A stretch of 64,000 nt of DNA from an uncultured Mollicutes bacterium (GTDB lineage Bacteria > Bacillota_I > Bacilli_A > Acholeplasmatales > Anaeroplasmataceae). Of this stretch, positions 1 to 64,000 are shown one piece after another. The stretch is taken from the NCBI GenBank assembly GCA_945923475.1, contig CAMELE010000008.1, forward strand, positions 1 through 64,000. Reading direction: 5' to 3'. The position numbers and the translations under genes were made by a program. The first letter of the stretch is position 1; each line of letters opens with the position of its first letter. The notes beneath the pieces were generated by a model, which was not told where the DNA came from, ran no database searches, and saw only the letters and a program-made list of their open reading frames with translations.

Positions 1-21
1 ACCTTCAATTCAATATTTTAT

Positions 22-55
22 AAAAAAAATCTTGGAAACATAAATTCCAAGATTT
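22..55 (-). terminator. Rho-independent terminator of the M13 peptidase gene
   Basis: An 11-bp perfect stem (27-37 with 45-55, 7-nt loop) is followed on the minus strand by an eight-T run (22-29). It lies just past the stop codon of the peptidase gene. Confidence 0.85.
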
Positions 56-68
56 ATTTTACATTATA

Positions 69-1979
69 TTACCATATTACAACACGTTTGGAAGGTGCTA
101 AATACATCTCATCTGACTTCTTCACATCAAACGTAGTATACCACTCTTCAAAGTTACGTGGTTGCATATTTGCTCTTAATACAGATGGTGAGTGAACATC
201 TACAGACAGTAACATCTTTTGATATTCAGGTCTTTGCTTAGCACACCAAATTCGTCCCCAGTTAAGGAAATATTCCTCGTAATTTGCACCAGGAAGGCTC
301 TTCATAATCTCAAGTGTTACAGCCATACCACCATTATCGGCTATATTCTCACTAACAACAAATGCACCATTAACCTTTCCCTGTGGAAGTTCAATTCCAT
401 CAAATTGCTTAATCATTGCTTTTGTTTTATTCTTGAAATTCTTAAGGTCATTCTTTGTCCACCAGTTATTTAAATTACCATTTTCATCACAATTTGCACC
501 GTTGTTGTCAAATGCGTGAGAAATTTCATGACCAATTACCGCACCAATTCCACCAAGATTTTCACTTCTTGTTTGCTTAATAGAATAGAATGGAGCTTGC
601 AAAATAGCTGCTGGGAATGTAATGTCGTTTGTAAACGGATTGTAACATGCATTTACCATATGTCCAGGCATAGGCCACTTAGTTCTATCTACTGGCTCAT
701 TAAGCTTAGATAAGCTATCTGCAGTTCTTATGCTAGAAATCTTATTAACACATTCAAATAAGGAATCCTCATCTAAAACCTCAAACTTATCATATAATTC
801 ATCACATTTATCTGGGTATCCCATCTTAACCTCAATTTTAGATAATTTTAAAATAGCCTTATCCTTTGTAGATTGCTCAAGAAAATCATTTTCACTAACT
901 CGTTTTTTATATGTTTCAATAATATCCTTTACGATATCAATTACATCCTTTTTAGCCTCTTCACCAAAATACTTTTTTCCGTAATATAAACCAACAGGCT
1001 CAGAGAACACGCCTCCAGCTAATTGATATGCCTGCTTCTCAATTGATGAAACAGCCGCAAGACCCATTAATGCATTACTATAAGTAGCACCAATTACTCT
1101 AAGTTCTTCGCTTAGCAATGGAGAAGCACTAACAATAGTCTTAATATAAGCCCAGTGCTTATATAATTCAAAATTTTCCCCATTAAACAATGTACTAAAT
1201 CCCTTCAAAAATCTAGGATCAGTTACAATAATCTGCTCAGGAATTGTTCCAAATAAATCTTCAAGTAGCTTCTTAAATTTAATTGGTTTTAATAACTTAA
1301 CTACCTTAGATGTCTTTGTTGGATTATACATTTTTGTATATTCAGACCATTCCTCTTGGCTCTTAACAAGCGTTGCGATGATTGCATCAAACGCAAGTGC
1401 ATCTTTTAAATACTTAGCTTGGTCTTCTGCAGAAAGCTTAGTATATGTTAATAATTTGGAAACCATTCCAGACCAAACTCCGAGTAAAGCATCTTTAGTT
1501 TGTTCCATTCCTTCCTTGTAATAGGTTGTATCAGGAAGAATTATAGATGGACCACCAATCATAACACAATGTTTGGTTGTATCCTTAAAATCTGCGTCAA
1601 CACCAATATCAAATGGAAGTGGATATCCTACTAATATAAAATCCTTCAAATTACGATTTAAAGCTTTTACGTCCTTAAGTGAATCAATCTTCTTAAGGTA
1701 CTTTAAAATAGGCTTAATCCCATCCTTATTTCTTTTCTTTACATCTTTTACCTTTGCATAAAGCTTAACTGCTTTTGCTAAATTCGGATCATCAACGCCT
1801 TCAGTAGCTACTACCATTGCATTAAAATCTTCAATTAAGGTTTTTTCAACATTCGTATTTAATGTGTTAAAGCCACCTGTTGCTGGCTTATCATCAGGAA
1901 TAACTAATTCGTCTAATGTTTTCCCATTAACATACATGTACAAGTCGTCTTGTACTCTTACTTTTTTTTCTTCAATCAT
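69..1979 (-). CDS. pepO: M13 family zinc metallopeptidase (PepO-like)
   Basis: A 636-residue neprilysin-type endopeptidase that cleaves oligopeptides. The zinc site HEISH lies near residue 483 and the third-ligand region ENIADNGG about 60 residues later; both are hallmarks of family M13. A VNACYNP substrate-binding motif precedes them. No signal peptide or N-terminal membrane anchor is visible, so the enzyme is probably cytoplasmic, as in lactic-acid bacterial PepO. The start is supported by AAAGGAG seven bases upstream. The gene is monocistronic, with its own promoter region and terminator. The length is normal for the family. Confidence 0.95.
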   Translation of the reverse strand: MIEEKKVRVQDDLYMYVNGKTLDELVIPDDKPATGGFNTLNTNVEKTLIEDFNAMVVATEGVDDPNLAKAVKLYAKVKDVKKRNKDGIKPILKYLKKIDSLKDVKALNRNLKDFILVGYPLPFDIGVDADFKDTTKHCVMIGGPSIILPDTTYYKEGMEQTKDALLGVWSGMVSKLLTYTKLSAEDQAKYLKDALAFDAIIATLVKSQEEWSEYTKMYNPTKTSKVVKLLKPIKFKKLLEDLFGTIPEQIIVTDPRFLKGFSTLFNGENFELYKHWAYIKTIVSASPLLSEELRVIGATYSNALMGLAAVSSIEKQAYQLAGGVFSEPVGLYYGKKYFGEEAKKDVIDIVKDIIETYKKRVSENDFLEQSTKDKAILKLSKIEVKMGYPDKCDELYDKFEVLDEDSLFECVNKISSIRTADSLSKLNEPVDRTKWPMPGHMVNACYNPFTNDITFPAAILQAPFYSIKQTRSENLGGIGAVIGHEISHAFDNNGANCDENGNLNNWWTKNDLKNFKNKTKAMIKQFDGIELPQGKVNGAFVVSENIADNGGMAVTLEIMKSLPGANYEEYFLNWGRIWCAKQRPEYQKMLLSVDVHSPSVLRANMQPRNFEEWYTTFDVKKSDEMYLAPSKRVVIW

Positions 1980-1998
1980 TTATTTCTATCTCCTTTTC

Positions 1999-2026
1999 AA
2001 ATAGTTAAACTATTTAGTATATTCTA
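1999..2026 (-). promoter_or_regulatory. Possible pepO promoter with a 17-bp palindrome
   Basis: On the minus strand an extended -10 (TG, one base, then TAGAAT at 2021-2026) precedes a perfect palindrome AAATAGT-TAA-ACTATTT (1999-2015) lying at the expected transcript start, upstream of the ribosome site. It could be an operator or a 5' hairpin. No good -35 is seen. Confidence 0.35.
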
Positions 2027-2067
2027 CCACATTTTTTTAATATTTATATACTAATTTTAATATTTTA

Positions 2068-2108
2068 GCAAAAAAATGCATTTTTATTGCTATAAAATGC
2101 ATTTTAAA
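2068..2108 (-). terminator. Probable terminator of the ABC exporter operon
   Basis: Two copies of the self-complementary 12-mer AAAATGCATTTT separated by nine bases can form a hairpin. On the minus strand it runs into a T-rich tract just after the permease stop codon. Confidence 0.55.
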
Positions 2109-2114
2109 CTAATT

Positions 2115-3695
2115 TTATTCTTCTCCAAATGCAATAACCCGCTTCTCAATATTATTATGAGATAAGCGGTAAAATACAAAACTAAGTAACAGAATAGTAG
2201 AAATTGTCGATAAAATAGCTAAATACTCGTTTACAAAAGATAAACCTATTAATAATCCAGCAAATAAAATTGTAAATCCCCAATCCACGAATAATGCTAT
2301 AGAAACAGACGCAGAATTTTTAACAACTTCTCTTTCATTATTCCAATTAAATTTATTGTAATGAAGATTAACATATAATCCAAATGCTGTAGCCATTAAT
2401 GTAAACAATAATGGAATAATGATTAAGGAAATAATAGATATAATGCTTGGCTTGAAAATTATTATCATAATAATTGATGATGTTAATGCTCCAACCATAG
2501 ATATGATTAATGATAAAAGCATTTTCGCATTTAACCATTTATGATAATTAATAGGTAATGTCTTAACTAACCAAAGATTCCTTCCCTCAATCGAAATTGA
2601 AGCTGATGAAGCCGTACATACTCCTAAACAAAATATTGGAAGCAAGCTAAATGCATAGGCATATCGTTTAACATCTATAACAGAAACAAGATTATTAAAT
2701 GTTCCAAAGCATAGCATTATGGATAAAACAATTGACATTATCACACTTGATAGACAATTAACAAAATACATTTTTGAAGAAAATAATCTTTTTGCCTCAA
2801 GAATGAATAATGATTTAAATTGTCCTCTTGTAGCAACCGCTCTTCTAACATATTTAACATTGCTTCTGATGGAATTTATAGCCTCATAAACCTTATCAAA
2901 TAACAAAGCAATAAATAATATACCTAATATTAAGGATAATAAACTTGCACAAATATACAATAAAATAAATATATAGTTAGAAGTAAACGCTAATTTAAAC
3001 AAAAATATTGTAGGATTAATATACGATAATATAGTACCCATCCGCTCAAACATTGCTAATAATTCGCCATTATTACCTGTTTGCATCATAAACGAAAGCA
3101 TAAATATGCCAACAAAGAATACTAAATAAAATATAATAGATAAAACGTTCTTTAATTTAAACCTATCAAACACTATAGATATTAATGCAGAAAATATTGC
3201 CGAAAGAATGATAGGAAAGCCAACAATTAATACATTATATATAATACCAAACGGAATATATAAATAATTTTTACTAAATACCGCAGTTATTATGCAGCAT
3301 GGTAATATAAATATTGAAGCATATAACGTTTCAATAAGATATAGATTAACAAGCTTTGCAGCGATAATATCTCTTTTTTTAATAGGCATTGTTTTAAGCA
3401 TTTCGTAGTCTTTACCAGTAAAAATACTTTTAACTCTAAATATAGACGTAGATAGGCATACTACACTTGCTAAAGCACCAACAAGTACTATGCCTACCTC
3501 GTATTTACCAGTTTCCTTCAAGGATGCTACAATCATCAAATTATAAAGACAAGATATAGCAAAAAAAAGCAATCCAAAAAATACTAAAAGCGTAACAAAA
3601 GATGTCGCCTTAACCTTATCATTTTTAAATTTACGAAAATCAAGGGTTTCTCGTAAATCAACCTTCATTAATGTAAAAAAATTACTTTTCATCAA
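2115..3695 (-). CDS. ABC-2 type transporter permease
   Basis: A 526-residue integral membrane protein with about twelve hydrophobic segments grouped in two halves around a basic loop. It is the permease partner of the ATPase encoded just upstream. The two reading frames overlap by 14 bases, so translation is probably coupled. Pairs of this layout export lipids, peptides or toxic compounds, but the substrate cannot be told from the sequence. The size fits the duplicated permeases that work with a single short ATPase. Residue use is extremely rich in Ile, Leu and Ser, as expected for a low-GC membrane protein. Confidence 0.8.
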   Translation of the reverse strand: MMKSNFFTLMKVDLRETLDFRKFKNDKVKATSFVTLLVFFGLLFFAISCLYNLMIVASLKETGKYEVGIVLVGALASVVCLSTSIFRVKSIFTGKDYEMLKTMPIKKRDIIAAKLVNLYLIETLYASIFILPCCIITAVFSKNYLYIPFGIIYNVLIVGFPIILSAIFSALISIVFDRFKLKNVLSIIFYLVFFVGIFMLSFMMQTGNNGELLAMFERMGTILSYINPTIFLFKLAFTSNYIFILLYICASLLSLILGILFIALLFDKVYEAINSIRSNVKYVRRAVATRGQFKSLFILEAKRLFSSKMYFVNCLSSVIMSIVLSIMLCFGTFNNLVSVIDVKRYAYAFSLLPIFCLGVCTASSASISIEGRNLWLVKTLPINYHKWLNAKMLLSLIISMVGALTSSIIMIIIFKPSIISIISLIIIPLLFTLMATAFGLYVNLHYNKFNWNNEREVVKNSASVSIALFVDWGFTILFAGLLIGLSFVNEYLAILSTISTILLLSFVFYRLSHNNIEKRVIAFGEE

Positions 3696-4404
3696 ATAAA
3701 TCCATAAATGTATCTTCTAGTGAACCACTACCCTTGACATCTTCAGTTTTACCAGAAGCTACAATCCTTCCATCTTTAATTATTGCAATTTTATTACAAA
3801 ACTTTTCAACAATCTCAAGAACATGACTAGAAAAGAAAATCATTGTTCCATCCTGACACAATTCTTTAAGAATTTCTTTTAAATCATGAGTCGCCTTTGG
3901 ATCAAGACCAACAAAAGGCTCATCCAAAATTAACAGCTTAGGCTTATGAATAAATGCAGCTATTAAAGCAATTTTTTGTTTCATACCATGTGAATATGAT
4001 TTAATCGGATTCGCCAAATCCTTTTCAATATTAAATAATCCAGAATATTTATGGATAAGCTCATTTTTTTCATTTCCTACTCCATAAATATCACATATAA
4101 AATTTAAATAACCAATACCTGATAAATGCTCGTACAAATCAGGATTATCAGGAACATAAGCCATTTTTTGTTTAGAATTAATTGGGTTATCCTTAATTGA
4201 TTCACCATCAAATATGATTTCTCCATCTGTAAAATCCAAAATTCCTACAACACACTTAATTGTTGTTGATTTTCCTGCTCCATTAGGTCCAATGAAGCCA
4301 TAAATATCACCATCTTCGATAGTGATATTTACGTTATCAATCGCTTTCTTATTTGAACCACGATATTTTTTTGATAAATTTTTAATTTCTAGCATAATAC
4401 TCAA
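3682..4404 (-). CDS. ABC transporter ATP-binding protein
   Basis: A 240-residue nucleotide-binding subunit. Walker A is GPNGAGKST, the signature is YSHGMKQ, Walker B is LLILDEP with the D-loop GLDP, and the switch His is in SSHVLE. It belongs to the CcmA/EcsA-like subgroup of exporters and energises the permease encoded next. The longest frame starts at TTG 4404, but ATG 4395, which gives MLEIKNL, matches the family N-terminus better. Neither has a strong ribosome site; the nearest purine-rich sequences are GGGAG about 22 bases upstream of the TTG and an AGGT inside a small dyad (4408-4420). Confidence 0.9.
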   Translation of the reverse strand: MSIMLEIKNLSKKYRGSNKKAIDNVNITIEDGDIYGFIGPNGAGKSTTIKCVVGILDFTDGEIIFDGESIKDNPINSKQKMAYVPDNPDLYEHLSGIGYLNFICDIYGVGNEKNELIHKYSGLFNIEKDLANPIKSYSHGMKQKIALIAAFIHKPKLLILDEPFVGLDPKATHDLKEILKELCQDGTMIFFSSHVLEIVEKFCNKIAIIKDGRIVASGKTEDVKGSGSLEDTFMDLFDEK

Positions 4405-4444
4405 AACCAGGTTTTACCTGATATTTCTCCCTTCTTATTTTTTA

Positions 4445-5293
4445 TTAATTAACAGTTTCTGGTTTACGTGCATTCACTATTTCTAGTGGTGAAACCTTAA
4501 ACTGATAATCTCCTTCTTTAACTGCAACTCCCATTGATGCATATAGTTCATTTGTTGGAATAATTGATACTCCTAATATAGCACTTTTATGAGTTTCATC
4601 TCTTTTTACTTTATCAAACTCGCTAAGCCTAAAACCATCTAGTTCTCCAGTTTTTGGCAATATAGCTCCAACAACAGCTATATTATATGTTATACCATCC
4701 TTAGAAGATACCATTGATACAGGATGTGCACATCCGTAATTTACTTTTTCAATTTTATACCCACGGTCCTCTAATGCTTTTATAGCTCCTTGGATACAGA
4801 AATTATGAATTTCATCTCTTGTCATTACCTTATCATTAGATAAGCCTCCAACAGTTAGTTTTGAAAGCTCATGCTTTTTAGCAAGATGAATCCCAATATT
4901 TTGTAAGCGATTATATACCTCATAAGGATTAAAATCCAAATTAGATTCTGCATATTCTACCACCGCATTTTCGGTAGCATCCATATAATCATATATCTTA
5001 TCCTCAATATGAGCTGGTAAATTAAATTTTGCACCATACTGAATCTCTAAAATCACTAACCATACTCTAACCTGACCAGGTCTAATTTCGGTAAGAATTT
5101 GTCTTTCCATTGCCTTTGCTAAAGCATATGCACCAGATTCAGCTAAAAAATTTATTTTGTTATTACCTGGAATAATTCTAAATGTTTGTGTTAAAACATC
5201 ATTGATTTGCTTATTGTCTTGACTTTCATCATCAATTCCCTCTAATTTTGAAGGATTATTCAACAAATCAATAATTTCTTCTTTAATAGTCAT
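4445..5293 (-). CDS. Conserved-looking protein of unknown function
   Basis: A 282-residue soluble protein that I do not recognise. It has no signal peptide or membrane segment. The middle is predicted helical, and the C-terminal third (roughly residues 180-280) looks like a mixed alpha/beta domain with a Cys-Ala-His-Pro turn. An AGAGG ribosome site sits seven bases before ATG. It lies 40 bases upstream of the ABC exporter pair on the same strand and may be co-transcribed with it. Composition matches the housekeeping neighbours, so there is no sign of recent transfer. Confidence 0.7.
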   Translation of the reverse strand: MTIKEEIIDLLNNPSKLEGIDDESQDNKQINDVLTQTFRIIPGNNKINFLAESGAYALAKAMERQILTEIRPGQVRVWLVILEIQYGAKFNLPAHIEDKIYDYMDATENAVVEYAESNLDFNPYEVYNRLQNIGIHLAKKHELSKLTVGGLSNDKVMTRDEIHNFCIQGAIKALEDRGYKIEKVNYGCAHPVSMVSSKDGITYNIAVVGAILPKTGELDGFRLSEFDKVKRDETHKSAILGVSIIPTNELYASMGVAVKEGDYQFKVSPLEIVNARKPETVN

Positions 5294-5408
5294 TATAAAA
5301 CCTCTTTCTCATTACTAAATGAATTATAACATTTTATTAACATTTTTAAAAGTTTAAGTGTTATTTTTCTTATATTTATATTATAATTACTTCTAAAGGA
5401 GGTATAAT

Positions 5409-6020
5409 ATGACTAATATAGAACTTTTAAACAAGGCTTATATATTAAGAAATGCCTTCATTAAAGAAATAGAAAAATATATTTTTAAAAATATTGTAGA
5501 TACAAACAGCATCTACAACATCTACGTTAATTATATAAATAAGCTAACATGTGATCAAAATAATTATTTAGAAATAAAATGTCCTAAACCATTTATACTT
5601 AAAAAAGCTAAGACTAAAACTATATCTAAATTCTTTTATTGGATATACAATATGATAACTAATGTCCATAATGCATTTATATCAAGATTCTATAATGATT
5701 TTGATATGACATTATTCTTTAGTGGCTTCTCACTAAATAGTGACATTCCAATACAAGAAGCATTAGATATTTTTAAAAACCAATCTCCATATGATATAGA
5801 GTATATTGAATTATTGAATCCTTATGATGATTCTGATTTTTCAATAATAAAAGAAAATAATCTAATCGATTTATTCTTTTTATATCGTCTTGCATTATAT
5901 TTTGGTAAGCAAAGCTTATTTATCTATATTAATTATTTAAATTTCTTTATCAATAAAAAGAAAATAACATCTAATTATATATATAATTTTTGCTTAAATA
6001 TATATAAAATCCTTATATAA
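5409..6020 (+). CDS. AT-rich hypothetical protein
   Basis: A 203-residue protein unlike anything I can name. It is very rich in Ile, Asn, Tyr and Phe, with basic patches near residue 65 (KKAKTKT) and hydrophobic helices near the C-terminus (residues 150-200), so it may be membrane-associated. The start is secure: AAAGGAGG sits seven bases before ATG, a TATAAT box lies at 5382-5387, and a perfect terminator follows the stop. It is a lone plus-strand gene among minus-strand genes and is more AT-rich than its neighbours, which suggests an accessory or fast-evolving gene. Confidence 0.65.
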   Translation: MTNIELLNKAYILRNAFIKEIEKYIFKNIVDTNSIYNIYVNYINKLTCDQNNYLEIKCPKPFILKKAKTKTISKFFYWIYNMITNVHNAFISRFYNDFDMTLFFSGFSLNSDIPIQEALDIFKNQSPYDIEYIELLNPYDDSDFSIIKENNLIDLFFLYRLALYFGKQSLFIYINYLNFFINKKKITSNYIYNFCLNIYKILI

Positions 6021-6021
6021 T

Positions 6022-6050
6022 AAAAGAATCGTCATCACGACGATTCTTTT
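6022..6050 (+). terminator. Terminator of the AT-rich hypothetical gene
   Basis: A perfect 12-bp inverted repeat AAAAGAATCGTC / GACGATTCTTTT with a five-base loop ends in four T residues directly after the stop codon. The A-run on the other side makes it potentially bidirectional. Confidence 0.85.
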
Positions 6051-6210
6051 ACTTTCATATGTAAATATGAAATAGAGAAAGTATTTTATTTAAAAAGGAA
6101 AGTATTTGTCTTCCTAGAAGACACCTTAATTATAAATTATTTTTATATATTATGCAATAGATTTTCGAAAATTTTGTCGAAAAATGTTTAAAAATATTTT
6201 ACAGATAATA

Positions 6211-6306
6211 AAAAAAAAGAAAATACCCTAGCAATCCAGGGTATTAAAGGGGGTTGTGAATTATGAATTCACATTTGGGATAGGGATGCCAACCTTTGTT
6301 GGCATA
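6211..6306 (-). ncRNA. Candidate C-rich small regulatory RNA
   Basis: This minus-strand unit has its own promoter (TTGCAA at 6333-6338, 16-bp spacer, TATAAT at 6311-6316), a predicted start near 6305 and a strong terminator. The predicted RNA is about 95 nt. It has a 5' hairpin ATGCCAAC/GTTGGCAT (6286-6305), a middle dyad GTGAATT/AATTCAC (6256-6272) and a terminator stem AATACCCT/AGGGTATT (6222-6245) with eight T residues. The single-stranded linkers read CCCTATCCC and ACCCCCTTT, complementary to Shine-Dalgarno sequences, as in RsaE/RoxS or CsfG-type RNAs. No protein is encoded on this strand. The rest of 6051-6582 holds only this promoter and the pectate lyase terminator. Confidence 0.65.
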
Positions 6307-6310
6307 CTAT

Positions 6311-6338
6311 ATTATACTTTATTTTTTATAAATTGCAA
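6311..6338 (-). promoter_or_regulatory. SigmaA promoter of the C-rich small RNA
   Basis: -35 TTGCAA (6333-6338), 16-bp spacer, -10 TATAAT (6311-6316), read on the minus strand. The first hairpin of the RNA starts six bases downstream of the -10 box. Confidence 0.7.
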
Positions 6339-6514
6339 GCATTTTTTGATATTTTCTTTATTTTTTTATCATTGTTAAGCTTCAAGTTATATTTTAAGGT
6401 TTCAAAACAGGGAGAAACCGTTCAACAATTCTTCATTTTCAAAATGTACTATTATCATATCATTATTTTAATATTAAAATAGGAAAAAGCAAATATATAT
6501 TTTTCATCTTTCAT

Positions 6515-6551
6515 AATTAATAAAATCCATAACTTTACGGTCATGGATTTT
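6515..6551 (-). terminator. Possible terminator of the pectate lyase gene
   Basis: A 9-bp perfect stem AAAATCCAT/ATGGATTTT (6522-6530 with 6543-6551) has a 12-base loop and lies 30 bases past the stop codon. The T tract is short. Confidence 0.5.
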
Positions 6552-6582
6552 AAGCTTTAATACACAATAGTATTACTTATTT

Positions 6583-7887
6583 TTATTTTGATAAATATTT
6601 TTCAATAAGATTTTTTGGCCATGTACCCATCCATGAATAGCCAGTTCTTCTTTCTTCACTAATTTGGGAAACATCATAAAAATATCCATCACATGCATTA
6701 TAAGCTTCGTTTGGTACTTTGTTACCAGATTCATCTGTAAATATAGCTCTATCACTAAAGAATCCAACACCATTTAAATCATAGAAACGGTACCAAATAG
6801 TTGATCCACTCTTTGTGTAAATATACTCAAGCTTTCCAGTTTCTGCGTTTACTTTGCCATGTTTATCAAATGCTTTATCTACAACCTTATGGGCATCAAA
6901 CCATCTTAATGCAGCCATACCCGCATCAATACATTTTTGATTTTCAGTTTGTTCAAGTAAAAGCTCAATTACACCCATACTTTCTGAACCTGAAATTGAT
7001 GCTCTTTCATATTCTCTACCATGACGTGCCTCATATGTTTCTGGATCATGTTGAGCACACCAACCTGATTTTTCTCCATTTACTATAATTTGTGATTTTA
7101 ATATGTAATCAATTCCATCATCAAACATCTTCTTTACAGTTTGACGTTCTTCATCATTTAATATACTTTTGAAAGGCGCTTCTGCTTTATACATTTTTTT
7201 AAGCATCTTCATTACATTTGCCATAGCATCATCATTAAATGTAACATAATCAGAATAATTCCCACGTTCTGGATATACTTGAGTAAATCCACCCTTTTCA
7301 GTTTGAAGATGGTCTAAAAACTCCAAAGCAAAATCAAAACTGTCCTTATATTTTTGGTCCTTAGAAATTTCATAGGCTTCCGCAATTATATACATATGTG
7401 AGTATGTTGCATCGTTATCAATTGTACCTAAATATCCTCCATCTTTTGTAAGCCATCCAGATTTCTTGTTATATGGCTGATCCCCACGTGGAGTTTTTAT
7501 ATGGTTAGCATAATCCTTGTCCCAACCACCAACATTTGGGATTTGCCATGTAATGGCATTATCAGCCTTTAATAATACAGCCTTTTGTTCATTTGTATAT
7601 TCAGGTGTTGTTTGCACTGTAGTAGTCGAAGATACTGTTGTAGTTACTACTGGTGCAGTTGTTTGGGTTGTTGTTGGTGAATTAGTTGATGTCACAGACA
7701 CAGTTGTAGATACTATTGGTACTGTAGTTGTTGCTACAGGAGCAGGTGTTAATGATGTAGTTGGCAACACAGTTGATTCACCTGAATTCGTTGTTGTCAA
7801 AACGTTATCATTAGTTGCATCGCATGAAGCAATTGCGAATGGTAGTGTGGCTAACAAGCCAAATAAAAAAAACTTTCTTTTTCTCAT
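6583..7887 (-). CDS. Family PL10 pectate lyase, secreted lipoprotein
   Basis: A 434-residue enzyme predicted to cleave polygalacturonate by beta-elimination at the cell surface. Residues 1-21 form a lipoprotein signal peptide with lipobox FAIASC. A Thr/Val/Pro/Ser-rich linker follows to about residue 95. The remainder matches pectate lyase family 10: the N-terminal Trp/Gly-rich part, the TFNDDAM segment near residue 212, the WCAQHDP and SGSESMG motifs, and the IEERR..YSW-type end, here SEERRTGYSWMG. The start has an AAAGGAG site. It is a single gene; no other pectin genes are next to it, though the secreted fragment at the right window edge may be related. The linker suggests tethering through the peptidoglycan. 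Confidence 0.9.
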   Translation of the reverse strand: MRKRKFFLFGLLATLPFAIASCDATNDNVLTTTNSGESTVLPTTSLTPAPVATTTVPIVSTTVSVTSTNSPTTTQTTAPVVTTTVSSTTTVQTTPEYTNEQKAVLLKADNAITWQIPNVGGWDKDYANHIKTPRGDQPYNKKSGWLTKDGGYLGTIDNDATYSHMYIIAEAYEISKDQKYKDSFDFALEFLDHLQTEKGGFTQVYPERGNYSDYVTFNDDAMANVMKMLKKMYKAEAPFKSILNDEERQTVKKMFDDGIDYILKSQIIVNGEKSGWCAQHDPETYEARHGREYERASISGSESMGVIELLLEQTENQKCIDAGMAALRWFDAHKVVDKAFDKHGKVNAETGKLEYIYTKSGSTIWYRFYDLNGVGFFSDRAIFTDESGNKVPNEAYNACDGYFYDVSQISEERRTGYSWMGTWPKNLIEKYLSK

Positions 7888-7910
7888 ACTTTTCTCCTTT
7901 GTTATTAAAT

Positions 7911-7924
7911 ATAGTATATACTAT
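7911..7924 (-). promoter_or_regulatory. 14-bp palindrome upstream of the pectate lyase
   Basis: ATAGTATATACTAT is perfectly self-complementary and contains a TATACT -10-like hexamer just upstream of the ribosome site. It could be an operator, but AT-rich palindromes arise by chance in this genome. Confidence 0.3.
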
Positions 7925-8189
7925 TAAGTTTAAAATTTTATTAAATAATATCCATTTTTTTATTAAAATCGTATTACTTTACTATTTTGATTAACATTTA
8001 ATTTATATAAATCAATAAATAATTTGTTTATACCTAGTAAAATAAAAATTTAAAATAAGCCTGTATCATTAAATTGTTTCATAAACATCTCTATATCATA
8101 CTTAAATTAAACTTTTATCATTACTTTTTTTGTAAACAATATGTTACTATTAAGTTTTTTCACTATACTTTTAGGATTAATCAGTGCAT

Positions 8190-8257
8190 AAAAAAATGTA
8201 AGATTGTTGTCTTACCGTTGTACCTAATCTTACATTTCATCTTACATATATTACTAT
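8190..8257 (-). ncRNA. Possible small RNA or isolated transcription unit
   Basis: On the minus strand a promoter (TTGTAT 8287-8292, 17-bp spacer, TAAAAT 8264-8269) lies upstream of a 12-bp stem AAATGTAAGATT/AATCTTACATTT (8194-8205 with 8226-8237) that runs into seven T residues. The loop is 20 nt and part of the stem sequence is repeated at 8239-8247. No reading frame is evident. The rest of the 7888-8542 gap holds only this unit, the terminator at 8415-8467 and the repeat at 8494-8537. Confidence 0.4.
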
Positions 8258-8414
8258 ATCTTTATTTTATAATTCAAGTTTTAAATATACAAGAACTATT
8301 TCATCAGCACTTGATAAGCCTTTAAATGATACACTTTAGTATTTTTAAGAATATAAACATATTTGAATTTTTAAGTTTTATAAATTAAATGTTTTTATTT
8401 AGCTATAAACTATT

Positions 8415-8467
8415 ACAATAAAAATAAAAACAAGATATTTAAAGCATATAAGCCTAATATCCTGTTT
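8415..8467 (-). terminator. Terminator of the AlbA_2 regulator gene
   Basis: Stem AAACAGGATATT/AATATCTTGTTT (8428-8439 with 8456-8467, one G-T pair) runs into a T-rich tail on the minus strand, 75 bases past the stop codon. Confidence 0.65.
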
Positions 8468-8493
8468 AATTATTATATTTAAAATTACTTAAG

Positions 8494-8537
8494 CCGGGAA
8501 ATAACCGGGAGATAACCGGGAGATAACCGGGAGATAT
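8494..8537. repeat. 11-bp tandem repeat, four copies
   Basis: The unit CCGGGAGATAA occurs four times in direct succession at 8494, 8505, 8516 and 8527. The first copy has one substitution and the last ends in T. It is much more GC-rich than its surroundings and begins five bases after the stop codon of the regulator gene. Confidence 0.9.
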
Positions 8538-8542
8538 GCAAT

Positions 8543-9862
8543 TTAATTTTTTGAATATTTTGTTCTAGGTCCTGAGCCATGCTTATAAATTAATGATTTC
8601 TTTATCATTTCTTGAAGAATTTCTCCTGCTCGACTTCCTCCAACTCCTAATAAATCTTCAACAGTAATTCTTCTTAAAGATTCATGTGTTTCTAAGAATT
8701 CTAGAATAATTTTTTCTTGGATAGTTAAATCTAAATTATTTGAATTACTTTTTTCATTTTTTACTGATTTATAATTCATATTAGGAAGTGTAACCTTAAG
8801 AGAAACATTTAGGTCTTCTACAATTGGTTTCTTATCTTTATCTATATAAGCTGAGAATATTCTTTCTAATCCTGAAGCATAATTTTCAATCAAATTAAGA
8901 TCATAAAGTAATCTAACTAAGTTTCTATTTCTAAATGTTTGTACACCTTTTAATGCTGATTCTAATGTTAATCCATCATAGAAACCACCTGGTGAAATAA
9001 GTTCACACCTATCATCAAAAAATTCAATTTTTATATTAGAATTTCTTGAATAGTCTCTATGACAATAGCAATTTAAGATTGCTTCTCTAACTGCGACTTT
9101 ATTATATGATTCGTATTCTTTTCGTTGAGGATCCCCATCAATTACTACTCTTGTTTCATTACATAAATAAGAATATTCAATTACATTAGATATTTGTTTA
9201 ATAATAGAACCTTCAAACTCTTTCTTTGACTTGAATATTTCACGAGTTAAACCTTGATATACTGCAACCTTAGTTTGAACATTATATTGATCTGAAAATA
9301 TAAATGCTAGATTAGTATATTTATTAGAACTATTAATAAAGCCTGATGTAACCATTTTAAATTCTTTAAAATCTTTTTTTCTCTCTTCGAATGCTAATTC
9401 TAAACTTCTAAATGTTAATTGCTGATTTTTAGATTCAAGTGCTTCGTATTCTATATCACCTGATTCTTTAATCATTCTTCTTATTTCTTCTTGCGTTGCT
9501 TGTGATTTATTTCTCCCATATCTAACATAAACACCTGATGGCTTTAACCCTTTATCTTTAAGATAATATGGCTTATCATTTCCAGGTGTGATCTCAATCA
9601 CTAGTACATTATCTTTATTTACTGATGTTTTAATATAATTACTACAATTTGGATAGATAGCTTCATCTCTTATCCAATTAATTATTTTTGAATCAATTTT
9701 ATCTAGTTCTTTTTGAGAAAGGGATAAAGTTTTTCCAGAATCATCTACGCCAATAAAAATTGTTCCATTAAGATTGCTATTTAAAAATGCAACAATTTCA
9801 GCTTTAACTTCATCTGTAATATTTGATTTTAATTCAACTGCTTCATTTTCTTCATAATGCAT
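8543..9862 (-). CDS. AlbA_2 (Schlafen-type) domain / HATPase-like transcriptional regulator
   Basis: A 439-residue protein of the family often labelled ATP-binding protein or divergent AAA-4. The N-terminal AlbA_2 domain carries AVELKSN, EIVAFLNS and GTIFIGVDD. The middle has the HRDYS and ELISPGG motifs of the GHKL-like module. The C-terminus (about the last 70 residues) is a winged helix. Such proteins are usually accessory regulators or defence-related. A longer frame begins at 9988, but an extended -10 box (9888-9896) lies inside it, and GGAAGG stands ten bases before ATG 9862, so I choose 9862. The flanking gaps contain a tandem repeat, typical of an inserted accessory gene. Confidence 0.8.
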   Translation of the reverse strand: MHYEENEAVELKSNITDEVKAEIVAFLNSNLNGTIFIGVDDSGKTLSLSQKELDKIDSKIINWIRDEAIYPNCSNYIKTSVNKDNVLVIEITPGNDKPYYLKDKGLKPSGVYVRYGRNKSQATQEEIRRMIKESGDIEYEALESKNQQLTFRSLELAFEERKKDFKEFKMVTSGFINSSNKYTNLAFIFSDQYNVQTKVAVYQGLTREIFKSKKEFEGSIIKQISNVIEYSYLCNETRVVIDGDPQRKEYESYNKVAVREAILNCYCHRDYSRNSNIKIEFFDDRCELISPGGFYDGLTLESALKGVQTFRNRNLVRLLYDLNLIENYASGLERIFSAYIDKDKKPIVEDLNVSLKVTLPNMNYKSVKNEKSNSNNLDLTIQEKIILEFLETHESLRRITVEDLLGVGGSRAGEILQEMIKKSLIYKHGSGPRTKYSKN

Positions 9863-9887
9863 TAGAATCACGCCTTCCATCCGTTTA

Positions 9888-9896
9888 ATTATATCA
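9888..9896 (-). promoter_or_regulatory. Extended -10 promoter of the AlbA_2 gene
   Basis: TGATATAAT on the minus strand, 25 bases before ATG 9862. No good -35 is seen. Its position decides the start codon. Confidence 0.5.
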
Positions 9897-10071
9897 TTTT
9901 TTAATGTCGAATAATAGTTAATGAAATAATTTTTAATAGTTTTGTTAACCAAAATATAGAAAACAAGCCTTACTCGTGAATTCAACATCGTGTTGAGTTT
10001 TATTAATTATTTAGAACTTATATATGAAAACACACAATTATATTTTTTTATAAATTTATTTTCTAGGAAAA

Positions 10072-11979
10072 TTATCCTAAATATAATATAATAGTCCCAC
10101 CTTGTTTAATCTTAGTACCCTTTGCAGGTGATTGATCTATTACCTTATCTCCACTACCTAAGAACAAATAATTATAATCATATTTTTTTACTATAGCTTT
10201 TTTATATAATCCTATGTAATCCTCTACTGTATAATACTTTTCATCTATATAATATCGATATTGTTTCTCCATTGCGTTTTCGTAATCTTGCTTAATATTA
10301 AGCTCTGGAAGTATTTGCTCACATATTTCAGCCATTATAGGGGCCACTACAACTCCAGCATATTGGACAGTATTCTTTGGAGCTTCTATTGCTAAATACA
10401 CGCATACCTCAGGATCATTCATAGGTGCAGCACCTAACATTGATAGAATATATTTTGAGCTTGAGTAATGGCCATTTTCATCAACTGTTTGAGCCGTACC
10501 TGTTTTTGCACCTACTCTATATCCGTTGACGTATGCATTACGTCCTGTACCAGAAGCCACTACTGATTCTAAAGCATATCGCATCTTTTTACTTGTTTCT
10601 TCACTTATTACTCTTCTTTTAACCTTACTCGTACTTTCATATACTACAGATCCTGATTGATCAGCACAATATTTAAGAACATATGGCTGCATCAAATTAC
10701 CTCCATTAACGCATGCTCCCATGCACATCATGAGCTGAATAGGTGTCACACTATTTCCTTGACCAAATGATGCAGTTGCAAGTTCTACAGGACCCATATA
10801 ATTTTCATTAAATAATATACCTGTGCTTTCTCCTAGCAAATCTATCCCTGTTTTACATCCAAAGCCATAATTTTTAACATATTTCATTAGCTTTGTCACT
10901 CCAAGCCTTGAGCCTATATCCATAAAGCCACAGTTGCAAGAATTCTGAATTACCTCTAACATATTTAACCCTCCATGACCACTTCTTTTCCAACAGTGAA
11001 TTGTGCTTGAGGCTATTGTCCTTGAGCCTCCACAGTTAATACAGGAATTAAAATCAAACACATTTTCCTCAAGTCCTGCACTATATGTGCATATTTTAAA
11101 TGTCGAACCGGGTTCAAAGCTTTTCCATACTAAAAAGTTTCTATTATATATTTCTTGATCATAATTCTTATAATTCTCAATTTCATAAAAAGGATATTGG
11201 CTTATCGCAAGAACCTCTCCTGTTTTAACATTGGTTACTCCTGCTATTATTGATTCCGGATCATATTTTAAAACTATTTGTTTAAGTATTGCGTCTAAGA
11301 TTTGAGTAACCTCAATATCTATTGTTAAATATATATCAAGTCCTGGAGTTGCACCACTATAATATGAAACCATATTATCCATTAGATTACCTTTAGCATC
11401 CGTATAAATTTTTAGTGCCCCATCGTTTTCTTTTAAGTAATCATTATATACATATTCAAGGCCTGTTAATCCTTCATTATCAATATTAGTGAATCCCAAG
11501 GTTTGACCTAAAGAATCTATATATGGATAATACCTTACTGAATCAGTTGCAAGATATATTCCTTCTAAATCTAACTTCATTATTTCCGATGCTAGTTCTA
11601 TATCAATATGCCTTCCTTCTGGCTTTATTATTTCAACTGACACATTTTTATTTAGATGAGCTAATATCCTATCATAATCACATCCTAGCTTAGAAGCTAA
11701 AAGGGATGCTGTTTTTTCTTTATCTTTAACCTGTCTATTGATTGATACAAGGGTTAGTGATTGCTTATTACCAACTATTAGCTTACCATTTCTGTCATAT
11801 ATTTTCCCTCTTCCACTATTTATAGGAATATTTCTTGACCACTGCTCATATGCTTTTTTATTTATAAAATCTGATAAAGATAAATTTATATAGCATAGTC
11901 TTACTATTAATGCTATAAAGCAAATAGTTGAAAGTAAAAGCACAATCATTATTCTTCTTCGTATCTTATAATTATTCAT
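10072..11979 (-). CDS. Class B penicillin-binding protein with one PASTA domain (FtsI/SpoVD type)
   Basis: A 635-residue peptidoglycan transpeptidase. One N-terminal membrane anchor (residues 9-31) is followed by the PBP dimerisation domain. The transpeptidase domain has the catalytic GSTFK near residue 290, SCN near 345 and KTGTAQ near 490. The last 60 residues form a single PASTA domain. The layout equals B. subtilis SpoVD. Because the genome keeps spore genes, it could be a sporulation-specific enzyme or the vegetative division PBP. It stands alone downstream of recA, without mraY/murE neighbours. AGGTGA precedes the start. A small GC-rich patch at 12048-12060 lies in its leader region. 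Confidence 0.9.
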   Translation of the reverse strand: MNNYKIRRRIMIVLLLSTICFIALIVRLCYINLSLSDFINKKAYEQWSRNIPINSGRGKIYDRNGKLIVGNKQSLTLVSINRQVKDKEKTASLLASKLGCDYDRILAHLNKNVSVEIIKPEGRHIDIELASEIMKLDLEGIYLATDSVRYYPYIDSLGQTLGFTNIDNEGLTGLEYVYNDYLKENDGALKIYTDAKGNLMDNMVSYYSGATPGLDIYLTIDIEVTQILDAILKQIVLKYDPESIIAGVTNVKTGEVLAISQYPFYEIENYKNYDQEIYNRNFLVWKSFEPGSTFKICTYSAGLEENVFDFNSCINCGGSRTIASSTIHCWKRSGHGGLNMLEVIQNSCNCGFMDIGSRLGVTKLMKYVKNYGFGCKTGIDLLGESTGILFNENYMGPVELATASFGQGNSVTPIQLMMCMGACVNGGNLMQPYVLKYCADQSGSVVYESTSKVKRRVISEETSKKMRYALESVVASGTGRNAYVNGYRVGAKTGTAQTVDENGHYSSSKYILSMLGAAPMNDPEVCVYLAIEAPKNTVQYAGVVVAPIMAEICEQILPELNIKQDYENAMEKQYRYYIDEKYYTVEDYIGLYKKAIVKKYDYNYLFLGSGDKVIDQSPAKGTKIKQGGTIILYLG

Positions 11980-12080
11980 AGATTCACCTGAATAATTCTA
12001 TGAAATATAAATTTATTAAATACCTAAAAGGAACCTTCGGTATGAATAAACGCGTGCGCATCTTAGTTACAGCAATAAAC

Positions 12081-12131
12081 AAAATAAAAACTGTGAAATT
12101 ACCTAACTTAAAAAGTTAAGTTTTTTCACAG
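12081..12131 (-). terminator. recA terminator
   Basis: The outer stem CTGTGAAA/TTTCACAG encloses an inner AACTTAA-type stem (12091-12131) and is followed by TTTTTATTTT on the minus strand, 17 bases past the recA stop codon. Confidence 0.85.
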
Positions 12132-12147
12132 ATGCTTTTATACTCTA

Positions 12148-13119
12148 TTACATATTTTTAATTTTTTCGACTATTTCTTGGCATACATCATTGTGGTCTT
12201 TCAAATATTCCTTTACACGTTCACGACCTTGGCCAATTTTTTCACCATTATAGCTAAACCAAGAACCTGATTTTTCAATTATTCCATAATTTGAAGCTAA
12301 GTCAACAACTTCTCCTAAATATGAAATACCTTCGCCATAGATAATTTCAACCTCACAAGTTCTAAATGGTGGTGCAACCTTGTTCTTAACAACCTTAATA
12401 GTTGTTTTATTTCCAATTGCGCTTGTTCCATCCTTAAGCTGCTCACCACGTCTAATTTCAAGACGAACCGATGAATAGAATTTTAATGCTCGTCCACCTG
12501 TTGTAGTTTCAGGGTTACCAAACATTACTCCAACCTTTTCTCTAATTTGGTTAATAAATATTGCAACACATTTTGTCTTTGAAATAATTCCAGAAAGCTT
12601 ACGCATTGCTTGAGACATAAGTCTTGCGTGAAGTCCGACATGAGATTCACCCATATCTCCATTAAGCTCTACTTCAGGAACAAGAGCCGCAACTGAGTCT
12701 ACAACAAGAACATCAATTGAACCAGATTTAATTAATGCCTCTGCAATCTCAAGCGCCTGTTCACCATTATCAGGCTGTGACAATACTAAATTTTCAATAT
12801 CTACACCTAATGCTTTTGCGTACACTGGATCAAGAGCATGCTCAGCATCAATAAATGCTGCAAATCCACCATTTTTTTGGGCATTCGCAATAGCGTGTAG
12901 AGCAAATGTAGTTTTACCTGATGATTCAGGTCCATAGATTTCGATAATTCTTCCTTTGGGATAGCCTCCAACTCCTAAAGCTTTATCAAGAGAAATTGAA
13001 CCAGAAGAAATAGATTCAATTTTCTCAGGCTCAGCACCAAGTTTCATAACAGATCCCTTGCCATATTGCTTCTCAATTTGCTTTAAAGCTTGATTTAACG
13101 CTTCTTCTCTTTCATTCAT
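12148..13119 (-). CDS. recA: RecA recombinase
   Basis: A 323-residue RecA: strand exchange in homologous recombination and co-protease for the SOS response. Walker A is GPESSGKTT, Walker B is [12 protein letters not shown], loop L1 is GDMGESHVG, and loop L2 follows INQIREKVG. An in-frame ATG 15 bases upstream sits inside the ribosome site (ATGGAGGTACTG), so ATG 13119, giving MNEREEAL, is the true start. The acidic C-terminal tail is short. It follows pgsA, as in many Bacillota (pgsA-cinA-recA), but cinA is absent. No obvious LexA box was found. Confidence 0.98.
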
Positions 13120-13172
13120 AAACAGTACCTCCATTATAACATATCCATTCTTGGATACTTTTTAGCAAAAAT

Positions 13173-13772
13173 TTAAATAGATTCAAATATTATTTTTCTA
13201 CTATTATATAAATAAACAGCTCCTGAATATACTGTCAAGATTACAGAAATATACATTCCAACTAATGCAATAACATTTATTACCTGATGAGTTCCAACTA
13301 AGAATAAGAAAAATAACGCAACCATTGTTTCAAATGTTTTTACCTTACCAGCCCATCCAGCTGCAATTACCTCGCCCCTTTGCGCCGCAACAAGCCTTAC
13401 ACCTGATACAGTTAATTCTCTTAAAAGTATAATTGCAACTGCCCACATTGGAACAGTTTTCAATGAAACAGAGCCAAATGTTACTGAAAGGCTTTGCTCC
13501 ATTAGGATTAAAAAGCTTGTAAGTACTAGCATTTTATCTGCAAGTGGATCAGCAAATTTTCCAAATGTAGTAACTAAATTATGCTTCCTTGCTATTTTAC
13601 CATCAAAAAAGTCAGTAACGGCTGCAGCTACAAATATTAATAGATTAATAAAATTAGCTAATGTTACAGATTCAAATATTTTATTTTCCCTTAAATATGG
13701 AATGCATGCAATAATAAGCATTGCTGGAATAGCTGCTATTCTAGCAATTGTTAATTTATTAGGTAATGTCAT
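13173..13772 (-). CDS. pgsA: CDP-diacylglycerol-glycerol-3-phosphate 3-phosphatidyltransferase
   Basis: A 199-residue membrane enzyme that makes phosphatidylglycerophosphate, the precursor of phosphatidylglycerol and cardiolipin. The CDP-alcohol phosphatidyltransferase signature D-x2-DG-x2-AR-x8-G-x3-D-x3-D is complete (residues 56-83 region: DFFDGKIAR ... GKFADPLADK). About five hydrophobic segments are visible. A GGAGG site precedes ATG. It lies between the DUF1576 pair and recA on the same strand, probably in one operon reading toward recA. The length is normal. Confidence 0.95.
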   Translation of the reverse strand: MTLPNKLTIARIAAIPAMLIIACIPYLRENKIFESVTLANFINLLIFVAAAVTDFFDGKIARKHNLVTTFGKFADPLADKMLVLTSFLILMEQSLSVTFGSVSLKTVPMWAVAIILLRELTVSGVRLVAAQRGEVIAAGWAGKVKTFETMVALFFLFLVGTHQVINVIALVGMYISVILTVYSGAVYLYNSRKIIFESI

Positions 13773-13844
13773 AATAAATCCTCCAAATATGTAAATATGA
13801 TATCACAAAATCGATTTTTTTTAAAGTGCTATGAAATATATGTC

Positions 13845-14192
13845 CTACTTTTTTTTATAATATCTTATTAATTTTAAGACGGTATGATTATCTTCTTCTA
13901 AAATTGACATTTTATCTATCAAAAGTCCAACCATTCCTAAATCAGATTGGGATCCAGATTCACCCATAAGCTCCCATCCATATTCCTCTACCTCTATTTC
14001 TCTTTCTTTATTTATGTATTTATCCATATATGAAAGAGCTTCTTTAGAAAGCTTGCTAATCTTAAATGAAAATATGATTTTATCTTCATTTCTTGAAATA
14101 TCAATCGATATGTCATCATCATTATTTTTTAATAAATATAATAAAATTTCATCCACAATTTTTGCATCCTTTTTAAGTTCATGATAATTCAT
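13845..14192 (-). CDS. Small protein paired with the DUF1576 transporter-like gene
   Basis: A 115-residue acidic soluble protein. The last third (EEYGWELMGE, then SDLGMVGLLIDKM) recalls the end of a GHKL-type ATP-binding fold, but catalytic motifs cannot be confirmed. It starts two bases after the stop codon of the DUF1576 gene, with a strong GGAGGAA ribosome site, so the two are translated together. It may be a regulatory partner of that membrane protein; this is inference from position. Otherwise the function is unknown. Confidence 0.65.
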   Translation of the reverse strand: MNYHELKKDAKIVDEILLYLLKNNDDDISIDISRNEDKIIFSFKISKLSKEALSYMDKYINKEREIEVEEYGWELMGESGSQSDLGMVGLLIDKMSILEEDNHTVLKLIRYYKKK

Positions 14193-14194
14193 CT

Positions 14195-15439
14195 TTATTC
14201 TTCCTCCTTAAACGCTTCGATAATTGCAATGATTATACAGGCAGCAAATCCTGCCGCAAAACCATTGTTATATAAATCAATTCCACCTTGGAATACAGCA
14301 CATAGTGGCACTATTGCTACATGTAACATACCAGCAATAACGCCAGGTATAATTTTATATCTACCTGCAATAGGTGCTAATGCAGCACTAAATAAAATTG
14401 CAATAATTGTTGAAGATGCTGTCATATCTTGCCTTGCAAGCAATGCCATTGCTATTGCTCCAATATAAATTATTGATACATTCTTTAGATGCATACCTGC
14501 ACCAGCAAATCCAGATACTGCTAATATCGTTCCAAAGATTGCACCATTTAACTTAACCTTAAATATTAAGCATATTACAACCTCTAAGGATAAAATCATT
14601 GCTTGATTTAGCATAACAAGCGATTTACCATAATCTCTTGCATAATCACTAACTAATCGTCCAGATCTTTTAAAAAGGGATGGAAACTTAAATATTACCT
14701 TAGGTTCTAAGGCTAATGCCGATATAGCCAGTCCTATAATTAATACGCCTAAAAAAATATATAAAAATAAATTATGTTCAGCGCTTATTTGCGAATTTGC
14801 CTTAAATTGATATCCAAACAAACGAAATATTCCGTTAAATGCAATAGCTATGATACCAAGTGCAAAGCCAACATTGAATAAGTTATATCCTTGATGAAAC
14901 TTAATTGTATGAAGAGATAATGGTGGTACTAGCATACCAGCTAGTATTCCACATCCAAGACCTAATGGGATTGAAAAGTATAACTTTATCCCAAACCCAA
15001 ACATGACATAGCTAACTATTGGGGCTATTCCGGAAGAAAAAAGTAAAGAAATAATTAGATTTTTAAGTGGCACCTTATTAAATCTTGAATAAATAAATAC
15101 ACCTATATATATAGGGAATGTATTTAATATATTTTTTCCATAAAATGAGAAACCAATAATCATATATAATGCGGCGTAAATAATACCTGATATACGCAGG
15201 TCTAATGCTCTTATTAAAGCAAGATTACATATTATAATAATTGCTGTATTAAAAAGAGCAGCTCCTAGTCCTCCAACCGCAATAAAATCTGTAGTCAATC
15301 CACTAGGACTTATTAAAATATCCTTGTAACCAATAAAAACTTCCTTAGGGCTTGATACAATAAAAGCTATAACTATTAGTGTTATAGCAAGTATTGGTAA
15401 ATAAAATGATTTCCTTAAATAATCCATTACTTTTTTCAT
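14195..15439 (-). CDS. DUF1576 family integral membrane protein
   Basis: A 414-residue polytopic membrane protein with about ten to twelve hydrophobic helices and two similar halves, each containing a Gly-rich segment (LGCGILAGMLVPP in the first, IIPGVIAGMLHV in the second). This is the organisation I associate with DUF1576 proteins of Clostridia and Bacilli. No substrate is known. AGGTGA precedes the start. The small acidic protein gene follows immediately, then pgsA and recA. Confidence 0.8.
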   Translation of the reverse strand: MKKVMDYLRKSFYLPILAITLIVIAFIVSSPKEVFIGYKDILISPSGLTTDFIAVGGLGAALFNTAIIIICNLALIRALDLRISGIIYAALYMIIGFSFYGKNILNTFPIYIGVFIYSRFNKVPLKNLIISLLFSSGIAPIVSYVMFGFGIKLYFSIPLGLGCGILAGMLVPPLSLHTIKFHQGYNLFNVGFALGIIAIAFNGIFRLFGYQFKANSQISAEHNLFLYIFLGVLIIGLAISALALEPKVIFKFPSLFKRSGRLVSDYARDYGKSLVMLNQAMILSLEVVICLIFKVKLNGAIFGTILAVSGFAGAGMHLKNVSIIYIGAIAMALLARQDMTASSTIIAILFSAALAPIAGRYKIIPGVIAGMLHVAIVPLCAVFQGGIDLYNNGFAAGFAACIIIAIIEAFKEEE

Positions 15440-15491
15440 ATAATCACCTGTTGTTATGAAGATTATAACAAATAATTATATTCTTAGCAAT

Positions 15492-15746
15492 TTATATTCC
15501 AAATATGAAGCTTACAATTTTATTTATTATTATAAATACATATTCTACCATCTTACCTACAAGATTAGATAGAAAATGTCCACATTTAGAAAACACATTA
15601 GATGTGTATGTTATTTCTAGTGCCTCATTATATATTACTTCACTTTCACTAACCTGCACTGTATCATTTGTCTTACTTGTTTGAAAGCTTAAAATAATAA
15701 TTATTACTATAGCCACTACTATTACTATTATTTTTTTCTTGTTCAT
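15492..15746 (-). CDS. Small membrane protein of unknown function
   Basis: An 84-residue protein with an N-terminal hydrophobic helix (residues 5-20) and a second hydrophobic stretch at the C-terminus. The FQTSKTNDT region after the first helix and a later CGHF faintly recall a shortened VanZ-like fold, but this is weak. An AGGTGA ribosome site supports translation. It lies between the antiporter gene and the DUF1576 gene on the same strand. It may be a degraded gene or a genuine small membrane protein. Confidence 0.5.
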   Translation of the reverse strand: MNKKKIIVIVVAIVIIIILSFQTSKTNDTVQVSESEVIYNEALEITYTSNVFSKCGHFLSNLVGKMVEYVFIIINKIVSFIFGI

Positions 15747-15803
15747 TTAGTTCACCTAAATAGATAATAAAATATAACCATAGTGAAAAATGTAAAATAT
15801 TAG

Positions 15804-16997
15804 TTATTCTTTCTTTAATTCTAGAAATTTCTGATATGTATTATCCATTAATATTGCGCCAAGAGGTGCTGTTATTAAAATAGATATTACGGCAGCTACA
15901 AGAACAAGCATTCCACAGTCTAATCCTTCTTGAAAAGCTATCGCTCCAATTGAGGCTTGAACTGTAGCTTTAGGTAGGTATGATATTATAACAAATATTT
16001 TTTCTTTAAGATTAAATTGTGTTTTAATTAAGCATATAGCAACACCTAAACTTCTAAATGATAAACTAATTGCTAGTAATCCTATTAGCTTAAGTCCATC
16101 TATGGAAAAGGCATATTTTACATCTACAGCAGCCCCAACTAAAACAAATAATAGTATTTCAAATACATACCAAAGTCCATCATAGCTTTTCTTTACCTCC
16201 TTTGCTGTATCACGTAAAGAATATAAGATTAATATTCCCAAAAGCATTATTCCAAGAAGTGAGGAAATACTTAAAAATGGCTTTAAGATGTTTTCTATTC
16301 CTATCATTAGGAATGAAAATCCTAGCATTAATGTTGTTTTCACAATAGAATTTATATTAAATTTCTTGAATATAAATATTAATATTATTGCGAGTAATAA
16401 GCCTAATAATAATCCTAATATAATGCTTAAAGGTATCTGGTATAGCATTGTTATATTAAATTTAGATTCGCTTACTGTTCCTTTAAATGCATAAAACATT
16501 ACAATTACGAAAATGTCATCGCAAGAAGCACCTGCCATGATTAGTTCTGGGACTTTGCGGGAATCTCCATAGCCGCTTTCTTGGAGCTTTATCATTCTTG
16601 GTACTACTACTGCAGGCGATACTGCAGCGAGTACACTACCTAAAAGTAGGGCCTCAAAAATACTTATATCAAACATTAATGGAGCAAAGATAGCTACTCC
16701 TAGCATTTCCATACATGCTGGAATGAAGCACATTAGAATAGCAGGCCTTCCTATTTTTTTAAGTGCATCTATATTTAAGGATAAGCCTGATCGGGTAAGG
16801 ATTATAACTAATGCTATTTGTCTTAAATATGCTGACATATTTAATAAAGTATCATCAAATAGGTTTAATACTGATGGTCCGAATAGTATTCCAATAAATA
16901 TATAAAATATTAGTCTTGGTAGTTTTATTTTGTCGAAAATATAACCGCCTAAAAATCCTAGTAATAAGATTAAGCCTAGGCTTAAGAATATATTCAT
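15804..16997 (-). CDS. Cation:proton antiporter (CPA family)
   Basis: A 397-residue membrane antiporter with about twelve helices. The LAAVSPAVVVPRM segment (near residue 125) and the acidic pair in GASCDDIFVI (near residue 160) are the conserved ion-binding region of the CPA1/CPA2 superfamily. There is no C-terminal TrkA-N or RCK domain, so it is a bare transport unit exchanging Na+ or K+ for protons. A GGAGAG site precedes the start. It is the first gene of a stretch reading through the small membrane protein. The cation cannot be decided from sequence. Confidence 0.85.
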   Translation of the reverse strand: MNIFLSLGLILLLGFLGGYIFDKIKLPRLIFYIFIGILFGPSVLNLFDDTLLNMSAYLRQIALVIILTRSGLSLNIDALKKIGRPAILMCFIPACMEMLGVAIFAPLMFDISIFEALLLGSVLAAVSPAVVVPRMIKLQESGYGDSRKVPELIMAGASCDDIFVIVMFYAFKGTVSESKFNITMLYQIPLSIILGLLLGLLLAIILIFIFKKFNINSIVKTTLMLGFSFLMIGIENILKPFLSISSLLGIMLLGILILYSLRDTAKEVKKSYDGLWYVFEILLFVLVGAAVDVKYAFSIDGLKLIGLLAISLSFRSLGVAICLIKTQFNLKEKIFVIISYLPKATVQASIGAIAFQEGLDCGMLVLVAAVISILITAPLGAILMDNTYQKFLELKKE

Positions 16998-17073
16998 AGT
17001 ATCGCTCTCCGTTTCTTATGAATTATTATAGTACAATTAGATGTTATATTAAAGGAATGATAAATTATATTGT

Positions 17074-17097
17074 GAAAAATCCTCCTTTTAAGGAGGA
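17074..17097 (-). terminator. Terminator of the DUF2075 gene
   Basis: Stem ATCCTCC/GGAGGAT with a six-base loop is followed by TTTTT on the minus strand, 38 bases past the stop codon. Confidence 0.8.
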
Positions 17098-17134
17098 TGT
17101 AGATAGTAAGGAAATAATAAGTCTATATAATTTA

Positions 17135-18991
17135 TTAACAAACCTTTTTTAATTCATTAATTTTTTCTTGCAAGTAATGCTTTAGTCTTGAATCCATTAC
17201 ATATAAGTATGTTCCCTTTTGACCTCTTGTAAACAAAACCTTATATGTGTTTCTAATAATACTATCGATATGGTCTAAATCTTCAACAAATATTCTTTTT
17301 TGATGTGGTCTTCTAAATTCACCAGCATGTTCTGGATGCCTACGATAATTAGTTTTAACTTGTCCATTTTCATAATATAAATCATCAGCCACTATTAATC
17401 CAGTATATTCAAATTCCATTCCTTGAGATGTATGAATACAGCCAACCTCATCAATTGATTTAGGATCTGTAGCAAATGCTTTTGTTTTATTCCATTGTGC
17501 GTGGAAATCTCCTATATTAATATCGATAGCATTTTTATCATTCATAGATTTCCATTCAAATACATCGCCGGACAACATTCTTGAAGGCATTTTTGATTCA
17601 TTATTCTTTTTAGCAATAGCTTCTTTCATTTCACATAAATCATCAAATATTTGAATATCATAATCAAAATCTGTGTCTGATGGGATAAATTGTTTATTGT
17701 ATAAAATTGCGTTTAGCCATGATATATATTCGTCTGAGCCATTGCATCTAAACTGTGATTGTAATTCATACTTACTATCCATATGAACAATGGCACCAGC
17801 TTCTTTAGCATACTTAACAATATTTTGCACTGTACCAAAATCTTTAATATCTATATTTTGAGTCTCATCAATAAAGAATACTGATGTTTTAGTTGCGTTG
17901 ATTATTTCTTTAATTTGGTTTTCCCCTAAATATAAATGTCCTCTCTTTGTTTTTTCGGTTAATCTATGAGCTTCATCAACTAATAAAACATCAAATTCAT
18001 TGTATAAAGAGGTCATAAAATTTCCAGATCCCATAAATAAAGTCCTTAAAAACTTGTATTGTGGAATATCTCTTGTTAATTTTTTTAGATAGTTTTCTTT
18101 GACATATGCACTTTTAGCTACATAAAATGCATTGTATCCTTTATCTTTTATTAATGCAGATAGTAATTGAATTGCAATTACGCTCTTCCCTGTGCCTGCC
18201 CCACCTTTCACAATAAAAACTTGTTTTTGTCCTTTTCTTTGATTATCTTTAATCTCTTTTAGCAAATTTGAATATACTATCCTTTGATTAGAAAGTAATT
18301 CATAAGCTTCATTTCCTGATAACATGCCTGCTAAACTATCAGCCAGCATTTTAGATGGTTTAATTTTACCTTGCTCTACATTATATAATAAATTTCTTTT
18401 TGATTTACACTTAATATATTTTTTAACAAAGCGAGCCAAATCAACATATTGATCTGAAATGAATGGTTGTGCTCTTTTTATTCCTTCAGAATATATTGGA
18501 GCACATAGTTCACCAATGTATTCTCTTTTATAGTTATGTAAAAATGTACATGTGTTTATTTCAACATCATTTGTATATACATATTCATTAAAATTAGAAA
18601 TTGTTGTTCCATATGAATATGCTTGCCACGAGGGATGAACATGTTGTTCATTACCAACAAGTACAATATCATCCATATCTGTACTTTTTACTTCTTCCCA
18701 CTGCTTAAGTTCACAAATCACTATATGGTCCTTATCGTGTTCATCTGCTCCTGCAATTATAAAATCAATTCTTAAGTTAGTTAGAGGAATCTTGTATTCA
18801 ATAGCAACATCTAAATCACCAGGAAGGTTCGCATTCCTTAAAGCATTTGCAATGGCTGGAAGTGAGTTTCTAAATGCTCTTTGTTCTGACTCTCCAACCT
18901 TTCTACCAAGTTTTTCTTGAACTTTTGTTGCAATAACATTTTGATTCACATGTTCGAAAAAAGTATTTAATGTTTCATTGTAAGCAATCAT
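17135..18991 (-). CDS. DUF2075 helicase with N-terminal PD-(D/E)XK-like nuclease domain
   Basis: A 618-residue protein, probably a defence or repair nuclease-helicase. Residues 60-100 show a restriction-nuclease-like core: D76 in RIDFII and E94-x-K96 in ICELKQW. The DUF2075 helicase part has Walker A GGAGTGKS near residue 262, Walker B LLVDEAH near 335, and helicase motifs near SQFRCNG and the C-terminal FTRGQKGT. GAGGAG precedes ATG. Its promoter shares a 16-nt core with the promoter of the adjacent R-M operon, which suggests joint expression. A terminator follows. Related proteins occur beside R-M systems, but the role is not established. Confidence 0.8.
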   Translation of the reverse strand: MIAYNETLNTFFEHVNQNVIATKVQEKLGRKVGESEQRAFRNSLPAIANALRNANLPGDLDVAIEYKIPLTNLRIDFIIAGADEHDKDHIVICELKQWEEVKSTDMDDIVLVGNEQHVHPSWQAYSYGTTISNFNEYVYTNDVEINTCTFLHNYKREYIGELCAPIYSEGIKRAQPFISDQYVDLARFVKKYIKCKSKRNLLYNVEQGKIKPSKMLADSLAGMLSGNEAYELLSNQRIVYSNLLKEIKDNQRKGQKQVFIVKGGAGTGKSVIAIQLLSALIKDKGYNAFYVAKSAYVKENYLKKLTRDIPQYKFLRTLFMGSGNFMTSLYNEFDVLLVDEAHRLTEKTKRGHLYLGENQIKEIINATKTSVFFIDETQNIDIKDFGTVQNIVKYAKEAGAIVHMDSKYELQSQFRCNGSDEYISWLNAILYNKQFIPSDTDFDYDIQIFDDLCEMKEAIAKKNNESKMPSRMLSGDVFEWKSMNDKNAIDINIGDFHAQWNKTKAFATDPKSIDEVGCIHTSQGMEFEYTGLIVADDLYYENGQVKTNYRRHPEHAGEFRRPHQKRIFVEDLDHIDSIIRNTYKVLFTRGQKGTYLYVMDSRLKHYLQEKINELKKVC

Positions 18992-19056
18992 ACTAACTAA
19001 CTCCTCATAGATTTACATTTAGGTTTATTCCAAATCTATAGCATAAAATCATAATA

Positions 19057-19085
19057 ATTTTATCACAAAATAAATTTTACTACAA
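19057..19085 (-). promoter_or_regulatory. Promoter of the DUF2075 gene
   Basis: -35 TTGTAG (19080-19085), 17-bp spacer, extended -10 TG-A-TAAAAT (hexamer at 19057-19062), minus strand. The core TTTGTGATAAAATTAT (19054-19069) is identical to the R-M promoter core. The rest of the 18992-19313 gap has only a 14-bp palindrome TTAGTTATAACTAA (19172-19185) and no clear gene or terminator. Confidence 0.6.
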
Positions 19086-19313
19086 TTTAAGAACCATTAT
19101 TTATAATATTTTCTCAAAAACATACTTATTTAATAGAAAACACTATTATTATGTAGGTTTTTGAAGCAGAGTTAGTTATAACTAATAGCGAAGCTAAAAA
19201 TCTTATCATCCTTCATCAGCGTTAGATAATAACCTAAGCTAAACCGGAAAGAGACCGCATAACCAAATCTATATATCCATTTTATATTAGTAGGAATTTA
19301 TTCTTTATTTGGT

Positions 19314-22300
19314 CTAGCCATTGTTTCCCACTTCGTCTTTTACAAGTCCATAACCAAACCAGTCAAATGAATTGCGATATTGCTTTTTAACTTGTTCGTC
19401 TGTTAAATCAATTCGTTCTCCTAAAGATTCATTGATAAAGAACTCGTGAATATAATTATTTAAAACATCCTCTTGGAATATTTTATATTTATTTAATATT
19501 TCAAAATCTTTCTTTGTGATACCAACTGCTTCTAGGAATGTATTAGGGTCGGCATTAGCAAAAATTTCGTTAAAAGTAGTTTCTCTATAAACAGAAATGT
19601 ATAAAAATTCAAATAAACGAGCCAAAATATGTTTTAAAACGTTATTTGCATCTTCGATTGAATTCTCGCCCTTTTCCAATTTCTTAATTGGTTTTAGAGT
19701 GTTTTGACATGCTCTCTTAAATGAATCTTGATACCATCTTTTATATAATGACGCTCTATATTCTATTGGGATATTATTTATATCATTTAAATACTGGTTA
19801 ATAATATTATTAATCTTTGTTGCTGTTTCTTTGTTATATTGAATGCTACTTCCTAAAATTTTTTTGATTTCTGAAGCAAATTTAATACCATCATCTTTTC
19901 CTGACATTAATTTCTTAATAGGAGCGTTAACACCAGACTCATATCCTTTTGTAAAACCGTTAGCATATATGTTCCAGTCAGACTTTGTCTCTTCTGTCCT
20001 CTTGACTGGATTGTTAGCGAATATAAGTTCTTTTAGTCTTTTTTCAAATTCGGTTTGAATAGAAGTATCATCAAAATTAACATAATTATTATATTCTTGT
20101 AATCCAAATCTATGTCCATCATCAATTCCTTTTTTTCTCAATTTTGAATCAAAACCTTTTGGTGAAGAACTTGGTGGAGTACTTGTTGTTTTTTTACCAA
20201 ACTTTGCATGAGCAAATACTCTCTTGATAATATCAGATACTTCTTTATCATTTAACATATCCGAAATAGTCTGGTCGTCCATTGTTCTAGTAGTTTTCTC
20301 AAGATTTGTGATTTTTCGAGAAAGTGGGATACCTGAACCATCTCCAAATTCAGCTAACTGGTAGAATATTTGTTCTGAAATAGGATGTTCTAAATCTCCA
20401 TTTATATAAATAGGCAGATACTTAACAATAAGTTTCGCTATTTTAAGCTTAGTATATTGTGCACTTTCACTTTCATATTGCTTTGCATATTTTAATAATA
20501 ACGCTGACGCTCTATCAATATTAAAATCATAAACAAAACATTCTTTTTTCTTTATAATACCATCAACAACATAAGGTGTTTGTACTCTAAATACTGATTG
20601 GAAATATTGTTCTGGAGATGCTAAATCCTTTAAAACAAATATACCAAACCATTTTTTTACTGTAACACCGATTGTTAATTTATTTACTGTAATTGCAATA
20701 GTTCCTAATTTGCCAGTATTTTCAGAGGCTCTAATTCCATCATTTAAGAAATCTAAAGCCTTTTGTCCTGAACCTACATCAGAATTAGATAAATTGATTA
20801 TTTCATATTTGGAAAAATAATCATCATCTTTTAATAAATTAGCCATTGCAATACAAGAATTTACTGTTGGCATTAACCATAATGTATGTTTAACGTAATC
20901 TCTTAATTTTGGATTTGAATAAGGAAAATTCTTTCCTTGAATTGTCGCACCCTTAATAATTTCTAGCCATACTTTAATTTCGTCTTCATATACAAATTGT
21001 TTCTCTAAAGTATAGTTCTCATCATTTTTAGTTGCAAAGAACTGATTTAATGAAAAATACTTCTTATTTAAAATCTTGTCAGATGACATCATATTAGGAG
21101 CTAAATCTTGAAATAGATTTGACATATTATACCCTAATATTTTCATATCAGGAAAAAATTCATAATCTGGATTTATAACTGTCTTATCTTCATTAGGATA
21201 TTTATTTTGTTGTTCGTCAAAATATGAATATGTATAAGAATTTTCATCAGTAAATTCACCACGAGCTATCGCTTTAAATGGTGTTCCTGACAAACAAATT
21301 GTTTTATCAGTTTTTATTGAAAAAGTATCAAGAACATTTTTATTTTTGAGAACTTTTTCAACCTTTTCTAAATACTCCTTATCCATATCTTCAAGCGTTT
21401 CTTGTGTTCTTCTATTCCAGGCTCCGAAATGATATTCATCAAGAACACATAAGTCAAAATGAACGTCCTGAAGTTTTTTTATTTTAGCTTTAACATTTGA
21501 ATCATTGTCTTTTCCTAAATAGTTTTGAAGTGATAAGAATACAACAAAATTTTCCTTATCTTTTAACGTGAATGAATCCTTACGAAGGTTTAAATCTGTA
21601 TAATAATCATAATCTTTTTTTATATGTAAAAGGTCTTCACGCCAAGATTCTTCAACAGCAGGAACAAATGTTAAAATTAAGATTTTTTTGATATTTGCTT
21701 CTTCACAATACTTATATGTTGTAAAACATTTACCAAATCTCATTTTACAATTTAATAAAAATCTTTCACCTGTCGGATGCTTGTCAAAATATGACTTTAG
21801 ACTATCAATACACTCTTGCTGTTCTTTTCGAGGAGTATATATTGTCTTTATTATCTCATTGTTCTTGCAAGATAAAAAAGCGTCAATAATATCTTCTTGA
21901 GGAACATTAGTAAACCATTCTTGGTCTTTTTCAACTATACCAGCACATTCGCTTTTAATTACTTTGTGAACATTATGGTCTTTGAAGTTTTCATTTTGAG
22001 CATCAAGACATACTCCCCAGTAAATAACTTCTCTATTAAGTCCGTGAACATCATATTTGTCGTCTGATAAAGCTAACTCGTGCTTTTGTACTTTAATTCT
22101 TTCGCGAATAGCATGCCAAAAAGTTTCGCCTTGATGACATGTAGCCATCCCCACTTTAATACCATGAAATACGAATGAGGGCAAAATATACATATAAAGA
22201 ATTATTAAATCCTTACCGACATTGTTCTCAGACTCTAATCCACAAGATATTGTCTTGCCTTTTAAAGTAATTATATCTTCAGTGTTGATTGAAGATGATT

Positions 22301-22322
22301 TAAATACATTAACATTATTCAT
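19314..22322 (-). CDS. Type III-like restriction helicase with N-terminal GIY-YIG-type nuclease
   Basis: About 1002 residues. The first 140 look like a T5orf172/GIY-YIG nuclease: MYILPSF, GIKVGMA (near 54-60), an Arg-rich helix, FKDHNVH and DQEWF. A superfamily 2 helicase follows, with motif I MRFGKC (near 194-199, Cys in place of the usual Thr/Ser), DEYH (motif II), LSGTP (motif III) and a QSVFRVQ motif VI. It is the presumed restriction subunit of the operon. ATG 22322 overlaps the MTase stop codon by eight bases (ATGAATAA); an in-frame ATG at 22328 is possible. The frame can be extended to 22361, but only into the MTase gene. Confidence 0.85.
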   Translation of the reverse strand: MNNVNVFKSSSINTEDIITLKGKTISCGLESENNVGKDLIILYMYILPSFVFHGIKVGMATCHQGETFWHAIRERIKVQKHELALSDDKYDVHGLNREVIYWGVCLDAQNENFKDHNVHKVIKSECAGIVEKDQEWFTNVPQEDIIDAFLSCKNNEIIKTIYTPRKEQQECIDSLKSYFDKHPTGERFLLNCKMRFGKCFTTYKYCEEANIKKILILTFVPAVEESWREDLLHIKKDYDYYTDLNLRKDSFTLKDKENFVVFLSLQNYLGKDNDSNVKAKIKKLQDVHFDLCVLDEYHFGAWNRRTQETLEDMDKEYLEKVEKVLKNKNVLDTFSIKTDKTICLSGTPFKAIARGEFTDENSYTYSYFDEQQNKYPNEDKTVINPDYEFFPDMKILGYNMSNLFQDLAPNMMSSDKILNKKYFSLNQFFATKNDENYTLEKQFVYEDEIKVWLEIIKGATIQGKNFPYSNPKLRDYVKHTLWLMPTVNSCIAMANLLKDDDYFSKYEIINLSNSDVGSGQKALDFLNDGIRASENTGKLGTIAITVNKLTIGVTVKKWFGIFVLKDLASPEQYFQSVFRVQTPYVVDGIIKKKECFVYDFNIDRASALLLKYAKQYESESAQYTKLKIAKLIVKYLPIYINGDLEHPISEQIFYQLAEFGDGSGIPLSRKITNLEKTTRTMDDQTISDMLNDKEVSDIIKRVFAHAKFGKKTTSTPPSSSPKGFDSKLRKKGIDDGHRFGLQEYNNYVNFDDTSIQTEFEKRLKELIFANNPVKRTEETKSDWNIYANGFTKGYESGVNAPIKKLMSGKDDGIKFASEIKKILGSSIQYNKETATKINNIINQYLNDINNIPIEYRASLYKRWYQDSFKRACQNTLKPIKKLEKGENSIEDANNVLKHILARLFEFLYISVYRETTFNEIFANADPNTFLEAVGITKKDFEILNKYKIFQEDVLNNYIHEFFINESLGERIDLTDEQVKKQYRNSFDWFGYGLVKDEVGNNG

Positions 22323-24045
22323 CGTCATCACCACTTTCAGCCTGGCTTTCAACAGAATCAAAAGGTTTTACATTTTGTTCAATAAAATCAATTTCTTCTT
22401 TAGACAATTTATACTTCTTATACAATTCTTCATCTGTCCAAGACTTTGAAAAATCTTGCATAGGGACATACTGATATACACCTTGTGCCATACCTTGGTC
22501 ATTCTTTTTAACACCAACCATAGCTCTAAAAAATTTAGTAGTCATATATTTCCAACAGTTATTCATTTCTTCCTGAGTCTTGAACGTTCCAATAACTACG
22601 AATGTTTCAGTACAACACTCATTTGGTCCAGCAAAAACAGGGACAGAAAAAGTTTCACCAAATAATCCTGAACCTTGATTTCTTGCCATAAACATTTTAT
22701 AACCATTAACATAGTCTTTTCTTGGTAAAGGATAGTTTTTATCTATATATTTTGTTACACGCTTCATATTTTCCAAACCATGAATTTTTAGTCCGCCATC
22801 AATCGGTTCGGCGGCGACTGGTGGCAAAGAGTATTTTGAAGGGTCTTTAAAGAAGTCGCCACGTAAACCGTACGGTTTAAGTGGCGAAACAATCTCTGAA
22901 AAAGATTTTTCGCCGAAGGCTGACACTTTTCTAAAAATTGAGACTAATTCATTATTTCTAATAAAGACATCACAACCTTTTTCTAGCAATGGTCTCTTTG
23001 CTTTTGACACTATTTTATTTCCGCTATGAGTAAATATAAGACAATCGTCACTACTATCTTTAGTCCATAAAAAGTAATTTACCCCGCCTTTTATTTCAAC
23101 AGTCGGAAAACAATCAGAAGCATTTGGAAAATCATGGATTTCTGCTAAATGCTTATCTCTTAGCATTTGCATTCTAAAATCGTCTAATCCTTTTCCACCT
23201 GAAAACCAACGTGATGGAACAATCATAGATAAATATTTAGGATTCAATTGAATTGCTTGCTCAATAAACTTTTGATAAATTGGTGAAGCACTAGCTTGAG
23301 CACCACCATCACTTAATTGATATGGTGGATTTCCAATTATAATGTCAAATTTCATATTCGCATCTCCTTTAAAAAACATTTTTCTAAATTCATATTGTAA
23401 ATGATGTGATTTGTAATGAATGAACTCATACGCATAATGTTCGCGTTGTAAAGCATCATTATATTTTGAATCTTCCGAAATACCGCAAAATTTGCATTTT
23501 CTATTTTTTCCTTTACCTTCGTACCAATGTTCTACTTTTGGAGTGTAAATGTTGCCTTCTTCTGTATCAAACCAAGTACCATTGCCAATAGCGTAACCAT
23601 TTACATAATGTCCGTCATCTGCCTTAATACCATCACATTTTCTATTTGCTTGTGAACAATAATAAAGTGTTCGTCTAGCTACATTTGATGTAAATTTAGT
23701 TTGACCGATAGAATAAATCATATTTTGCAATATGTGTTTACGTCTTGTTTCTTCATCAGGAATTACATCTTTTAGACCTTCGTCAAGTCTTAATGCAATT
23801 TCTCTTTCAAAAATACCATTCTTTGTAGCAGGATTTAACCATTTATAATTTGGGTTATGCCACACCTCTTCTGGTAAAATATCCAAAAGCACATTACAAG
23901 TCTTTCTAGGCGTAAAAACTTCGTCATTGCCAACATTTGTTATTGTTTCTAGCAAATCAAAATGCTCAATATAGTCAGATGCTGATTCGACAGCCGTCTG
24001 ATATTTTTCTTTTGCGCTTAACGCTTCATTTTTATTTTGTTCCAT
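22315..24045 (-). CDS. Eco57I-type N6-adenine DNA methyltransferase
   Basis: A 576-residue modification subunit. It carries FTP (44-46), a motif I-like LNPATKNGIF (70-79), a single Cys pair in KCKFCG (184-188), and the catalytic NPPY (239-242) inside FDIIIGNPPYQ. The C-terminal half is the target recognition part. It methylates adenine in the site recognised by the partner nuclease; the site is unknown. It starts at TAATG, sharing one base with the upstream MTase-like gene, with GGAGG before it. Motif I is unusual (Asn in place of the acidic residue, no GxG). The recognition region contains a GC-rich patch near 22795-22925. Confidence 0.9.
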   Translation of the reverse strand: MEQNKNEALSAKEKYQTAVESASDYIEHFDLLETITNVGNDEVFTPRKTCNVLLDILPEEVWHNPNYKWLNPATKNGIFEREIALRLDEGLKDVIPDEETRRKHILQNMIYSIGQTKFTSNVARRTLYYCSQANRKCDGIKADDGHYVNGYAIGNGTWFDTEEGNIYTPKVEHWYEGKGKNRKCKFCGISEDSKYNDALQREHYAYEFIHYKSHHLQYEFRKMFFKGDANMKFDIIIGNPPYQLSDGGAQASASPIYQKFIEQAIQLNPKYLSMIVPSRWFSGGKGLDDFRMQMLRDKHLAEIHDFPNASDCFPTVEIKGGVNYFLWTKDSSDDCLIFTHSGNKIVSKAKRPLLEKGCDVFIRNNELVSIFRKVSAFGEKSFSEIVSPLKPYGLRGDFFKDPSKYSLPPVAAEPIDGGLKIHGLENMKRVTKYIDKNYPLPRKDYVNGYKMFMARNQGSGLFGETFSVPVFAGPNECCTETFVVIGTFKTQEEMNNCWKYMTTKFFRAMVGVKKNDQGMAQGVYQYVPMQDFSKSWTDEELYKKYKLSKEEIDFIEQNVKPFDSVESQAESGDDDE

Positions 24046-24755
24046 TATGCTTCAGCCTCCTCATAGTGTAGTGAAATTTTTAAATCATCTGTTATATCCC
24101 AAACAGGAAATTTAATAGCTTCATAATTCTTATTGTTGACTGGCATCTTATATACAACTTCTGTAGAGAAGATGTTATAAATAGGATTCTCTATATTTGT
24201 CATACCCCAAATAAAATTAGTACAAATCATATATTTAATTAAAGTATCTATTCCGCTTGGAATTTCAACGCTATGTTCTTTACAAAACAAATAAATCAAA
24301 GTATAGATGTTACATCTTTGCTTTAAGATTAGTTGTTGGTCCATTTCAACAGAATATATTGTCGATATAGCTCTTAACAAATTAGCAATAAAAGTATCCT
24401 TGTTTTCTAACGCCTTTTCCATTCTCAACTTCAAAATATAAGTTGTAAATGCTCCGTCACCAGATGTAGGTTCTAATATTGTTCTTTCAACATTTGATAC
24501 TTCATCAACCCCAATAGCGTTAACCATATCTCTAACTATAAATTCAGGCGTAAAAATCTGATAATTTTCATCAATATTAGCACCGCCATAAGCTAGGTTT
24601 ACTTTAACGGTGGCATAAATAATTTTTGATTCTTCTCTTATATCTTTTCTGTTATATAAAAATGTATTTGCGTCCATAATAGATAATTTTTCGAATTTCA
24701 TCATATAATACCTCTTGAAAGCTGTTCTTTTTATTATTTTTGTCTTATTTTCCAT
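24045..24755 (-). CDS. Methyltransferase-like subunit without a visible catalytic motif
   Basis: A 236-residue protein resembling the N-terminal part of an N6-adenine MTase: IFTPEFIV (67-74), a canonical motif I LEPTSGDGAF (94-103) and YSVEMD (134-139). No NPPY, DPPY or related motif IV follows, so on its own it probably binds SAM but does not methylate. It is the first gene of the R-M operon and shares one base with the next MTase. Start choice is open: ATG 24755 has GAGGT ten bases upstream, while ATG 24704 has the better-placed AAGAGGTATTAT. It could be an accessory subunit of a heteromeric MTase. Confidence 0.75.
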   Translation of the reverse strand: MENKTKIIKRTAFKRYYMMKFEKLSIMDANTFLYNRKDIREESKIIYATVKVNLAYGGANIDENYQIFTPEFIVRDMVNAIGVDEVSNVERTILEPTSGDGAFTTYILKLRMEKALENKDTFIANLLRAISTIYSVEMDQQLILKQRCNIYTLIYLFCKEHSVEIPSGIDTLIKYMICTNFIWGMTNIENPIYNIFSTEVVYKMPVNNKNYEAIKFPVWDITDDLKISLHYEEAEA

Positions 24756-24763
24756 TTATTTTT

Positions 24764-24829
24764 TTACCTCATAGAAAGCACATCTTCTTTAGTTTGAATC
24801 ATTGAATATCCCACATTATTTCTCATCAT
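24764..24829 (-). other. Possible 21-residue upstream reading frame in the R-M leader
   Basis: An ATGATG with AGGTG eight bases before it opens a 21-codon frame whose last codons overlap the GAGGT ribosome site of the next gene. It could be a leader peptide giving coupled translation, or chance. Confidence 0.3.
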
Positions 24830-24869
24830 GTACAATTCACCTACTCATTTTACATACGTATTTTATATA

Positions 24870-24898
24870 ATTTTATCACAAACTAAGGTTTATCTCAA
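24870..24898 (-). promoter_or_regulatory. Promoter of the R-M operon
   Basis: -35 TTGAGA (24893-24898), 17-bp spacer, extended -10 TG-A-TAAAAT (hexamer 24870-24875), minus strand. It predicts a leader of about 108 nt. The core 24867-24882 is identical to that upstream of the DUF2075 gene. Confidence 0.65.
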
Positions 24899-24957
24899 TT
24901 TTATGAGGGCTTTCTTTGTAATTTTTCTCAAATTTTCTCAAAGTCACATTAAAAAGC

Positions 24958-24989
24958 AAAAAAGACAATACTTAAGCAAGTATCGTCTC
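24958..24989 (-). terminator. Terminator of the diguanylate cyclase gene
   Basis: Stem AGACGATACTT/AAGTATTGTCT (with G-T pairs) and loop GCTT, followed by six T residues on the minus strand, about 20 bases past the stop codon. Confidence 0.8.
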
Positions 24990-25007
24990 TTATCTTCAAT
25001 AATATTA

Positions 25008-25832
25008 TTATTCTGCAATAACTTGATTCTTCCCACTAGCCTTTGCCTGATACATAAGTTTATCAGTCTTACTAATTGCAGCATCAACACTCAAATCATT
25101 AACCGTTGTCACACCACAGCTAAAATGAATTCCACCATAAAGAGATAAAGTTTTATTGGCATCCAAAAGCACATTTTCCATAACCCTTTTTGCATATTTA
25201 AGATTTGGAGTTTTAATTAAAACAAGAAATTCCTCTCCACCAAATCTCCCAGCCTCAATTTCTTTATTTTCCTTTAAAATAAAGCCAAATGATTTCAAAA
25301 ATAGATCTCCAACCATATGACCATACGTATCATTGATGTGCTTAAAGCTATCCATATCAATCATCGCTAGACAATAAGATTCCTTTTGAGATGATAATAA
25401 GGAAATAATTGATCTTCTATTTCTTAACTCGGTAAGCTCATCATAATTAGACAAATAATATAATCTATCTTTAATTTTTGAGTCCTCAGTCATATCTCTA
25501 ACGAATGCAATCAAGTATTCGCTTTCACCTGCAGAAACAATTTTAGAATTAACCTCCGTAGGGAATAAAGTTCCATCTTTTCGTTTGTTTATTCTTGGAA
25601 TATAAATTTCTTCTAGCAAATCTTCTTTTTTATATTTAGGTTGTAAATAATCACAATCTTCTTTTGGAATCAAATCAGAAATATTTAATCCAATCATTTC
25701 TCCCTCGTTATATCCAAACATTTTTTCCGCTGCATGATTACACATAAGGATATTTCCACTTGTATCATCAATAAAAATAGCATCAATAGATAAATCCATA
25801 ATTTTGAAAATTAATTCTTGTGTTTTACTCAT
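25008..25832 (-). CDS. PAS-GGDEF diguanylate cyclase
   Basis: A 274-residue cytoplasmic protein. Residues 1-120 form a PAS sensor domain (IDAIFIDD, NHAAEKMFGY, ending FVRDMTE). Residues 125-274 form a GGDEF domain with the active-site GGEEF in GRFGGEEFLV. It converts two GTP to cyclic di-GMP in response to a signal sensed by PAS. An I-site RxxD is not evident at the usual place. AAAGGAG precedes ATG, and a terminator follows, so it is monocistronic. No c-di-GMP phosphodiesterase or c-di-GMP riboswitch was found in the window. Confidence 0.9.
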   Translation of the reverse strand: MSKTQELIFKIMDLSIDAIFIDDTSGNILMCNHAAEKMFGYNEGEMIGLNISDLIPKEDCDYLQPKYKKEDLLEEIYIPRINKRKDGTLFPTEVNSKIVSAGESEYLIAFVRDMTEDSKIKDRLYYLSNYDELTELRNRRSIISLLSSQKESYCLAMIDMDSFKHINDTYGHMVGDLFLKSFGFILKENKEIEAGRFGGEEFLVLIKTPNLKYAKRVMENVLLDANKTLSLYGGIHFSCGVTTVNDLSVDAAISKTDKLMYQAKASGKNQVIAE

Positions 25833-25954
25833 TAGATGTCTCCTTTAGACTAATATACTGAATTAAATATATTAGATTTAATATCTAACCACCTAATTTT
25901 ACCATATATATTTCATAATATACATATTAAAAAAGTGTTTTTTAATGAAAACGT

Positions 25955-26122
25955 TTAATCTGATAATACTTCTATTTTTGTATCAATGTAATCATCCGCA
26001 GATAGTACAATTTTTTCATTCCTATACATATCATTTACAATTTGATATGCTTTACCTTCATCTTTAGCTTCTACTTCGACAGTTCTTTGTAATGTTTCTG
26101 TTATTTCCACTTTATACTTCAT
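25955..26122 (-). CDS. DpnD/PcfM-like small protein
   Basis: A 55-residue protein beginning MKYKVEITET and ending near DTKIEVL. The pattern EVEAKDEGKAYQIV..MYRNEKIVL is typical of the DpnD/PcfM family seen in R-M operons and on conjugative plasmids; its biochemical role is unknown. The open frame extends to 26203, but GCGAGG seven bases before ATG 26122 and the family N-terminus fix the start there. It is close to the R-M island, separated by the cyclase gene, and on the same strand. Confidence 0.75.
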   Translation of the reverse strand: MKYKVEITETLQRTVEVEAKDEGKAYQIVNDMYRNEKIVLSADDYIDTKIEVLSD

Positions 26123-26181
26123 ATTGAAACCTCGCATTAATCTATGGTTATATTTTAATATACAATCTATATTTTTACTAC

Positions 26182-26217
26182 AAAAAAATAACAACAAATT
26201 CAAAAGAATCTGTTGTC
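26182..26217 (-). terminator. Terminator of the SDR/transporter operon
   Basis: A 12-bp stem (26190-26201 with 26206-26217, two G-T pairs) has a four-base loop and is followed by seven T residues on the minus strand. Confidence 0.8.
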
Positions 26218-26224
26218 ATTAAAA

Positions 26225-26869
26225 CTACCATATAAAATTATATTTAATGGCCTCACCATTATCAATTAATATATCTTCACCAGTCATAGACTTATTAATA
26301 ACAGTTATAAAATATGCCCACTCTGCAATCTCTTCTACACTTGCCCATTTATTAAGAAGAGTTTCATTTAAAACATCGTTATATAACTTTTTATCGTCTA
26401 ATATATGTTGGTTAAGCTCACAATTAACTCCACCAGGAGAAATAGAGTTAGCTGTTGCACCATATTTAGCAACTCTTTGAGCTACATTTTTCATATATGC
26501 TACAACACCACCCTTAGATGCGACATACATAGGGAACTCTGATCCAGTTCTAGCCGAAGCTGAAGCATTAAATAAAATACTTTTAATGCTATTATTAAAG
26601 CCATATTTTTCAGTAACCTTAATTGTCCCCTTTAAATTAACATCTATATCATTTTCATTTTGAACACCAGCATTATTAATAAGTATTTCTACAGAATCAA
26701 TTTCTGGTAATTCATCATTAGAAATATCACACAAATAATGTATATAATTTTTATCATTTATTGTTTGAGGATTTTTATCAATTCCAATAACTTTGTGATT
26801 CATGGCTAAAAACTTTTGCGCAATAGCCTTTCCTATACCTCTAGATGTACCAGTAATTAATACCTTCAT
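26225..26869 (-). CDS. Short-chain dehydrogenase/reductase
   Basis: A 214-residue NAD(P)-dependent oxidoreductase. The cofactor motif GTSRGIGKA is at residues 7-15, NNAG is present as INNAGV near 67, and the catalytic Tyr-x3-Lys is YVASK near residue 116 with a Ser-rich segment before it. It resembles FabG-type 3-oxoacyl-ACP reductases but is shorter, so the substrate is uncertain. It overlaps the upstream transporter gene by four bases (ATGA), so both belong to the transcript controlled by the preQ1-type element. A role in queuosine metabolism is not implied by the sequence. Confidence 0.85.
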   Translation of the reverse strand: MKVLITGTSRGIGKAIAQKFLAMNHKVIGIDKNPQTINDKNYIHYLCDISNDELPEIDSVEILINNAGVQNENDIDVNLKGTIKVTEKYGFNNSIKSILFNASASARTGSEFPMYVASKGGVVAYMKNVAQRVAKYGATANSISPGGVNCELNQHILDDKKLYNDVLNETLLNKWASVEEIAEWAYFITVINKSMTGEDILIDNGEAIKYNFIW

Positions 26870-27612
26870 TCCTTCATACTCCTATAATCAAAATAAAGTT
26901 GTCCAACATTTTCTGCCTTCCATTTTTGACATATTTTATATCCAAGTGGAGAAAAGACAACTTCAAAGAATAGCTCAAGTACCATTCCAGTAAGTGAACA
27001 TGTAATACATTGAAGCATGGTCCAACCAAAGAAAACATGACTAACAATAAGTGCAAAGCAGAAATTATCAACAAATTGACCTATTCCTGTTGATATATAG
27101 CTTCTAATTGCAAAGGTTTTAAAGCCATTAGGTTTCTTCTTAATTATTAATCCCAAGCCATAATTAATCGCATTATTTACAACAGCAGAAACTAAAAATG
27201 CAATTGTCGAACCTAAAACAACATACCAAGTTCCGCCAAATGTTTTGTTGATTGCATTATTAATTATTGCCTCACTTCCATCGACATAGGATTCTCCCCA
27301 TATACCTGGAATTTTAGATGCAATAAAGAATAATAAACAAATTAATAAATTAATTAATATTGCAACTACAGAAATCTTAGTAGCTTCTTTTGGACCAAAA
27401 TGCTTTGTAATAATATCATTAGTCATAAAGGCTATCCAAGATACAATAATACCACAATCAAGTGCTAACCATGACCATGGAATACTGACTGCTTTATTTG
27501 CTAGTAGGTTCATCGCAATAATTGCAATCACAAATAAAGCAAAAATAGGTGCAGGAATACTTTTTAATAAAATACTAATATCCTTGCACTCTTTCTTAAT
27601 AAATTTAATCAT
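26866..27612 (-). CDS. Queuosine precursor transporter (VUT family)
   Basis: A 248-residue membrane protein with about six helices of the Vut_1 (formerly DUF165, YhhQ-like) family, which imports queuine-pathway precursors such as preQ0/preQ1. Diagnostic stretches are LANKAVSIPW near residue 36, ALDCGIIVSW near 52, and the C-terminal SYISTGIGQFVDNFCF. Its identity agrees with the preQ1-I-type riboswitch in its leader, whose pseudoknot covers the AGGGAG ribosome site. It is followed, with a four-base overlap, by the SDR gene. Confidence 0.9.
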   Translation of the reverse strand: MIKFIKKECKDISILLKSIPAPIFALFVIAIIAMNLLANKAVSIPWSWLALDCGIIVSWIAFMTNDIITKHFGPKEATKISVVAILINLLICLLFFIASKIPGIWGESYVDGSEAIINNAINKTFGGTWYVVLGSTIAFLVSAVVNNAINYGLGLIIKKKPNGFKTFAIRSYISTGIGQFVDNFCFALIVSHVFFGWTMLQCITCSLTGMVLELFFEVVFSPLGYKICQKWKAENVGQLYFDYRSMKE

Positions 27613-27621
27613 ATAATTTAT

Positions 27622-27670
27622 ACTCCCTGTTTTTTATTTTTTAAATGATGGTTAGGCAAGGAACATCATT
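27622..27670 (-). promoter_or_regulatory. preQ1-I-type riboswitch, translational
   Basis: On the minus strand, stem P1 AATGATG/CATCATT (27664-27670 with 27644-27650) has a 13-nt loop TTCCTTGCCTAAC and an A-rich tail. The loop segment CCTTG (27657-27661) can pair with CAGGG (27625-27629), which overlaps the AGGGAG ribosome site. That is the H-type pseudoknot architecture of preQ1 class I. It lies directly before the queuosine-precursor transporter start. Confidence 0.75.
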
Positions 27671-27677
27671 CGTAAAT

Positions 27678-27705
27678 ATTATACTTATTTTTTTTAAAAT
27701 AGCAA
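27678..27705 (-). promoter_or_regulatory. Promoter of the preQ1-controlled operon
   Basis: -35 TTGCTA (27700-27705), 16-bp spacer, -10 TATAAT (27678-27683), minus strand. The predicted start at about 27671 coincides with the first base of the riboswitch P1 stem. Confidence 0.65.
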
Positions 27706-27721
27706 TACATATCTCCAATTA

Positions 27722-28570
27722 TTATTGAAAGTTATTATGAAAAGCTAGATTTAATCCATCTGCAATTACACTAGAAATATCAATAATATTTTGATCAATT
27801 TCCTTTGGTGTAACCATAAACTGTATTGTTTCATCCTCAAAAGAAAATGGTAATGTATCCGGCAAATCCTTAGTAAAGCTATTTAACGCTTCATGTAATA
27901 CTGACCTTATATCTACAACTGTAGGTACACCTATAGCTACTATATTAGTACCTAGGGTATTTTTATCAAACTTCTTTCTATAATTTCCAATACCTGCCCC
28001 CGGTGCAATCGATGTATTATTTAATTGAATAGTTTTATTAAGTCTATTTAAACTTTTAGATGCAAGAGCATCAATAACAATTACAAGCTTAGGCTTAATT
28101 GATTTAGAAATATTTGAAACAATATCTACAGTTTCAAGTCCAGTTTGACTCATAACACCAGGAGCTAAGGCTAAAACATTTTGCATATTCTTTTCAAGCT
28201 TATTCATTCTTTTTAAATGACTAGTAACTAATAACATGTCAATAACCTTAGGTCCTAGTGAATCTGGTGTAACATCACTATTACCTAAACCAACGACAAA
28301 AACAGGGTCCTCCTTTTTTACATTATACATATCTAAAAATTCTTTAATAACATTAGAAAAAGCTTTTACTAAATCATCATATTTCTTTTTATTAATATTA
28401 ACAAAACAATCCGTAGTTAATGTATAATATGTACCTGCATCCTTATGATATTTTTTAGAATTTGCTTCATCTAAAACTATTTTGGATACATCAATGCTTT
28501 CATATTTGCTTTTAGTCTCTATCCCAGAGTCTACAGCTAATTCTTCAACAATTAAATCACTTTTTAACAT
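27722..28570 (-). CDS. gpr: GPR germination protease
   Basis: A 282-residue aspartic-type endopeptidase that degrades small acid-soluble spore proteins during germination. The two active-site regions are present: GLGNSDVTPDSLGP near residue 94 and VIDALASKSLNR near residue 166. The GIGNYR turn follows. It is shorter than B. subtilis GPR (about 370 residues), mainly in the loops and C-terminus. It is divergent from rpsT with holA, comEC and comEA beyond, exactly as in sporulating Bacillota, which supports orthology. No spoIIP follows. No sigma-G promoter was confirmed. Confidence 0.9.
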   Translation of the reverse strand: MLKSDLIVEELAVDSGIETKSKYESIDVSKIVLDEANSKKYHKDAGTYYTLTTDCFVNINKKKYDDLVKAFSNVIKEFLDMYNVKKEDPVFVVGLGNSDVTPDSLGPKVIDMLLVTSHLKRMNKLEKNMQNVLALAPGVMSQTGLETVDIVSNISKSIKPKLVIVIDALASKSLNRLNKTIQLNNTSIAPGAGIGNYRKKFDKNTLGTNIVAIGVPTVVDIRSVLHEALNSFTKDLPDTLPFSFEDETIQFMVTPKEIDQNIIDISSVIADGLNLAFHNNFQ

Positions 28571-28694
28571 TTTTCCACCAATTATAGTTTGCCTATAATA
28601 TAAACAACTATACTTTATAAAAGATATTCTTTGTGCTAATTATATAGGTCTTTACACCTGTAAACTTAATTTATAGAAAATTTAATTTTTTCAG

Positions 28695-28729
28695 TTGCAT
28701 TTGACATTAACTTTTGATATAATTATAGA
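28695..28729 (+). promoter_or_regulatory. rpsT promoter
   Basis: Two overlapping sigmaA matches: TTGACA (28701-28706) with TATAGA (28724-28729), and TTGCAT (28695-28700) with extended TGATATAAT (-10 at 28718-28723). Both have 17-bp spacers. Confidence 0.7.
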
Positions 28730-28756
28730 GCATATAAACGCGCGGAGGTGAATTTT

Positions 28757-29008
28757 ATGGCAAACATTAAGCAACAAATCAAACGTGTAAAGACAAATGA
28801 GAAAGCAAAATTAGCAAACGTTTCATTCAAGTCAAGTATGAAAACTGCAATTAAGGCCGTATTAACAGCTAACAATAAGGAGACTGCAACTGCTGCTTTA
28901 GCTTTAGCATATAAGAAGCTAGATAAGGCACAAGCTAAGGGAATCGTTCATAAGAACTTCGTTGCAAGAAACAAGTCTCAATTAGCTAATCATGTAAATA
29001 GCCTATAA
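28757..29008 (+). CDS. rpsT: 30S ribosomal protein S20
   Basis: An 83-residue basic ribosomal protein that binds 16S rRNA, starting MANIKQQIKR and rich in Lys and Ala. An in-frame GTG lies nine bases upstream within the ribosome site GGAGGTG, so ATG 28757 is the start. It has its own promoter and a strong terminator, and is divergent from gpr and convergent with holA, the standard order in Bacillota. Confidence 0.98.
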   Translation: MANIKQQIKRVKTNEKAKLANVSFKSSMKTAIKAVLTANNKETATAALALAYKKLDKAQAKGIVHKNFVARNKSQLANHVNSL

Positions 29009-29011
29009 GAT

Positions 29012-29044
29012 AAAAAACACCTATGAGGTGTTTTTTTATTTTAT
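29012..29044. terminator. Bidirectional terminator between rpsT and holA
   Basis: Stem AAAAACACCT/AGGTGTTTTT with loop ATG. It has seven T residues on the plus strand and a T-rich run on the minus strand, serving the two convergent genes. Confidence 0.9.
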
Positions 29045-29050
29045 CTTCTT

Positions 29051-29998
29051 CTATTTTAATAAATACGATTCCAAAGCAATTGTCTTATCAATTTGCCCAG
29101 ATTTTATTTTATAATCTATATCAATTAAATCATTAATATTTCTTTTTATCTTATCCATACTAACTAATGATGCAGACTTCATCATATAATAAACTCTTCC
29201 AGGCTTATAATTAAACAAATTTGCAATATCATTCTTACTATAGCCCTTTTCTACTAAGGCTTTCGTTTGATACATTTCATTAAACTTATTAATAAGCAAT
29301 GAAATAATTCTAGATTCATCTTCATTTAAAACCATTAAATCATCATATATTTCCATAGACTTACGCTTGTTACCATCTATAACTGCGCTAACCAAATCGA
29401 ATATATTATCATCTAAATCTTTACTAACAAGTAATCTTACATCTGTAAACTTTATAATCTTATCCTCATATTTATATGTCATAAGCTTTTCAAGTTCTAC
29501 ATCTGCCCTCTCAAAATTGCCTTTAATTCTAAAAATTAATTCATCTACAGCCGTTTCATCATACTTATATCCTTTTTTAGTAAGATATGCTGTTATATAA
29601 GGCTTAATCTCTGTTTCCTTTGGCAATGAAACATTAATTATACTAGAGTTCTCCTCTAGTAATTTTTTTAGTTTTGAATCAATCTCTGATAGAGATTCAA
29701 TCATAATTATTAATGTTGTACTTGGAATTGGATTATTTATGTATTTAGTAAACGCATCTATAAGCTTAGAATCATATGACGAAGGCTTAGACAAAAATAT
29801 AGGATTTTTAACAACTACGACCTTGGTTGCAGTTAAAAACGGAATCATATTCAAATCCTCAAGTAAAAGAGCAAGTGATTCATCCTCTAAATCATGAATT
29901 TGTAGATCATATTCTTCATTAATTGTACCTAGCATTTCATTTAGCTTTTCATTATTTTTAACGGAGCTTTGTCCAACTATTAAGTATATCGGTTCCAT
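29051..29998 (-). CDS. holA: DNA polymerase III subunit delta
   Basis: A 315-residue clamp-loader subunit that opens the sliding clamp. It starts MEPIYLIVGQ, has the delta-type degenerate ATPase fold in residues 1-140, and a helical C-terminus with the NKFNEMYQTK segment. The order comEA-comEC-holA-rpsT supports the call. Its start lies 40 bases after the terminator of the structured RNA at 30043-30199. A TATAAT-like box at 30022-30030 can serve as its own promoter. Confidence 0.95.
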   Translation of the reverse strand: MEPIYLIVGQSSVKNNEKLNEMLGTINEEYDLQIHDLEDESLALLLEDLNMIPFLTATKVVVVKNPIFLSKPSSYDSKLIDAFTKYINNPIPSTTLIIMIESLSEIDSKLKKLLEENSSIINVSLPKETEIKPYITAYLTKKGYKYDETAVDELIFRIKGNFERADVELEKLMTYKYEDKIIKFTDVRLLVSKDLDDNIFDLVSAVIDGNKRKSMEIYDDLMVLNEDESRIISLLINKFNEMYQTKALVEKGYSKNDIANLFNYKPGRVYYMMKSASLVSMDKIKRNINDLIDIDYKIKSGQIDKTIALESYLLK

Positions 29999-30042
29999 CT
30001 TAACACATCCAATCCAATAAAATTATAATACATAAAGAGTGT

Positions 30043-30199
30043 AAAAAAAAGGCCTTTTTTCAAAGGCCCACAGCTTTTGCTCTTGGAATGGCTTTGCGTT
30101 AACCATCGTTTCTCAGACTCCTTACAATATCCAAGACTATTGTATATCCATCTTGCACATATACGTGCCATAGGGAATTCCTTTCATCCCTTCCATCTA
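30043..30199 (-). ncRNA. Strongly promoted structured RNA, family not identified
   Basis: About 157 nt between a near-consensus promoter and a GGCCTTT/AAAGGCC terminator with eight T residues (30043-30068). Foldable parts on the minus strand: AGGGA/TCCCT; GCAC/GTGC; TACAATA/TATTGTA with loop GTCTTGGA; and ATGGTT/AAGCCAT. The loop CTTGGA can pair with TCCAAG (30082-30087), making a pseudoknot. It holds ACGCAAAGCC, shared with the GEMM-I aptamer, but the rest does not fit that fold. It could be a member of a known Bacillota RNA family such as raiA or 6S RNA, or new. It lies between comEC and holA. Confidence 0.7.
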
Positions 30200-30204
30200 C
30201 TTAT

Positions 30205-30233
30205 ATTTTATTCAATGTAAGCGCTTTTGTCAA
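30205..30233 (-). promoter_or_regulatory. Promoter of the structured RNA
   Basis: -35 TTGACA (30228-30233), 17-bp spacer, -10 TAAAAT (30205-30210), minus strand. This is one of the best sigmaA matches in the window. Confidence 0.85.
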
Positions 30234-30249
30234 TAGTTTTTGCAGCATT

Positions 30250-30540
30250 TTAAAGCTTTTCTACATCATCAGGCTCAACATTAACAGTTATACCTTCAAG
30301 AGTAACATCAAATGCCGCTGCAAGTAAACGATAAGGGTCATCTACTAAAACTTTTGAGCCTTTTAAAGCATTACTAAATACAACTGGATTTGGAATATCT
30401 ATTCCATATCCCTTTGCTTTTTCTAATAACCTTAAACGCCTTTGCTCAGATTCACACATGATAGGTGTTTTTGTATCGCGTGACATTTCTAAAATTCTCT
30501 TTGTTTTTCCTGTTCCATTTCCACCGTAAATCAATTTCAT
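30250..30540 (-). CDS. Small P-loop protein
   Basis: A 96-residue protein starting MKLIYGGNGTGKTKRI, with a perfect Walker A (GGNGTGKT, residues 6-13) at the very N-terminus. A possible Walker B-like VLVDDP lies near residue 64. It is too short for a complete AAA or kinase fold, so it may be a minimal NTP-binding protein. The open frame runs to 30579, but that start has no ribosome site; AAAGGA lies 14 bases before ATG 30540. It sits where B. subtilis has yqzM, between comEC and holA. I do not know its function. Confidence 0.65.
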   Translation of the reverse strand: MKLIYGGNGTGKTKRILEMSRDTKTPIMCESEQRRLRLLEKAKGYGIDIPNPVVFSNALKGSKVLVDDPYRLLAAAFDVTLEGITVNVEPDDVEKL

Positions 30541-30571
30541 TATTCTTATACCGTTCCTTTCCTTAAGTCCA

Positions 30572-32704
30572 TTATACATTAGAAGCTATTTTTTTAAAAG
30601 CGTTCTTTAAAATTATTATTGTATTTTTATCCTTATTAATTTCAAACCTATATTTATTACTAAATACATTGATATAAATATTTCCAACCTCGTCAGTTCT
30701 ATATATATTAGCATCCTTAAGCTTAACAAGTGTTTCTTTATTTGGATGTCCAAATTGATTATTTTTACCTACACTAATAATTGCATTATCAAATTTACAG
30801 TTATTCATGAAAGCTTCACTTAAGCTACTATTAGAGCCATGGTGAGGCACCTTTAAAACATCTACGGCTAGTCTTTTACTAAAAATAAGTTCTTCTTCCT
30901 CTTTTTCCATATCTCCTGTGAATAAAATTGTTGTTTTGTTTATCGTTGCTTTAAATACTAAGCTGTTATTGTTCATTTCTGTATTTTTTATTACAGGGCC
31001 TAGAAATTCAAGCTTTATATCCGCAATTATCTTCGAGTCTTCGTGCTTAACCTCGTAGCTTTTTAAAACTAATTTTTTCAATTCCTTTATTTCACTTGAA
31101 TCATCAAAAGCAGAGGAAATCAAGCAGTTTACTTTATATTTATCTATTACATCCTTTGCCGTATCTATATGATCATTATCTGAATGGGTTATTATTAAAG
31201 TATCAATTCTATTAATACCTAACTCATCTAATCTATCCAAATTATTATAGGAATCTATTAATATATTTCCTTTATTAAATGCTTTAGATATTAAAATTGA
31301 ATCTCCTTGCCCTACATCTAGCATTATAACTCTATCATAAGGAATTATCTTATTGTAATTTATTAATAGCAAACACAACCCTATAAAATACAATATGTGC
31401 TTAAGCTTAAATGCTTTTGTTTCTATTTTTATAAACAAAAATATAATCAATCCATAATATAAAATAATCATTATAGGAGTTAGAGTTGGAAATCTTATAA
31501 CAAAAAATGATATTGAATCTAATTTTAGAATTAAAAGCTCAAATACTTTATACATCTTACTTAATATAATCCAAAGACCCGGTAATATTAATAAAGCATA
31601 TGTTGATGGCAATATTATCACTGAAAACAATATTAAGATTATAGGACTAATTATCATTGTTAATAAATTTACCTTATTTGCGACTGAAATCACTAAGGGT
31701 GCACTAACTATAAAAGCCATAATCGCCATTTTATAGCTACCCATTATTTTGTTCTTATCATTTATTATGGATGAACCAATAATTATAAAAAATGTAACAA
31801 TAAAGCTTAATCGTAAGCTTAATGAATATAAAGCCATAGGATTTATGATCACTATTAATAGGAAAGCTATTGAGCATATATCTAGTTTTGTTAGATTAAA
31901 TTGTTTGTAAAAATTTATTTTTGTTATTATATACATTAAGGTAGCTCGCACTATTCCATATGAGAAATTGCATAAAAAGGAATAAAAAATTAAAAAAAGT
32001 ATTATTACTATATCCTTAACAAATGAGTTTTTCGTCAATTTTGACAATACTTTTTCAAGGATACCTGCTATTAAGCTTACATGAAATCCTGATATGCAAA
32101 AGAGATATGATATCCCTAAATTAGATATTGCATCCTTTATTTCTGTATCAAACTCATTTTGAGCAAATACTAAGCTTTTTAAATATAAAAATGATTTATC
32201 ATCTAACCTTTTGTCGTAAAATTCTAATAATTTGCCTTTAATGGCATATACACTAAAGCCTTGACTGAAACTGGCACTTCTTGAACTCATGGTATTATAT
32301 ATTCCTTGGCTCTTTAAATAAATACTATATTCGCTATAATCAAGTTCTTTAAATGTTCCATTAAAAGTTGCCTTATAACCAATATAAACTGAATCCTCTC
32401 CATAATAATAAACCAAATACTTCTTTATTCCATTTTGAATAGTTAAAGCTTGATAATTATCATATTGCTTTATATTTATTACAAAACCTTTTAATTCGTT
32501 ATTATTTGGTATAGGCAAATATAAATATAAAAAGCTTAACAACATAAGATAAATAACAATTAATATTAAAAGCCTAAGCTTTAAAAATCTAATTTTAAAT
32601 AAATAAATTAAATATATAAATAAAACAGCTAAATACCACAAGGATACTAAAGATAAGCCAATTAATGCAACTAATATAGCATAAAAATGCCATGTATTAG
32701 ACAT
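30572..32704 (-). CDS. comEC: ComEC/Rec2 DNA uptake channel
   Basis: About 710 residues. The N-terminal half has a competence domain with many membrane helices (including SYLFCISGFHVSL and a GIVRATLMY segment). The C-terminal 250 residues form a metallo-beta-lactamase-like domain with LDVGQGDS and HSDNDHID. It forms the channel through which single-stranded DNA enters the cytoplasm and may degrade the other strand. ATG 32704 overlaps the comEA stop codon (ATGTCTAA); an earlier in-frame ATG at 32725 is possible. Together with comEA it indicates at least part of a transformation apparatus. Confidence 0.93.
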   Translation of the reverse strand: MSNTWHFYAILVALIGLSLVSLWYLAVLFIYLIYLFKIRFLKLRLLILIVIYLMLLSFLYLYLPIPNNNELKGFVINIKQYDNYQALTIQNGIKKYLVYYYGEDSVYIGYKATFNGTFKELDYSEYSIYLKSQGIYNTMSSRSASFSQGFSVYAIKGKLLEFYDKRLDDKSFLYLKSLVFAQNEFDTEIKDAISNLGISYLFCISGFHVSLIAGILEKVLSKLTKNSFVKDIVIILFLIFYSFLCNFSYGIVRATLMYIITKINFYKQFNLTKLDICSIAFLLIVIINPMALYSLSLRLSFIVTFFIIIGSSIINDKNKIMGSYKMAIMAFIVSAPLVISVANKVNLLTMIISPIILILFSVIILPSTYALLILPGLWIILSKMYKVFELLILKLDSISFFVIRFPTLTPIMIILYYGLIIFLFIKIETKAFKLKHILYFIGLCLLLINYNKIIPYDRVIMLDVGQGDSILISKAFNKGNILIDSYNNLDRLDELGINRIDTLIITHSDNDHIDTAKDVIDKYKVNCLISSAFDDSSEIKELKKLVLKSYEVKHEDSKIIADIKLEFLGPVIKNTEMNNNSLVFKATINKTTILFTGDMEKEEEELIFSKRLAVDVLKVPHHGSNSSLSEAFMNNCKFDNAIISVGKNNQFGHPNKETLVKLKDANIYRTDEVGNIYINVFSNKYRFEINKDKNTIIILKNAFKKIASNV

Positions 32705-33263
32705 TGATATAATCTTTGATCGCATCAAAAATAACCTCTGATATTCCGTTAACTTTTTTTATATCTTCAATCGACTTAAATTTTTGTGTTTGCCTATACT
32801 CTATGATTGCGGCCGCTCTTTCTGCGCCGATCTTATCCAACTGCATCAGTTCTTCCTTAGTTGCCGTATTAATGTTAATCTTTTTTGTGTATGGCTCAAT
32901 ATTACTTATTGTTCCTTCAATCACCTTGATAGATACCTGTTTTCCTGCATCGCTTAATATAGATATACTATATGTATATCCATTTTGAAGCTTTTGCGAG
33001 TAATTTAGTGAACCTGTATCACTATAATCAGTTAATCCGCATTTTTTAAGTAAATCATAAATTGTTTTCCCTTCATACATTACGTAAGTCCCTTTATTCT
33101 TCACCTCACCGGTAACATAAACCGTAATCTTTTTGTTATCCGATACATTTAATATAGGATTGGTAATAGTCTCATTATCATTTGGCTTAGGAATCATTAG
33201 TACAATTAGAATAAATAAAATTGGAACTAATGCCAATAGATACAAACGTTTTTCTTTGCTCAT
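32697..33263 (-). CDS. comEA: ComEA DNA-binding competence protein
   Basis: A 188-residue membrane-anchored DNA receptor. The N-terminal helix (residues 6-24) is followed by a SLBB-type domain (VYVTGEVKNKGTYV) and a C-terminal helix-hairpin-helix domain (ININTATKEELMQL, IEYRQTQ, VNGIS). GAGGTGG stands directly before ATG 33263, whereas the longer frame begins with TTG inside a region without a ribosome site. It forms an operon with comEC; comEB is absent between them. Confidence 0.93.
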   Translation of the reverse strand: MSKEKRLYLLALVPILFILIVLMIPKPNDNETITNPILNVSDNKKITVYVTGEVKNKGTYVMYEGKTIYDLLKKCGLTDYSDTGSLNYSQKLQNGYTYSISILSDAGKQVSIKVIEGTISNIEPYTKKININTATKEELMQLDKIGAERAAAIIEYRQTQKFKSIEDIKKVNGISEVIFDAIKDYINV

Positions 33264-33329
33264 ATTTTCCACCTCATTTAACAATAGGATTTTAGATTAT
33301 GCTTTTAGCAAAAAAAATGAATAAAAATT

Positions 33330-33353
33330 AAAAAAAGCCTGCAATCGCAGACT
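33330..33353 (-). terminator. Terminator of the pseudouridine synthase operon
   Basis: Stem AGTCTGC/GCAGGCT with loop GATT, followed by seven T residues on the minus strand, 15 bases past the stop codon. Confidence 0.8.
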
Positions 33354-33367
33354 ATTTGATGTTAATC

Positions 33368-34066
33368 CTATTTATTAAATTCTAGAAGGCTTTCAATTTG
33401 TTCAGGCAAAAGCTCTTTAAACGAGCCCTCCTTCAAATCATTTTCTAAATATAAATTTCCTATACGTATTCTTTGAAGGCTTATTACTTTATAGCCAAAA
33501 AATTTACACATTCTTCTAATTTGTCTATTCATTCCCTCTTGTAAGGTAATTTTAAATTCGCAAGGACTTACATATTCCATTTTACATGGCTTTGTAACCT
33601 TACCTAAAATAGGCACTCCTCTTGACATTAAATCAAGGAAAATATTATTAATTGGATGATCGACCTTAAGTAAATATTCCTTCTCAATATGATTTTTAGA
33701 ATCTAAAATTTGGTTAAATATTTTACCATCATTTGTTAAAATTAGCAATCCACATGAATCCTTATCTAGTCTACCTACAGGAAAAATGCGTTTTTCGTAA
33801 TTCAAAAAATCTCTAATATTATTCTCGACATTTCTGTCATTAGTACATGTAACACCAACTGGCTTGTTAAAAAGCAGATATACCTTTTCATCCTTAATGA
33901 TATCATACACCTTTCCATCTACTGATATAATATCATTTGGCTTTAAAATATATGATAGCCATTTGTCTGGAATACCATTAACCATCACATTATGATTATG
34001 ATTAAAATCCTGAACCTCACTTTTACAGAGGCGAAAACGATCCTTTAAAAATTGATGTAGTCTCAA
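33368..34066 (-). CDS. RluB/RluF-type rRNA pseudouridine synthase
   Basis: A 232-residue enzyme that isomerises uridine in rRNA. A short N-terminal S4-like domain is followed by the catalytic domain with VGRLDKDSCGLL, whose Asp is the nucleophile, and EGMNRQIRRM near the C-terminus. These motifs place it in the RsuA/RluB/RluE/RluF group; the target position cannot be fixed, though RluF-like is likely. It overlaps the M20 hydrolase gene by four bases, making the last gene of the operon dapB-dnaD-nth-hydrolase-synthase. Confidence 0.9.
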   Translation of the reverse strand: MRLHQFLKDRFRLCKSEVQDFNHNHNVMVNGIPDKWLSYILKPNDIISVDGKVYDIIKDEKVYLLFNKPVGVTCTNDRNVENNIRDFLNYEKRIFPVGRLDKDSCGLLILTNDGKIFNQILDSKNHIEKEYLLKVDHPINNIFLDLMSRGVPILGKVTKPCKMEYVSPCEFKITLQEGMNRQIRRMCKFFGYKVISLQRIRIGNLYLENDLKEGSFKELLPEQIESLLEFNK

Positions 34067-35226
34067 GCTTCGTTAAATTCCTTCCATACCTCTTCTTGGT
34101 ATTCCTTAGATGTTAAGTATTTATTTGCAAGTAAGGCAAGAGCTAAGCCTCCATTAATCAATGCATTATATCCTTCTTGTGATACTGTAGCCTTTGCCAT
34201 TTCTTTCGAATGACCATTGACATTAGCTGGTGCAATTTTAATATTTCCTTGAATTGTAGGCACAACCTTAGATACAGCTCCAACATCTGTAGATCCCTTA
34301 GGGGTTTCTATTACATCCTCAATATCAGTTAACCCACATTCAATGAACGCTTCATTTAATCCTCTTGCAAGTGCATAATTTATCTTTGTATCATCGTATG
34401 TTTCCTCATACTCACTAATTTTAATCTTGCATTTATTCATTTTGGCACATGATTTAGCTATTTCTTCGCCACGTTTAGCTAAATATCTAGCATATTCAAT
34501 TGTACTTGAACGGAAATAATACTCAAGTGATGAGTATTGAGGAATAACATTTGCGGCTTGTCCACCATCCTTAATGATTCCATGAATATAGCTTGGTTGC
34601 TTGGTAAATTGACGAAGCATATTAATCCCTTGATAGGTAGAAACTGCTGCGTCTAAAGCTGAAGCCCCATTATATGGATCACAGCCATGAGCACTAATTC
34701 CATAAAACTCAAACTTTAACGGAATTATAGCCATTGATCTTGCTCCCAGTCCATTTCTAGTAGAGGGATGAAGCATAATTGCAATGTCCAAATCATCAAA
34801 TGATCCTGCCTTTGCCATTTGAACCTTTCCACCAAAATTCTCCTCAGCAGGCGTACCATATACGTAAATTGATCCGCCTAGCTTATCAACCTCTTCCTTT
34901 AAGGCTATTGCACCAGCAATAGACATTGTACAAATTAAATTATGTCCACAACCATGTCCAACAACTGGTAAAGCATCATATTCACATAAAAATCCTATTT
35001 TAGGTCCTTCCTTTTTTGAATCATATACACCTAAATAACCAGTGTCCAAAATATAAGGATATGTTACATCAAAGCCATGATGTGCCAAGCAATCAGCTAA
35101 TAGCTTTGATGATTTATACTCTTGAAATCCAAGCTCAGGATTCTTATATAGCTTTTTAGTAATTTCAAATAGTTCAGGGGCTATTTGATTTATTCTTTCT
35201 AAAAATATTTCCTTACTCATTTTCAT
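34063..35226 (-). CDS. M20 family amidohydrolase (AbgB-like)
   Basis: A 387-residue metal-dependent hydrolase of the M20D group, which includes p-aminobenzoyl-glutamate hydrolase subunit B and N-acyl amino acid amidohydrolases. Conserved blocks are GFLCEYDALP, GHGCGHN (metal ligands), GTPAEEN and ISAHGCDP. The substrate is not certain. It overlaps nth by 14 bases; a second ATG at 35220 gives an eight-base overlap. No AbgA or AbgT partner is adjacent. Confidence 0.88.
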   Translation of the reverse strand: MKMSKEIFLERINQIAPELFEITKKLYKNPELGFQEYKSSKLLADCLAHHGFDVTYPYILDTGYLGVYDSKKEGPKIGFLCEYDALPVVGHGCGHNLICTMSIAGAIALKEEVDKLGGSIYVYGTPAEENFGGKVQMAKAGSFDDLDIAIMLHPSTRNGLGARSMAIIPLKFEFYGISAHGCDPYNGASALDAAVSTYQGINMLRQFTKQPSYIHGIIKDGGQAANVIPQYSSLEYYFRSSTIEYARYLAKRGEEIAKSCAKMNKCKIKISEYEETYDDTKINYALARGLNEAFIECGLTDIEDVIETPKGSTDVGAVSKVVPTIQGNIKIAPANVNGHSKEMAKATVSQEGYNALINGGLALALLANKYLTSKEYQEEVWKEFNEA

Positions 35227-35848
35227 TAATTTCCTTCCAATATTTACAGTTTTTTTTCAACAAGCATGTTTGACATTCAGGCTTCTTTGCTAAGCACTTA
35301 TATCTACCTAAAAATAATAAGCCATGATGTGCTCTTATCCAATCATCTTTAGCAAAATATTCCATTAGCTTATTTTCAACATCTAAAACACTGTCTTCTT
35401 CTAAAGCTAAGCCTAAGCGTTTTGATACACGATTAACATGGGTATCTACAGCAATTGCTGGAACATTATAGATTTGCGCTAAATACACATTAGCAGTTTT
35501 TCTTCCTACCCCTGGTAGCTGTAAAAGCTCCTCTCTGTTTGTAGGAATAATCCCGTTATATTTATTTTTTACAATATTTGCTAGCTTAATTATATATTCA
35601 CTTTTATTTTTCATTAAGCCTATCGGCGCAATTATTTGCATTATCTCATTTCTATTTGCATTTGCAAGAGAATCAATTGTTTTATATCTTGAAAATAATT
35701 CCTTCGTAACCTTGTTAACTGCTTTATCTGTAGTTTGAGCAGAAAGAATAACTGCACATAAAAATGAAAAAGGTGAAAAATACTCAAGCTCGCATCCTGC
35801 ATTAGGATACATCTGATACAAAAGATTAAGCAATTCTTTACAATCCAT
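35213..35848 (-). CDS. nth: Endonuclease III
   Basis: A 211-residue DNA glycosylase/AP lyase for oxidised pyrimidines. The helix-hairpin-helix LPGVGRKTA is at residues 111-119, catalytic Lys in the same hairpin, and catalytic Asp in VDTHVNR. The iron-sulphur loop has C-x6-C-x2-C-x5-C at the C-terminus (CLAKKPECQTC...C). The gene starts at TAATG overlapping the dnaD stop codon; dnaD-nth is the standard Bacillota order. Confidence 0.96.
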   Translation of the reverse strand: MDCKELLNLLYQMYPNAGCELEYFSPFSFLCAVILSAQTTDKAVNKVTKELFSRYKTIDSLANANRNEIMQIIAPIGLMKNKSEYIIKLANIVKNKYNGIIPTNREELLQLPGVGRKTANVYLAQIYNVPAIAVDTHVNRVSKRLGLALEEDSVLDVENKLMEYFAKDDWIRAHHGLLFLGRYKCLAKKPECQTCLLKKNCKYWKEINENE

Positions 35849-36459
35849 TAGCGATTCACCATTTTATCAAAAACACCTTTAATTGTTTCATTTGTTGTCG
35901 GAGATGATATCTTAGTATCCTTATAAAGTTCTTTATTTACTGATTGTAATCTGAACACATTCTTAGTGGTCATTACATACTTAATAGCAGTCTCAATTTC
36001 ACCCTTAGTAAAGGAATCCTCAAACCATCCACTAACTGTTTCCTGCTCAGTACGAGAAAGTGGTCTTTTTAGATTTATCTCAAGCATTGCTATAATATGG
36101 CTTATATCTGTTTCTTGCTTAGAATTTTTAATTTCAGTTAAAAGCTTTTCGCATTTTAAAAAGAAGGGGGTTATTCGATAAGATTCATGAGATTTCCCAT
36201 CAAGCATAACTAAGTCAATTTGAATATAATCCTTGTTCAACAGCTCAACAATTGCATTTTCAATGATTTCTCTATCAATTCCACTACTTTTAGATAAATC
36301 ATCAACATTTAATTCTTGATTAAAACAATAACTATCAAGAATACCCATTAATACAAGGCATGTCCTTTCATTAAGATTTAATTTAGAGTATAGCACTCTA
36401 ATCAATCTTTGGTAATCTAGACATCCTATTGAATATAATTTTTCTAACATCTTATACAC
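35848..36459 (-). CDS. dnaD: DnaD replication initiation protein
   Basis: A 203-residue protein with an N-terminal winged-helix domain (residues 15-85) and a C-terminal DnaD/DnaB2 domain ending in the family-typical NVFRLQSVN. It remodels DNA and helps load the helicase at oriC or at restart sites. It overlaps dapB by eight bases and nth by one, so the operon is tightly coupled. The YxxxIxxxW-like end motif is not obvious. Confidence 0.88.
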   Translation of the reverse strand: MYKMLEKLYSIGCLDYQRLIRVLYSKLNLNERTCLVLMGILDSYCFNQELNVDDLSKSSGIDREIIENAIVELLNKDYIQIDLVMLDGKSHESYRITPFFLKCEKLLTEIKNSKQETDISHIIAMLEINLKRPLSRTEQETVSGWFEDSFTKGEIETAIKYVMTTKNVFRLQSVNKELYKDTKISSPTTNETIKGVFDKMVNR

Positions 36460-37090
36460 CCACTTCTTTCATGAATATCTCCATGAATCCATCCTCAAAA
36501 GCTTTTTTATCTAAAACCTGATGGATAAGAACTATTCTTTCTTTCTCATTTGATATAATTACCTGATGACAAGGCTCAGGTTCATTAATTCTTAAGGAAA
36601 TGATATCATTATTATCAAGTCCTATTGTTTTTGCTAAATGTAATGCACTACCAGAAGGCTTATCATACTTTGATAAATCATGCGATTCTATAATTATTTT
36701 GTTTGGTAAGAAGGATGAGGCCATAGCCACAAGCTTTTCATATGTACAAAAGCAAGATGAAAAGTTTACTCTATGGATATATTTTGCATTGTTCTCCTTT
36801 GCAAGGCTTCTAAGTTCTTCAAGCTTATCATCTTTAATACCAGTAGTACCAGAAATAACATTTACACCATTTTTTAAAAATAATGTTGTTAATATAATTG
36901 ATATATTTTCCTTTGAAAAATCAACAAGCCAATCATAATTTTTCGGGTTAACTAAATTAACATCTGTTATTGTTGTTACATCCTTATTAGATAATAAATC
37001 AAAGCCCTCAACAGTGAATCCTCTGTCTTTTAGACTTTGATATATTTTACTTCCCATTTTACCATTAATTCCTAATAAAAGAATTTTCAA
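36452..37090 (-). CDS. dapB: 4-hydroxy-tetrahydrodipicolinate reductase, short form
   Basis: A 212-residue NAD(P)H-dependent enzyme of the lysine/diaminopimelate pathway. The Rossmann motif is GINGKMG (residues 7-13). SGTTG and the catalytic ESHDLSKYDKPSGSAL (near residue 136) are present. It is shorter than usual (240-270 residues), and the first His of the canonical HH dyad is Ser. Activity is likely but not assured. Dipicolinate made from this pathway is also needed for spores. It is the first gene of the operon with dnaD and nth. Confidence 0.85.
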   Translation of the reverse strand: MKILLLGINGKMGSKIYQSLKDRGFTVEGFDLLSNKDVTTITDVNLVNPKNYDWLVDFSKENISIILTTLFLKNGVNVISGTTGIKDDKLEELRSLAKENNAKYIHRVNFSSCFCTYEKLVAMASSFLPNKIIIESHDLSKYDKPSGSALHLAKTIGLDNNDIISLRINEPEPCHQVIISNEKERIVLIHQVLDKKAFEDGFMEIFMKEVGV

Positions 37091-37127
37091 ATAAATACCC
37101 CTTTATTAAGATATGAATAAATGTAAA

Positions 37128-37805
37128 TTATTTAATGATATATGCCTTTTTTCTTAAGGCTTCCTTAGCAGCCTCTTGTTCAGCATCCTTTTTAGTTTTC
37201 CCTGTTCCTCTTCCCATGATAACCGAATCATCCATTAAAACCTCTGCTGTAAACCTTTTGTCATGAGCAGGACCAGTTTCATCAATTATACGGTATGAAA
37301 GGCTACGCTTATCGGCCTGTACCTCTTCTTGTAAAATTGTCTTAAAATCCTTTATTACAACAACCTCATCAACATAAGGAATTACTATTTTAGAAAAAAC
37401 TTCATAAGCTATGTCAAATCCGAATTCCTTAAATACAGCACCTAAAACAGCTTCAAATGCATCAGCAATTACCGCTTTTCTTTGTCGACCACCAGTTAAT
37501 TCTTCTCCCTTACCTAGGTATAAAAAGTCCGGAAGTCCTAGGTGGGATGCATATATATCTAAAGCTTCCTCTCTTACAGCCTGAGCACGCCTTTTAGTCA
37601 TATCTCCTTCATTCATTTTATATTTTGAAATAAGGAATTTTGACATAGCTAGCTCCAAAACTGCATCGCCTAAAAATTCTAGTCGTTCATTAAATGGACA
37701 ATTATGCTCATTACCATATGAGCTATGGGTTAGCGCTTCAATTAATAATTTCTTATCCTTGAAGCATACTCCTAATTTTTCTTCAAGCAAACTATAGTGT
37801 TTCAT
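37128..37805 (-). CDS. rnc: Ribonuclease III
   Basis: A 225-residue double-strand-specific RNase for rRNA and mRNA processing. The signature ERLEFLGDAVLEL is near residue 40, and ADAFEAVLGAV supplies the second catalytic cluster. The last 70 residues form a dsRNA-binding domain (TGKTKKDAEQEAAKEAL). It overlaps plsX by 14 bases. I choose ATG 37805; the TTG at 37817 adds only four residues and has no better ribosome site. The fabD-fabG-acpP genes that separate plsX and rnc in B. subtilis are missing here. Confidence 0.96.
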   Translation of the reverse strand: MKHYSLLEEKLGVCFKDKKLLIEALTHSSYGNEHNCPFNERLEFLGDAVLELAMSKFLISKYKMNEGDMTKRRAQAVREEALDIYASHLGLPDFLYLGKGEELTGGRQRKAVIADAFEAVLGAVFKEFGFDIAYEVFSKIVIPYVDEVVVIKDFKTILQEEVQADKRSLSYRIIDETGPAHDKRFTAEVLMDDSVIMGRGTGKTKKDAEQEAAKEALRKKAYIIK

Positions 37806-38808
37806 CTTTATTTTCAACTTTCTTTGGCAAACTACTTATGACCTTGTTAATAAGATCCGAAGAAACCATGTTTCTTGCTTGACGGATAGCGTTTTTAAAT
37901 GCATATGGGTCTGAAGAACCATGAGCTTTAACAACTGGTACAGGTACACCAACAATCATCGCTCCACCAACCTCTGATGAATCAAAGCGTTTTTGGTATC
38001 TTTTCAAATTTTTACGCATAAACAAATAGCCAATTTTTCCACCCAATGATGACTTAATTTCCTCTTTAAGCATTTTACCCATTGCCTTTGCTGTACCTTC
38101 CATTGTCTTTAAAACCATGTTACCAGTAAATCCATCTGTAACAAAAATATCACATGGGCTTGTAAGAAGCTCCTTCGTTTCCACATTGCCATAAAAATTT
38201 ATATTTGAATCCGCCTCTAGCATATCATACGTTTCATTATCAACCTCGCGGCCTTTTCCTTTTTCAGTACCAATGTTTAAAAGACCAACTGTTGGATTTT
38301 CAATATGAAGTATTTCCTTAGCAATAGTAGTTGCAAAATAAGCAAGGTCTAAAATATGCTCAGGTCGAAGCTCAACATTAGCTCCAACATCAAGAAGTAG
38401 TCTTCCTCTTCCATCAACTGATGGAATAATTGGACATAATCCTACACGTCCAACCTCTTTTAACTTTCGTATTAGTAAATGAGCACCTACTACTACACAT
38501 TGAGTAGGTCCTGCACTCACTACGGCGTCAACCTCTCTATCATGAGCAGCTTGCATAGCCATACATAAGGATGCGTCCTTATTTCTTCTAATGTAGCTTA
38601 CTGGATTATGCTCACCCATATCAATATATTTTGATGTATGAACAATTGAAATCCTTTCATTGTTTTTAAGCAAAGGCTTTATCTTTTCCTCATCACCATA
38701 AAGAACAATCTCAAGATCCTTAAATTCCTTAACCGCTTCCATACATGCTGGTACAGTTGTTTCACACAAAAAATCTCCGCCCATTGCATCAACAGCTATT
38801 TTAATCAT
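37792..38808 (-). CDS. plsX: Phosphate acyltransferase PlsX
   Basis: A 338-residue enzyme that makes acyl-phosphate from acyl-ACP for phospholipid synthesis. It starts MIKIAVDAMGGD, with conserved GAHLL, LDVGAN and FVTDGFTGN blocks. The frame can be opened six codons earlier at TTG 38826, but that lies in the ribosome site AAAGG; ATG 38808 is the normal start. It precedes rnc in an overlapping pair. A fapR gene is absent upstream, where recG lies instead. Confidence 0.96.
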   Translation of the reverse strand: MIKIAVDAMGGDFLCETTVPACMEAVKEFKDLEIVLYGDEEKIKPLLKNNERISIVHTSKYIDMGEHNPVSYIRRNKDASLCMAMQAAHDREVDAVVSAGPTQCVVVGAHLLIRKLKEVGRVGLCPIIPSVDGRGRLLLDVGANVELRPEHILDLAYFATTIAKEILHIENPTVGLLNIGTEKGKGREVDNETYDMLEADSNINFYGNVETKELLTSPCDIFVTDGFTGNMVLKTMEGTAKAMGKMLKEEIKSSLGGKIGYLFMRKNLKRYQKRFDSSEVGGAMIVGVPVPVVKAHGSSDPYAFKNAIRQARNMVSSDLINKVISSLPKKVENKDETL

Positions 38809-38837
38809 ACAATCACAGCCTTTCAATATATATGTTA

Positions 38838-38846
38838 ATTATAGCA
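38838..38846 (-). promoter_or_regulatory. Extended -10 promoter for plsX-rnc
   Basis: TGCTATAAT on the minus strand, 30 bases before the plsX start. No convincing -35 is seen. Confidence 0.4.
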
Positions 38847-38863
38847 TTATTATCTATATTTTC

Positions 38864-40855
38864 CTAGTTTAATTTTGCTTTTTTACTAAGCATTTTCTCA
38901 ATTATTTTTATAAGTCCTAATGACTCCAGTTTTCCCTCTAAATACCTATCAAAGCACATACTAGCATCAGATTTAGCACATTTATAAATGTTAAAATCTG
39001 ATTTTATATCAAATCCCGAAAAGCCACTTTGAGCTTCTCCTAAAATTTCTCCTGGTCCTCGATCATTTAAATCATATTCAGCAATTTGGAAGCAATCATC
39101 AGTTGAAGCCAAAAAGTTCAATCTATCGGTATCCGTCTTATTTGTAATTAAGTAGCATACACTATTTAATTCATTTCTTCCGACTCTTCCTCTAAGCTGA
39201 TGAAGCGTAGCCAAACCGAACCTTTCCGCATTAAATATATATATTCCCGTCGCAGCTTTAATGTCAATACCAACCTCAATTACCGTTGTAGATACCAAAG
39301 CATCATATCTTTTATTTAAAAAATCAAGCATAATTGTTCTTTTTTGCTCGCTGTTTAATCCTCCATGAACAACACCAACCCTAATATTAGATATATTATC
39401 TTCAAGTAAACCTTTCACGTATTTTAAATCATACTCATCATCGTTATCAATTAAGGAGCAAACACAAAACACCTGCTCATTCCTATTAATACGTTTTCTT
39501 ATATCATCATATACCTGATCTAATTCATTAACAGAAATAACAATAGTTTCTACCTTTTTTCTATTTAAAGGCCTATCTGTCATCGACGATATATCCATAT
39601 CAGCGAATTTTGTAAGACCTAGTGTACGAGGAATAGGTGTTGCGGATAAATACATCGCGTCTGTATGCGGGAATTGATTTAAAAGCTCTTGTCTTGCGTT
39701 AACACCAAATCTATGCTGCTCATCTACAATAAATAATCCAAGGTTAAAATAGCGAATCTTATGGTATAAAACACTATGGGTAGAAATCAATACATCAATT
39801 ATACCAGCTTCTAGCTTTTTAATTATTTCATCCTTTTTATTATTAGGTGTTGAGGATGTTAAAAGTTGAATATTGATTGAATATCCTGATAGTAAGCTTA
39901 ATATATTATTAAAATGCTGATTTGCTAAAATTTCAGTTGGTGCCATCAAAATAGACTGATAGCCTAAGGTTGCGTTTAATAATATAGCTGTTGTGGCTAC
40001 AATTGTTTTTCCACTACCAACATCCCCCTGAACAAGCCTATTCATTACTATATCTTTTTTTGAATCACTTACAATGTCATTGATAGTAGCTTTTTGACTA
40101 TTTGTTAATTCATATGGCAAGTTTTTAACAAAGTCCAAAATTATATGCTTATCAATATACTTAGGATTTTTTTTATTATTGTTAACAAAATAGCGAAGAG
40201 ATTCTAGCTCTAATAAATATTTTAAATACATTTCATATTTAGATCTTCTTGTGACCTGTAGGACATCTTTACTATTTTGGGGAAAATGAGCTTTTCGCAA
40301 AAAAGTATTAATATCATCTAATCTATACTTTTCTAACAATTCATTAGGAATATCATCTTTAATGTCAACCTCATTGATAATGCTAGCGACATATTTTGAA
40401 TACATTCCATTGCTAATGTTTTTGATTCCATATACTGGAGAAACAAAAGATGGAAGTTCATTAGTAAAAATTTCCCTTGCCATAAATTCCTTCTTAAATT
40501 TTTTGTAAATACCATAAATTAAAATTATGCTTCCAGGCTTAATTGTATAACGCAAATACCGCTTACCAAAAGCAATAATTTTAATTTTAATACCATTGAT
40601 TCTTGCATAAAAAATAACATTATCAATTGATTTGCGAACAGTTCTAACAATAATATTTGAATCAACTACCGCTTTTACAGTTGCAAGTTCCTCATCTTCT
40701 ATGGAATTTATACTTTTGATTTCATATATATTATATTTTTTAGGTAATTTAAACAATAAATCTTTTATCGTATATATTGATGCTTCATTCAAATACATTA
40801 GACTTTTATTGCCTATTCCCTTTATAATCCTAACATCCAAATTTAAATCAATCAT
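38864..40855 (-). CDS. recG: ATP-dependent DNA helicase RecG
   Basis: A 663-residue branch-migration helicase that reverses stalled forks. The N-terminal wedge/OB part is divergent. The helicase core has GDVGSGKT (motif I), VDEQHRFG (motif II), SATPIPRT (motif III) and a QLRGRVGR motif VI. ATG 40855 starts MIDLNLDV, with GGTGTG upstream; an ATG four codons earlier lies next to the fakA terminator tract. fakA is upstream and plsX downstream, the B. subtilis order without sdaAB/AA and fapR. Confidence 0.95.
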   Translation of the reverse strand: MIDLNLDVRIIKGIGNKSLMYLNEASIYTIKDLLFKLPKKYNIYEIKSINSIEDEELATVKAVVDSNIIVRTVRKSIDNVIFYARINGIKIKIIAFGKRYLRYTIKPGSIILIYGIYKKFKKEFMAREIFTNELPSFVSPVYGIKNISNGMYSKYVASIINEVDIKDDIPNELLEKYRLDDINTFLRKAHFPQNSKDVLQVTRRSKYEMYLKYLLELESLRYFVNNNKKNPKYIDKHIILDFVKNLPYELTNSQKATINDIVSDSKKDIVMNRLVQGDVGSGKTIVATTAILLNATLGYQSILMAPTEILANQHFNNILSLLSGYSINIQLLTSSTPNNKKDEIIKKLEAGIIDVLISTHSVLYHKIRYFNLGLFIVDEQHRFGVNARQELLNQFPHTDAMYLSATPIPRTLGLTKFADMDISSMTDRPLNRKKVETIVISVNELDQVYDDIRKRINRNEQVFCVCSLIDNDDEYDLKYVKGLLEDNISNIRVGVVHGGLNSEQKRTIMLDFLNKRYDALVSTTVIEVGIDIKAATGIYIFNAERFGLATLHQLRGRVGRNELNSVCYLITNKTDTDRLNFLASTDDCFQIAEYDLNDRGPGEILGEAQSGFSGFDIKSDFNIYKCAKSDASMCFDRYLEGKLESLGLIKIIEKMLSKKAKLN

Positions 40856-40868
40856 AACACACCACATA

Positions 40869-40893
40869 TAAAAAGGTTGGATTTCTCCAACCT
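40869..40893 (-). terminator. Terminator between fakA and recG
   Basis: Stem AGGTTGGA/TCCAACCT (40874-40893) with loop GAAA, followed by TTTT on the minus strand. It ends only 14 bases before the recG start, so recG needs readthrough or a promoter inside this element. Confidence 0.75.
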
Positions 40894-40904
40894 AAATTCG
40901 TAAA

Positions 40905-42551
40905 TTATTGTTCAACTGCAATGATATATGAATAGATATCTTGATTTCCTTCAATCACTTCAACCTCAACATCTTCATTTAATTCATAGCAATGATCTTT
41001 TATAGATTCAACCTCATCATCAGTTGATCCTTCACCACAGAAAACTGTAACAATTGAAGATTCTTCGTTAATACATTTATCTAAAAGATTTAAAGTAGCA
41101 TCTAAGCGTTCCTTAACTGATACAACAATCTCACCATTACAAATACCCATATAATCTCCAGCTTTAATCTTTACACCTTTGATTTCTGTATCTCTAACTG
41201 CATAGGTAACCTCACCAGTTTGAACATTAGCAATAGCCTCAGACATATCCTCAAAGTTCTGGTCAAGCTCGTTTTGAGAATCAAATGCCATTAAAGATGC
41301 ATATCCTTGAGCAATTGTTTTAGCCTTTAAAACTCTAATATTTGCGTCCTCACAAATCTTTGTAGATTGTTCAGCACTTAAAATAACATTTCCGTTATTT
41401 GGGATAATAATGATATTTTCTGCATTACATGCTTTTACTGCTTTTACAAATTCTTCAGTTGATGGATTCATTGTTTGTCCACCATCAATAATATAATCAA
41501 CACCTAAGTCTGTAAATGTAGATTTTATTCCATCTCCGAAGCATACAGCTATAAGAGCATATTTTTTACGTTCTTGAGGTACATCTTCTAAAGTAGATTG
41601 TTCATTTTGAGTATTCTTTGTAAGTTCTGAATGCTGAAGGCGCATGTTTTCAACCTTAATTTTGATAAATTCACCAAAATTTTGAGCAAGTTCTAAAACT
41701 TGTCCAGGCTTGTTAACATGAACATGGACCTTAACAATATTATCATCCTTTACTAGGACTAAAGAATCACCTAGCATTGATAAAGGGCTTCTTAAATCTC
41801 CTTCTTGGAAGGCAGCTTCATCCTTAAGTTCGATAATAAATTCTGTACAATATCCGTATTTAATATCTCCAGATACCTTTGATTGAGCGTTTGATTCCTC
41901 TGTTTGAGTGGCTTCCTCAGATTCAAGCATTATACCCTTAATGGCCATCTCCATACCCTCTACAACCTTAATGAAACCAGCACCACCACTATCAACTACA
42001 CCTGCTTCCTTTAAAACTGGTAAAAGATTTGGTGTATTTGCAAGTGATTTATTGGCTTGTTCTAGATATGTAGCGAATAATTCCTCAAAGGATTCAATAC
42101 TGTCTTGTTTAGATTCGATAGCCTCGGCAGATTCCCTTACAACGGTTAGAATCGTACCTTCAATTGGCTCCATAACTGCTTTATATGCAACGTCTTTAGC
42201 AGATACAAGGCATTTAATAAAATCTTTAACTGTTAAAAAATTGTCATGAAGTTCTTTCATTGCAACATAGATACCACGGAAAAACTGTGATAAAATAACT
42301 CCCGAATTTCCTCTAGCACCCATTAATAATCCACGCTGTAATTTTTTTGCGATATCGATAATTGAGCTTGATTCACAAGCTGTCATCTCTTTCACACCTG
42401 ACATCATAGTCATTTTCATATTAGTACCAGTATCTCCATCAGGTACTGGGAACACATTTAATTGATCGATTTCTTTATGATGATTACTTAAATTAATTGC
42501 GCCATTCATCATCATGCGTTTAAAAAGTTTGCCATTGACTGAATTTAACAT
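40905..42551 (-). CDS. fakA: DAK2 domain fatty acid kinase FakA-like (YloV)
   Basis: A 548-residue protein. The N-terminal DhaL/DAK2 ATP-binding domain contains FPVPDGDTGTNM near residue 36 and GARGNSGVILSQ near 88. A middle domain and a C-terminal DegV-associated-like domain with GICNGEIV complete the FakA layout. With a FakB fatty-acid carrier it phosphorylates exogenous fatty acids. AGGAGG stands nine bases before ATG 42551. No FakB gene and no yloU (Asp23 family) is adjacent, though yloU normally precedes it. Confidence 0.9.
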   Translation of the reverse strand: MLNSVNGKLFKRMMMNGAINLSNHHKEIDQLNVFPVPDGDTGTNMKMTMMSGVKEMTACESSSIIDIAKKLQRGLLMGARGNSGVILSQFFRGIYVAMKELHDNFLTVKDFIKCLVSAKDVAYKAVMEPIEGTILTVVRESAEAIESKQDSIESFEELFATYLEQANKSLANTPNLLPVLKEAGVVDSGGAGFIKVVEGMEMAIKGIMLESEEATQTEESNAQSKVSGDIKYGYCTEFIIELKDEAAFQEGDLRSPLSMLGDSLVLVKDDNIVKVHVHVNKPGQVLELAQNFGEFIKIKVENMRLQHSELTKNTQNEQSTLEDVPQERKKYALIAVCFGDGIKSTFTDLGVDYIIDGGQTMNPSTEEFVKAVKACNAENIIIIPNNGNVILSAEQSTKICEDANIRVLKAKTIAQGYASLMAFDSQNELDQNFEDMSEAIANVQTGEVTYAVRDTEIKGVKIKAGDYMGICNGEIVVSVKERLDATLNLLDKCINEESSIVTVFCGEGSTDDEVESIKDHCYELNEDVEVEVIEGNQDIYSYIIAVEQ

Positions 42552-42691
42552 GGAAAATTCCCTCCTATATTCCAATCAAAAGGTATAAGCATAATATATC
42601 TTTTAATAATTCAATTTTCAATTCTTATATAACATCTGTGTTAGATGTGCAATTCAATTCAAAACACCTACTAAATAATTAGGCTATGTAA

Positions 42692-42719
42692 ATTATACCA
42701 TACATTATGAAAAAGGCAA
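42692..42719 (-). promoter_or_regulatory. fakA promoter and long leader
   Basis: -35 TTGCCT (42714-42719), 16-bp spacer, extended -10 TG-G-TATAAT (42692-42697), minus strand. It predicts a leader of about 134 nt containing the hairpin ACATCT/AGATGT (42631-42647). No open frame of interest lies in this stretch. Confidence 0.55.
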
Positions 42720-42830
42720 ATGTTTTTTTATCGAACTCCACTTTAATGAGCAATTTTCTTGATTTTATGGATAACATTTCACATTAATTTCACTTCTAAT
42801 AATATGAATTTACTTTTTTAAAAAAAACAC

Positions 42831-42859
42831 TTGATTTTTAGTATATATTAGGGTAAAAT
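42831..42859 (+). promoter_or_regulatory. rpmB promoter
   Basis: -35 TTGATT (42831-42836), 17-bp spacer, -10 TAAAAT (42854-42859), 43 bases before the start codon. Confidence 0.75.
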
Positions 42860-42901
42860 AATAGGGCTTGTAAAAATAATGTTATCAAGGAGGTAAAATT
42901 T

Positions 42902-43090
42902 ATGGCTAAATGTTATGTAACTGGAAAAAGTACTGTTTTTGGTAACCAAAGATCTCACTCTTTAATTGCAACTCGCCGTACTTGGAAGTCTAACCTTCAA
43001 ACTGTTCGTCTTGTAATGGAAGATGGAACTGTAAAAAAAGTAAAGGTTTCAGCAAGAGCACTTAAGAGTGGAAAGCTAAATAGAGCTTAA
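42902..43090 (+). CDS. rpmB: 50S ribosomal protein L28
   Basis: A 62-residue ribosomal protein starting [10 protein letters not shown], with [12 protein letters not shown] and the C-terminal [10 protein letters not shown] typical of the family. It has no CxxC zinc pair, only Cys4, so it is a zinc-independent form. AAGGAGG precedes ATG. It has its own promoter and terminator and lies divergent from fakA, as in B. subtilis. Confidence 0.98.
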
Positions 43091-43111
43091 TTTATATAAC
43101 CGCATGAATCG

Positions 43112-43133
43112 AATTGGCTTCGGCCAATTTTTT
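43112..43133 (+). terminator. rpmB terminator
   Basis: Stem AATTGGC/GCCAATT with a TTCG tetraloop and a following T run, 22 bases past the stop codon. Confidence 0.9.
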
Positions 43134-43146
43134 GCGTTTTATAGAA

Positions 43147-43203
43147 GAAAAAGGACATTGTGTTTTAGTCAATGCATATCAGACTACACACAAGGTCCTT
43201 TTT
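43147..43203 (-). terminator. Long terminator hairpin of the glycosyltransferase gene
   Basis: An imperfect stem of about 22 bp begins within the stop codon region (AAAAAGGAC...GTCCTTTTT, 43148-43156 with 43195-43203) and ends in five T residues on the minus strand. Confidence 0.8.
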
Positions 43204-44122
43204 AATTTTTCTCCTTTATTATATATACTGGTCTACCCTTAGATTCTTTATATATTTTTTTAATATATGCTGATATAATGGCCATTCCATATAAAATCAA
43301 TGTCGATACTAAACAAATAACTGAGCTTAAGCTCATTAATAGAGGAATATTTTTACCTATTATTGCATAAACAATCATAAATGTTGCGAGCACAATTGTA
43401 GCAATTAATGTTAATGATGAAAAGAACAAATTTACCTTAAGTGGTGTAGATGAGAAATCCTCAATTCCTCCAATTGCGTATTTAGTAAGTGATCTAAAGC
43501 TCCATTTAGATTTTCCGGCAGCTCTGTCTACATTTTCATACTCTAACCACTTAATATTAAATCCAACCCAGCCAAAAATTCCCTTTGAGAATCTATCACG
43601 CTCGGCTAATTGGATAACCGCATCTACCATAGGCCTTGTCATTAATCTAAAGTCTCGAGCACCATCTGTGATTTCCGCATCACTAATACGATTGATTATT
43701 TTGTAAAATAATCTTGCAAATGCACTTCTTATTATTGGCTCACCTTTTCTTGTAACTCTTCTTGATGCGACACAATCATATCCCTCATTAACAATACCAT
43801 CATACATTTCCAATAATAGCTCTGGTGGGTCCTGTAAGTCAACGTCCATTACACCAACAAAGTCTCCAGTCGCATTACATAGCCCAGCATATAACGCTGC
43901 TTCTTTACCAAAATTACGAGAAAAAGAAATATACTTTATATTTGAATCAGTTTTCGCTAGCTCCTTAATAATATCTAAGGTTTTATCTTTACTACCATCA
44001 TTTACAAAAACATATTCAAACTCAGTATTTAATTTATTTACTATCTCTTGCATCTTACTATAATAAAGTTTTACACATGCCTCTTCATTATAGCAAGGTA
44101 CAACTATACTTATCTTCTTCAT
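43202..44122 (-). CDS. Family 2 glycosyltransferase, undecaprenyl-phosphate sugar type (GtrB/YkcC-like)
   Basis: A 306-residue enzyme that transfers a sugar to a polyprenyl phosphate carrier at the inner face of the membrane. The GT-A domain (residues 1-215) has VVPCYNEE, VNDGSKDKT, FSRNFGKEAA and the DxD-like MDVDLQDPPE. Two membrane helices follow (about 230-290), which is the GtrB/DPM1 arrangement. It is a lone gene between spoVM and rpmB, with its own terminator. No flippase or acceptor glycosyltransferase lies nearby. Confidence 0.88.
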   Translation of the reverse strand: MKKISIVVPCYNEEACVKLYYSKMQEIVNKLNTEFEYVFVNDGSKDKTLDIIKELAKTDSNIKYISFSRNFGKEAALYAGLCNATGDFVGVMDVDLQDPPELLLEMYDGIVNEGYDCVASRRVTRKGEPIIRSAFARLFYKIINRISDAEITDGARDFRLMTRPMVDAVIQLAERDRFSKGIFGWVGFNIKWLEYENVDRAAGKSKWSFRSLTKYAIGGIEDFSSTPLKVNLFFSSLTLIATIVLATFMIVYAIIGKNIPLLMSLSSVICLVSTLILYGMAIISAYIKKIYKESKGRPVYIIKEKN

Positions 44123-44207
44123 ATCTTCACCTTTTCTTAATGCTTTTATTATATCTTTTTATTCCTAAAAATAAAAGAGTTTTTAACAATAATCCCAATT
44201 TTTCACT

Positions 44208-44238
44208 AAAAAAAGAAGGCAAATCAATTTAAGCCTTC
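44208..44238 (-). terminator. Terminator overlapping the spoVM stop codon
   Basis: Stem GAAGGC/GCCTTC (44233-44238 with 44215-44220) and seven T residues on the minus strand. The stem starts inside the last codons of spoVM. Confidence 0.75.
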
Positions 44239-44312
44239 CTTCTAAATATGGTTTTAAAAAAATTAACAACTATACTAATAAAATTTGGCAGTTTTACAAC
44301 ATAAAATCGCAA
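44229..44312 (-). CDS. spoVM: SpoVM spore coat/cortex assembly peptide
   Basis: A 27-residue peptide, too short for usual gene callers. It has the SpoVM pattern: MRFYVVKLPNF, then a hydrophobic amphipathic helix and a basic RRKA end. Pro9 sits at the same position as the Pro needed for recognition of forespore membrane curvature. Translation starts at TTG with GAGGTG five bases before it. It lies between rpe and rpmB, which is its location in B. subtilis. It would anchor SpoIVA to the outer forespore membrane. Length, position, Pro9 and ribosome site all agree; I am fairly sure. Confidence 0.85.
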   Translation of the reverse strand: MRFYVVKLPNFISIVVNFFKTIFRRKA

Positions 44313-44345
44313 GCTAACACCTCGATTAATTATATGCTAAATAAG

Positions 44346-44984
44346 CTATAATAGACCTAATTGATGAATAGTTTCTTTTTTATCCTCCTGCTTAAATAGA
44401 TACGATCCTACTACAGCTATATCAACTCCGGCAGACCTAACCAATTTAGCAGTTTCAGAATTAATGCCACCATCAACAGAAATTAAATAGCTATAGTTAT
44501 TTTTTTTACGAAGCTCGTCTAGCAATTTTATCTTATCAAGACAATTAGGCATAAATTTTTGGCCCCCAAAGCCTGGCTCAACACTCATTACTAATACTAA
44601 ATCTAGCTTATCTAAATATGGTAAAATAGCCTCAACATTTGTTCCAGGCTTAATCGAAATTCCTGCCTTTACATTATGACTATGGATTTGATTTATAACC
44701 TCATTAGCATTACAATCAGCTTCTACATGAAATATAATATACTCAGATCCCGCATCAACAAATGCCTCAATATAATCCTGAGGTCTTGATATCATTAAAT
44801 GAGTATCAAATACCTGATTAGATACTGGTCGAATTTGCTTTATAACCATTGGACCAAAGCTAATATTTGGGACAAAATTACCATCCATTACATCTAAATG
44901 AAGCCAACTAGCGTCACTAACAGTTTTTATTGATTCCTCTAATTTTGTAAAATCTGCACTTAATATTGATGGACTAATTATCAT
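44346..44984 (-). CDS. rpe: Ribulose-phosphate 3-epimerase
   Basis: A 212-residue TIM-barrel enzyme interconverting ribulose 5-phosphate and xylulose 5-phosphate. Conserved blocks are SPSILSADF at the N-terminus, LHLDVMDGNFVPN, DTHLMI, MSVEPGFGGQ and VDGGIN. It overlaps rsgA by 11 bases. The rsgA-rpe-spoVM order matches sporulating Bacillota, without thiN. Confidence 0.97.
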   Translation of the reverse strand: MIISPSILSADFTKLEESIKTVSDASWLHLDVMDGNFVPNISFGPMVIKQIRPVSNQVFDTHLMISRPQDYIEAFVDAGSEYIIFHVEADCNANEVINQIHSHNVKAGISIKPGTNVEAILPYLDKLDLVLVMSVEPGFGGQKFMPNCLDKIKLLDELRKKNNYSYLISVDGGINSETAKLVRSAGVDIAVVGSYLFKQEDKKETIHQLGLL

Positions 44985-45909
44985 ATTTCTTACCTATTCC
45001 TTCTCGCATTTTTAAATAATTTTGATACCGTGTGTTTTTTATCCCATCATTAATATGGGCAATAACTCCACAACCTTTTGATGATGGCAAATGAAGGCAA
45101 TCTCTAAATGTACATGGATAATTTTTAAATTCAATAAACGTATCTCTTAAATCCTTCTCACTAGAAAAGGTCATTAGCTTAGAAAAGCCCGGAGTATCAC
45201 CAATTAAACCCCCAAAATACGGGTATAAATGGCTTCTTCTTGTCGTGTGCTTACCACGATTAAGAGCCAAGGAGATATCATTAGTTTCTAGCTTAAATCC
45301 AGGTATAAGAGCATTAATAAATGTTGATTTACCAGCACCAGTTTGTCCAGATAATACAGTAACCTTGTTTTGAAGCAATGGAATAATACCATCTGGAACA
45401 CCAACTAAGGAATTAGAATAAAAAACATCATAACCTATTTGCTCATAATATGACATATCACCTTTTATCTTATTAAGCTCATCATCTGAGCATAAATCAA
45501 TTTTTGAAATCACTATAAGTGGCTTTATATTGTTATATTCTAAATTGGATATAAATGTATCTAGTAACAGCAAGTTTAGATCTGGTCTCTTAGCTGAAAA
45601 AACTAATAAAATTTGATCAACATTTGCAATATCAGGTCGAATAAGTTCATTCTTACGAGGTAAAACATCATCTAGATAATAAGTATCTAATGTTTTCTCG
45701 TATGTTACTATATCGCCAACTTTAGGCGAAATTTTCATCCTTTTAGTACTTGTTTTTGTTGAATTTTTATTATCTGATTTATTAAATGAAGAGTGCTTAG
45801 AAACCTCCATATGGCGAAGTTTTCCCCTCGCCTTAAGTACGATTTCTTCTTGGTTTTCTCCAATTATTTTATATACGCCAGAATCTAAGCTAATAACACG
45901 ACCAATCAT
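44974..45909 (-). CDS. rsgA: Ribosome small subunit GTPase RsgA
   Basis: A 311-residue circularly permuted GTPase for late 30S maturation. Motif order is G4 (SKID) near residue 135, G1 (GQTGAGKST) near 192 and G3 (DTPG) near 238. The C-terminal zinc site has Cys-x7-His-type spacing in CTFRDCLHLP plus a later Cys. An N-terminal OB domain contains a Ser/Lys/Asn-rich insertion (about residues 38-62), which is unusual. It overlaps rpe. Confidence 0.96.
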   Translation of the reverse strand: MIGRVISLDSGVYKIIGENQEEIVLKARGKLRHMEVSKHSSFNKSDNKNSTKTSTKRMKISPKVGDIVTYEKTLDTYYLDDVLPRKNELIRPDIANVDQILLVFSAKRPDLNLLLLDTFISNLEYNNIKPLIVISKIDLCSDDELNKIKGDMSYYEQIGYDVFYSNSLVGVPDGIIPLLQNKVTVLSGQTGAGKSTFINALIPGFKLETNDISLALNRGKHTTRRSHLYPYFGGLIGDTPGFSKLMTFSSEKDLRDTFIEFKNYPCTFRDCLHLPSSKGCGVIAHINDGIKNTRYQNYLKMREGIGKKYDN

Positions 45910-45951
45910 ATTTTTACCAACCTCTATATTTTATTTTATCATAAAATATAT

Positions 45952-46641
45952 TTATTTAGCCACATAAATCGTTATTTTGGTCATACTATTTTTATATAAA
46001 ATCGTATTAGGCTCAGGTTCTTGATAAATTATTGTATTTTTATTTAATATAGAGGAAATAAAAATTGCTTCCAGGTCTAACCCATTATCATTACAAAGAG
46101 TTACTGCAGTATGATAATTTTGTCCTACAAGATTAGGCATATAGATTTTATCATTTACCTCTGAAATTGTTATATCAAGAGACTTTATATCCTTTAAATA
46201 TGAAGATGTATCACTCTGGAAAATTACTATGTTATCAATTCCTGAATCAATTTCCTTATAGATAACATTGTAGTTAATACCATATTCTTCCTTGTATTTT
46301 TCAAGCCTTTTGATAGCATCTGAGTATGATAGCCCTGTTAAATCTGCGACTCTTTCTTCCTCTTTAATTGAAATATATACTATAACCTTTTGGCTTTCCT
46401 TTATCAAAGAATTAGCTTCAGGAATCGTTTTGACAACTTTATTGTCATCGCCTGATTGATAGATTATTTCATAAACAATTTTACTTCCATCTAAAATTTC
46501 TTTTGCTTCTTCCTCACTTTTACCAGTTATATCTGGTACAGCAATTGTAGCTTCATTTTTCAAGGATGGATAAATTGCAAAGTAAAAAACAAACCCAAAA
46601 ACAGTTATCAAAAAAATAATAATTAACATTATTCTTTTCAT
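45952..46641 (-). CDS. Membrane-anchored PASTA protein lacking a kinase domain
   Basis: A 229-residue protein: one N-terminal membrane helix (residues 4-25), then three PASTA domains (about 34-95, 96-160 and 164-229; the third begins MPNLVG). It sits between rlmN and rsgA, exactly where PrkC/Stk1 and its phosphatase PrpC/Stp are expected. No kinase motif is present, and only 37 bases separate it from rlmN. It corresponds to the sensor half of PrkC. A terminator hairpin abuts the start codon and contains the likely ribosome site GGGTG. It may bind muropeptides or lipid II and act in cell-wall control without phosphorylation. Confidence 0.85.
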   Translation of the reverse strand: MKRIMLIIIFLITVFGFVFYFAIYPSLKNEATIAVPDITGKSEEEAKEILDGSKIVYEIIYQSGDDNKVVKTIPEANSLIKESQKVIVYISIKEEERVADLTGLSYSDAIKRLEKYKEEYGINYNVIYKEIDSGIDNIVIFQSDTSSYLKDIKSLDITISEVNDKIYMPNLVGQNYHTAVTLCNDNGLDLEAIFISSILNKNTIIYQEPEPNTILYKNSMTKITIYVAK

Positions 46642-46669
46642 AAAAAAACACCCAAATATATTTTGGATG
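46642..46669 (-). terminator. Terminator hairpin abutting the PASTA gene start
   Basis: Stem CATCCAAA/TTTGGGTG (46662-46669 with 46649-46656, one A-G mismatch or slipped pair), then seven T residues that run straight into the ATG. The GGGTG of the stem is the only ribosome-site candidate, so the hairpin could both stop rlmN transcription and mask translation. Confidence 0.65.
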
Positions 46670-46678
46670 CTTATTTTA

Positions 46679-47704
46679 CTATTTATTCATATGTTTGCTT
46701 CTTAATTGACCACATGCAGCATCAATATCAGCGCCTTGTTCAAGTCTTAATGTAACATTCATTGAACGTTTTTTTAGTGTATCATAAAACAATCGCATTT
46801 GTTCCTTTTTAGAACGTTTAAACGGCTTTTCCTTAACCTCATTATAAGGAATAAGATTAATATAGACATTTAATCCGTGAAGTAAATTTGCAAGCTCGTT
46901 TGCACATTTTACTGTGTCATTTAAACCATCAATTAAAATATATTCTATTGTAACTCTTCTGTTAGTAGAATCAATATAATCTGATATAGCCTTAACAAGT
47001 TCTTCAATGCGATATGCTTTGTTAATAGGCATTATCTGATCCCTTATTTCGTTATTAGGAGCGTGTAAAGAAATAGCTAAATTTGATTGTAGTTCCTCCT
47101 TAGCATACTCGTAAATCATTGGTACTAAGCCACATGTAGATACAGATATATGCCTTGCGCCTATTTCAAGCCCATGAGGATTATTCACAACATGTAGGAA
47201 TTTAATTACATTGTCGTAATTATCAAAAGGCTCGCCAATTCCCATTACAACGATATGACTAATCTTTTCTTGAATAGATTCATATACAGATTCAAGCTGT
47301 AAAACCATTTCTCCAGTGGTCAAATTTCTTAGCTTTTTTTTCATGCCAGATGCACAGAATGCACACCCCATATTGCATCCTACCTCGGATGTAACACAAA
47401 TTGATGTACCATAATTATGTCGCATAAGCACTGATTCAATCAAATTTCCGTCTGTTAACCTAAACAGAAACTTTTCTGTGCCATCAGATGATATTTGATG
47501 ATCTACAACATCATAAAGTTTAATTTCAAAGTCTTCCTTTAGCTTATTGATTACTTCCTTTTTAATATTTGTAATCTCATCAAAAGATCTAATATGTGAC
47601 CGATATAGCCACTCATATACCTGTGTAGCCCTAAAAGGCTTTAATCCAATTGATATAAAATATTCCTTTAAATCGTCAAGTGATAAATCATAAATGCTTC
47701 TCAT
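46679..47704 (-). CDS. rlmN: 23S rRNA (adenine2503-C2) methyltransferase RlmN
   Basis: A 341-residue radical-SAM enzyme that methylates A2503 of 23S rRNA and A37 of some tRNAs. The cluster motif CNMGCAFC is near residue 113, GEPFDNYDN follows, and the catalytic C-terminal Cys is in AACGQL near the end. GGTGAG precedes ATG. It is encoded ten bases after pheT, probably on the same transcript. Confidence 0.97.
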   Translation of the reverse strand: MRSIYDLSLDDLKEYFISIGLKPFRATQVYEWLYRSHIRSFDEITNIKKEVINKLKEDFEIKLYDVVDHQISSDGTEKFLFRLTDGNLIESVLMRHNYGTSICVTSEVGCNMGCAFCASGMKKKLRNLTTGEMVLQLESVYESIQEKISHIVVMGIGEPFDNYDNVIKFLHVVNNPHGLEIGARHISVSTCGLVPMIYEYAKEELQSNLAISLHAPNNEIRDQIMPINKAYRIEELVKAISDYIDSTNRRVTIEYILIDGLNDTVKCANELANLLHGLNVYINLIPYNEVKEKPFKRSKKEQMRLFYDTLKKRSMNVTLRLEQGADIDAACGQLRSKHMNK

Positions 47705-47714
47705 AGACTCACCA

Positions 47715-50087
47715 TTATGATCTTAAATGAGCATCAAGCAAAGCATCTAGACGATTTAAAATAGAATGAATTATTTTATCAACATCGCTAGTTTCTAGAG
47801 TTTTTTCCTTGTCTTCGAAGGTTAAAGAAATTGCTAAAGATTTTAAATCTTTACCTACATTTTCTCCTTCATACAGATCAAACACCTCAAGGTTTGTTAA
47901 ATACTTTTTACTAGTCATTCTAATAACATCACAGATTTGTTGACATGTAACATTTTTATTAACAACAATAGCTAAATCTCTAGATACAGCTGGGAATTTA
48001 CAAATTGATTGATATTTAAATTCTCTTGAAATTAAATTATAAATTTCATCTAAATTTAATTCAAATACATATGTATTATCACATGAATGCTCATGAGCAT
48101 ATCTTGGATGTAGTTCTCCTACAAATCCAATCATTTTATCATTTACAGTTATTTTAGCTGTACGGCCTGGATGCATATTACTTAATGCTGTGTAAGCCTC
48201 ATACTTTACTGATAAATTTAATTTTGCAAATAATAAATCAAGAATACCTTTAACTAAATAGAAATCAACAGGATTTTTCTTACCTTGCCATTTAGAGCTT
48301 GTAAATAAGCCATTAAATGCACCGGCAAGATGTAAAACCTCACTACTTGAAGTATAAACCTTACCAATTTCAAAAAATGATAAATCATTGATTTGACGAG
48401 ATTTATTATAAACTACAGTATTTATTAAAGAAGGAATTAGGCTTTGACGCATAACACTTCTTTCCTCGGTCATTGGCATTAAAAGGCGAATTGGTTCTGC
48501 ATGCTCCTCTGTGAAGCTATATAAATCATCTTCACTTGTAAGTGAATATGTAACAGCTTCATTAATTGTCATATTTGATAGAATTAATCTACAATTCCTT
48601 ACTAATTTTTGGTAATCCGTTAAGCCACCCTTATCATTTGTGCTTGCTAAAACTGTTGGTATATTATCGTATCCATACATCCTAGCCACATCCTCAATAA
48701 TATCCTGATAGCTTGGAAGTAAATCCATTCTTCTTGAAGGAATAGTAATATCATAATCACCAGAGCCAGTATACTCATAGCCCAAGCGATTAAAAATTGA
48801 TTCTATTTCATTATTTGATAAGGCTGTGCCTAGCACCTTATTTATCTTTTTAGTTGATACTAAAACATGCTTATTTTCGAAATCCTTTGCAACGCCATTT
48901 ACACCTGATAATACCTCACCAGAAGCATACTCTGATAGTAAATATGCGGCATAGTCTAAGGCTCTATTTACACGTACATAATCAATTGTACGCTCAAATC
49001 GAGTTGAAGATTCACTCTTAAGTCCTAAATGCTGACTAGTTTTACGAATTGAAAGTGGTTCAAAATATGCAGCTTCTAGGACAACATTTTTGGTCTCTTT
49101 TGTTATCTCTGTACTAGCTCCACCCATAACTCCAGCAACACATAATGGAGTTTTTCCATCAGTAATTACAATATCTCCTGCATTAAGTTCTCGCTTGTTT
49201 CCATCAAGAGTAATAATTTCTTCTTTATCCAAAGCCTCACGGACAACAATATTATCGCCAAGCTTATCTGCATCAAAGCTATGCAAAGGTTGACCAAGTT
49301 CCATTAATACATAGTTTGTAATATCTACTACGTTATTAATTGGACGTATTCCTGAAGCAATTAGTCTTGCTTTTATAAATTCTGGTGATGAGGCTATTTT
49401 AACGTTTTCAATTTTTCTAGTTAAATATTTAGGGCATTTGTCCGTTAATACTGAAACCTTAACAGGATTCTTCTTAGAAACCTCTTTTAGACTAAATTCT
49501 TTAGTCTTAACCTTCTTGTTAAGTGTGGCAGCTAAATCATATGCAACACCCTCAATAGACAATAAATCTGAACGATTAGATGTTAAATCAAGGTCATATA
49601 CATAATCATTTAGTCCAAAATACTCAAGAGGGTTTTCTCCAACAGGAGCATCTTCTGGTAGCAAATAAATACCATCCTTATATGCTTCTTCTACAAACAT
49701 TTCTTTAATTCCAAGTTCTTGAAGAGAACAGCACATACCATTTGATTCAACACCACGAATCTTTGATTCCTTAATTTTGAAATCTCCTGGTAAAACAGCT
49801 CCTGGTAAAGCTACAATAACCTTTTTACCTTGACTCATATTAGGCGCACCACAAACAATTTGAGAAATAACGCCTGGTTTTATTTCAATTTGACAAATAT
49901 GAAGATGATCACTATCAGGATGTTCAATGCATTCCTTTACATATCCAATTGTTAAATTTGTATTTTTAACTAGTTCATATGCTTCCTCAATTTCTGTCAT
50001 ATGGAAAGATATTTCATTAAATAATTCTTCATTTGAATAATCACTTAAATCCAAATAGTCTTTAAGCCAATTAGTAGAAACCTTCAT
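47715..50087 (-). CDS. pheT: Phenylalanyl-tRNA synthetase beta subunit
   Basis: A 790-residue subunit: tRNA-binding (EMAP-like) domain in residues 40-150, B5 and B3/B4 domains with VVDITNYVLME and SIRKTSQHLG near the middle, and an FDX-ACB anticodon-binding domain at the C-terminus (FPAVSRDLAIVV). It follows pheS by one base and depends on the same T-box. Confidence 0.98.
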   Translation of the reverse strand: MKVSTNWLKDYLDLSDYSNEELFNEISFHMTEIEEAYELVKNTNLTIGYVKECIEHPDSDHLHICQIEIKPGVISQIVCGAPNMSQGKKVIVALPGAVLPGDFKIKESKIRGVESNGMCCSLQELGIKEMFVEEAYKDGIYLLPEDAPVGENPLEYFGLNDYVYDLDLTSNRSDLLSIEGVAYDLAATLNKKVKTKEFSLKEVSKKNPVKVSVLTDKCPKYLTRKIENVKIASSPEFIKARLIASGIRPINNVVDITNYVLMELGQPLHSFDADKLGDNIVVREALDKEEIITLDGNKRELNAGDIVITDGKTPLCVAGVMGGASTEITKETKNVVLEAAYFEPLSIRKTSQHLGLKSESSTRFERTIDYVRVNRALDYAAYLLSEYASGEVLSGVNGVAKDFENKHVLVSTKKINKVLGTALSNNEIESIFNRLGYEYTGSGDYDITIPSRRMDLLPSYQDIIEDVARMYGYDNIPTVLASTNDKGGLTDYQKLVRNCRLILSNMTINEAVTYSLTSEDDLYSFTEEHAEPIRLLMPMTEERSVMRQSLIPSLINTVVYNKSRQINDLSFFEIGKVYTSSSEVLHLAGAFNGLFTSSKWQGKKNPVDFYLVKGILDLLFAKLNLSVKYEAYTALSNMHPGRTAKITVNDKMIGFVGELHPRYAHEHSCDNTYVFELNLDEIYNLISREFKYQSICKFPAVSRDLAIVVNKNVTCQQICDVIRMTSKKYLTNLEVFDLYEGENVGKDLKSLAISLTFEDKEKTLETSDVDKIIHSILNRLDALLDAHLRS

Positions 50088-50088
50088 A

Positions 50089-51129
50089 TTATTTTACCTC
50101 CTTGAATTGGTGTAAGAATCTTAGATCATTAGTGTAGAAATTACGGATATCATCAATTCCGTACTTAAGCATACAAACGCGCTCAACACCAACACCAAAT
50201 GCAAATCCTTGAATTTTTTCAGGATCATAGCCTGACATCCTTAGTACATTATCATTAACCATACCTGCACCTAGTACCTCAATCCAACCTGTACCTTTAC
50301 ATGTTGGACATCCCTTACCATTGCATCTAGAGCATGAAACATCAACCTCTACTGATGGCTCTGTAAAAGGGAAGAATGATGGACGAAGGCGAATTTTGTG
50401 GTCTTCTCCGAACATCTTTTTAGCTATTGCAAGTAATGCACCCTTAAGATTAGCTAATGATATATCCTCACCTAAAACTAGGCCTTCAAATTGCATAAAC
50501 TGATGAGAGTGAGTGGCATCATCGGCATCACGGCGATAAACCTTTCCTGGACACACAATCTTAATAGGAGCACCACCCTTTTTTTCCATTGTTCTAGCCT
50601 GAACAGGAGAAGTTTGACTTCTTAGCAAATGCTCAGGATCAATATAGAATGTATCTTGCATATCGCGAGCAGGATGCCCCTTAGGTAGATTTAATTTTTC
50701 AAAACAATATTCATCCGTTTCAATTTCAGGGCCTTCTGCAATCTCGTAACCCATACTAATGAATAAATCCTCTAAATCCATAATTGTTTGATTTAATGGA
50801 TGAATCGAACCAACATTAGCGGATACACCAGGCAATGTAACATCAATTGTTTCCGATGCAAGGCGTGCATTGATCTCCTCCTCTTTTAATACATCTAGCT
50901 TTTCATCAAATGCAGTTTCTAGCTCCTGCTTATAGGAATTAGAAATCATACCGACCTCTTTACGCTCATCAATTGATAAATTACGCATATTAGACATAAT
51001 TTGGGCAAATGGTCCTTTTTTACCTAATACTGTAGCCTTTTCATTCAAAAGCTCAACCTTGTTTTTAATTGACTTAAGACGTTCAATTGTACTCCTCTTA
51101 AGCTCTTCAAGTTCATCTTTAATAGACAT
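50089..51129 (-). CDS. pheS: Phenylalanyl-tRNA synthetase alpha subunit
   Basis: A 346-residue catalytic subunit. An N-terminal coiled coil for tRNA binding (residues 1-85) is followed by the class II core with [20 protein letters not shown] and the C-terminal [11 protein letters not shown] motif 3. A Cys-rich segment ([12 protein letters not shown]) typical of Bacillota PheS is present. A T-box leader lies upstream. Confidence 0.98.
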
Positions 51130-51143
51130 ATTTAATTCCTCCT

Positions 51144-51362
51144 AAAAAATAAAAAAGTCATCCTTAATCTAAGGACGACATTATCGCGGTACCACCTTAG
51201 TTCAGAATAAAATTATTCTGCCCTCAACTTACCTTAACGCGGTATAACGGGCTTGATTAGAGCCACTAAAAAGTGAATTCAAATAGTATGCAATAGGACT
51301 TTCACCAACCGTCCTCTCTCTAAATAACAAAAGCTATTCTACTAGTCTTTTTTTCGTATTAT
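51144..51362 (-). promoter_or_regulatory. Phe-specific T-box leader
   Basis: On the minus strand: GGTTGGTGAAAGTCC stem I elements, a specifier region reading GAA-TTC-ACT (TTC = Phe), the T-box AAGGTGGTACCGCG (51185-51198), and a terminator stem GTCGTCCTT/AAGGATGAC (51157-51179) with six T residues. It controls pheST by sensing uncharged tRNA-Phe. Confidence 0.92.
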
Positions 51363-51373
51363 TATTCTATATA

Positions 51374-51402
51374 ATTATAAACTATTTTAATTTTTTTTCA
51401 AG
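51374..51402 (-). promoter_or_regulatory. pheST promoter
   Basis: -35 TTGAAA, 16-bp spacer, -10 TATAAT on the minus strand, just upstream of the T-box leader. Confidence 0.65.
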
Positions 51403-51421
51403 GGATAAAACCTATTTTACC

Positions 51422-51451
51422 AAAAAAAATGGGATTCCATTTGAAATCCCA
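51422..51451 (-). terminator. Terminator of the Wzz-like gene
   Basis: Stem TGGGATT/AATCCCA (51430-51436 with 51445-51451) followed by eight T residues on the minus strand. Confidence 0.85.
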
Positions 51452-51457
51452 AATATA

Positions 51458-52849
51458 TTAATTTTGTTTGTTTTCTTCTAGTAAAGCTTTTTCTTCTTTT
51501 TTACATTTGACATAACCGTAAATCCAAGCAACTCCAACAAATCCTACTAATGCTACTACCACAGTTACACCAAGAGTCATAATACTACTCATTCCACCAG
51601 TTACTGCAATAACGTTAGAATTCACATAATACACATACATATTTCTTGTAGTTATCTCTTTATAAACCTTATCATATGTTATTGTTTCTTCAACTAGCCT
51701 TGTATAAATGTTATCTAGTCTTTCTGCAAATGCTGCATTATCCTCATCAGATAAATTATTTAATGCATCAATCTTAATGTTTAGTTTTCTTTGCTCCTCT
51801 TCGTTAGCAATAATGTCAAATTCCAAAGAAGTCTTTTGATTTAATAATGTATCATTTAATTGAGTTAATAATGATAAAATTTGATCAGTCGCAACTATTG
51901 AGCCACTTCCAATATTATTTAAGGCAGCCTTAGCCTCTTCATATGTAGTATTAACGGATGCTAATTTCTTTTCTAAAAGCTCATGCTCCTTAACCAAATC
52001 ATCCATTTGAAGTTCGTATCTTTGTTTAGCCAAAGTCTTATCATTTACATAACCTTTTTGACGAAGCTCAGTTCCCATAGTTGAATAATTTTGAGTAGTT
52101 AAGAAATCACTAATTCTTGCATTTATAGCTGCGAAATTATATGTTTTTCCATCAATCACATATTGAGTACCATTAACGACTCCATTAAAGCTACTATAAC
52201 CATTTTGTAATAAGCTTATTTGGTTAGATAAATACTCAAGTTTTGTATCAAAGCTTTGAACCACTTCATACATATCTAAATTTGTAGTAAAGTCTAAAGT
52301 TTGAATCATTTTCTTTGTTTTTGCAAGAGGAAGCTCGATTAATGCTTTAGCAAATGCTCTAGCTTGTATACCTGATTTGAATGCACTTTTTGGCATCTCA
52401 ATTATATAATGAGTAGCTTTAAGCTCAGGTTCTGTTGTAGTATCAGCTACATTTTCCCAATAGATTCTTTTCCTATCAACTCTAAAAAGATTACTTGAAT
52501 ATAATTCATCCAAATCAATTGTTGAAAAGTCGACACTATTCTCATCTGCAGCTAGTGCTTCTTTGTTTTTAGCTACTACCTCATTAACGCTTTCTTCAAG
52601 AATAATATCTTGATATGTAAACCTTGAGCCATCAATATAGGAACCATTATCTAGTCCTGGAACACTTGAATAATCAAATTCAACTTCATATATTTCAGAT
52701 TGAGGACCAATAACTAATGCAAGCATTATAAATAAGATAATTCCTAAAACTGCAGCAGTAATTAATCCTGGAATTTTACCACGCCATATCCAATGGAATA
52801 TATCTCCTAAAGAAACTCCACTTTCTTCTATATTCTTATTTTCTTCCAT
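51458..52849 (-). CDS. Wzz-like coiled-coil membrane protein
   Basis: A 463-residue protein with one membrane helix near the N-terminus (residues 29-50) and one near the C-terminus (about 423-447). A long extracytoplasmic region with predicted coiled coil (residues 185-390) lies between them. This hairpin topology is that of chain-length determinant (Wzz/YveK) proteins. No tyrosine kinase, polymerase or glycosyltransferase cluster is adjacent, so a polysaccharide role is only suggested. It has a separate terminator. Confidence 0.65.
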   Translation of the reverse strand: MEENKNIEESGVSLGDIFHWIWRGKIPGLITAAVLGIILFIMLALVIGPQSEIYEVEFDYSSVPGLDNGSYIDGSRFTYQDIILEESVNEVVAKNKEALAADENSVDFSTIDLDELYSSNLFRVDRKRIYWENVADTTTEPELKATHYIIEMPKSAFKSGIQARAFAKALIELPLAKTKKMIQTLDFTTNLDMYEVVQSFDTKLEYLSNQISLLQNGYSSFNGVVNGTQYVIDGKTYNFAAINARISDFLTTQNYSTMGTELRQKGYVNDKTLAKQRYELQMDDLVKEHELLEKKLASVNTTYEEAKAALNNIGSGSIVATDQILSLLTQLNDTLLNQKTSLEFDIIANEEEQRKLNIKIDALNNLSDEDNAAFAERLDNIYTRLVEETITYDKVYKEITTRNMYVYYVNSNVIAVTGGMSSIMTLGVTVVVALVGFVGVAWIYGYVKCKKEEKALLEENKQN

Positions 52850-52984
52850 AAAATCACCATTGTATTATATACTTAATACTACCCTTTCAACAGTTTATAT
52901 TCTTATTATACCATTAACAAATGCAATTTAAAATACATTTTTTTACCATTTTCGCATGTTATATTTAGTTCTATAGTTTTAAAT

Positions 52985-54316
52985 CTACTCTGATATCAAA
53001 TTCATATTTCTTAAGCCTTTAGGATAATAATTTTTTAGGCATCCATTTGTAGCTTTAAATCCTCCAAGAATTAAACCTTCAATTTCAATAACACCAAATC
53101 CGTTATCAGCATTTGCCTGAATTTCTTCTCCTCTAATATAGTGTAAGCACCTTGAGTCACTTACATCTAATACTAGCTTATTTTTAAAATATTTACCTAG
53201 TGTCTTAAAAAAATGGTGATATGGAATAAATCTTCCCTTTTGAACCTCTCCAAGCTCAATACCATAGTTTACAACAGTAAGTCCAGTTAAATCAACATCA
53301 TCCGCAAGGGCATAGAATCTATTTCCTTCCTTTTTTATTGTAAAATCCGGATAACTCTCTAAATTCTCCTTAAGGAATTTTCTAATAATTCTTTCTTCCT
53401 CATTCTCCTTATTTTTCTTAATGTTGCGCCATCCTTCCATATGAGCGCTTTTTTTCCTTAATAAAACCATAAACTGGCCTTCCCCTTTACCTGTAAAAGG
53501 ATAAAATCTTAACGTATTAGGTATAAACCCTTCCATAGTATATTTTTTTAAGCAAGGATTAGGAGGTAAAATCTCAAAATCTAAATTGTTGCACAAAAAA
53601 TCAACTACATCCTCATCCTCTTCACGAGCAAATGTACATGTTGAATATATTAAAACTCCATCTTTTTTTAGCATTTTAGAAGCATACTCTAAAATACTGA
53701 AATCTATTTTTTGACATTGAAGTGGCAAATTAGGATTCCATTGATTTCTAGCTTCCTCATCTTTACGCATCATGCCTTCGCCTGAACATGGTGCATCAAC
53801 TAAAATAACATCAAAATAGCCTTCAAGCTTATTAACTAGGTTTTCCACTCTTTCATTTAAAACTACAACATTATCAAAACCTAATCTTTCCAAATTACCA
53901 AATAAAACTTGACTTCTTTTTTTAGAAAGTTCATTAGAATATAAAACTCCATTTGGAATTCTTCTAGCAATTTGGGATGATTTTCCTCCTGGTGCTGCAC
54001 AAAGATCTAATACGCGTTCATTTCCTTTAAATTCATACATGTTAACGGGAGCCATCGCGGATGGTTCTTGAAAATAAAACGCTCCTAAATGATGAAGTAC
54101 ATTATTCCCATACTTTTCGTCATTATTTAAATAATAGCCATCTATATCGTATTCTATTTTTTCAAGAGGCATATTTGTGTATTCAACAAGCCTTTCAACA
54201 CTTATTCTATTAAGTCTAATACTACGCTTAGGATTTTCCTTATAAGATTCAATCAAACGATTATAATCATCAATTGATAGATATTCTTGCATCCGCTTTA
54301 GATAATCTTGATTCAT
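52985..54316 (-). CDS. RsmF/NOP2-type rRNA m5C methyltransferase
   Basis: A 443-residue SAM-dependent methyltransferase of the NOL1/NOP2/Sun family. Motif I is LDLCAAPGGKS near residue 106. The two catalytic Cys are in DAPCSGEGMM and STCTF. The C-terminal 130 residues form a PUA-like and DUF-type RNA-binding part (NGFGVIEIEGLILGGFKATNG). The target is probably 16S rRNA cytosine. Confidence 0.93.
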   Translation of the reverse strand: MNQDYLKRMQEYLSIDDYNRLIESYKENPKRSIRLNRISVERLVEYTNMPLEKIEYDIDGYYLNNDEKYGNNVLHHLGAFYFQEPSAMAPVNMYEFKGNERVLDLCAAPGGKSSQIARRIPNGVLYSNELSKKRSQVLFGNLERLGFDNVVVLNERVENLVNKLEGYFDVILVDAPCSGEGMMRKDEEARNQWNPNLPLQCQKIDFSILEYASKMLKKDGVLIYSTCTFAREEDEDVVDFLCNNLDFEILPPNPCLKKYTMEGFIPNTLRFYPFTGKGEGQFMVLLRKKSAHMEGWRNIKKNKENEEERIIRKFLKENLESYPDFTIKKEGNRFYALADDVDLTGLTVVNYGIELGEVQKGRFIPYHHFFKTLGKYFKNKLVLDVSDSRCLHYIRGEEIQANADNGFGVIEIEGLILGGFKATNGCLKNYYPKGLRNMNLISE

Positions 54317-54366
54317 AATAATTAATCACTTCCATAAACAAAAAAATTTTATCATATTTGTGAACT

Positions 54367-54399
54367 AAAAAAAAGAGCCTTAGTTTAATACTAAAGCTC
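54367..54399 (-). terminator. pyk terminator
   Basis: Stem GAGCTTTAGT/ACTAAGGCTC (one G-T pair) followed by eight T residues on the minus strand, 20 bases past the stop codon. Confidence 0.85.
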
Positions 54400-54418
54400 A
54401 ATTTGCATTATTTAGATA

Positions 54419-55798
54419 TTACTTAACTTGAGTAAACTTAACTCCATCCTTAGTAACTTCAAGGATAGAATCTCCAGCTTCAAGATTTAAAGCACTAACT
54501 GCTGCCTTATAAGCATCTGCAATACCACCACAAACTGGTTGTACACCCCATGCTAATTGTAATGAACGGCAATCTGCTCTTTCAGCTGTAGCATAGAATA
54601 CATCTGCAGCTGGACGATATTGAGAAATCTTGAATGCTAATTCTTGGTCACCCTCAGCAACTACAGCAGCAACCTCAAAGTTGTTACATACTTGCGCAAC
54701 TGCAAGACCGATAGCGTCTAATTCATTCTTCTCATTTGGATATGATAATACGTTATCAATCATCAATTCATGATCGATATCATCTTCAGCTCTCTCATCA
54801 ATCTTAGCCATATAAGTTACAGCCTCAAGAGGATAATCTCCTTGAGCAGATTCTCCTGAAAGCATTGTCGCACCTGTACCATCAAGTACAGCGTTATGAA
54901 CGTCAGAAACCTCTGCACGAGTAGGTCTTGGATTTTGTTGCATAGAATCTAGCATTTGAGTTGCAGTTACAACAATCTTACCAGATGCTTGAGCAAGATA
55001 GATCATTTCCTTTTGAATAGCAGGTAAATCCCACGCATCAACACCTACTCCTAAATCTCCACGAGCAACCATTACACCATCAGATAATGCAATGATTTCT
55101 TCCATATTTGAAACACCTTCTTGGTTTTCAATCTTAGAAATAATTTTAATGTGTGAATTGTTCTTGCTAGCAAGAATATCGCGAATATCCTTAATATCCT
55201 GAGGACGACGAATGAATGATGCAGAAATGAAATCAACATCCTCGTCACAACCAAATTCGATATCATCCTTATCCTTTGGTGCAATATAGTTCATATTTAG
55301 GATAACTCCTGGAACATTACAATTTCTCTTGTTCTTTAATTTACGTGAGTTTTCAATACGGCATACTAATTCATGAGCAGCCTCATCCTTTTCGATAACA
55401 GTTAAAGTTAAGTTACCATCTTCAATAAGAATTCTTCCACCAACACTAATATCATCATATAGACCAGGGTAAGAGATTGCAACCTTATTAGCATCTCCAA
55501 GGTAAGAATAATCCATAGTAATACGGATTGTATTTCCCTCAGTTAGCATAACTGGCTCATCATTCTTTAAATAACCTGTACGAATTTCTGGTCCTTTAGT
55601 ATCAAGCATAATACCAATGTTCCAGCCCTTTTCAGCATTTAAAGCCTTAACGTTTTTGATACGGAATCCTTGTTCAACATGGTCACCATGTGAAAAGTTC
55701 ATACGCATTACGTTCATTCCAGCATTAATTAATGCCTCTAATTGATCCTTTTGCTCAGAAGCTGGTCCAATTGTACATACCATTTTTGTCTTTTTCAT
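54419..55798 (-). CDS. pyk: Pyruvate kinase
   Basis: A 459-residue glycolytic enzyme converting phosphoenolpyruvate and ADP to pyruvate and ATP. The start CTIGPAS, NFSHGDH, the active-site ISKIENQEG and VARGDLGV, and ATQMLDSM are all present. It lacks the extra C-terminal PEP-utiliser domain of Bacillus pyruvate kinases. It is divergent from pfp and so could be regulated together with it. Confidence 0.97.
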   Translation of the reverse strand: MKKTKMVCTIGPASEQKDQLEALINAGMNVMRMNFSHGDHVEQGFRIKNVKALNAEKGWNIGIMLDTKGPEIRTGYLKNDEPVMLTEGNTIRITMDYSYLGDANKVAISYPGLYDDISVGGRILIEDGNLTLTVIEKDEAAHELVCRIENSRKLKNKRNCNVPGVILNMNYIAPKDKDDIEFGCDEDVDFISASFIRRPQDIKDIRDILASKNNSHIKIISKIENQEGVSNMEEIIALSDGVMVARGDLGVGVDAWDLPAIQKEMIYLAQASGKIVVTATQMLDSMQQNPRPTRAEVSDVHNAVLDGTGATMLSGESAQGDYPLEAVTYMAKIDERAEDDIDHELMIDNVLSYPNEKNELDAIGLAVAQVCNNFEVAAVVAEGDQELAFKISQYRPAADVFYATAERADCRSLQLAWGVQPVCGGIADAYKAAVSALNLEAGDSILEVTKDGVKFTQVK

Positions 55799-55862
55799 AG
55801 TATTTCTCCTTAATTTTTTTAGAATAAATTTTAAAATAAGTATATTTTTACATACACTTCAT

Positions 55863-55890
55863 ATTATAACATAGTTTTCAGTTAACACAA
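55863..55890 (-). promoter_or_regulatory. pyk promoter
   Basis: -35 TTGTGT (55885-55890), 16-bp spacer, extended -10 TG-T-TATAAT (55863-55868), minus strand. Confidence 0.7.
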
Positions 55891-55937
55891 CAGATTTGAT
55901 TTTATTTTTTAAAAAAAATTTATTTTTTTGTTAAATC

Positions 55938-55965
55938 TTGAAATTTATTACTAATACGATATAAT
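55938..55965 (+). promoter_or_regulatory. pfp promoter
   Basis: -35 TTGAAA (55938-55943), 16-bp spacer, -10 TATAAT (55960-55965), back to back with the pyk promoter. Confidence 0.7.
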
Positions 55966-55997
55966 ATAGATATCGTTTAAATGAGGAGAAATATAAT

Positions 55998-57239
55998 ATG
56001 GAAAAATTAATCGGAGCCTGTATTCTTGGCCAATCAGGCGGACCAACATCAGTAATTAACGCCAGTGCTGCTGGTGTATTCATTGAAGCGCTAAAGCAAG
56101 AATGTATCACTGATGTATATGGTGCCAAACATGGAATTAGAGGAATTCTAGACGAAGAGTTTTATGATATTTCAAAAGAAGATCTAAAGGAACTTGAATT
56201 ATTAAAAACCACACCTTCTTCTTCAATTGGATCTGTTAGATATAAATTAGCAAATCCAGATGTGGATGACACAGATTATAAGAGGATTCTTGAGGTGTTC
56301 AAGAAGTATAATATCCGTTATTTCTTTTACAATGGTGGAAATGACTCAATGGATACTTGCAACAAGATTTCCAAATATATGGCAAAAAGTGGTTATAAAT
56401 GTAATTGTATAGGAATCCCAAAAACAATTGATAATGACCTAGTCTCAACTGACCATACACCTGGTTATGGTTCTGCGGCTAAGTATATTGCGACTACAAT
56501 GATGGAAATTTATGAGGATGCATGCGTATATGATACTCCAATGATTTGTGTATGTGAAATCATGGGTAGAAATGCTGGATGGCTTACAGCTGCATCAGCA
56601 CTTGCATCTTACAAGGGACATGGACCTGATCTAATCTATTTACCAGAGGTTGTATTTGATTTTGATAAATTCATCTGTGATGTTGAAAAATGCTATAAGA
56701 AAAACAATCACGTATTAATTGCTGTATCTGAAGGTGTAAAAACAAAGGATGGTAAATATATTCCTGAAGCCCTAGGAGAAATGGCATTAGATTCATTCGG
56801 ACATGCACAACTAGGTGGTACCGCTTCTATCCTTGCCCAAAAAATTAAAGAGCATTTTGGATGTAAGGTAAGAGCAATTGAGTTTAATCTAATGCAAAGG
56901 TGTGCACAACATCTTGCATCTAAAACTGATGTTAATGAAGCTTTCAAAGCTGGACAGGTTGCAGTAAGAAAAGCAATCAGTGGAAAAACAGATAAAATGG
57001 TTGCCTTCAAGCGTTCATATAAAAATGGAAAATATACTTGTAAATATGAATTAGTAGACTTACACGTTGTTGCAAACGATGAAAAGAAAATACCATTAGA
57101 TTGGATTAATGCAGAGCAAAACAACGTTAACGAAAAATTCATCGAATATGCTTTACCTCTTATCCAGGGACAAATGGCAGCTCCTATTGAAGATGGACTT
57201 CCAAGATTTGCAAAATTAAATAAAATTTTAAAGAAATAA
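55998..57239 (+). CDS. pfp: PPi-dependent 6-phosphofructokinase
   Basis: A 413-residue enzyme phosphorylating fructose 6-phosphate. GQSGGPTSVIN is at the N-terminus. GGNDS carries the Asp in place of the Gly found in ATP-PFKs, and PKTIDND carries the Lys/Asp that define PPi use. MGRNAGW binds sugar phosphate. The reaction is reversible and saves ATP. GAGGAG stands before ATG. Confidence 0.92.
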   Translation: MEKLIGACILGQSGGPTSVINASAAGVFIEALKQECITDVYGAKHGIRGILDEEFYDISKEDLKELELLKTTPSSSIGSVRYKLANPDVDDTDYKRILEVFKKYNIRYFFYNGGNDSMDTCNKISKYMAKSGYKCNCIGIPKTIDNDLVSTDHTPGYGSAAKYIATTMMEIYEDACVYDTPMICVCEIMGRNAGWLTAASALASYKGHGPDLIYLPEVVFDFDKFICDVEKCYKKNNHVLIAVSEGVKTKDGKYIPEALGEMALDSFGHAQLGGTASILAQKIKEHFGCKVRAIEFNLMQRCAQHLASKTDVNEAFKAGQVAVRKAISGKTDKMVAFKRSYKNGKYTCKYELVDLHVVANDEKKIPLDWINAEQNNVNEKFIEYALPLIQGQMAAPIEDGLPRFAKLNKILKK

Positions 57240-57246
57240 TAGGATT

Positions 57247-57283
57247 AAAAAAGGCTACCCTTGTTCAAAGGAGTAGTCTTTTT
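57247..57283. terminator. Bidirectional terminator between pfp and dnaE
   Basis: Stem GGCTAC...GTAGTC with an inner CTT/AAG pairing (57253-57278) and six T residues on either strand. It serves both convergent genes. Confidence 0.85.
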
Positions 57284-60252
57284 TACCTTATTTTTTCAAT
57301 TACATCGTTTATATTATATTCATACATATTATTAGTATTATTCTTTTCAATTCTACCATATGTTAAATATAATCCATCTTTATCAAGATTAATCTTTAAT
57401 TTTTTATAAGAGCTTGGAAAGATAACAAATTTTAAGCTTTTTCTTCCATCAAAGGCCTGTCCTAGTAACATCTTCTCACTCTTCTTTGTAATAATTTCCT
57501 TCATCATTGAAAGCTCGACAATTACTCTTGAGTTAAATTGCATCAAATCCTTGCCAAAAAACTTTGAGTTATATTTTTTTGCTAAAACACTAATATTTTT
57601 AAACCAATCATACTCTAAATTAAAGCCTAAGCTCTTTCTTTCACCCATTCTTAATTCTTCGTACGAAAGTTCCCCATCCTGTTTCTTCAAATCAGCGCCA
57701 TATTGATTATTAAATATGTCCTCAAGTGGGCTTGAAGATGATAGCATAGATTTTTTAGTTTCACCAAACTCATCGAAGGCTCCAGAATAAATCAATGATT
57801 CATAAACATTTTTTCCAAGTCCCGGCATTCTTCTTTTGAAATCCTCAAATGAATTAAATAAACCATTTTTCTCTCTTTCAGTGATAATATCCTTTGCAAT
57901 ATTTATTCCAATTTGATTAATTCCTTGAAGAGGATAAATCAAAGAATTTTTTGAAGAAACAAATTCAATATTAGATTGATTAATGCTAGGCTTTAAAACC
58001 AAAAAGCCCTTTCTTCTAATATATGCTATATTTCTTTCGATTATTGTATTATTACTAATTACACTATTTAAGTATTTAGCCATAAATAAAGAAAAATAAT
58101 TGGCCTTGAAATATGCCATTTGATATGCTAAAACGGCATATGCCACACTATGACTTTTATTAAATCCATAATTTGCGAATCTTAAGATATAGTTATATAT
58201 TTGATTAGCAATTTGCTCAGAATAGCCTGCGCTAACAGCAGATGAAACAAATTTGTTTTTATACTTATCCAATGCATCCTTATCCTTCTTAGATACAGCC
58301 TTTCTTAGCAAATCAGCCTCACCTAAGGACATTTTTGCAAATCGATAACTAATTTGCATAATTTGCTCTTGATACACAATAATTCCATAGGTAGACTTTA
58401 ATATAGGCTCTAAATCTGGATGAAGGTAAGTAAAGGATTTACCATTTTTTCTGGCAATAAACTCATCAATATTATCCATAGGACCAGGTCTATATAGTGC
58501 AATTACAGCTACTAAATCATCAAATTTTGTTGGTTTTAATTTTTTTAATACCTTTTTTATACCCTCGCTTTCAAGCTGGAATACACCATCAGTATCTCCT
58601 TCTTGTAGCAAACGATATGTTTTTTCGTTATCAAGCGGAATATTTTGAATTGTAATATTATTCATGTTAGGAATACATTTAGCAATATTATCAATAATTG
58701 TTAAATTTCTAATTCCTAAAAAGTCCATTTTTAAAAGTCCTAATTCAGCTAAATCTATAGCCTCAAGTTGAGATTGATAAAGGCTTGTTGAGCCAAGCTG
58801 TAATGGAACATTATTTGTTAGTGGATCCGATGAAATAATAATACCAGCCGCATGAGTAGATATGTGACGAGGTAAATTTTCAATCTTTTTAGCTACTGAT
58901 AATAGTCTATAAATCTCCTTGTTGCTCTCATAATCCTTCATTAGCTTATCATAGTCATTAGTTTCTGATGCCAGTTTAGACATAATATCAATATCTTGTG
59001 GTTTTATTTTCATGACCCTACCAAGGTCTCTTATAGATGACTTTACCTGAAATGTTCCAAATGCAGAAATACTGCATACATGATCATCCCCATATACACT
59101 CTTTGTATAATCAATAACCTGCTGACGCTTATCATCTGGAAAATCCATATCTATATCTGGCATACTAACACGTGCAGGATTTAAAAATCTTTCAAATAGC
59201 AAATCAAATCGAATCGGATCTATACTAGTTATTCCTAAACAATATGAGACTAAGGATCCTGCAGCACTACCTCTTCCCGGGCCAACCATAATACCTTGTT
59301 TCTTCGCATATTTGACATAATCCCATACAATCAAGAAATAATCATCATAATTCATTTTATGAATAACTGATAATTCATAATCTAGTCTTTGCTTATATAC
59401 CGATATATCCCCATAAATCCTATATGCTGCCCTTTTTTGGAGTCCTTTTTCGCAAAGACTTCTTAGAAAGTCTGATGAAGGAACTCCATTTGTACCAGGA
59501 TATTTTGGGAGTGAAACAGCTACTGGCTTTATAGTGACATTGATTTTATTAACTAATTCCTCATAATTAACAAATACCGAATCATACGTATAATATTCAT
59601 TTTCAATTTCCACTGAAGTCTTATAATGATACGTACAATTTTCTAATGGTACCTCATTATTAATCATCGATAAAGCCACGTATGCATCATAATCCTCTGG
59701 CTTATCATAATATGTAGGAGATATCGGGAAAGACTTTATTCCAAGTGCCTTCGCTTCTTCATACAATCGATTCATATTCTGATTAATAGCCTTATTGCTA
59801 AAGGATATACCAACACCAAAATATTCTAAATTGTTATATTTTAGCAATAAGCCATTAATATCATTTGTCCTTAGTAACTCTGTTTCTAAACTAGAAATGA
59901 ATATCAAATTCTTGTATTTTAGTAATTCATTTAAATTAAATATATAATCCTCGATTTTATCCTTTGAAGACATTTCTAGCAAAGACTGATAGCCTTTATC
60001 GTCTAATGCATACGCAATCATCTTATCTATTTTATTATCAGTTAACGAATAAATTCTAAATTCAAGTCCAATAATCGGCTTAATCCCACTTTTTATACAT
60101 TCGTTGTAAAACTTATAATGACCATACATATTAGGATCTGTAATTGAAAGAGCGTAATAGCCATAAGCTTTAGCATTTGAAACATAGCTAGATATCTTTA
60201 AGCTCGATTTAAGCATATTATATTCAGTTTGTCCATATAGAAAGCCTATCAT
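57283..60252 (-). CDS. dnaE: DNA polymerase III alpha subunit DnaE
   Basis: A 989-residue replicative polymerase of the DnaE3/DnaE1-short type. The PHP domain lies in residues 1-200, the palm has PDIDMDFPDD, the fingers and helix-hairpin-helix part follow, and the C-terminus has an OB-like region. The PHP motif has lost its metal-binding His residues (FLYGQTEY and ITDPN in place of HLHxHTEY and LTDHG), so a proofreading or pyrophosphatase role is unlikely. ATG 60252 has AGGTGG eight bases upstream; two GTG codons upstream lie inside that site. It probably works with a separate PolC elsewhere. Confidence 0.95.
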   Translation of the reverse strand: MIGFLYGQTEYNMLKSSLKISSYVSNAKAYGYYALSITDPNMYGHYKFYNECIKSGIKPIIGLEFRIYSLTDNKIDKMIAYALDDKGYQSLLEMSSKDKIEDYIFNLNELLKYKNLIFISSLETELLRTNDINGLLLKYNNLEYFGVGISFSNKAINQNMNRLYEEAKALGIKSFPISPTYYDKPEDYDAYVALSMINNEVPLENCTYHYKTSVEIENEYYTYDSVFVNYEELVNKINVTIKPVAVSLPKYPGTNGVPSSDFLRSLCEKGLQKRAAYRIYGDISVYKQRLDYELSVIHKMNYDDYFLIVWDYVKYAKKQGIMVGPGRGSAAGSLVSYCLGITSIDPIRFDLLFERFLNPARVSMPDIDMDFPDDKRQQVIDYTKSVYGDDHVCSISAFGTFQVKSSIRDLGRVMKIKPQDIDIMSKLASETNDYDKLMKDYESNKEIYRLLSVAKKIENLPRHISTHAAGIIISSDPLTNNVPLQLGSTSLYQSQLEAIDLAELGLLKMDFLGIRNLTIIDNIAKCIPNMNNITIQNIPLDNEKTYRLLQEGDTDGVFQLESEGIKKVLKKLKPTKFDDLVAVIALYRPGPMDNIDEFIARKNGKSFTYLHPDLEPILKSTYGIIVYQEQIMQISYRFAKMSLGEADLLRKAVSKKDKDALDKYKNKFVSSAVSAGYSEQIANQIYNYILRFANYGFNKSHSVAYAVLAYQMAYFKANYFSLFMAKYLNSVISNNTIIERNIAYIRRKGFLVLKPSINQSNIEFVSSKNSLIYPLQGINQIGINIAKDIITEREKNGLFNSFEDFKRRMPGLGKNVYESLIYSGAFDEFGETKKSMLSSSSPLEDIFNNQYGADLKKQDGELSYEELRMGERKSLGFNLEYDWFKNISVLAKKYNSKFFGKDLMQFNSRVIVELSMMKEIITKKSEKMLLGQAFDGRKSLKFVIFPSSYKKLKINLDKDGLYLTYGRIEKNNTNNMYEYNINDVIEKIR

Positions 60253-60302
60253 GCTAAACACCACCTAGGCTAATTATAACATTTGACAGAAATATTTTAA
60301 AG

Positions 60303-61736
60303 TTATACTCCTCCTTTATTTTTACTTTTTTTCTTGATTAAATAAATTATCCCAACTGAAGAGGCAATCAAAATAATTATAACTATAATTTTATTTTCAT
60401 AAATTAGATTCCATAATTCACTTAAGGTATTTTGGCTAGGTGTAGAATCATCATAAACAGTTATATATATTTTTTTATAGGTTGTATTTCCTGCCTTATT
60501 TGTAGCTTCTAACGTGATTTCATATTTTCCAGCTTTAGTTAAATCTAGTAATCCAGTATCTATAATAAGTGAATCTCCAATTGCCTCGTCATAAGGATCA
60601 GAAACAATTACATTATCCAAAATATTTAGTGATGAGTTAATTTTTATTTCTATATCATTGGCTATAATTGTTGGTGTGCTTTTATAACTAACATTTAGAT
60701 TTAGTTTTCTTGTTGTATAGTTTTTTGAACTATCACATAGCTTATATACTATCACATGGCTTCCATACGTATATGAAAAATCACTAGAATCAATTATTAC
60801 ATCATCCTCACTTAAATTATCACAATTATCATTACACTTTGTAATATAGCTTTTTAAATCAAATTTCTTTTCATCCTCTAGATAAATAACATCGCTATAA
60901 GTTTTAAGCTCAAGAGTTGGGGCCTCTGTATCAATTACAGTAATTGTTTTTTCCTTTTTACTCACATAGCCATTACTATTTGCAACACTTATTGTTACAG
61001 TTTGATCTCCTAGCTTATATATATCTAATCCTGTTATTTTAACACTGCTTGTTAAATCACCCTCGATACTATCACTGGCTGATACATATTTTGTTATATC
61101 AAAATCTAAATCACCATATTCAACATAAACGAAGTTAGCTAATGATAATACTGGAGTTGATGTACTTCTAACTACAACCATATAATTTTTACTTACTGTG
61201 TTCCCACCATTATCTGTAACTAACACTTCAAGATTATATGAACCTGGAACTGTTTGATTTACATTATGATCTAAATATTGAACTGATTGGATTCCATAAT
61301 TATCAGTAATCATAAAGTATTCATTATAATTAAATGGCTCACCAACCTCAAAATTAAGATCTTTTAATTGTGTTATAACAGGCGGCTCACTATCTAATAT
61401 ATTTAGCAAAATATCTCTTCTATCAATTGTTGAATAACCACTAACCTCAGCTATAAGCTTAACAGTTTTGCGACCAACCTCACTTGTTGATACAGATAGA
61501 CCTCCATAGTAAAACTTGTCTAATGATACCTTGACCTCTTCATCTGTAAGTTGACCTTTATAATAGAATTTTACTTCAAATTCATCAAGATAGTCCTCAA
61601 AATTATCATTAATATTAATTGATATTTCGGTTTTGTTCCACACATAACCGTTTCCTACATAAGCAGATGACTTCTTTTGTAGAAACATAAATACAACTAA
61701 AAAGATAATTAAAGATAAAAAAATTTTTTTCTTCAT
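60303..61736 (-). CDS. Secreted/membrane-anchored Ig-like (DUF5011-type) repeat protein
   Basis: A 477-residue surface protein. The signal peptide is residues 1-25 (ends near SSAYVG). Four or more Ig-like modules follow, with EPPVITQLKD, DNYGIQSVQYLD, STPVLS, APTLEL and KAGNTTYKKI as typical DUF5011 joints. A C-terminal membrane helix (about 447-468) and a basic tail retain it in the membrane. Each module is likely an adhesive beta-sandwich. It is encoded three bases after the XRE regulator gene, so it is probably co-transcribed with it. Confidence 0.75.
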   Translation of the reverse strand: MKKKIFLSLIIFLVVFMFLQKKSSAYVGNGYVWNKTEISININDNFEDYLDEFEVKFYYKGQLTDEEVKVSLDKFYYGGLSVSTSEVGRKTVKLIAEVSGYSTIDRRDILLNILDSEPPVITQLKDLNFEVGEPFNYNEYFMITDNYGIQSVQYLDHNVNQTVPGSYNLEVLVTDNGGNTVSKNYMVVVRSTSTPVLSLANFVYVEYGDLDFDITKYVSASDSIEGDLTSSVKITGLDIYKLGDQTVTISVANSNGYVSKKEKTITVIDTEAPTLELKTYSDVIYLEDEKKFDLKSYITKCNDNCDNLSEDDVIIDSSDFSYTYGSHVIVYKLCDSSKNYTTRKLNLNVSYKSTPTIIANDIEIKINSSLNILDNVIVSDPYDEAIGDSLIIDTGLLDLTKAGKYEITLEATNKAGNTTYKKIYITVYDDSTPSQNTLSELWNLIYENKIIVIIILIASSVGIIYLIKKKSKNKGGV

Positions 61737-61739
61737 TGT

Positions 61740-62897
61740 TTAAATCCAAGCCTTTCTCCTTTTTTCTTGATTTCGAACTACATCAATAATTCTCTTATAT
61801 CTTTGCTTCATTATGAATGCTTCTATAACAAAGCCTTCCATAATGTTTATTAAAACCTCATCGCTTAAAGATAAAGATGCAGGATAATATATTTCAACTA
61901 TCTTGTTATAATAATCTTCATCAAAATTTAATGAATATATTGTATCAATAAACAATCGCTCACTATCTGATAAATTAGCACTTAAACCCTCATATTGATT
62001 CTTAAATTCTTCAATATTATCGTATGCATAAAATAATAACTTTGCAAAATCAGAGTAACCATACCGATAATTAATCGGAGCCTTCGATGCTATTTCGCTA
62101 TACAAAAGAGCATCATGATCATTTGGATTATCCTCGTCCAATTCTAGCATAGCAAAATATCTATTTCGTATATAATACCTTCTTATTTTATTGTCTAAAG
62201 CCTCTATATTTTTATAAGCACTTTTCTTTATATAAAAGTTTTTTAGCTCGGATGCTTGAACTAAAAATAAATTAGAATTAATTAATAAAAATATATCTAA
62301 TTTTATGTTAGTAATTAATGGTCTTAAATACTCAAACGGTAATGATACATTATCAAGCTCATTGATAATCTCATAAGCATCTTGTAAATAATTAAGTTTA
62401 AAATAATACAAAATTTCGATAAAGGATAGCACAACAAGATCATTAAGCATCATGCAAGATACCAATTTATCCAATTCTTTATATTGCTTTTCTGCATTTC
62501 TTAAATCTTCAAAATAAATATAATACAAAAACATAATTAATTTAGCTCGATAATTATTTAATCCTTTTACTTTTTCATATGCATCTAGCAAAGGTTTAGT
62601 ATCATTGTTAAAAAGCCCTTTAAATATATCCTCATATATTTTTTTACTATTATTAATTGTATCAATGCTCTCTTTTGAAATTTTTAAACGTTTGCATATT
62701 TCCTCAAGCATTTTTGGATTTGGTTTTATTTCGGCATTTTCAATTTTAGATAAATAGCTCACACTACAGGTGTTACGACATATATACTCTAGTGTTTTAC
62801 TAAGTTTAGTTCTCCTAAGCTTTAGTTCTATTCCAATCAGCTCATAACTGTTTTCTAAACTATCAATTTTTTTTCTTAAAACTTCTACAATCTTCAT
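61740..62897 (-). CDS. XRE-type HTH regulator with TPR-like C-terminal region
   Basis: A 385-residue transcription factor. A helix-turn-helix lies around residues 22-80 (ELKLRRTKLSKTLEYI, then CSVSYLSKIENAEIKPNP). About 280 residues of helical repeats follow, resembling the TPR domain of Rgg/PlcR-type quorum regulators. Ligand and target are unknown. It lies directly upstream of the Ig-like protein gene and downstream of the cse60-like gene. Confidence 0.8.
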   Translation of the reverse strand: MKIVEVLRKKIDSLENSYELIGIELKLRRTKLSKTLEYICRNTCSVSYLSKIENAEIKPNPKMLEEICKRLKISKESIDTINNSKKIYEDIFKGLFNNDTKPLLDAYEKVKGLNNYRAKLIMFLYYIYFEDLRNAEKQYKELDKLVSCMMLNDLVVLSFIEILYYFKLNYLQDAYEIINELDNVSLPFEYLRPLITNIKLDIFLLINSNLFLVQASELKNFYIKKSAYKNIEALDNKIRRYYIRNRYFAMLELDEDNPNDHDALLYSEIASKAPINYRYGYSDFAKLLFYAYDNIEEFKNQYEGLSANLSDSERLFIDTIYSLNFDEDYYNKIVEIYYPASLSLSDEVLINIMEGFVIEAFIMKQRYKRIIDVVRNQEKRRKAWI

Positions 62898-62998
62898 TTT
62901 TTATCTCCTTATTTTAATCACATATATTTTACTGAATATATATGCCCAATTAAAGAGAATGGCCGTTTGATAAAAAAAAGATTTTGTCAAACTATTTT

Positions 62999-63172
62999 CT
63001 ATTCATTTTCGTATAAAATCATCGCAGAATATGAATAAATTTGCTCGTTTGCTGCAAAAAAATTGGATATTTGATATTTAATATCTATAATCTTTACATT
63101 TTTTTCAAGGAATATATTAATTTCATTTTCAAGCTCCTTTTCATGCTCACAATCAAAAATCACTACCTTCAT
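62999..63172 (-). CDS. Cse60-like small sporulation protein
   Basis: A 57-residue protein, short enough to be missed by length-limited gene calls. It starts MKVVIFDCEHE and contains IIDIKYQISN and EQIYSYSAMILYE, the pattern of the Cse60 family (sigmaE-controlled, function unknown). AGGTGA stands four bases before ATG. It lies between the XRE regulator gene and the cre-flanked small RNA unit on the same strand. It fits with gpr and spoVM in marking a spore former. Confidence 0.8.
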   Translation of the reverse strand: MKVVIFDCEHEKELENEINIFLEKNVKIIDIKYQISNFFAANEQIYSYSAMILYENE

Positions 63173-63218
63173 ATTATCACCTGATAAAATGATAGAATAC
63201 TTTTCTCAAAAAAAATGC

Positions 63219-63310
63219 AAAAAAAAAGCTTATCACATTTAAATAAGCCGTTTTTTATCTTTCTTTTTTTCTATTTCTTTGTGGTATGAAAGCGTGTAAG
63301 CGCTATCACA
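63219..63310 (-). ncRNA. Candidate catabolite-controlled small RNA or attenuated leader
   Basis: A minus-strand unit of about 90 nt. It runs from a promoter at 63317-63344 to a stem GCTTAT/ATAAGC (63243-63248 with 63228-63233) followed by nine T residues. No reading frame is seen in it. It lies upstream of cse60, so it could be an independent RNA or the leader from which cse60 is reached by readthrough. A cre-like box sits at its start and another overlaps the -35. Confidence 0.55.
63295..63308. promoter_or_regulatory. cre box (CcpA site)
   Basis: TGTAAGCGCTATCA matches the cre consensus TGWAANCGNTNWCA at every position. It lies at the predicted transcript start of the small RNA, where CcpA binding would block transcription. 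Confidence 0.7.
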
Positions 63311-63316
63311 TCTATT

Positions 63317-63344
63317 ATTATATCATATTTTTTCTTTTATGCAA
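63317..63344 (-). promoter_or_regulatory. Promoter of the cre-flanked small RNA
   Basis: -35 TTGCAT (63339-63344), 16-bp spacer, extended -10 TG-A-TATAAT (63317-63322), minus strand. The sequence at 63340-63353 is a second, imperfect cre box overlapping the -35. Confidence 0.65.
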
Positions 63345-63375
63345 GCGTTTTCTTATTTTTACTATATATTATGTT

Positions 63376-63420
63376 AAAAAAAGACACCTATATTACATAC
63401 TAGTAAATAAGATGTCTTTT
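63376..63420 (-). terminator. Terminator of the secreted protein gene at the right edge
   Basis: Outer stem AAAAGACA/TGTCTTTT (63413-63420 with 63379-63386), an inner AT-rich stem, and seven T residues on the minus strand. Confidence 0.75.
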
Positions 63421-63430
63421 ATTTTATAGT

Positions 63431-64000
63431 TTATTTCAATTCAATATAGAATAGGTTTGCTGTATTTTCTTTTGTAATACTGTATTCTCCAGCAGTTAAT
63501 TCCACCGTTACAATACCTTTATCATCAGAAGTATAAGTAGTACCATTTATTTTAATTGTTTGTCCTGAATATTTTCCATCACTTCCTAAAACTAATACAA
63601 TTGTCATATCAGATGATAATGTAAATGAAATAGATGTGCTAGACTCAAGTTTTAAGCATTGAGTTAGTGTTAAACCATTATATGTCGCAGTTCCTTTACT
63701 TGTAGACAAATTACCGTTTATTGTAAAAATTTCGCTATCCTTTCCACTTGTAGTGAAATTATGAACAATTGTTTCTACAACAGGTGGTGTATCTGGTTCT
63801 TCAGGAGTATCAGGTACTGTTGGTTCTTCAGGTGTATCAGGTACTGTTGGCTCTTCAGGAGTATCAGGTACTGTTGGTTCTTCAGGAGTAACTGGTGTAT
63901 TAGGAGTTTCTCCAACATATGATGAATCCCCTAAAATCTTCACTAATGAGCATGTATAATTGATTAAGGCTTGCTTTAATTCTGTGTTAACATCATAATT
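63431..64000 (-). CDS. Secreted protein with Pro/Glu-rich repeats, 5' end beyond the window
   Basis: This is the C-terminal 189 residues of a larger protein; the frame stays open to the window edge (NYDVNTELKQ...), so the true start is outside. Three near-identical nine-residue units EEPTVPDTP follow residue 27 or so, encoded by 27-bp DNA repeats at 63795-63875. The last 110 residues are a beta-rich domain (IFTINGNLST, SISFTLSSDM, TIKINGTTY, YIELK) like those appended to secreted carbohydrate-active enzymes. No sortase motif is seen. A catalytic domain, if any, is upstream and not visible. Confidence 0.75.
   Translation of the reverse strand, partial: NYDVNTELKQALINYTCSLVKILGDSSYVGETPNTPVTPEEPTVPDTPEEPTVPDTPEEPTVPDTPEEPDTPPVVETIVHNFTTSGKDSEIFTINGNLSTSKGTATYNGLTLTQCLKLESSTSISFTLSSDMTIVLVLGSDGKYSGQTIKINGTTYTSDDKGIVTVELTAGEYSITKENTANLFYIELK
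63795..63890. repeat. 27-bp tandem repeat encoding EEPTVPDTP
   Basis: Three full copies (63795, 63822, 63849) and a 15-base partial copy, differing at single bases. They lie in frame in the linker of the secreted protein. Confidence 0.9.

Follow-up and report, generated by a model that had tools for sequence, protein, structure and literature searches.

The window, a stretch of 64,000 nt from a contig of an uncultured Mollicutes bacterium, carries on its minus strand (30233-30043) a sigmaA promoter followed by an RNA gene of some 158 nt that ends in a strong intrinsic terminator, with holA downstream and a small reading frame bearing a P-loop motif upstream (Table 1). The near-perfect promoter, the roughly 157 nt of foldable sequence and the strong terminator described in the original prediction were all recovered. 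The 17-nt promoter spacing is identical in two related genomes, G002 (TTGACA..TAGAAT) and G001 (TTGACA..TATAAT), and the G001 terminator lies at the same place with a sequence unrelated to that of the window copy. In all three species the RNA is on the holA strand, about 45–60 nt upstream of holA, and, as read from these signals, its own sigmaA promoter and intrinsic terminator make it a separate transcription unit.

A location between comEC and holA had been proposed. This held on the holA side but not on the comEC side, since within the window the 109-aa P-loop reading frame separates comEC from the RNA. Because comEC is not directly upstream of this frame in G001, what is conserved around the RNA is the P-loop ORF on one side and holA on the other, and the order small P-loop ORF / RNA / holA is common to the three species of the genus. 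The P-loop ORF returned no match against Pfam and NCBIfam and represents a small uncharacterised family of the ATP/GTP-binding type; conserved copies occur in 18 of the 160 order-level genomes, spread over five genera.

Table 1. Coordinates of the RNA gene, its predicted elements and its neighbours in the window.
Feature	Position	Strand	Details
P-loop ORF, upstream of the RNA in 3/3 species	30250..30579	-	109 aa; motif GGNGTGKT(K)
sigmaA promoter	30205..30233	-	TTGACA (30233-30228)-17-TAAAAT (30210-30205); 11/12 consensus positions
cre/LacI-family-like operator (predicted)	30216..30229	-	CAAAAGCGCTTACA; over -35 and spacer; spacer conserved in 3/3 species
Stand-alone structured RNA	30043..30200	-	~158 nt; 5' start placed from the -10
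Hairpin P1	30172..30191	-	AGGGA/UCCCU; AAGGAA/UUCCUU in G001
Hairpin P2	30155..30168	-	GCAC/GUGC; GCACC/GGUGC in G002; AUAAGUU/AACUUAU in G001
P3, two-part	30115..30153	-	Lower AGAU/GUCU; internal loop with GGAU; upper UACAAUA/UAUUGUA; loop GUCUUGGA
Pseudoknot 5' arm, within P3 loop	30130..30136	-	UCUUGGA; two pairs changed on both sides
Hairpin P4	30088..30106	-	AUGGUU/AGCCAU; stem invariant in 3/3 species
Pseudoknot 3' arm, immediately 3' of P4	30081..30087	-	UCCAAGA; pairs with UCUUGGA
Intrinsic terminator	30043..30069	-	GGGCCTTTGAAAAAAGGCCT and T tract; 8-bp stem
holA (DNA polymerase III delta), downstream of the RNA	29051..29998	-	TIGR01128, E 3.5e-66

Conservation of the fold in three species

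A BLAST search of 60 related genomes yielded one further copy of the RNA, in G002 (86% identical). A third, strongly diverged copy was located in G001 (L005:1252-1453), between the P-loop ORF and holA, and was found by holA synteny only. With the window genome these make three species of the genus, and the comparison is one of three sequences from MAG-quality genomes.

Base pairs were tested for the two-part P3, P4 and the pseudoknot on a 77-column core alignment of the three species, with P1 and P2 falling outside this core. All 23 proposed pairs, pseudoknot included, were kept (69 of 69 cells hold standard pairs), and five of them changed on both sides: one in the lower stem of P3, two in its upper stem and two in the pseudoknot (U-A to A-U and G-C to A-U). 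None of 500 shuffles matched the pair conservation and two-sided changes of the real alignment, and when the partners were slid by 1–3 columns only 35–45% of cells were paired. The covariation in homologous gaps that had been named as a check on the original prediction is present, and it supports P3 and the pseudoknot across three sequences, two of which are close. P4 is neither supported nor contradicted, because its stem is invariant. P1 and P2 can be formed in each species, G001 included, from differing sequence.

The proposed pairing of CTTGGA (30135-30130) with TCCAAG (30087-30082) was likewise borne out, as both segments are present and complementary and covariation supports the pseudoknot. 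In the window copy the helix extends to UCUUGGA/UCCAAGA, a 7-bp duplex worth about -8.1 kcal/mol in isolation. G002 shares this length, and the G001 helix has 6 bp (-4.0 kcal/mol in isolation). The nested minimum-energy fold of the window RNA, at -41.9 kcal/mol, has a z of -2.4 relative to dinucleotide shuffles and beats 197 of 200 of them, a modest result that would be weak evidence if alone. It is the comparative evidence from the sequences, i.e. the conservation of pairs in three species, that we regard as decisive for the RNA.

The predicted promoter operator

Promoter spacers are normally free to vary. Here the spacer is nearly frozen among the three species (promoters TTGACAAAAGCGCTTACATTGAATAAAAT, TTGACAAAAGCGCTTTCATAGCTTAGAAT and TTGACAAAAACGCTTTCATAGCATATAAT) and reads TTGACAAAA[AG]CGCTT[AT]CAT, with a core of AAA[AG]CGCTT[AT]CAT. 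The consensus of the catabolite-responsive element (cre) is TGWAANCGNTNWCA, and the box corresponds to its right half and centre, agreeing by eye at 9 of 11 informative positions and departing from canonical cre at the two left-most bases, where TG gives way to the CA of the -35 box. The RNA gene accordingly carries at its promoter a conserved cre-like box, the operator type of CcpA-repressed small RNAs. Searching with TTGACANAARCGCTTWCAT, one mismatch allowed, gave matches in 15 of 160 genomes of the order versus one match for the reversed control pattern, and within the genus the RNA promoter is the sole match in each genome. Outside the genus the box precedes glgA at three sites (one NCBIfam-tested, two by eye), a lipoprotein gene adjacent to one for alpha-amylase at three sites (one Pfam-tested), a gene for a LacI-family regulator and a thiolase gene.

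The best NCBIfam model for a LacI-family protein encoded by G000 is CcpA (TIGR01481), at 290 bits versus a cut-off of 442, and the genome shows no enrichment of strict cre sites (3 pattern matches vs 5 for the control). On the strength of the frozen spacer, the occurrence of the box before carbohydrate genes in the order and the encoded CcpA-like protein, a predicted LacI-family operator at the RNA promoter is well supported. CcpA is a plausible candidate for its reader; given the sub-threshold score, the off-consensus operator and the lack of strict cre enrichment, the repressor may be a different member of the LacI family. The original prediction of an abundant RNA, drawn from promoter strength, is unsafe: with a conserved repressor-type operator over the -35 and spacer, abundance is probably conditional. 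None of the observations hints at a connection with sporulation.

Elsewhere in the window, a perfect cre consensus (TGTAAGCGCTATCA, 63295-63308) lies near a pectate lyase/CBM77 gene, the strict cre places of the genome numbering only two.

Distribution, family assignment and proposed role

Covariance model R1 gave strong scores in just three members of the genus among 160 genomes of the order, and nothing credible among 395 class-level genomes, both scans having been run with Infernal's strict filters, which very divergent copies may escape. Weak R1 matches in the order and class (E 0.0004-0.03) were inspected one by one and taken as chance: several lie inside long reading frames, among them the two class-level matches, or have a helix deleted. 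By inspection, no such RNA follows the P-loop ORF homologues of four other genera. Phages, plasmids and IMG/VR (the latter scanned with one strict P4 pattern only) returned no copy. The best reading of these searches is that the RNA is genus-restricted and known from three species.

That the RNA could not be placed in a family was upheld when Infernal was run against Rfam 15, where the window RNA reached no family's gathering threshold and no credible match was obtained. At E <= 10 the best matches of the window and G001 copies were Histone3, SpF56, MCS4 and GibS, all far below threshold. Homology to MCS4 (RF02713), a Mycoplasma small RNA, was rejected: only the G001 copy matched (23 bits, E 0.25, gathering score 56), through a weakly aligned hairpin with a CUU-containing loop, the window copy was unmatched, and matches in relatives were weak and scattered. 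The sole gathering-level Rfam match in the window is a T-box leader (RF00230, 116.6 bits) at 51168-51363 on the minus strand.

A divergent raiA or 6S RNA had also been suggested, and neither fits, as neither model matches the locus at E <= 10 and the fold is not the 6S rod. raiA (RF03072) is a structured RNA of Gram-positive bacteria, with a model of 209 positions and thus of roughly similar size, but it is unlisted for the locus at that threshold and is ruled out by its model; RF03072 was found in none of 41 relatives, and control genomes likewise gave no match. No description of an RNA between comEC and holA was found in the open literature, and the main text of intergenic-region surveys from 2021 and 2024 mentions neither gene. 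The locus is a genuine small RNA gene that we could match to no described family, and it constitutes a new RNA family of a known kind, the operator-controlled stand-alone structured small RNA.

With regard to function, we think it probable, though with considerable room for doubt, that this gene encodes a genus-restricted, catabolite-repressed small RNA acting in trans. A CcpA-like repressor of the LacI family would bind the operator over the -35 and spacer and block transcription in preferred sugar, and the RNA would be made once repression is lifted, i.e. when that sugar is exhausted; we infer such sugar-dependent repression and release because the operator is conserved and of the cre/LacI type. 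The transcript would fold as P1-P2-P3-P4 with a loop-to-tail pseudoknot and may help the cell adapt to its carbon source. Pairing with mRNAs would be the likeliest mode, ahead of binding to a protein. A fixed antisense seed is not evident, as no unpaired stretch of classical-seed length is invariant across the three copies.

RsaI (RsaOG) of Staphylococcus aureus contains a pseudoknot. It is a stand-alone small RNA whose transcription CcpA represses in glucose, a block that glucose starvation lifts (PMC9266662), and the control proposed here is likened to it. The two RNAs nevertheless share no sequence or covariance-model match and come from different lineages, and the window RNA, unlike RsaI, has no visible CU-rich seed.

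A different mode of action, which we consider somewhat unlikely, is that activity resides in the compact pseudoknotted core and not in an antisense seed, the catabolite-controlled RNA then binding a protein (e.g. via repeated ANGGA sites) or a ligand in trans. Were this true, a new RNA class would be added, and in a gut lineage that is akin to the wall-less bacteria and has hardly been explored for regulatory RNAs. It is unlikely that the RNA binds or titrates a protein, CsrA-like or of another RNA-binding type, through ANGGA motifs repeated in P1, at the 5' end and within the internal loop of P3. Each of the three species has 4–5 such sites per RNA against about one expected (mononucleotide shuffles, P 0.003-0.014), with one at the P3 internal loop throughout (AUGGA/ACGGA); however, the motif was picked after looking at the sequences, the remaining sites are not position-conserved throughout, G002 having lost the one on the 3' side of P3.

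An orphan riboswitch or leader attenuating holA would agree with the strand and the short distance to holA kept in three species, and the compact conserved pseudoknot core resembles an aptamer, but we judge it quite unlikely. The terminator is strong, its GGCC arm has no upstream anti-terminator partner (by inspection), and its sequence is wholly different in G001. Promoter-like TATAAT/TATACT sequences also stand between terminator and holA, and an operator-controlled promoter would be odd for the leader of a replication gene.

A divergent 6S RNA is very improbable. About a third of the 6S (ssrS) genes of lactic acid bacteria have, as here, a cre site overlapping the -35 of a stand-alone RNA gene (PMC8414754), and the size is similar. 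However, the 6S model gave no match to the locus at E <= 0.5 any more than at E <= 10. Nor do the four hairpins and pseudoknot of this fold, in which P3 and the pseudoknot are supported by covariation, make up the long closing stem, large central bulge and apical stem of the 6S rod. 6S is ruled out by model and architecture, the ends of the RNA not being paired in a closing stem, and its gene neighbour in lactic acid bacteria is rarA, as opposed to the P-loop ORF and holA.

That the fold arose by chance in a neutral intergenic region would suit the modest z of the nested fold, but five pairs changed on both sides and an operator conserved in three species make it scarcely credible. Least of all do we credit a small protein gene, for although a 63-aa frame with an ATG (29980-30171) overlaps the RNA, it runs through the terminator and has no counterpart in G002 or G001, and across species the changes are frame-changing indels and pair-preserving substitutions; coding was rejected in general, with different open frames in each species, no conserved one, and stops in all three frames of G001.

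The small RNA at this locus adds a covariation-supported family to the gut Bacilli, in a lineage that has seen little study, and offers a concrete candidate for its regulatory cue, namely carbon source acting through a repressor of the LacI family. Should such control be confirmed, RsaI and the 6S RNA of lactic acid bacteria would gain a further, apparently independent companion among structured RNAs governed by a catabolite repressor.

Separately, the exact promoter-operator TTGACAAAAGCGCTTTCAT occurs in another genome (G152, L074:1501-1640) with a TAATAT -10, followed by ~130 nt that are apparently non-coding and end in a terminator-like hairpin (GGCTTTTAG...CTAAAAGCC; fold z = -2.2). It may encode a further small RNA under operator control; no sequence similarity to the window RNA is visible.
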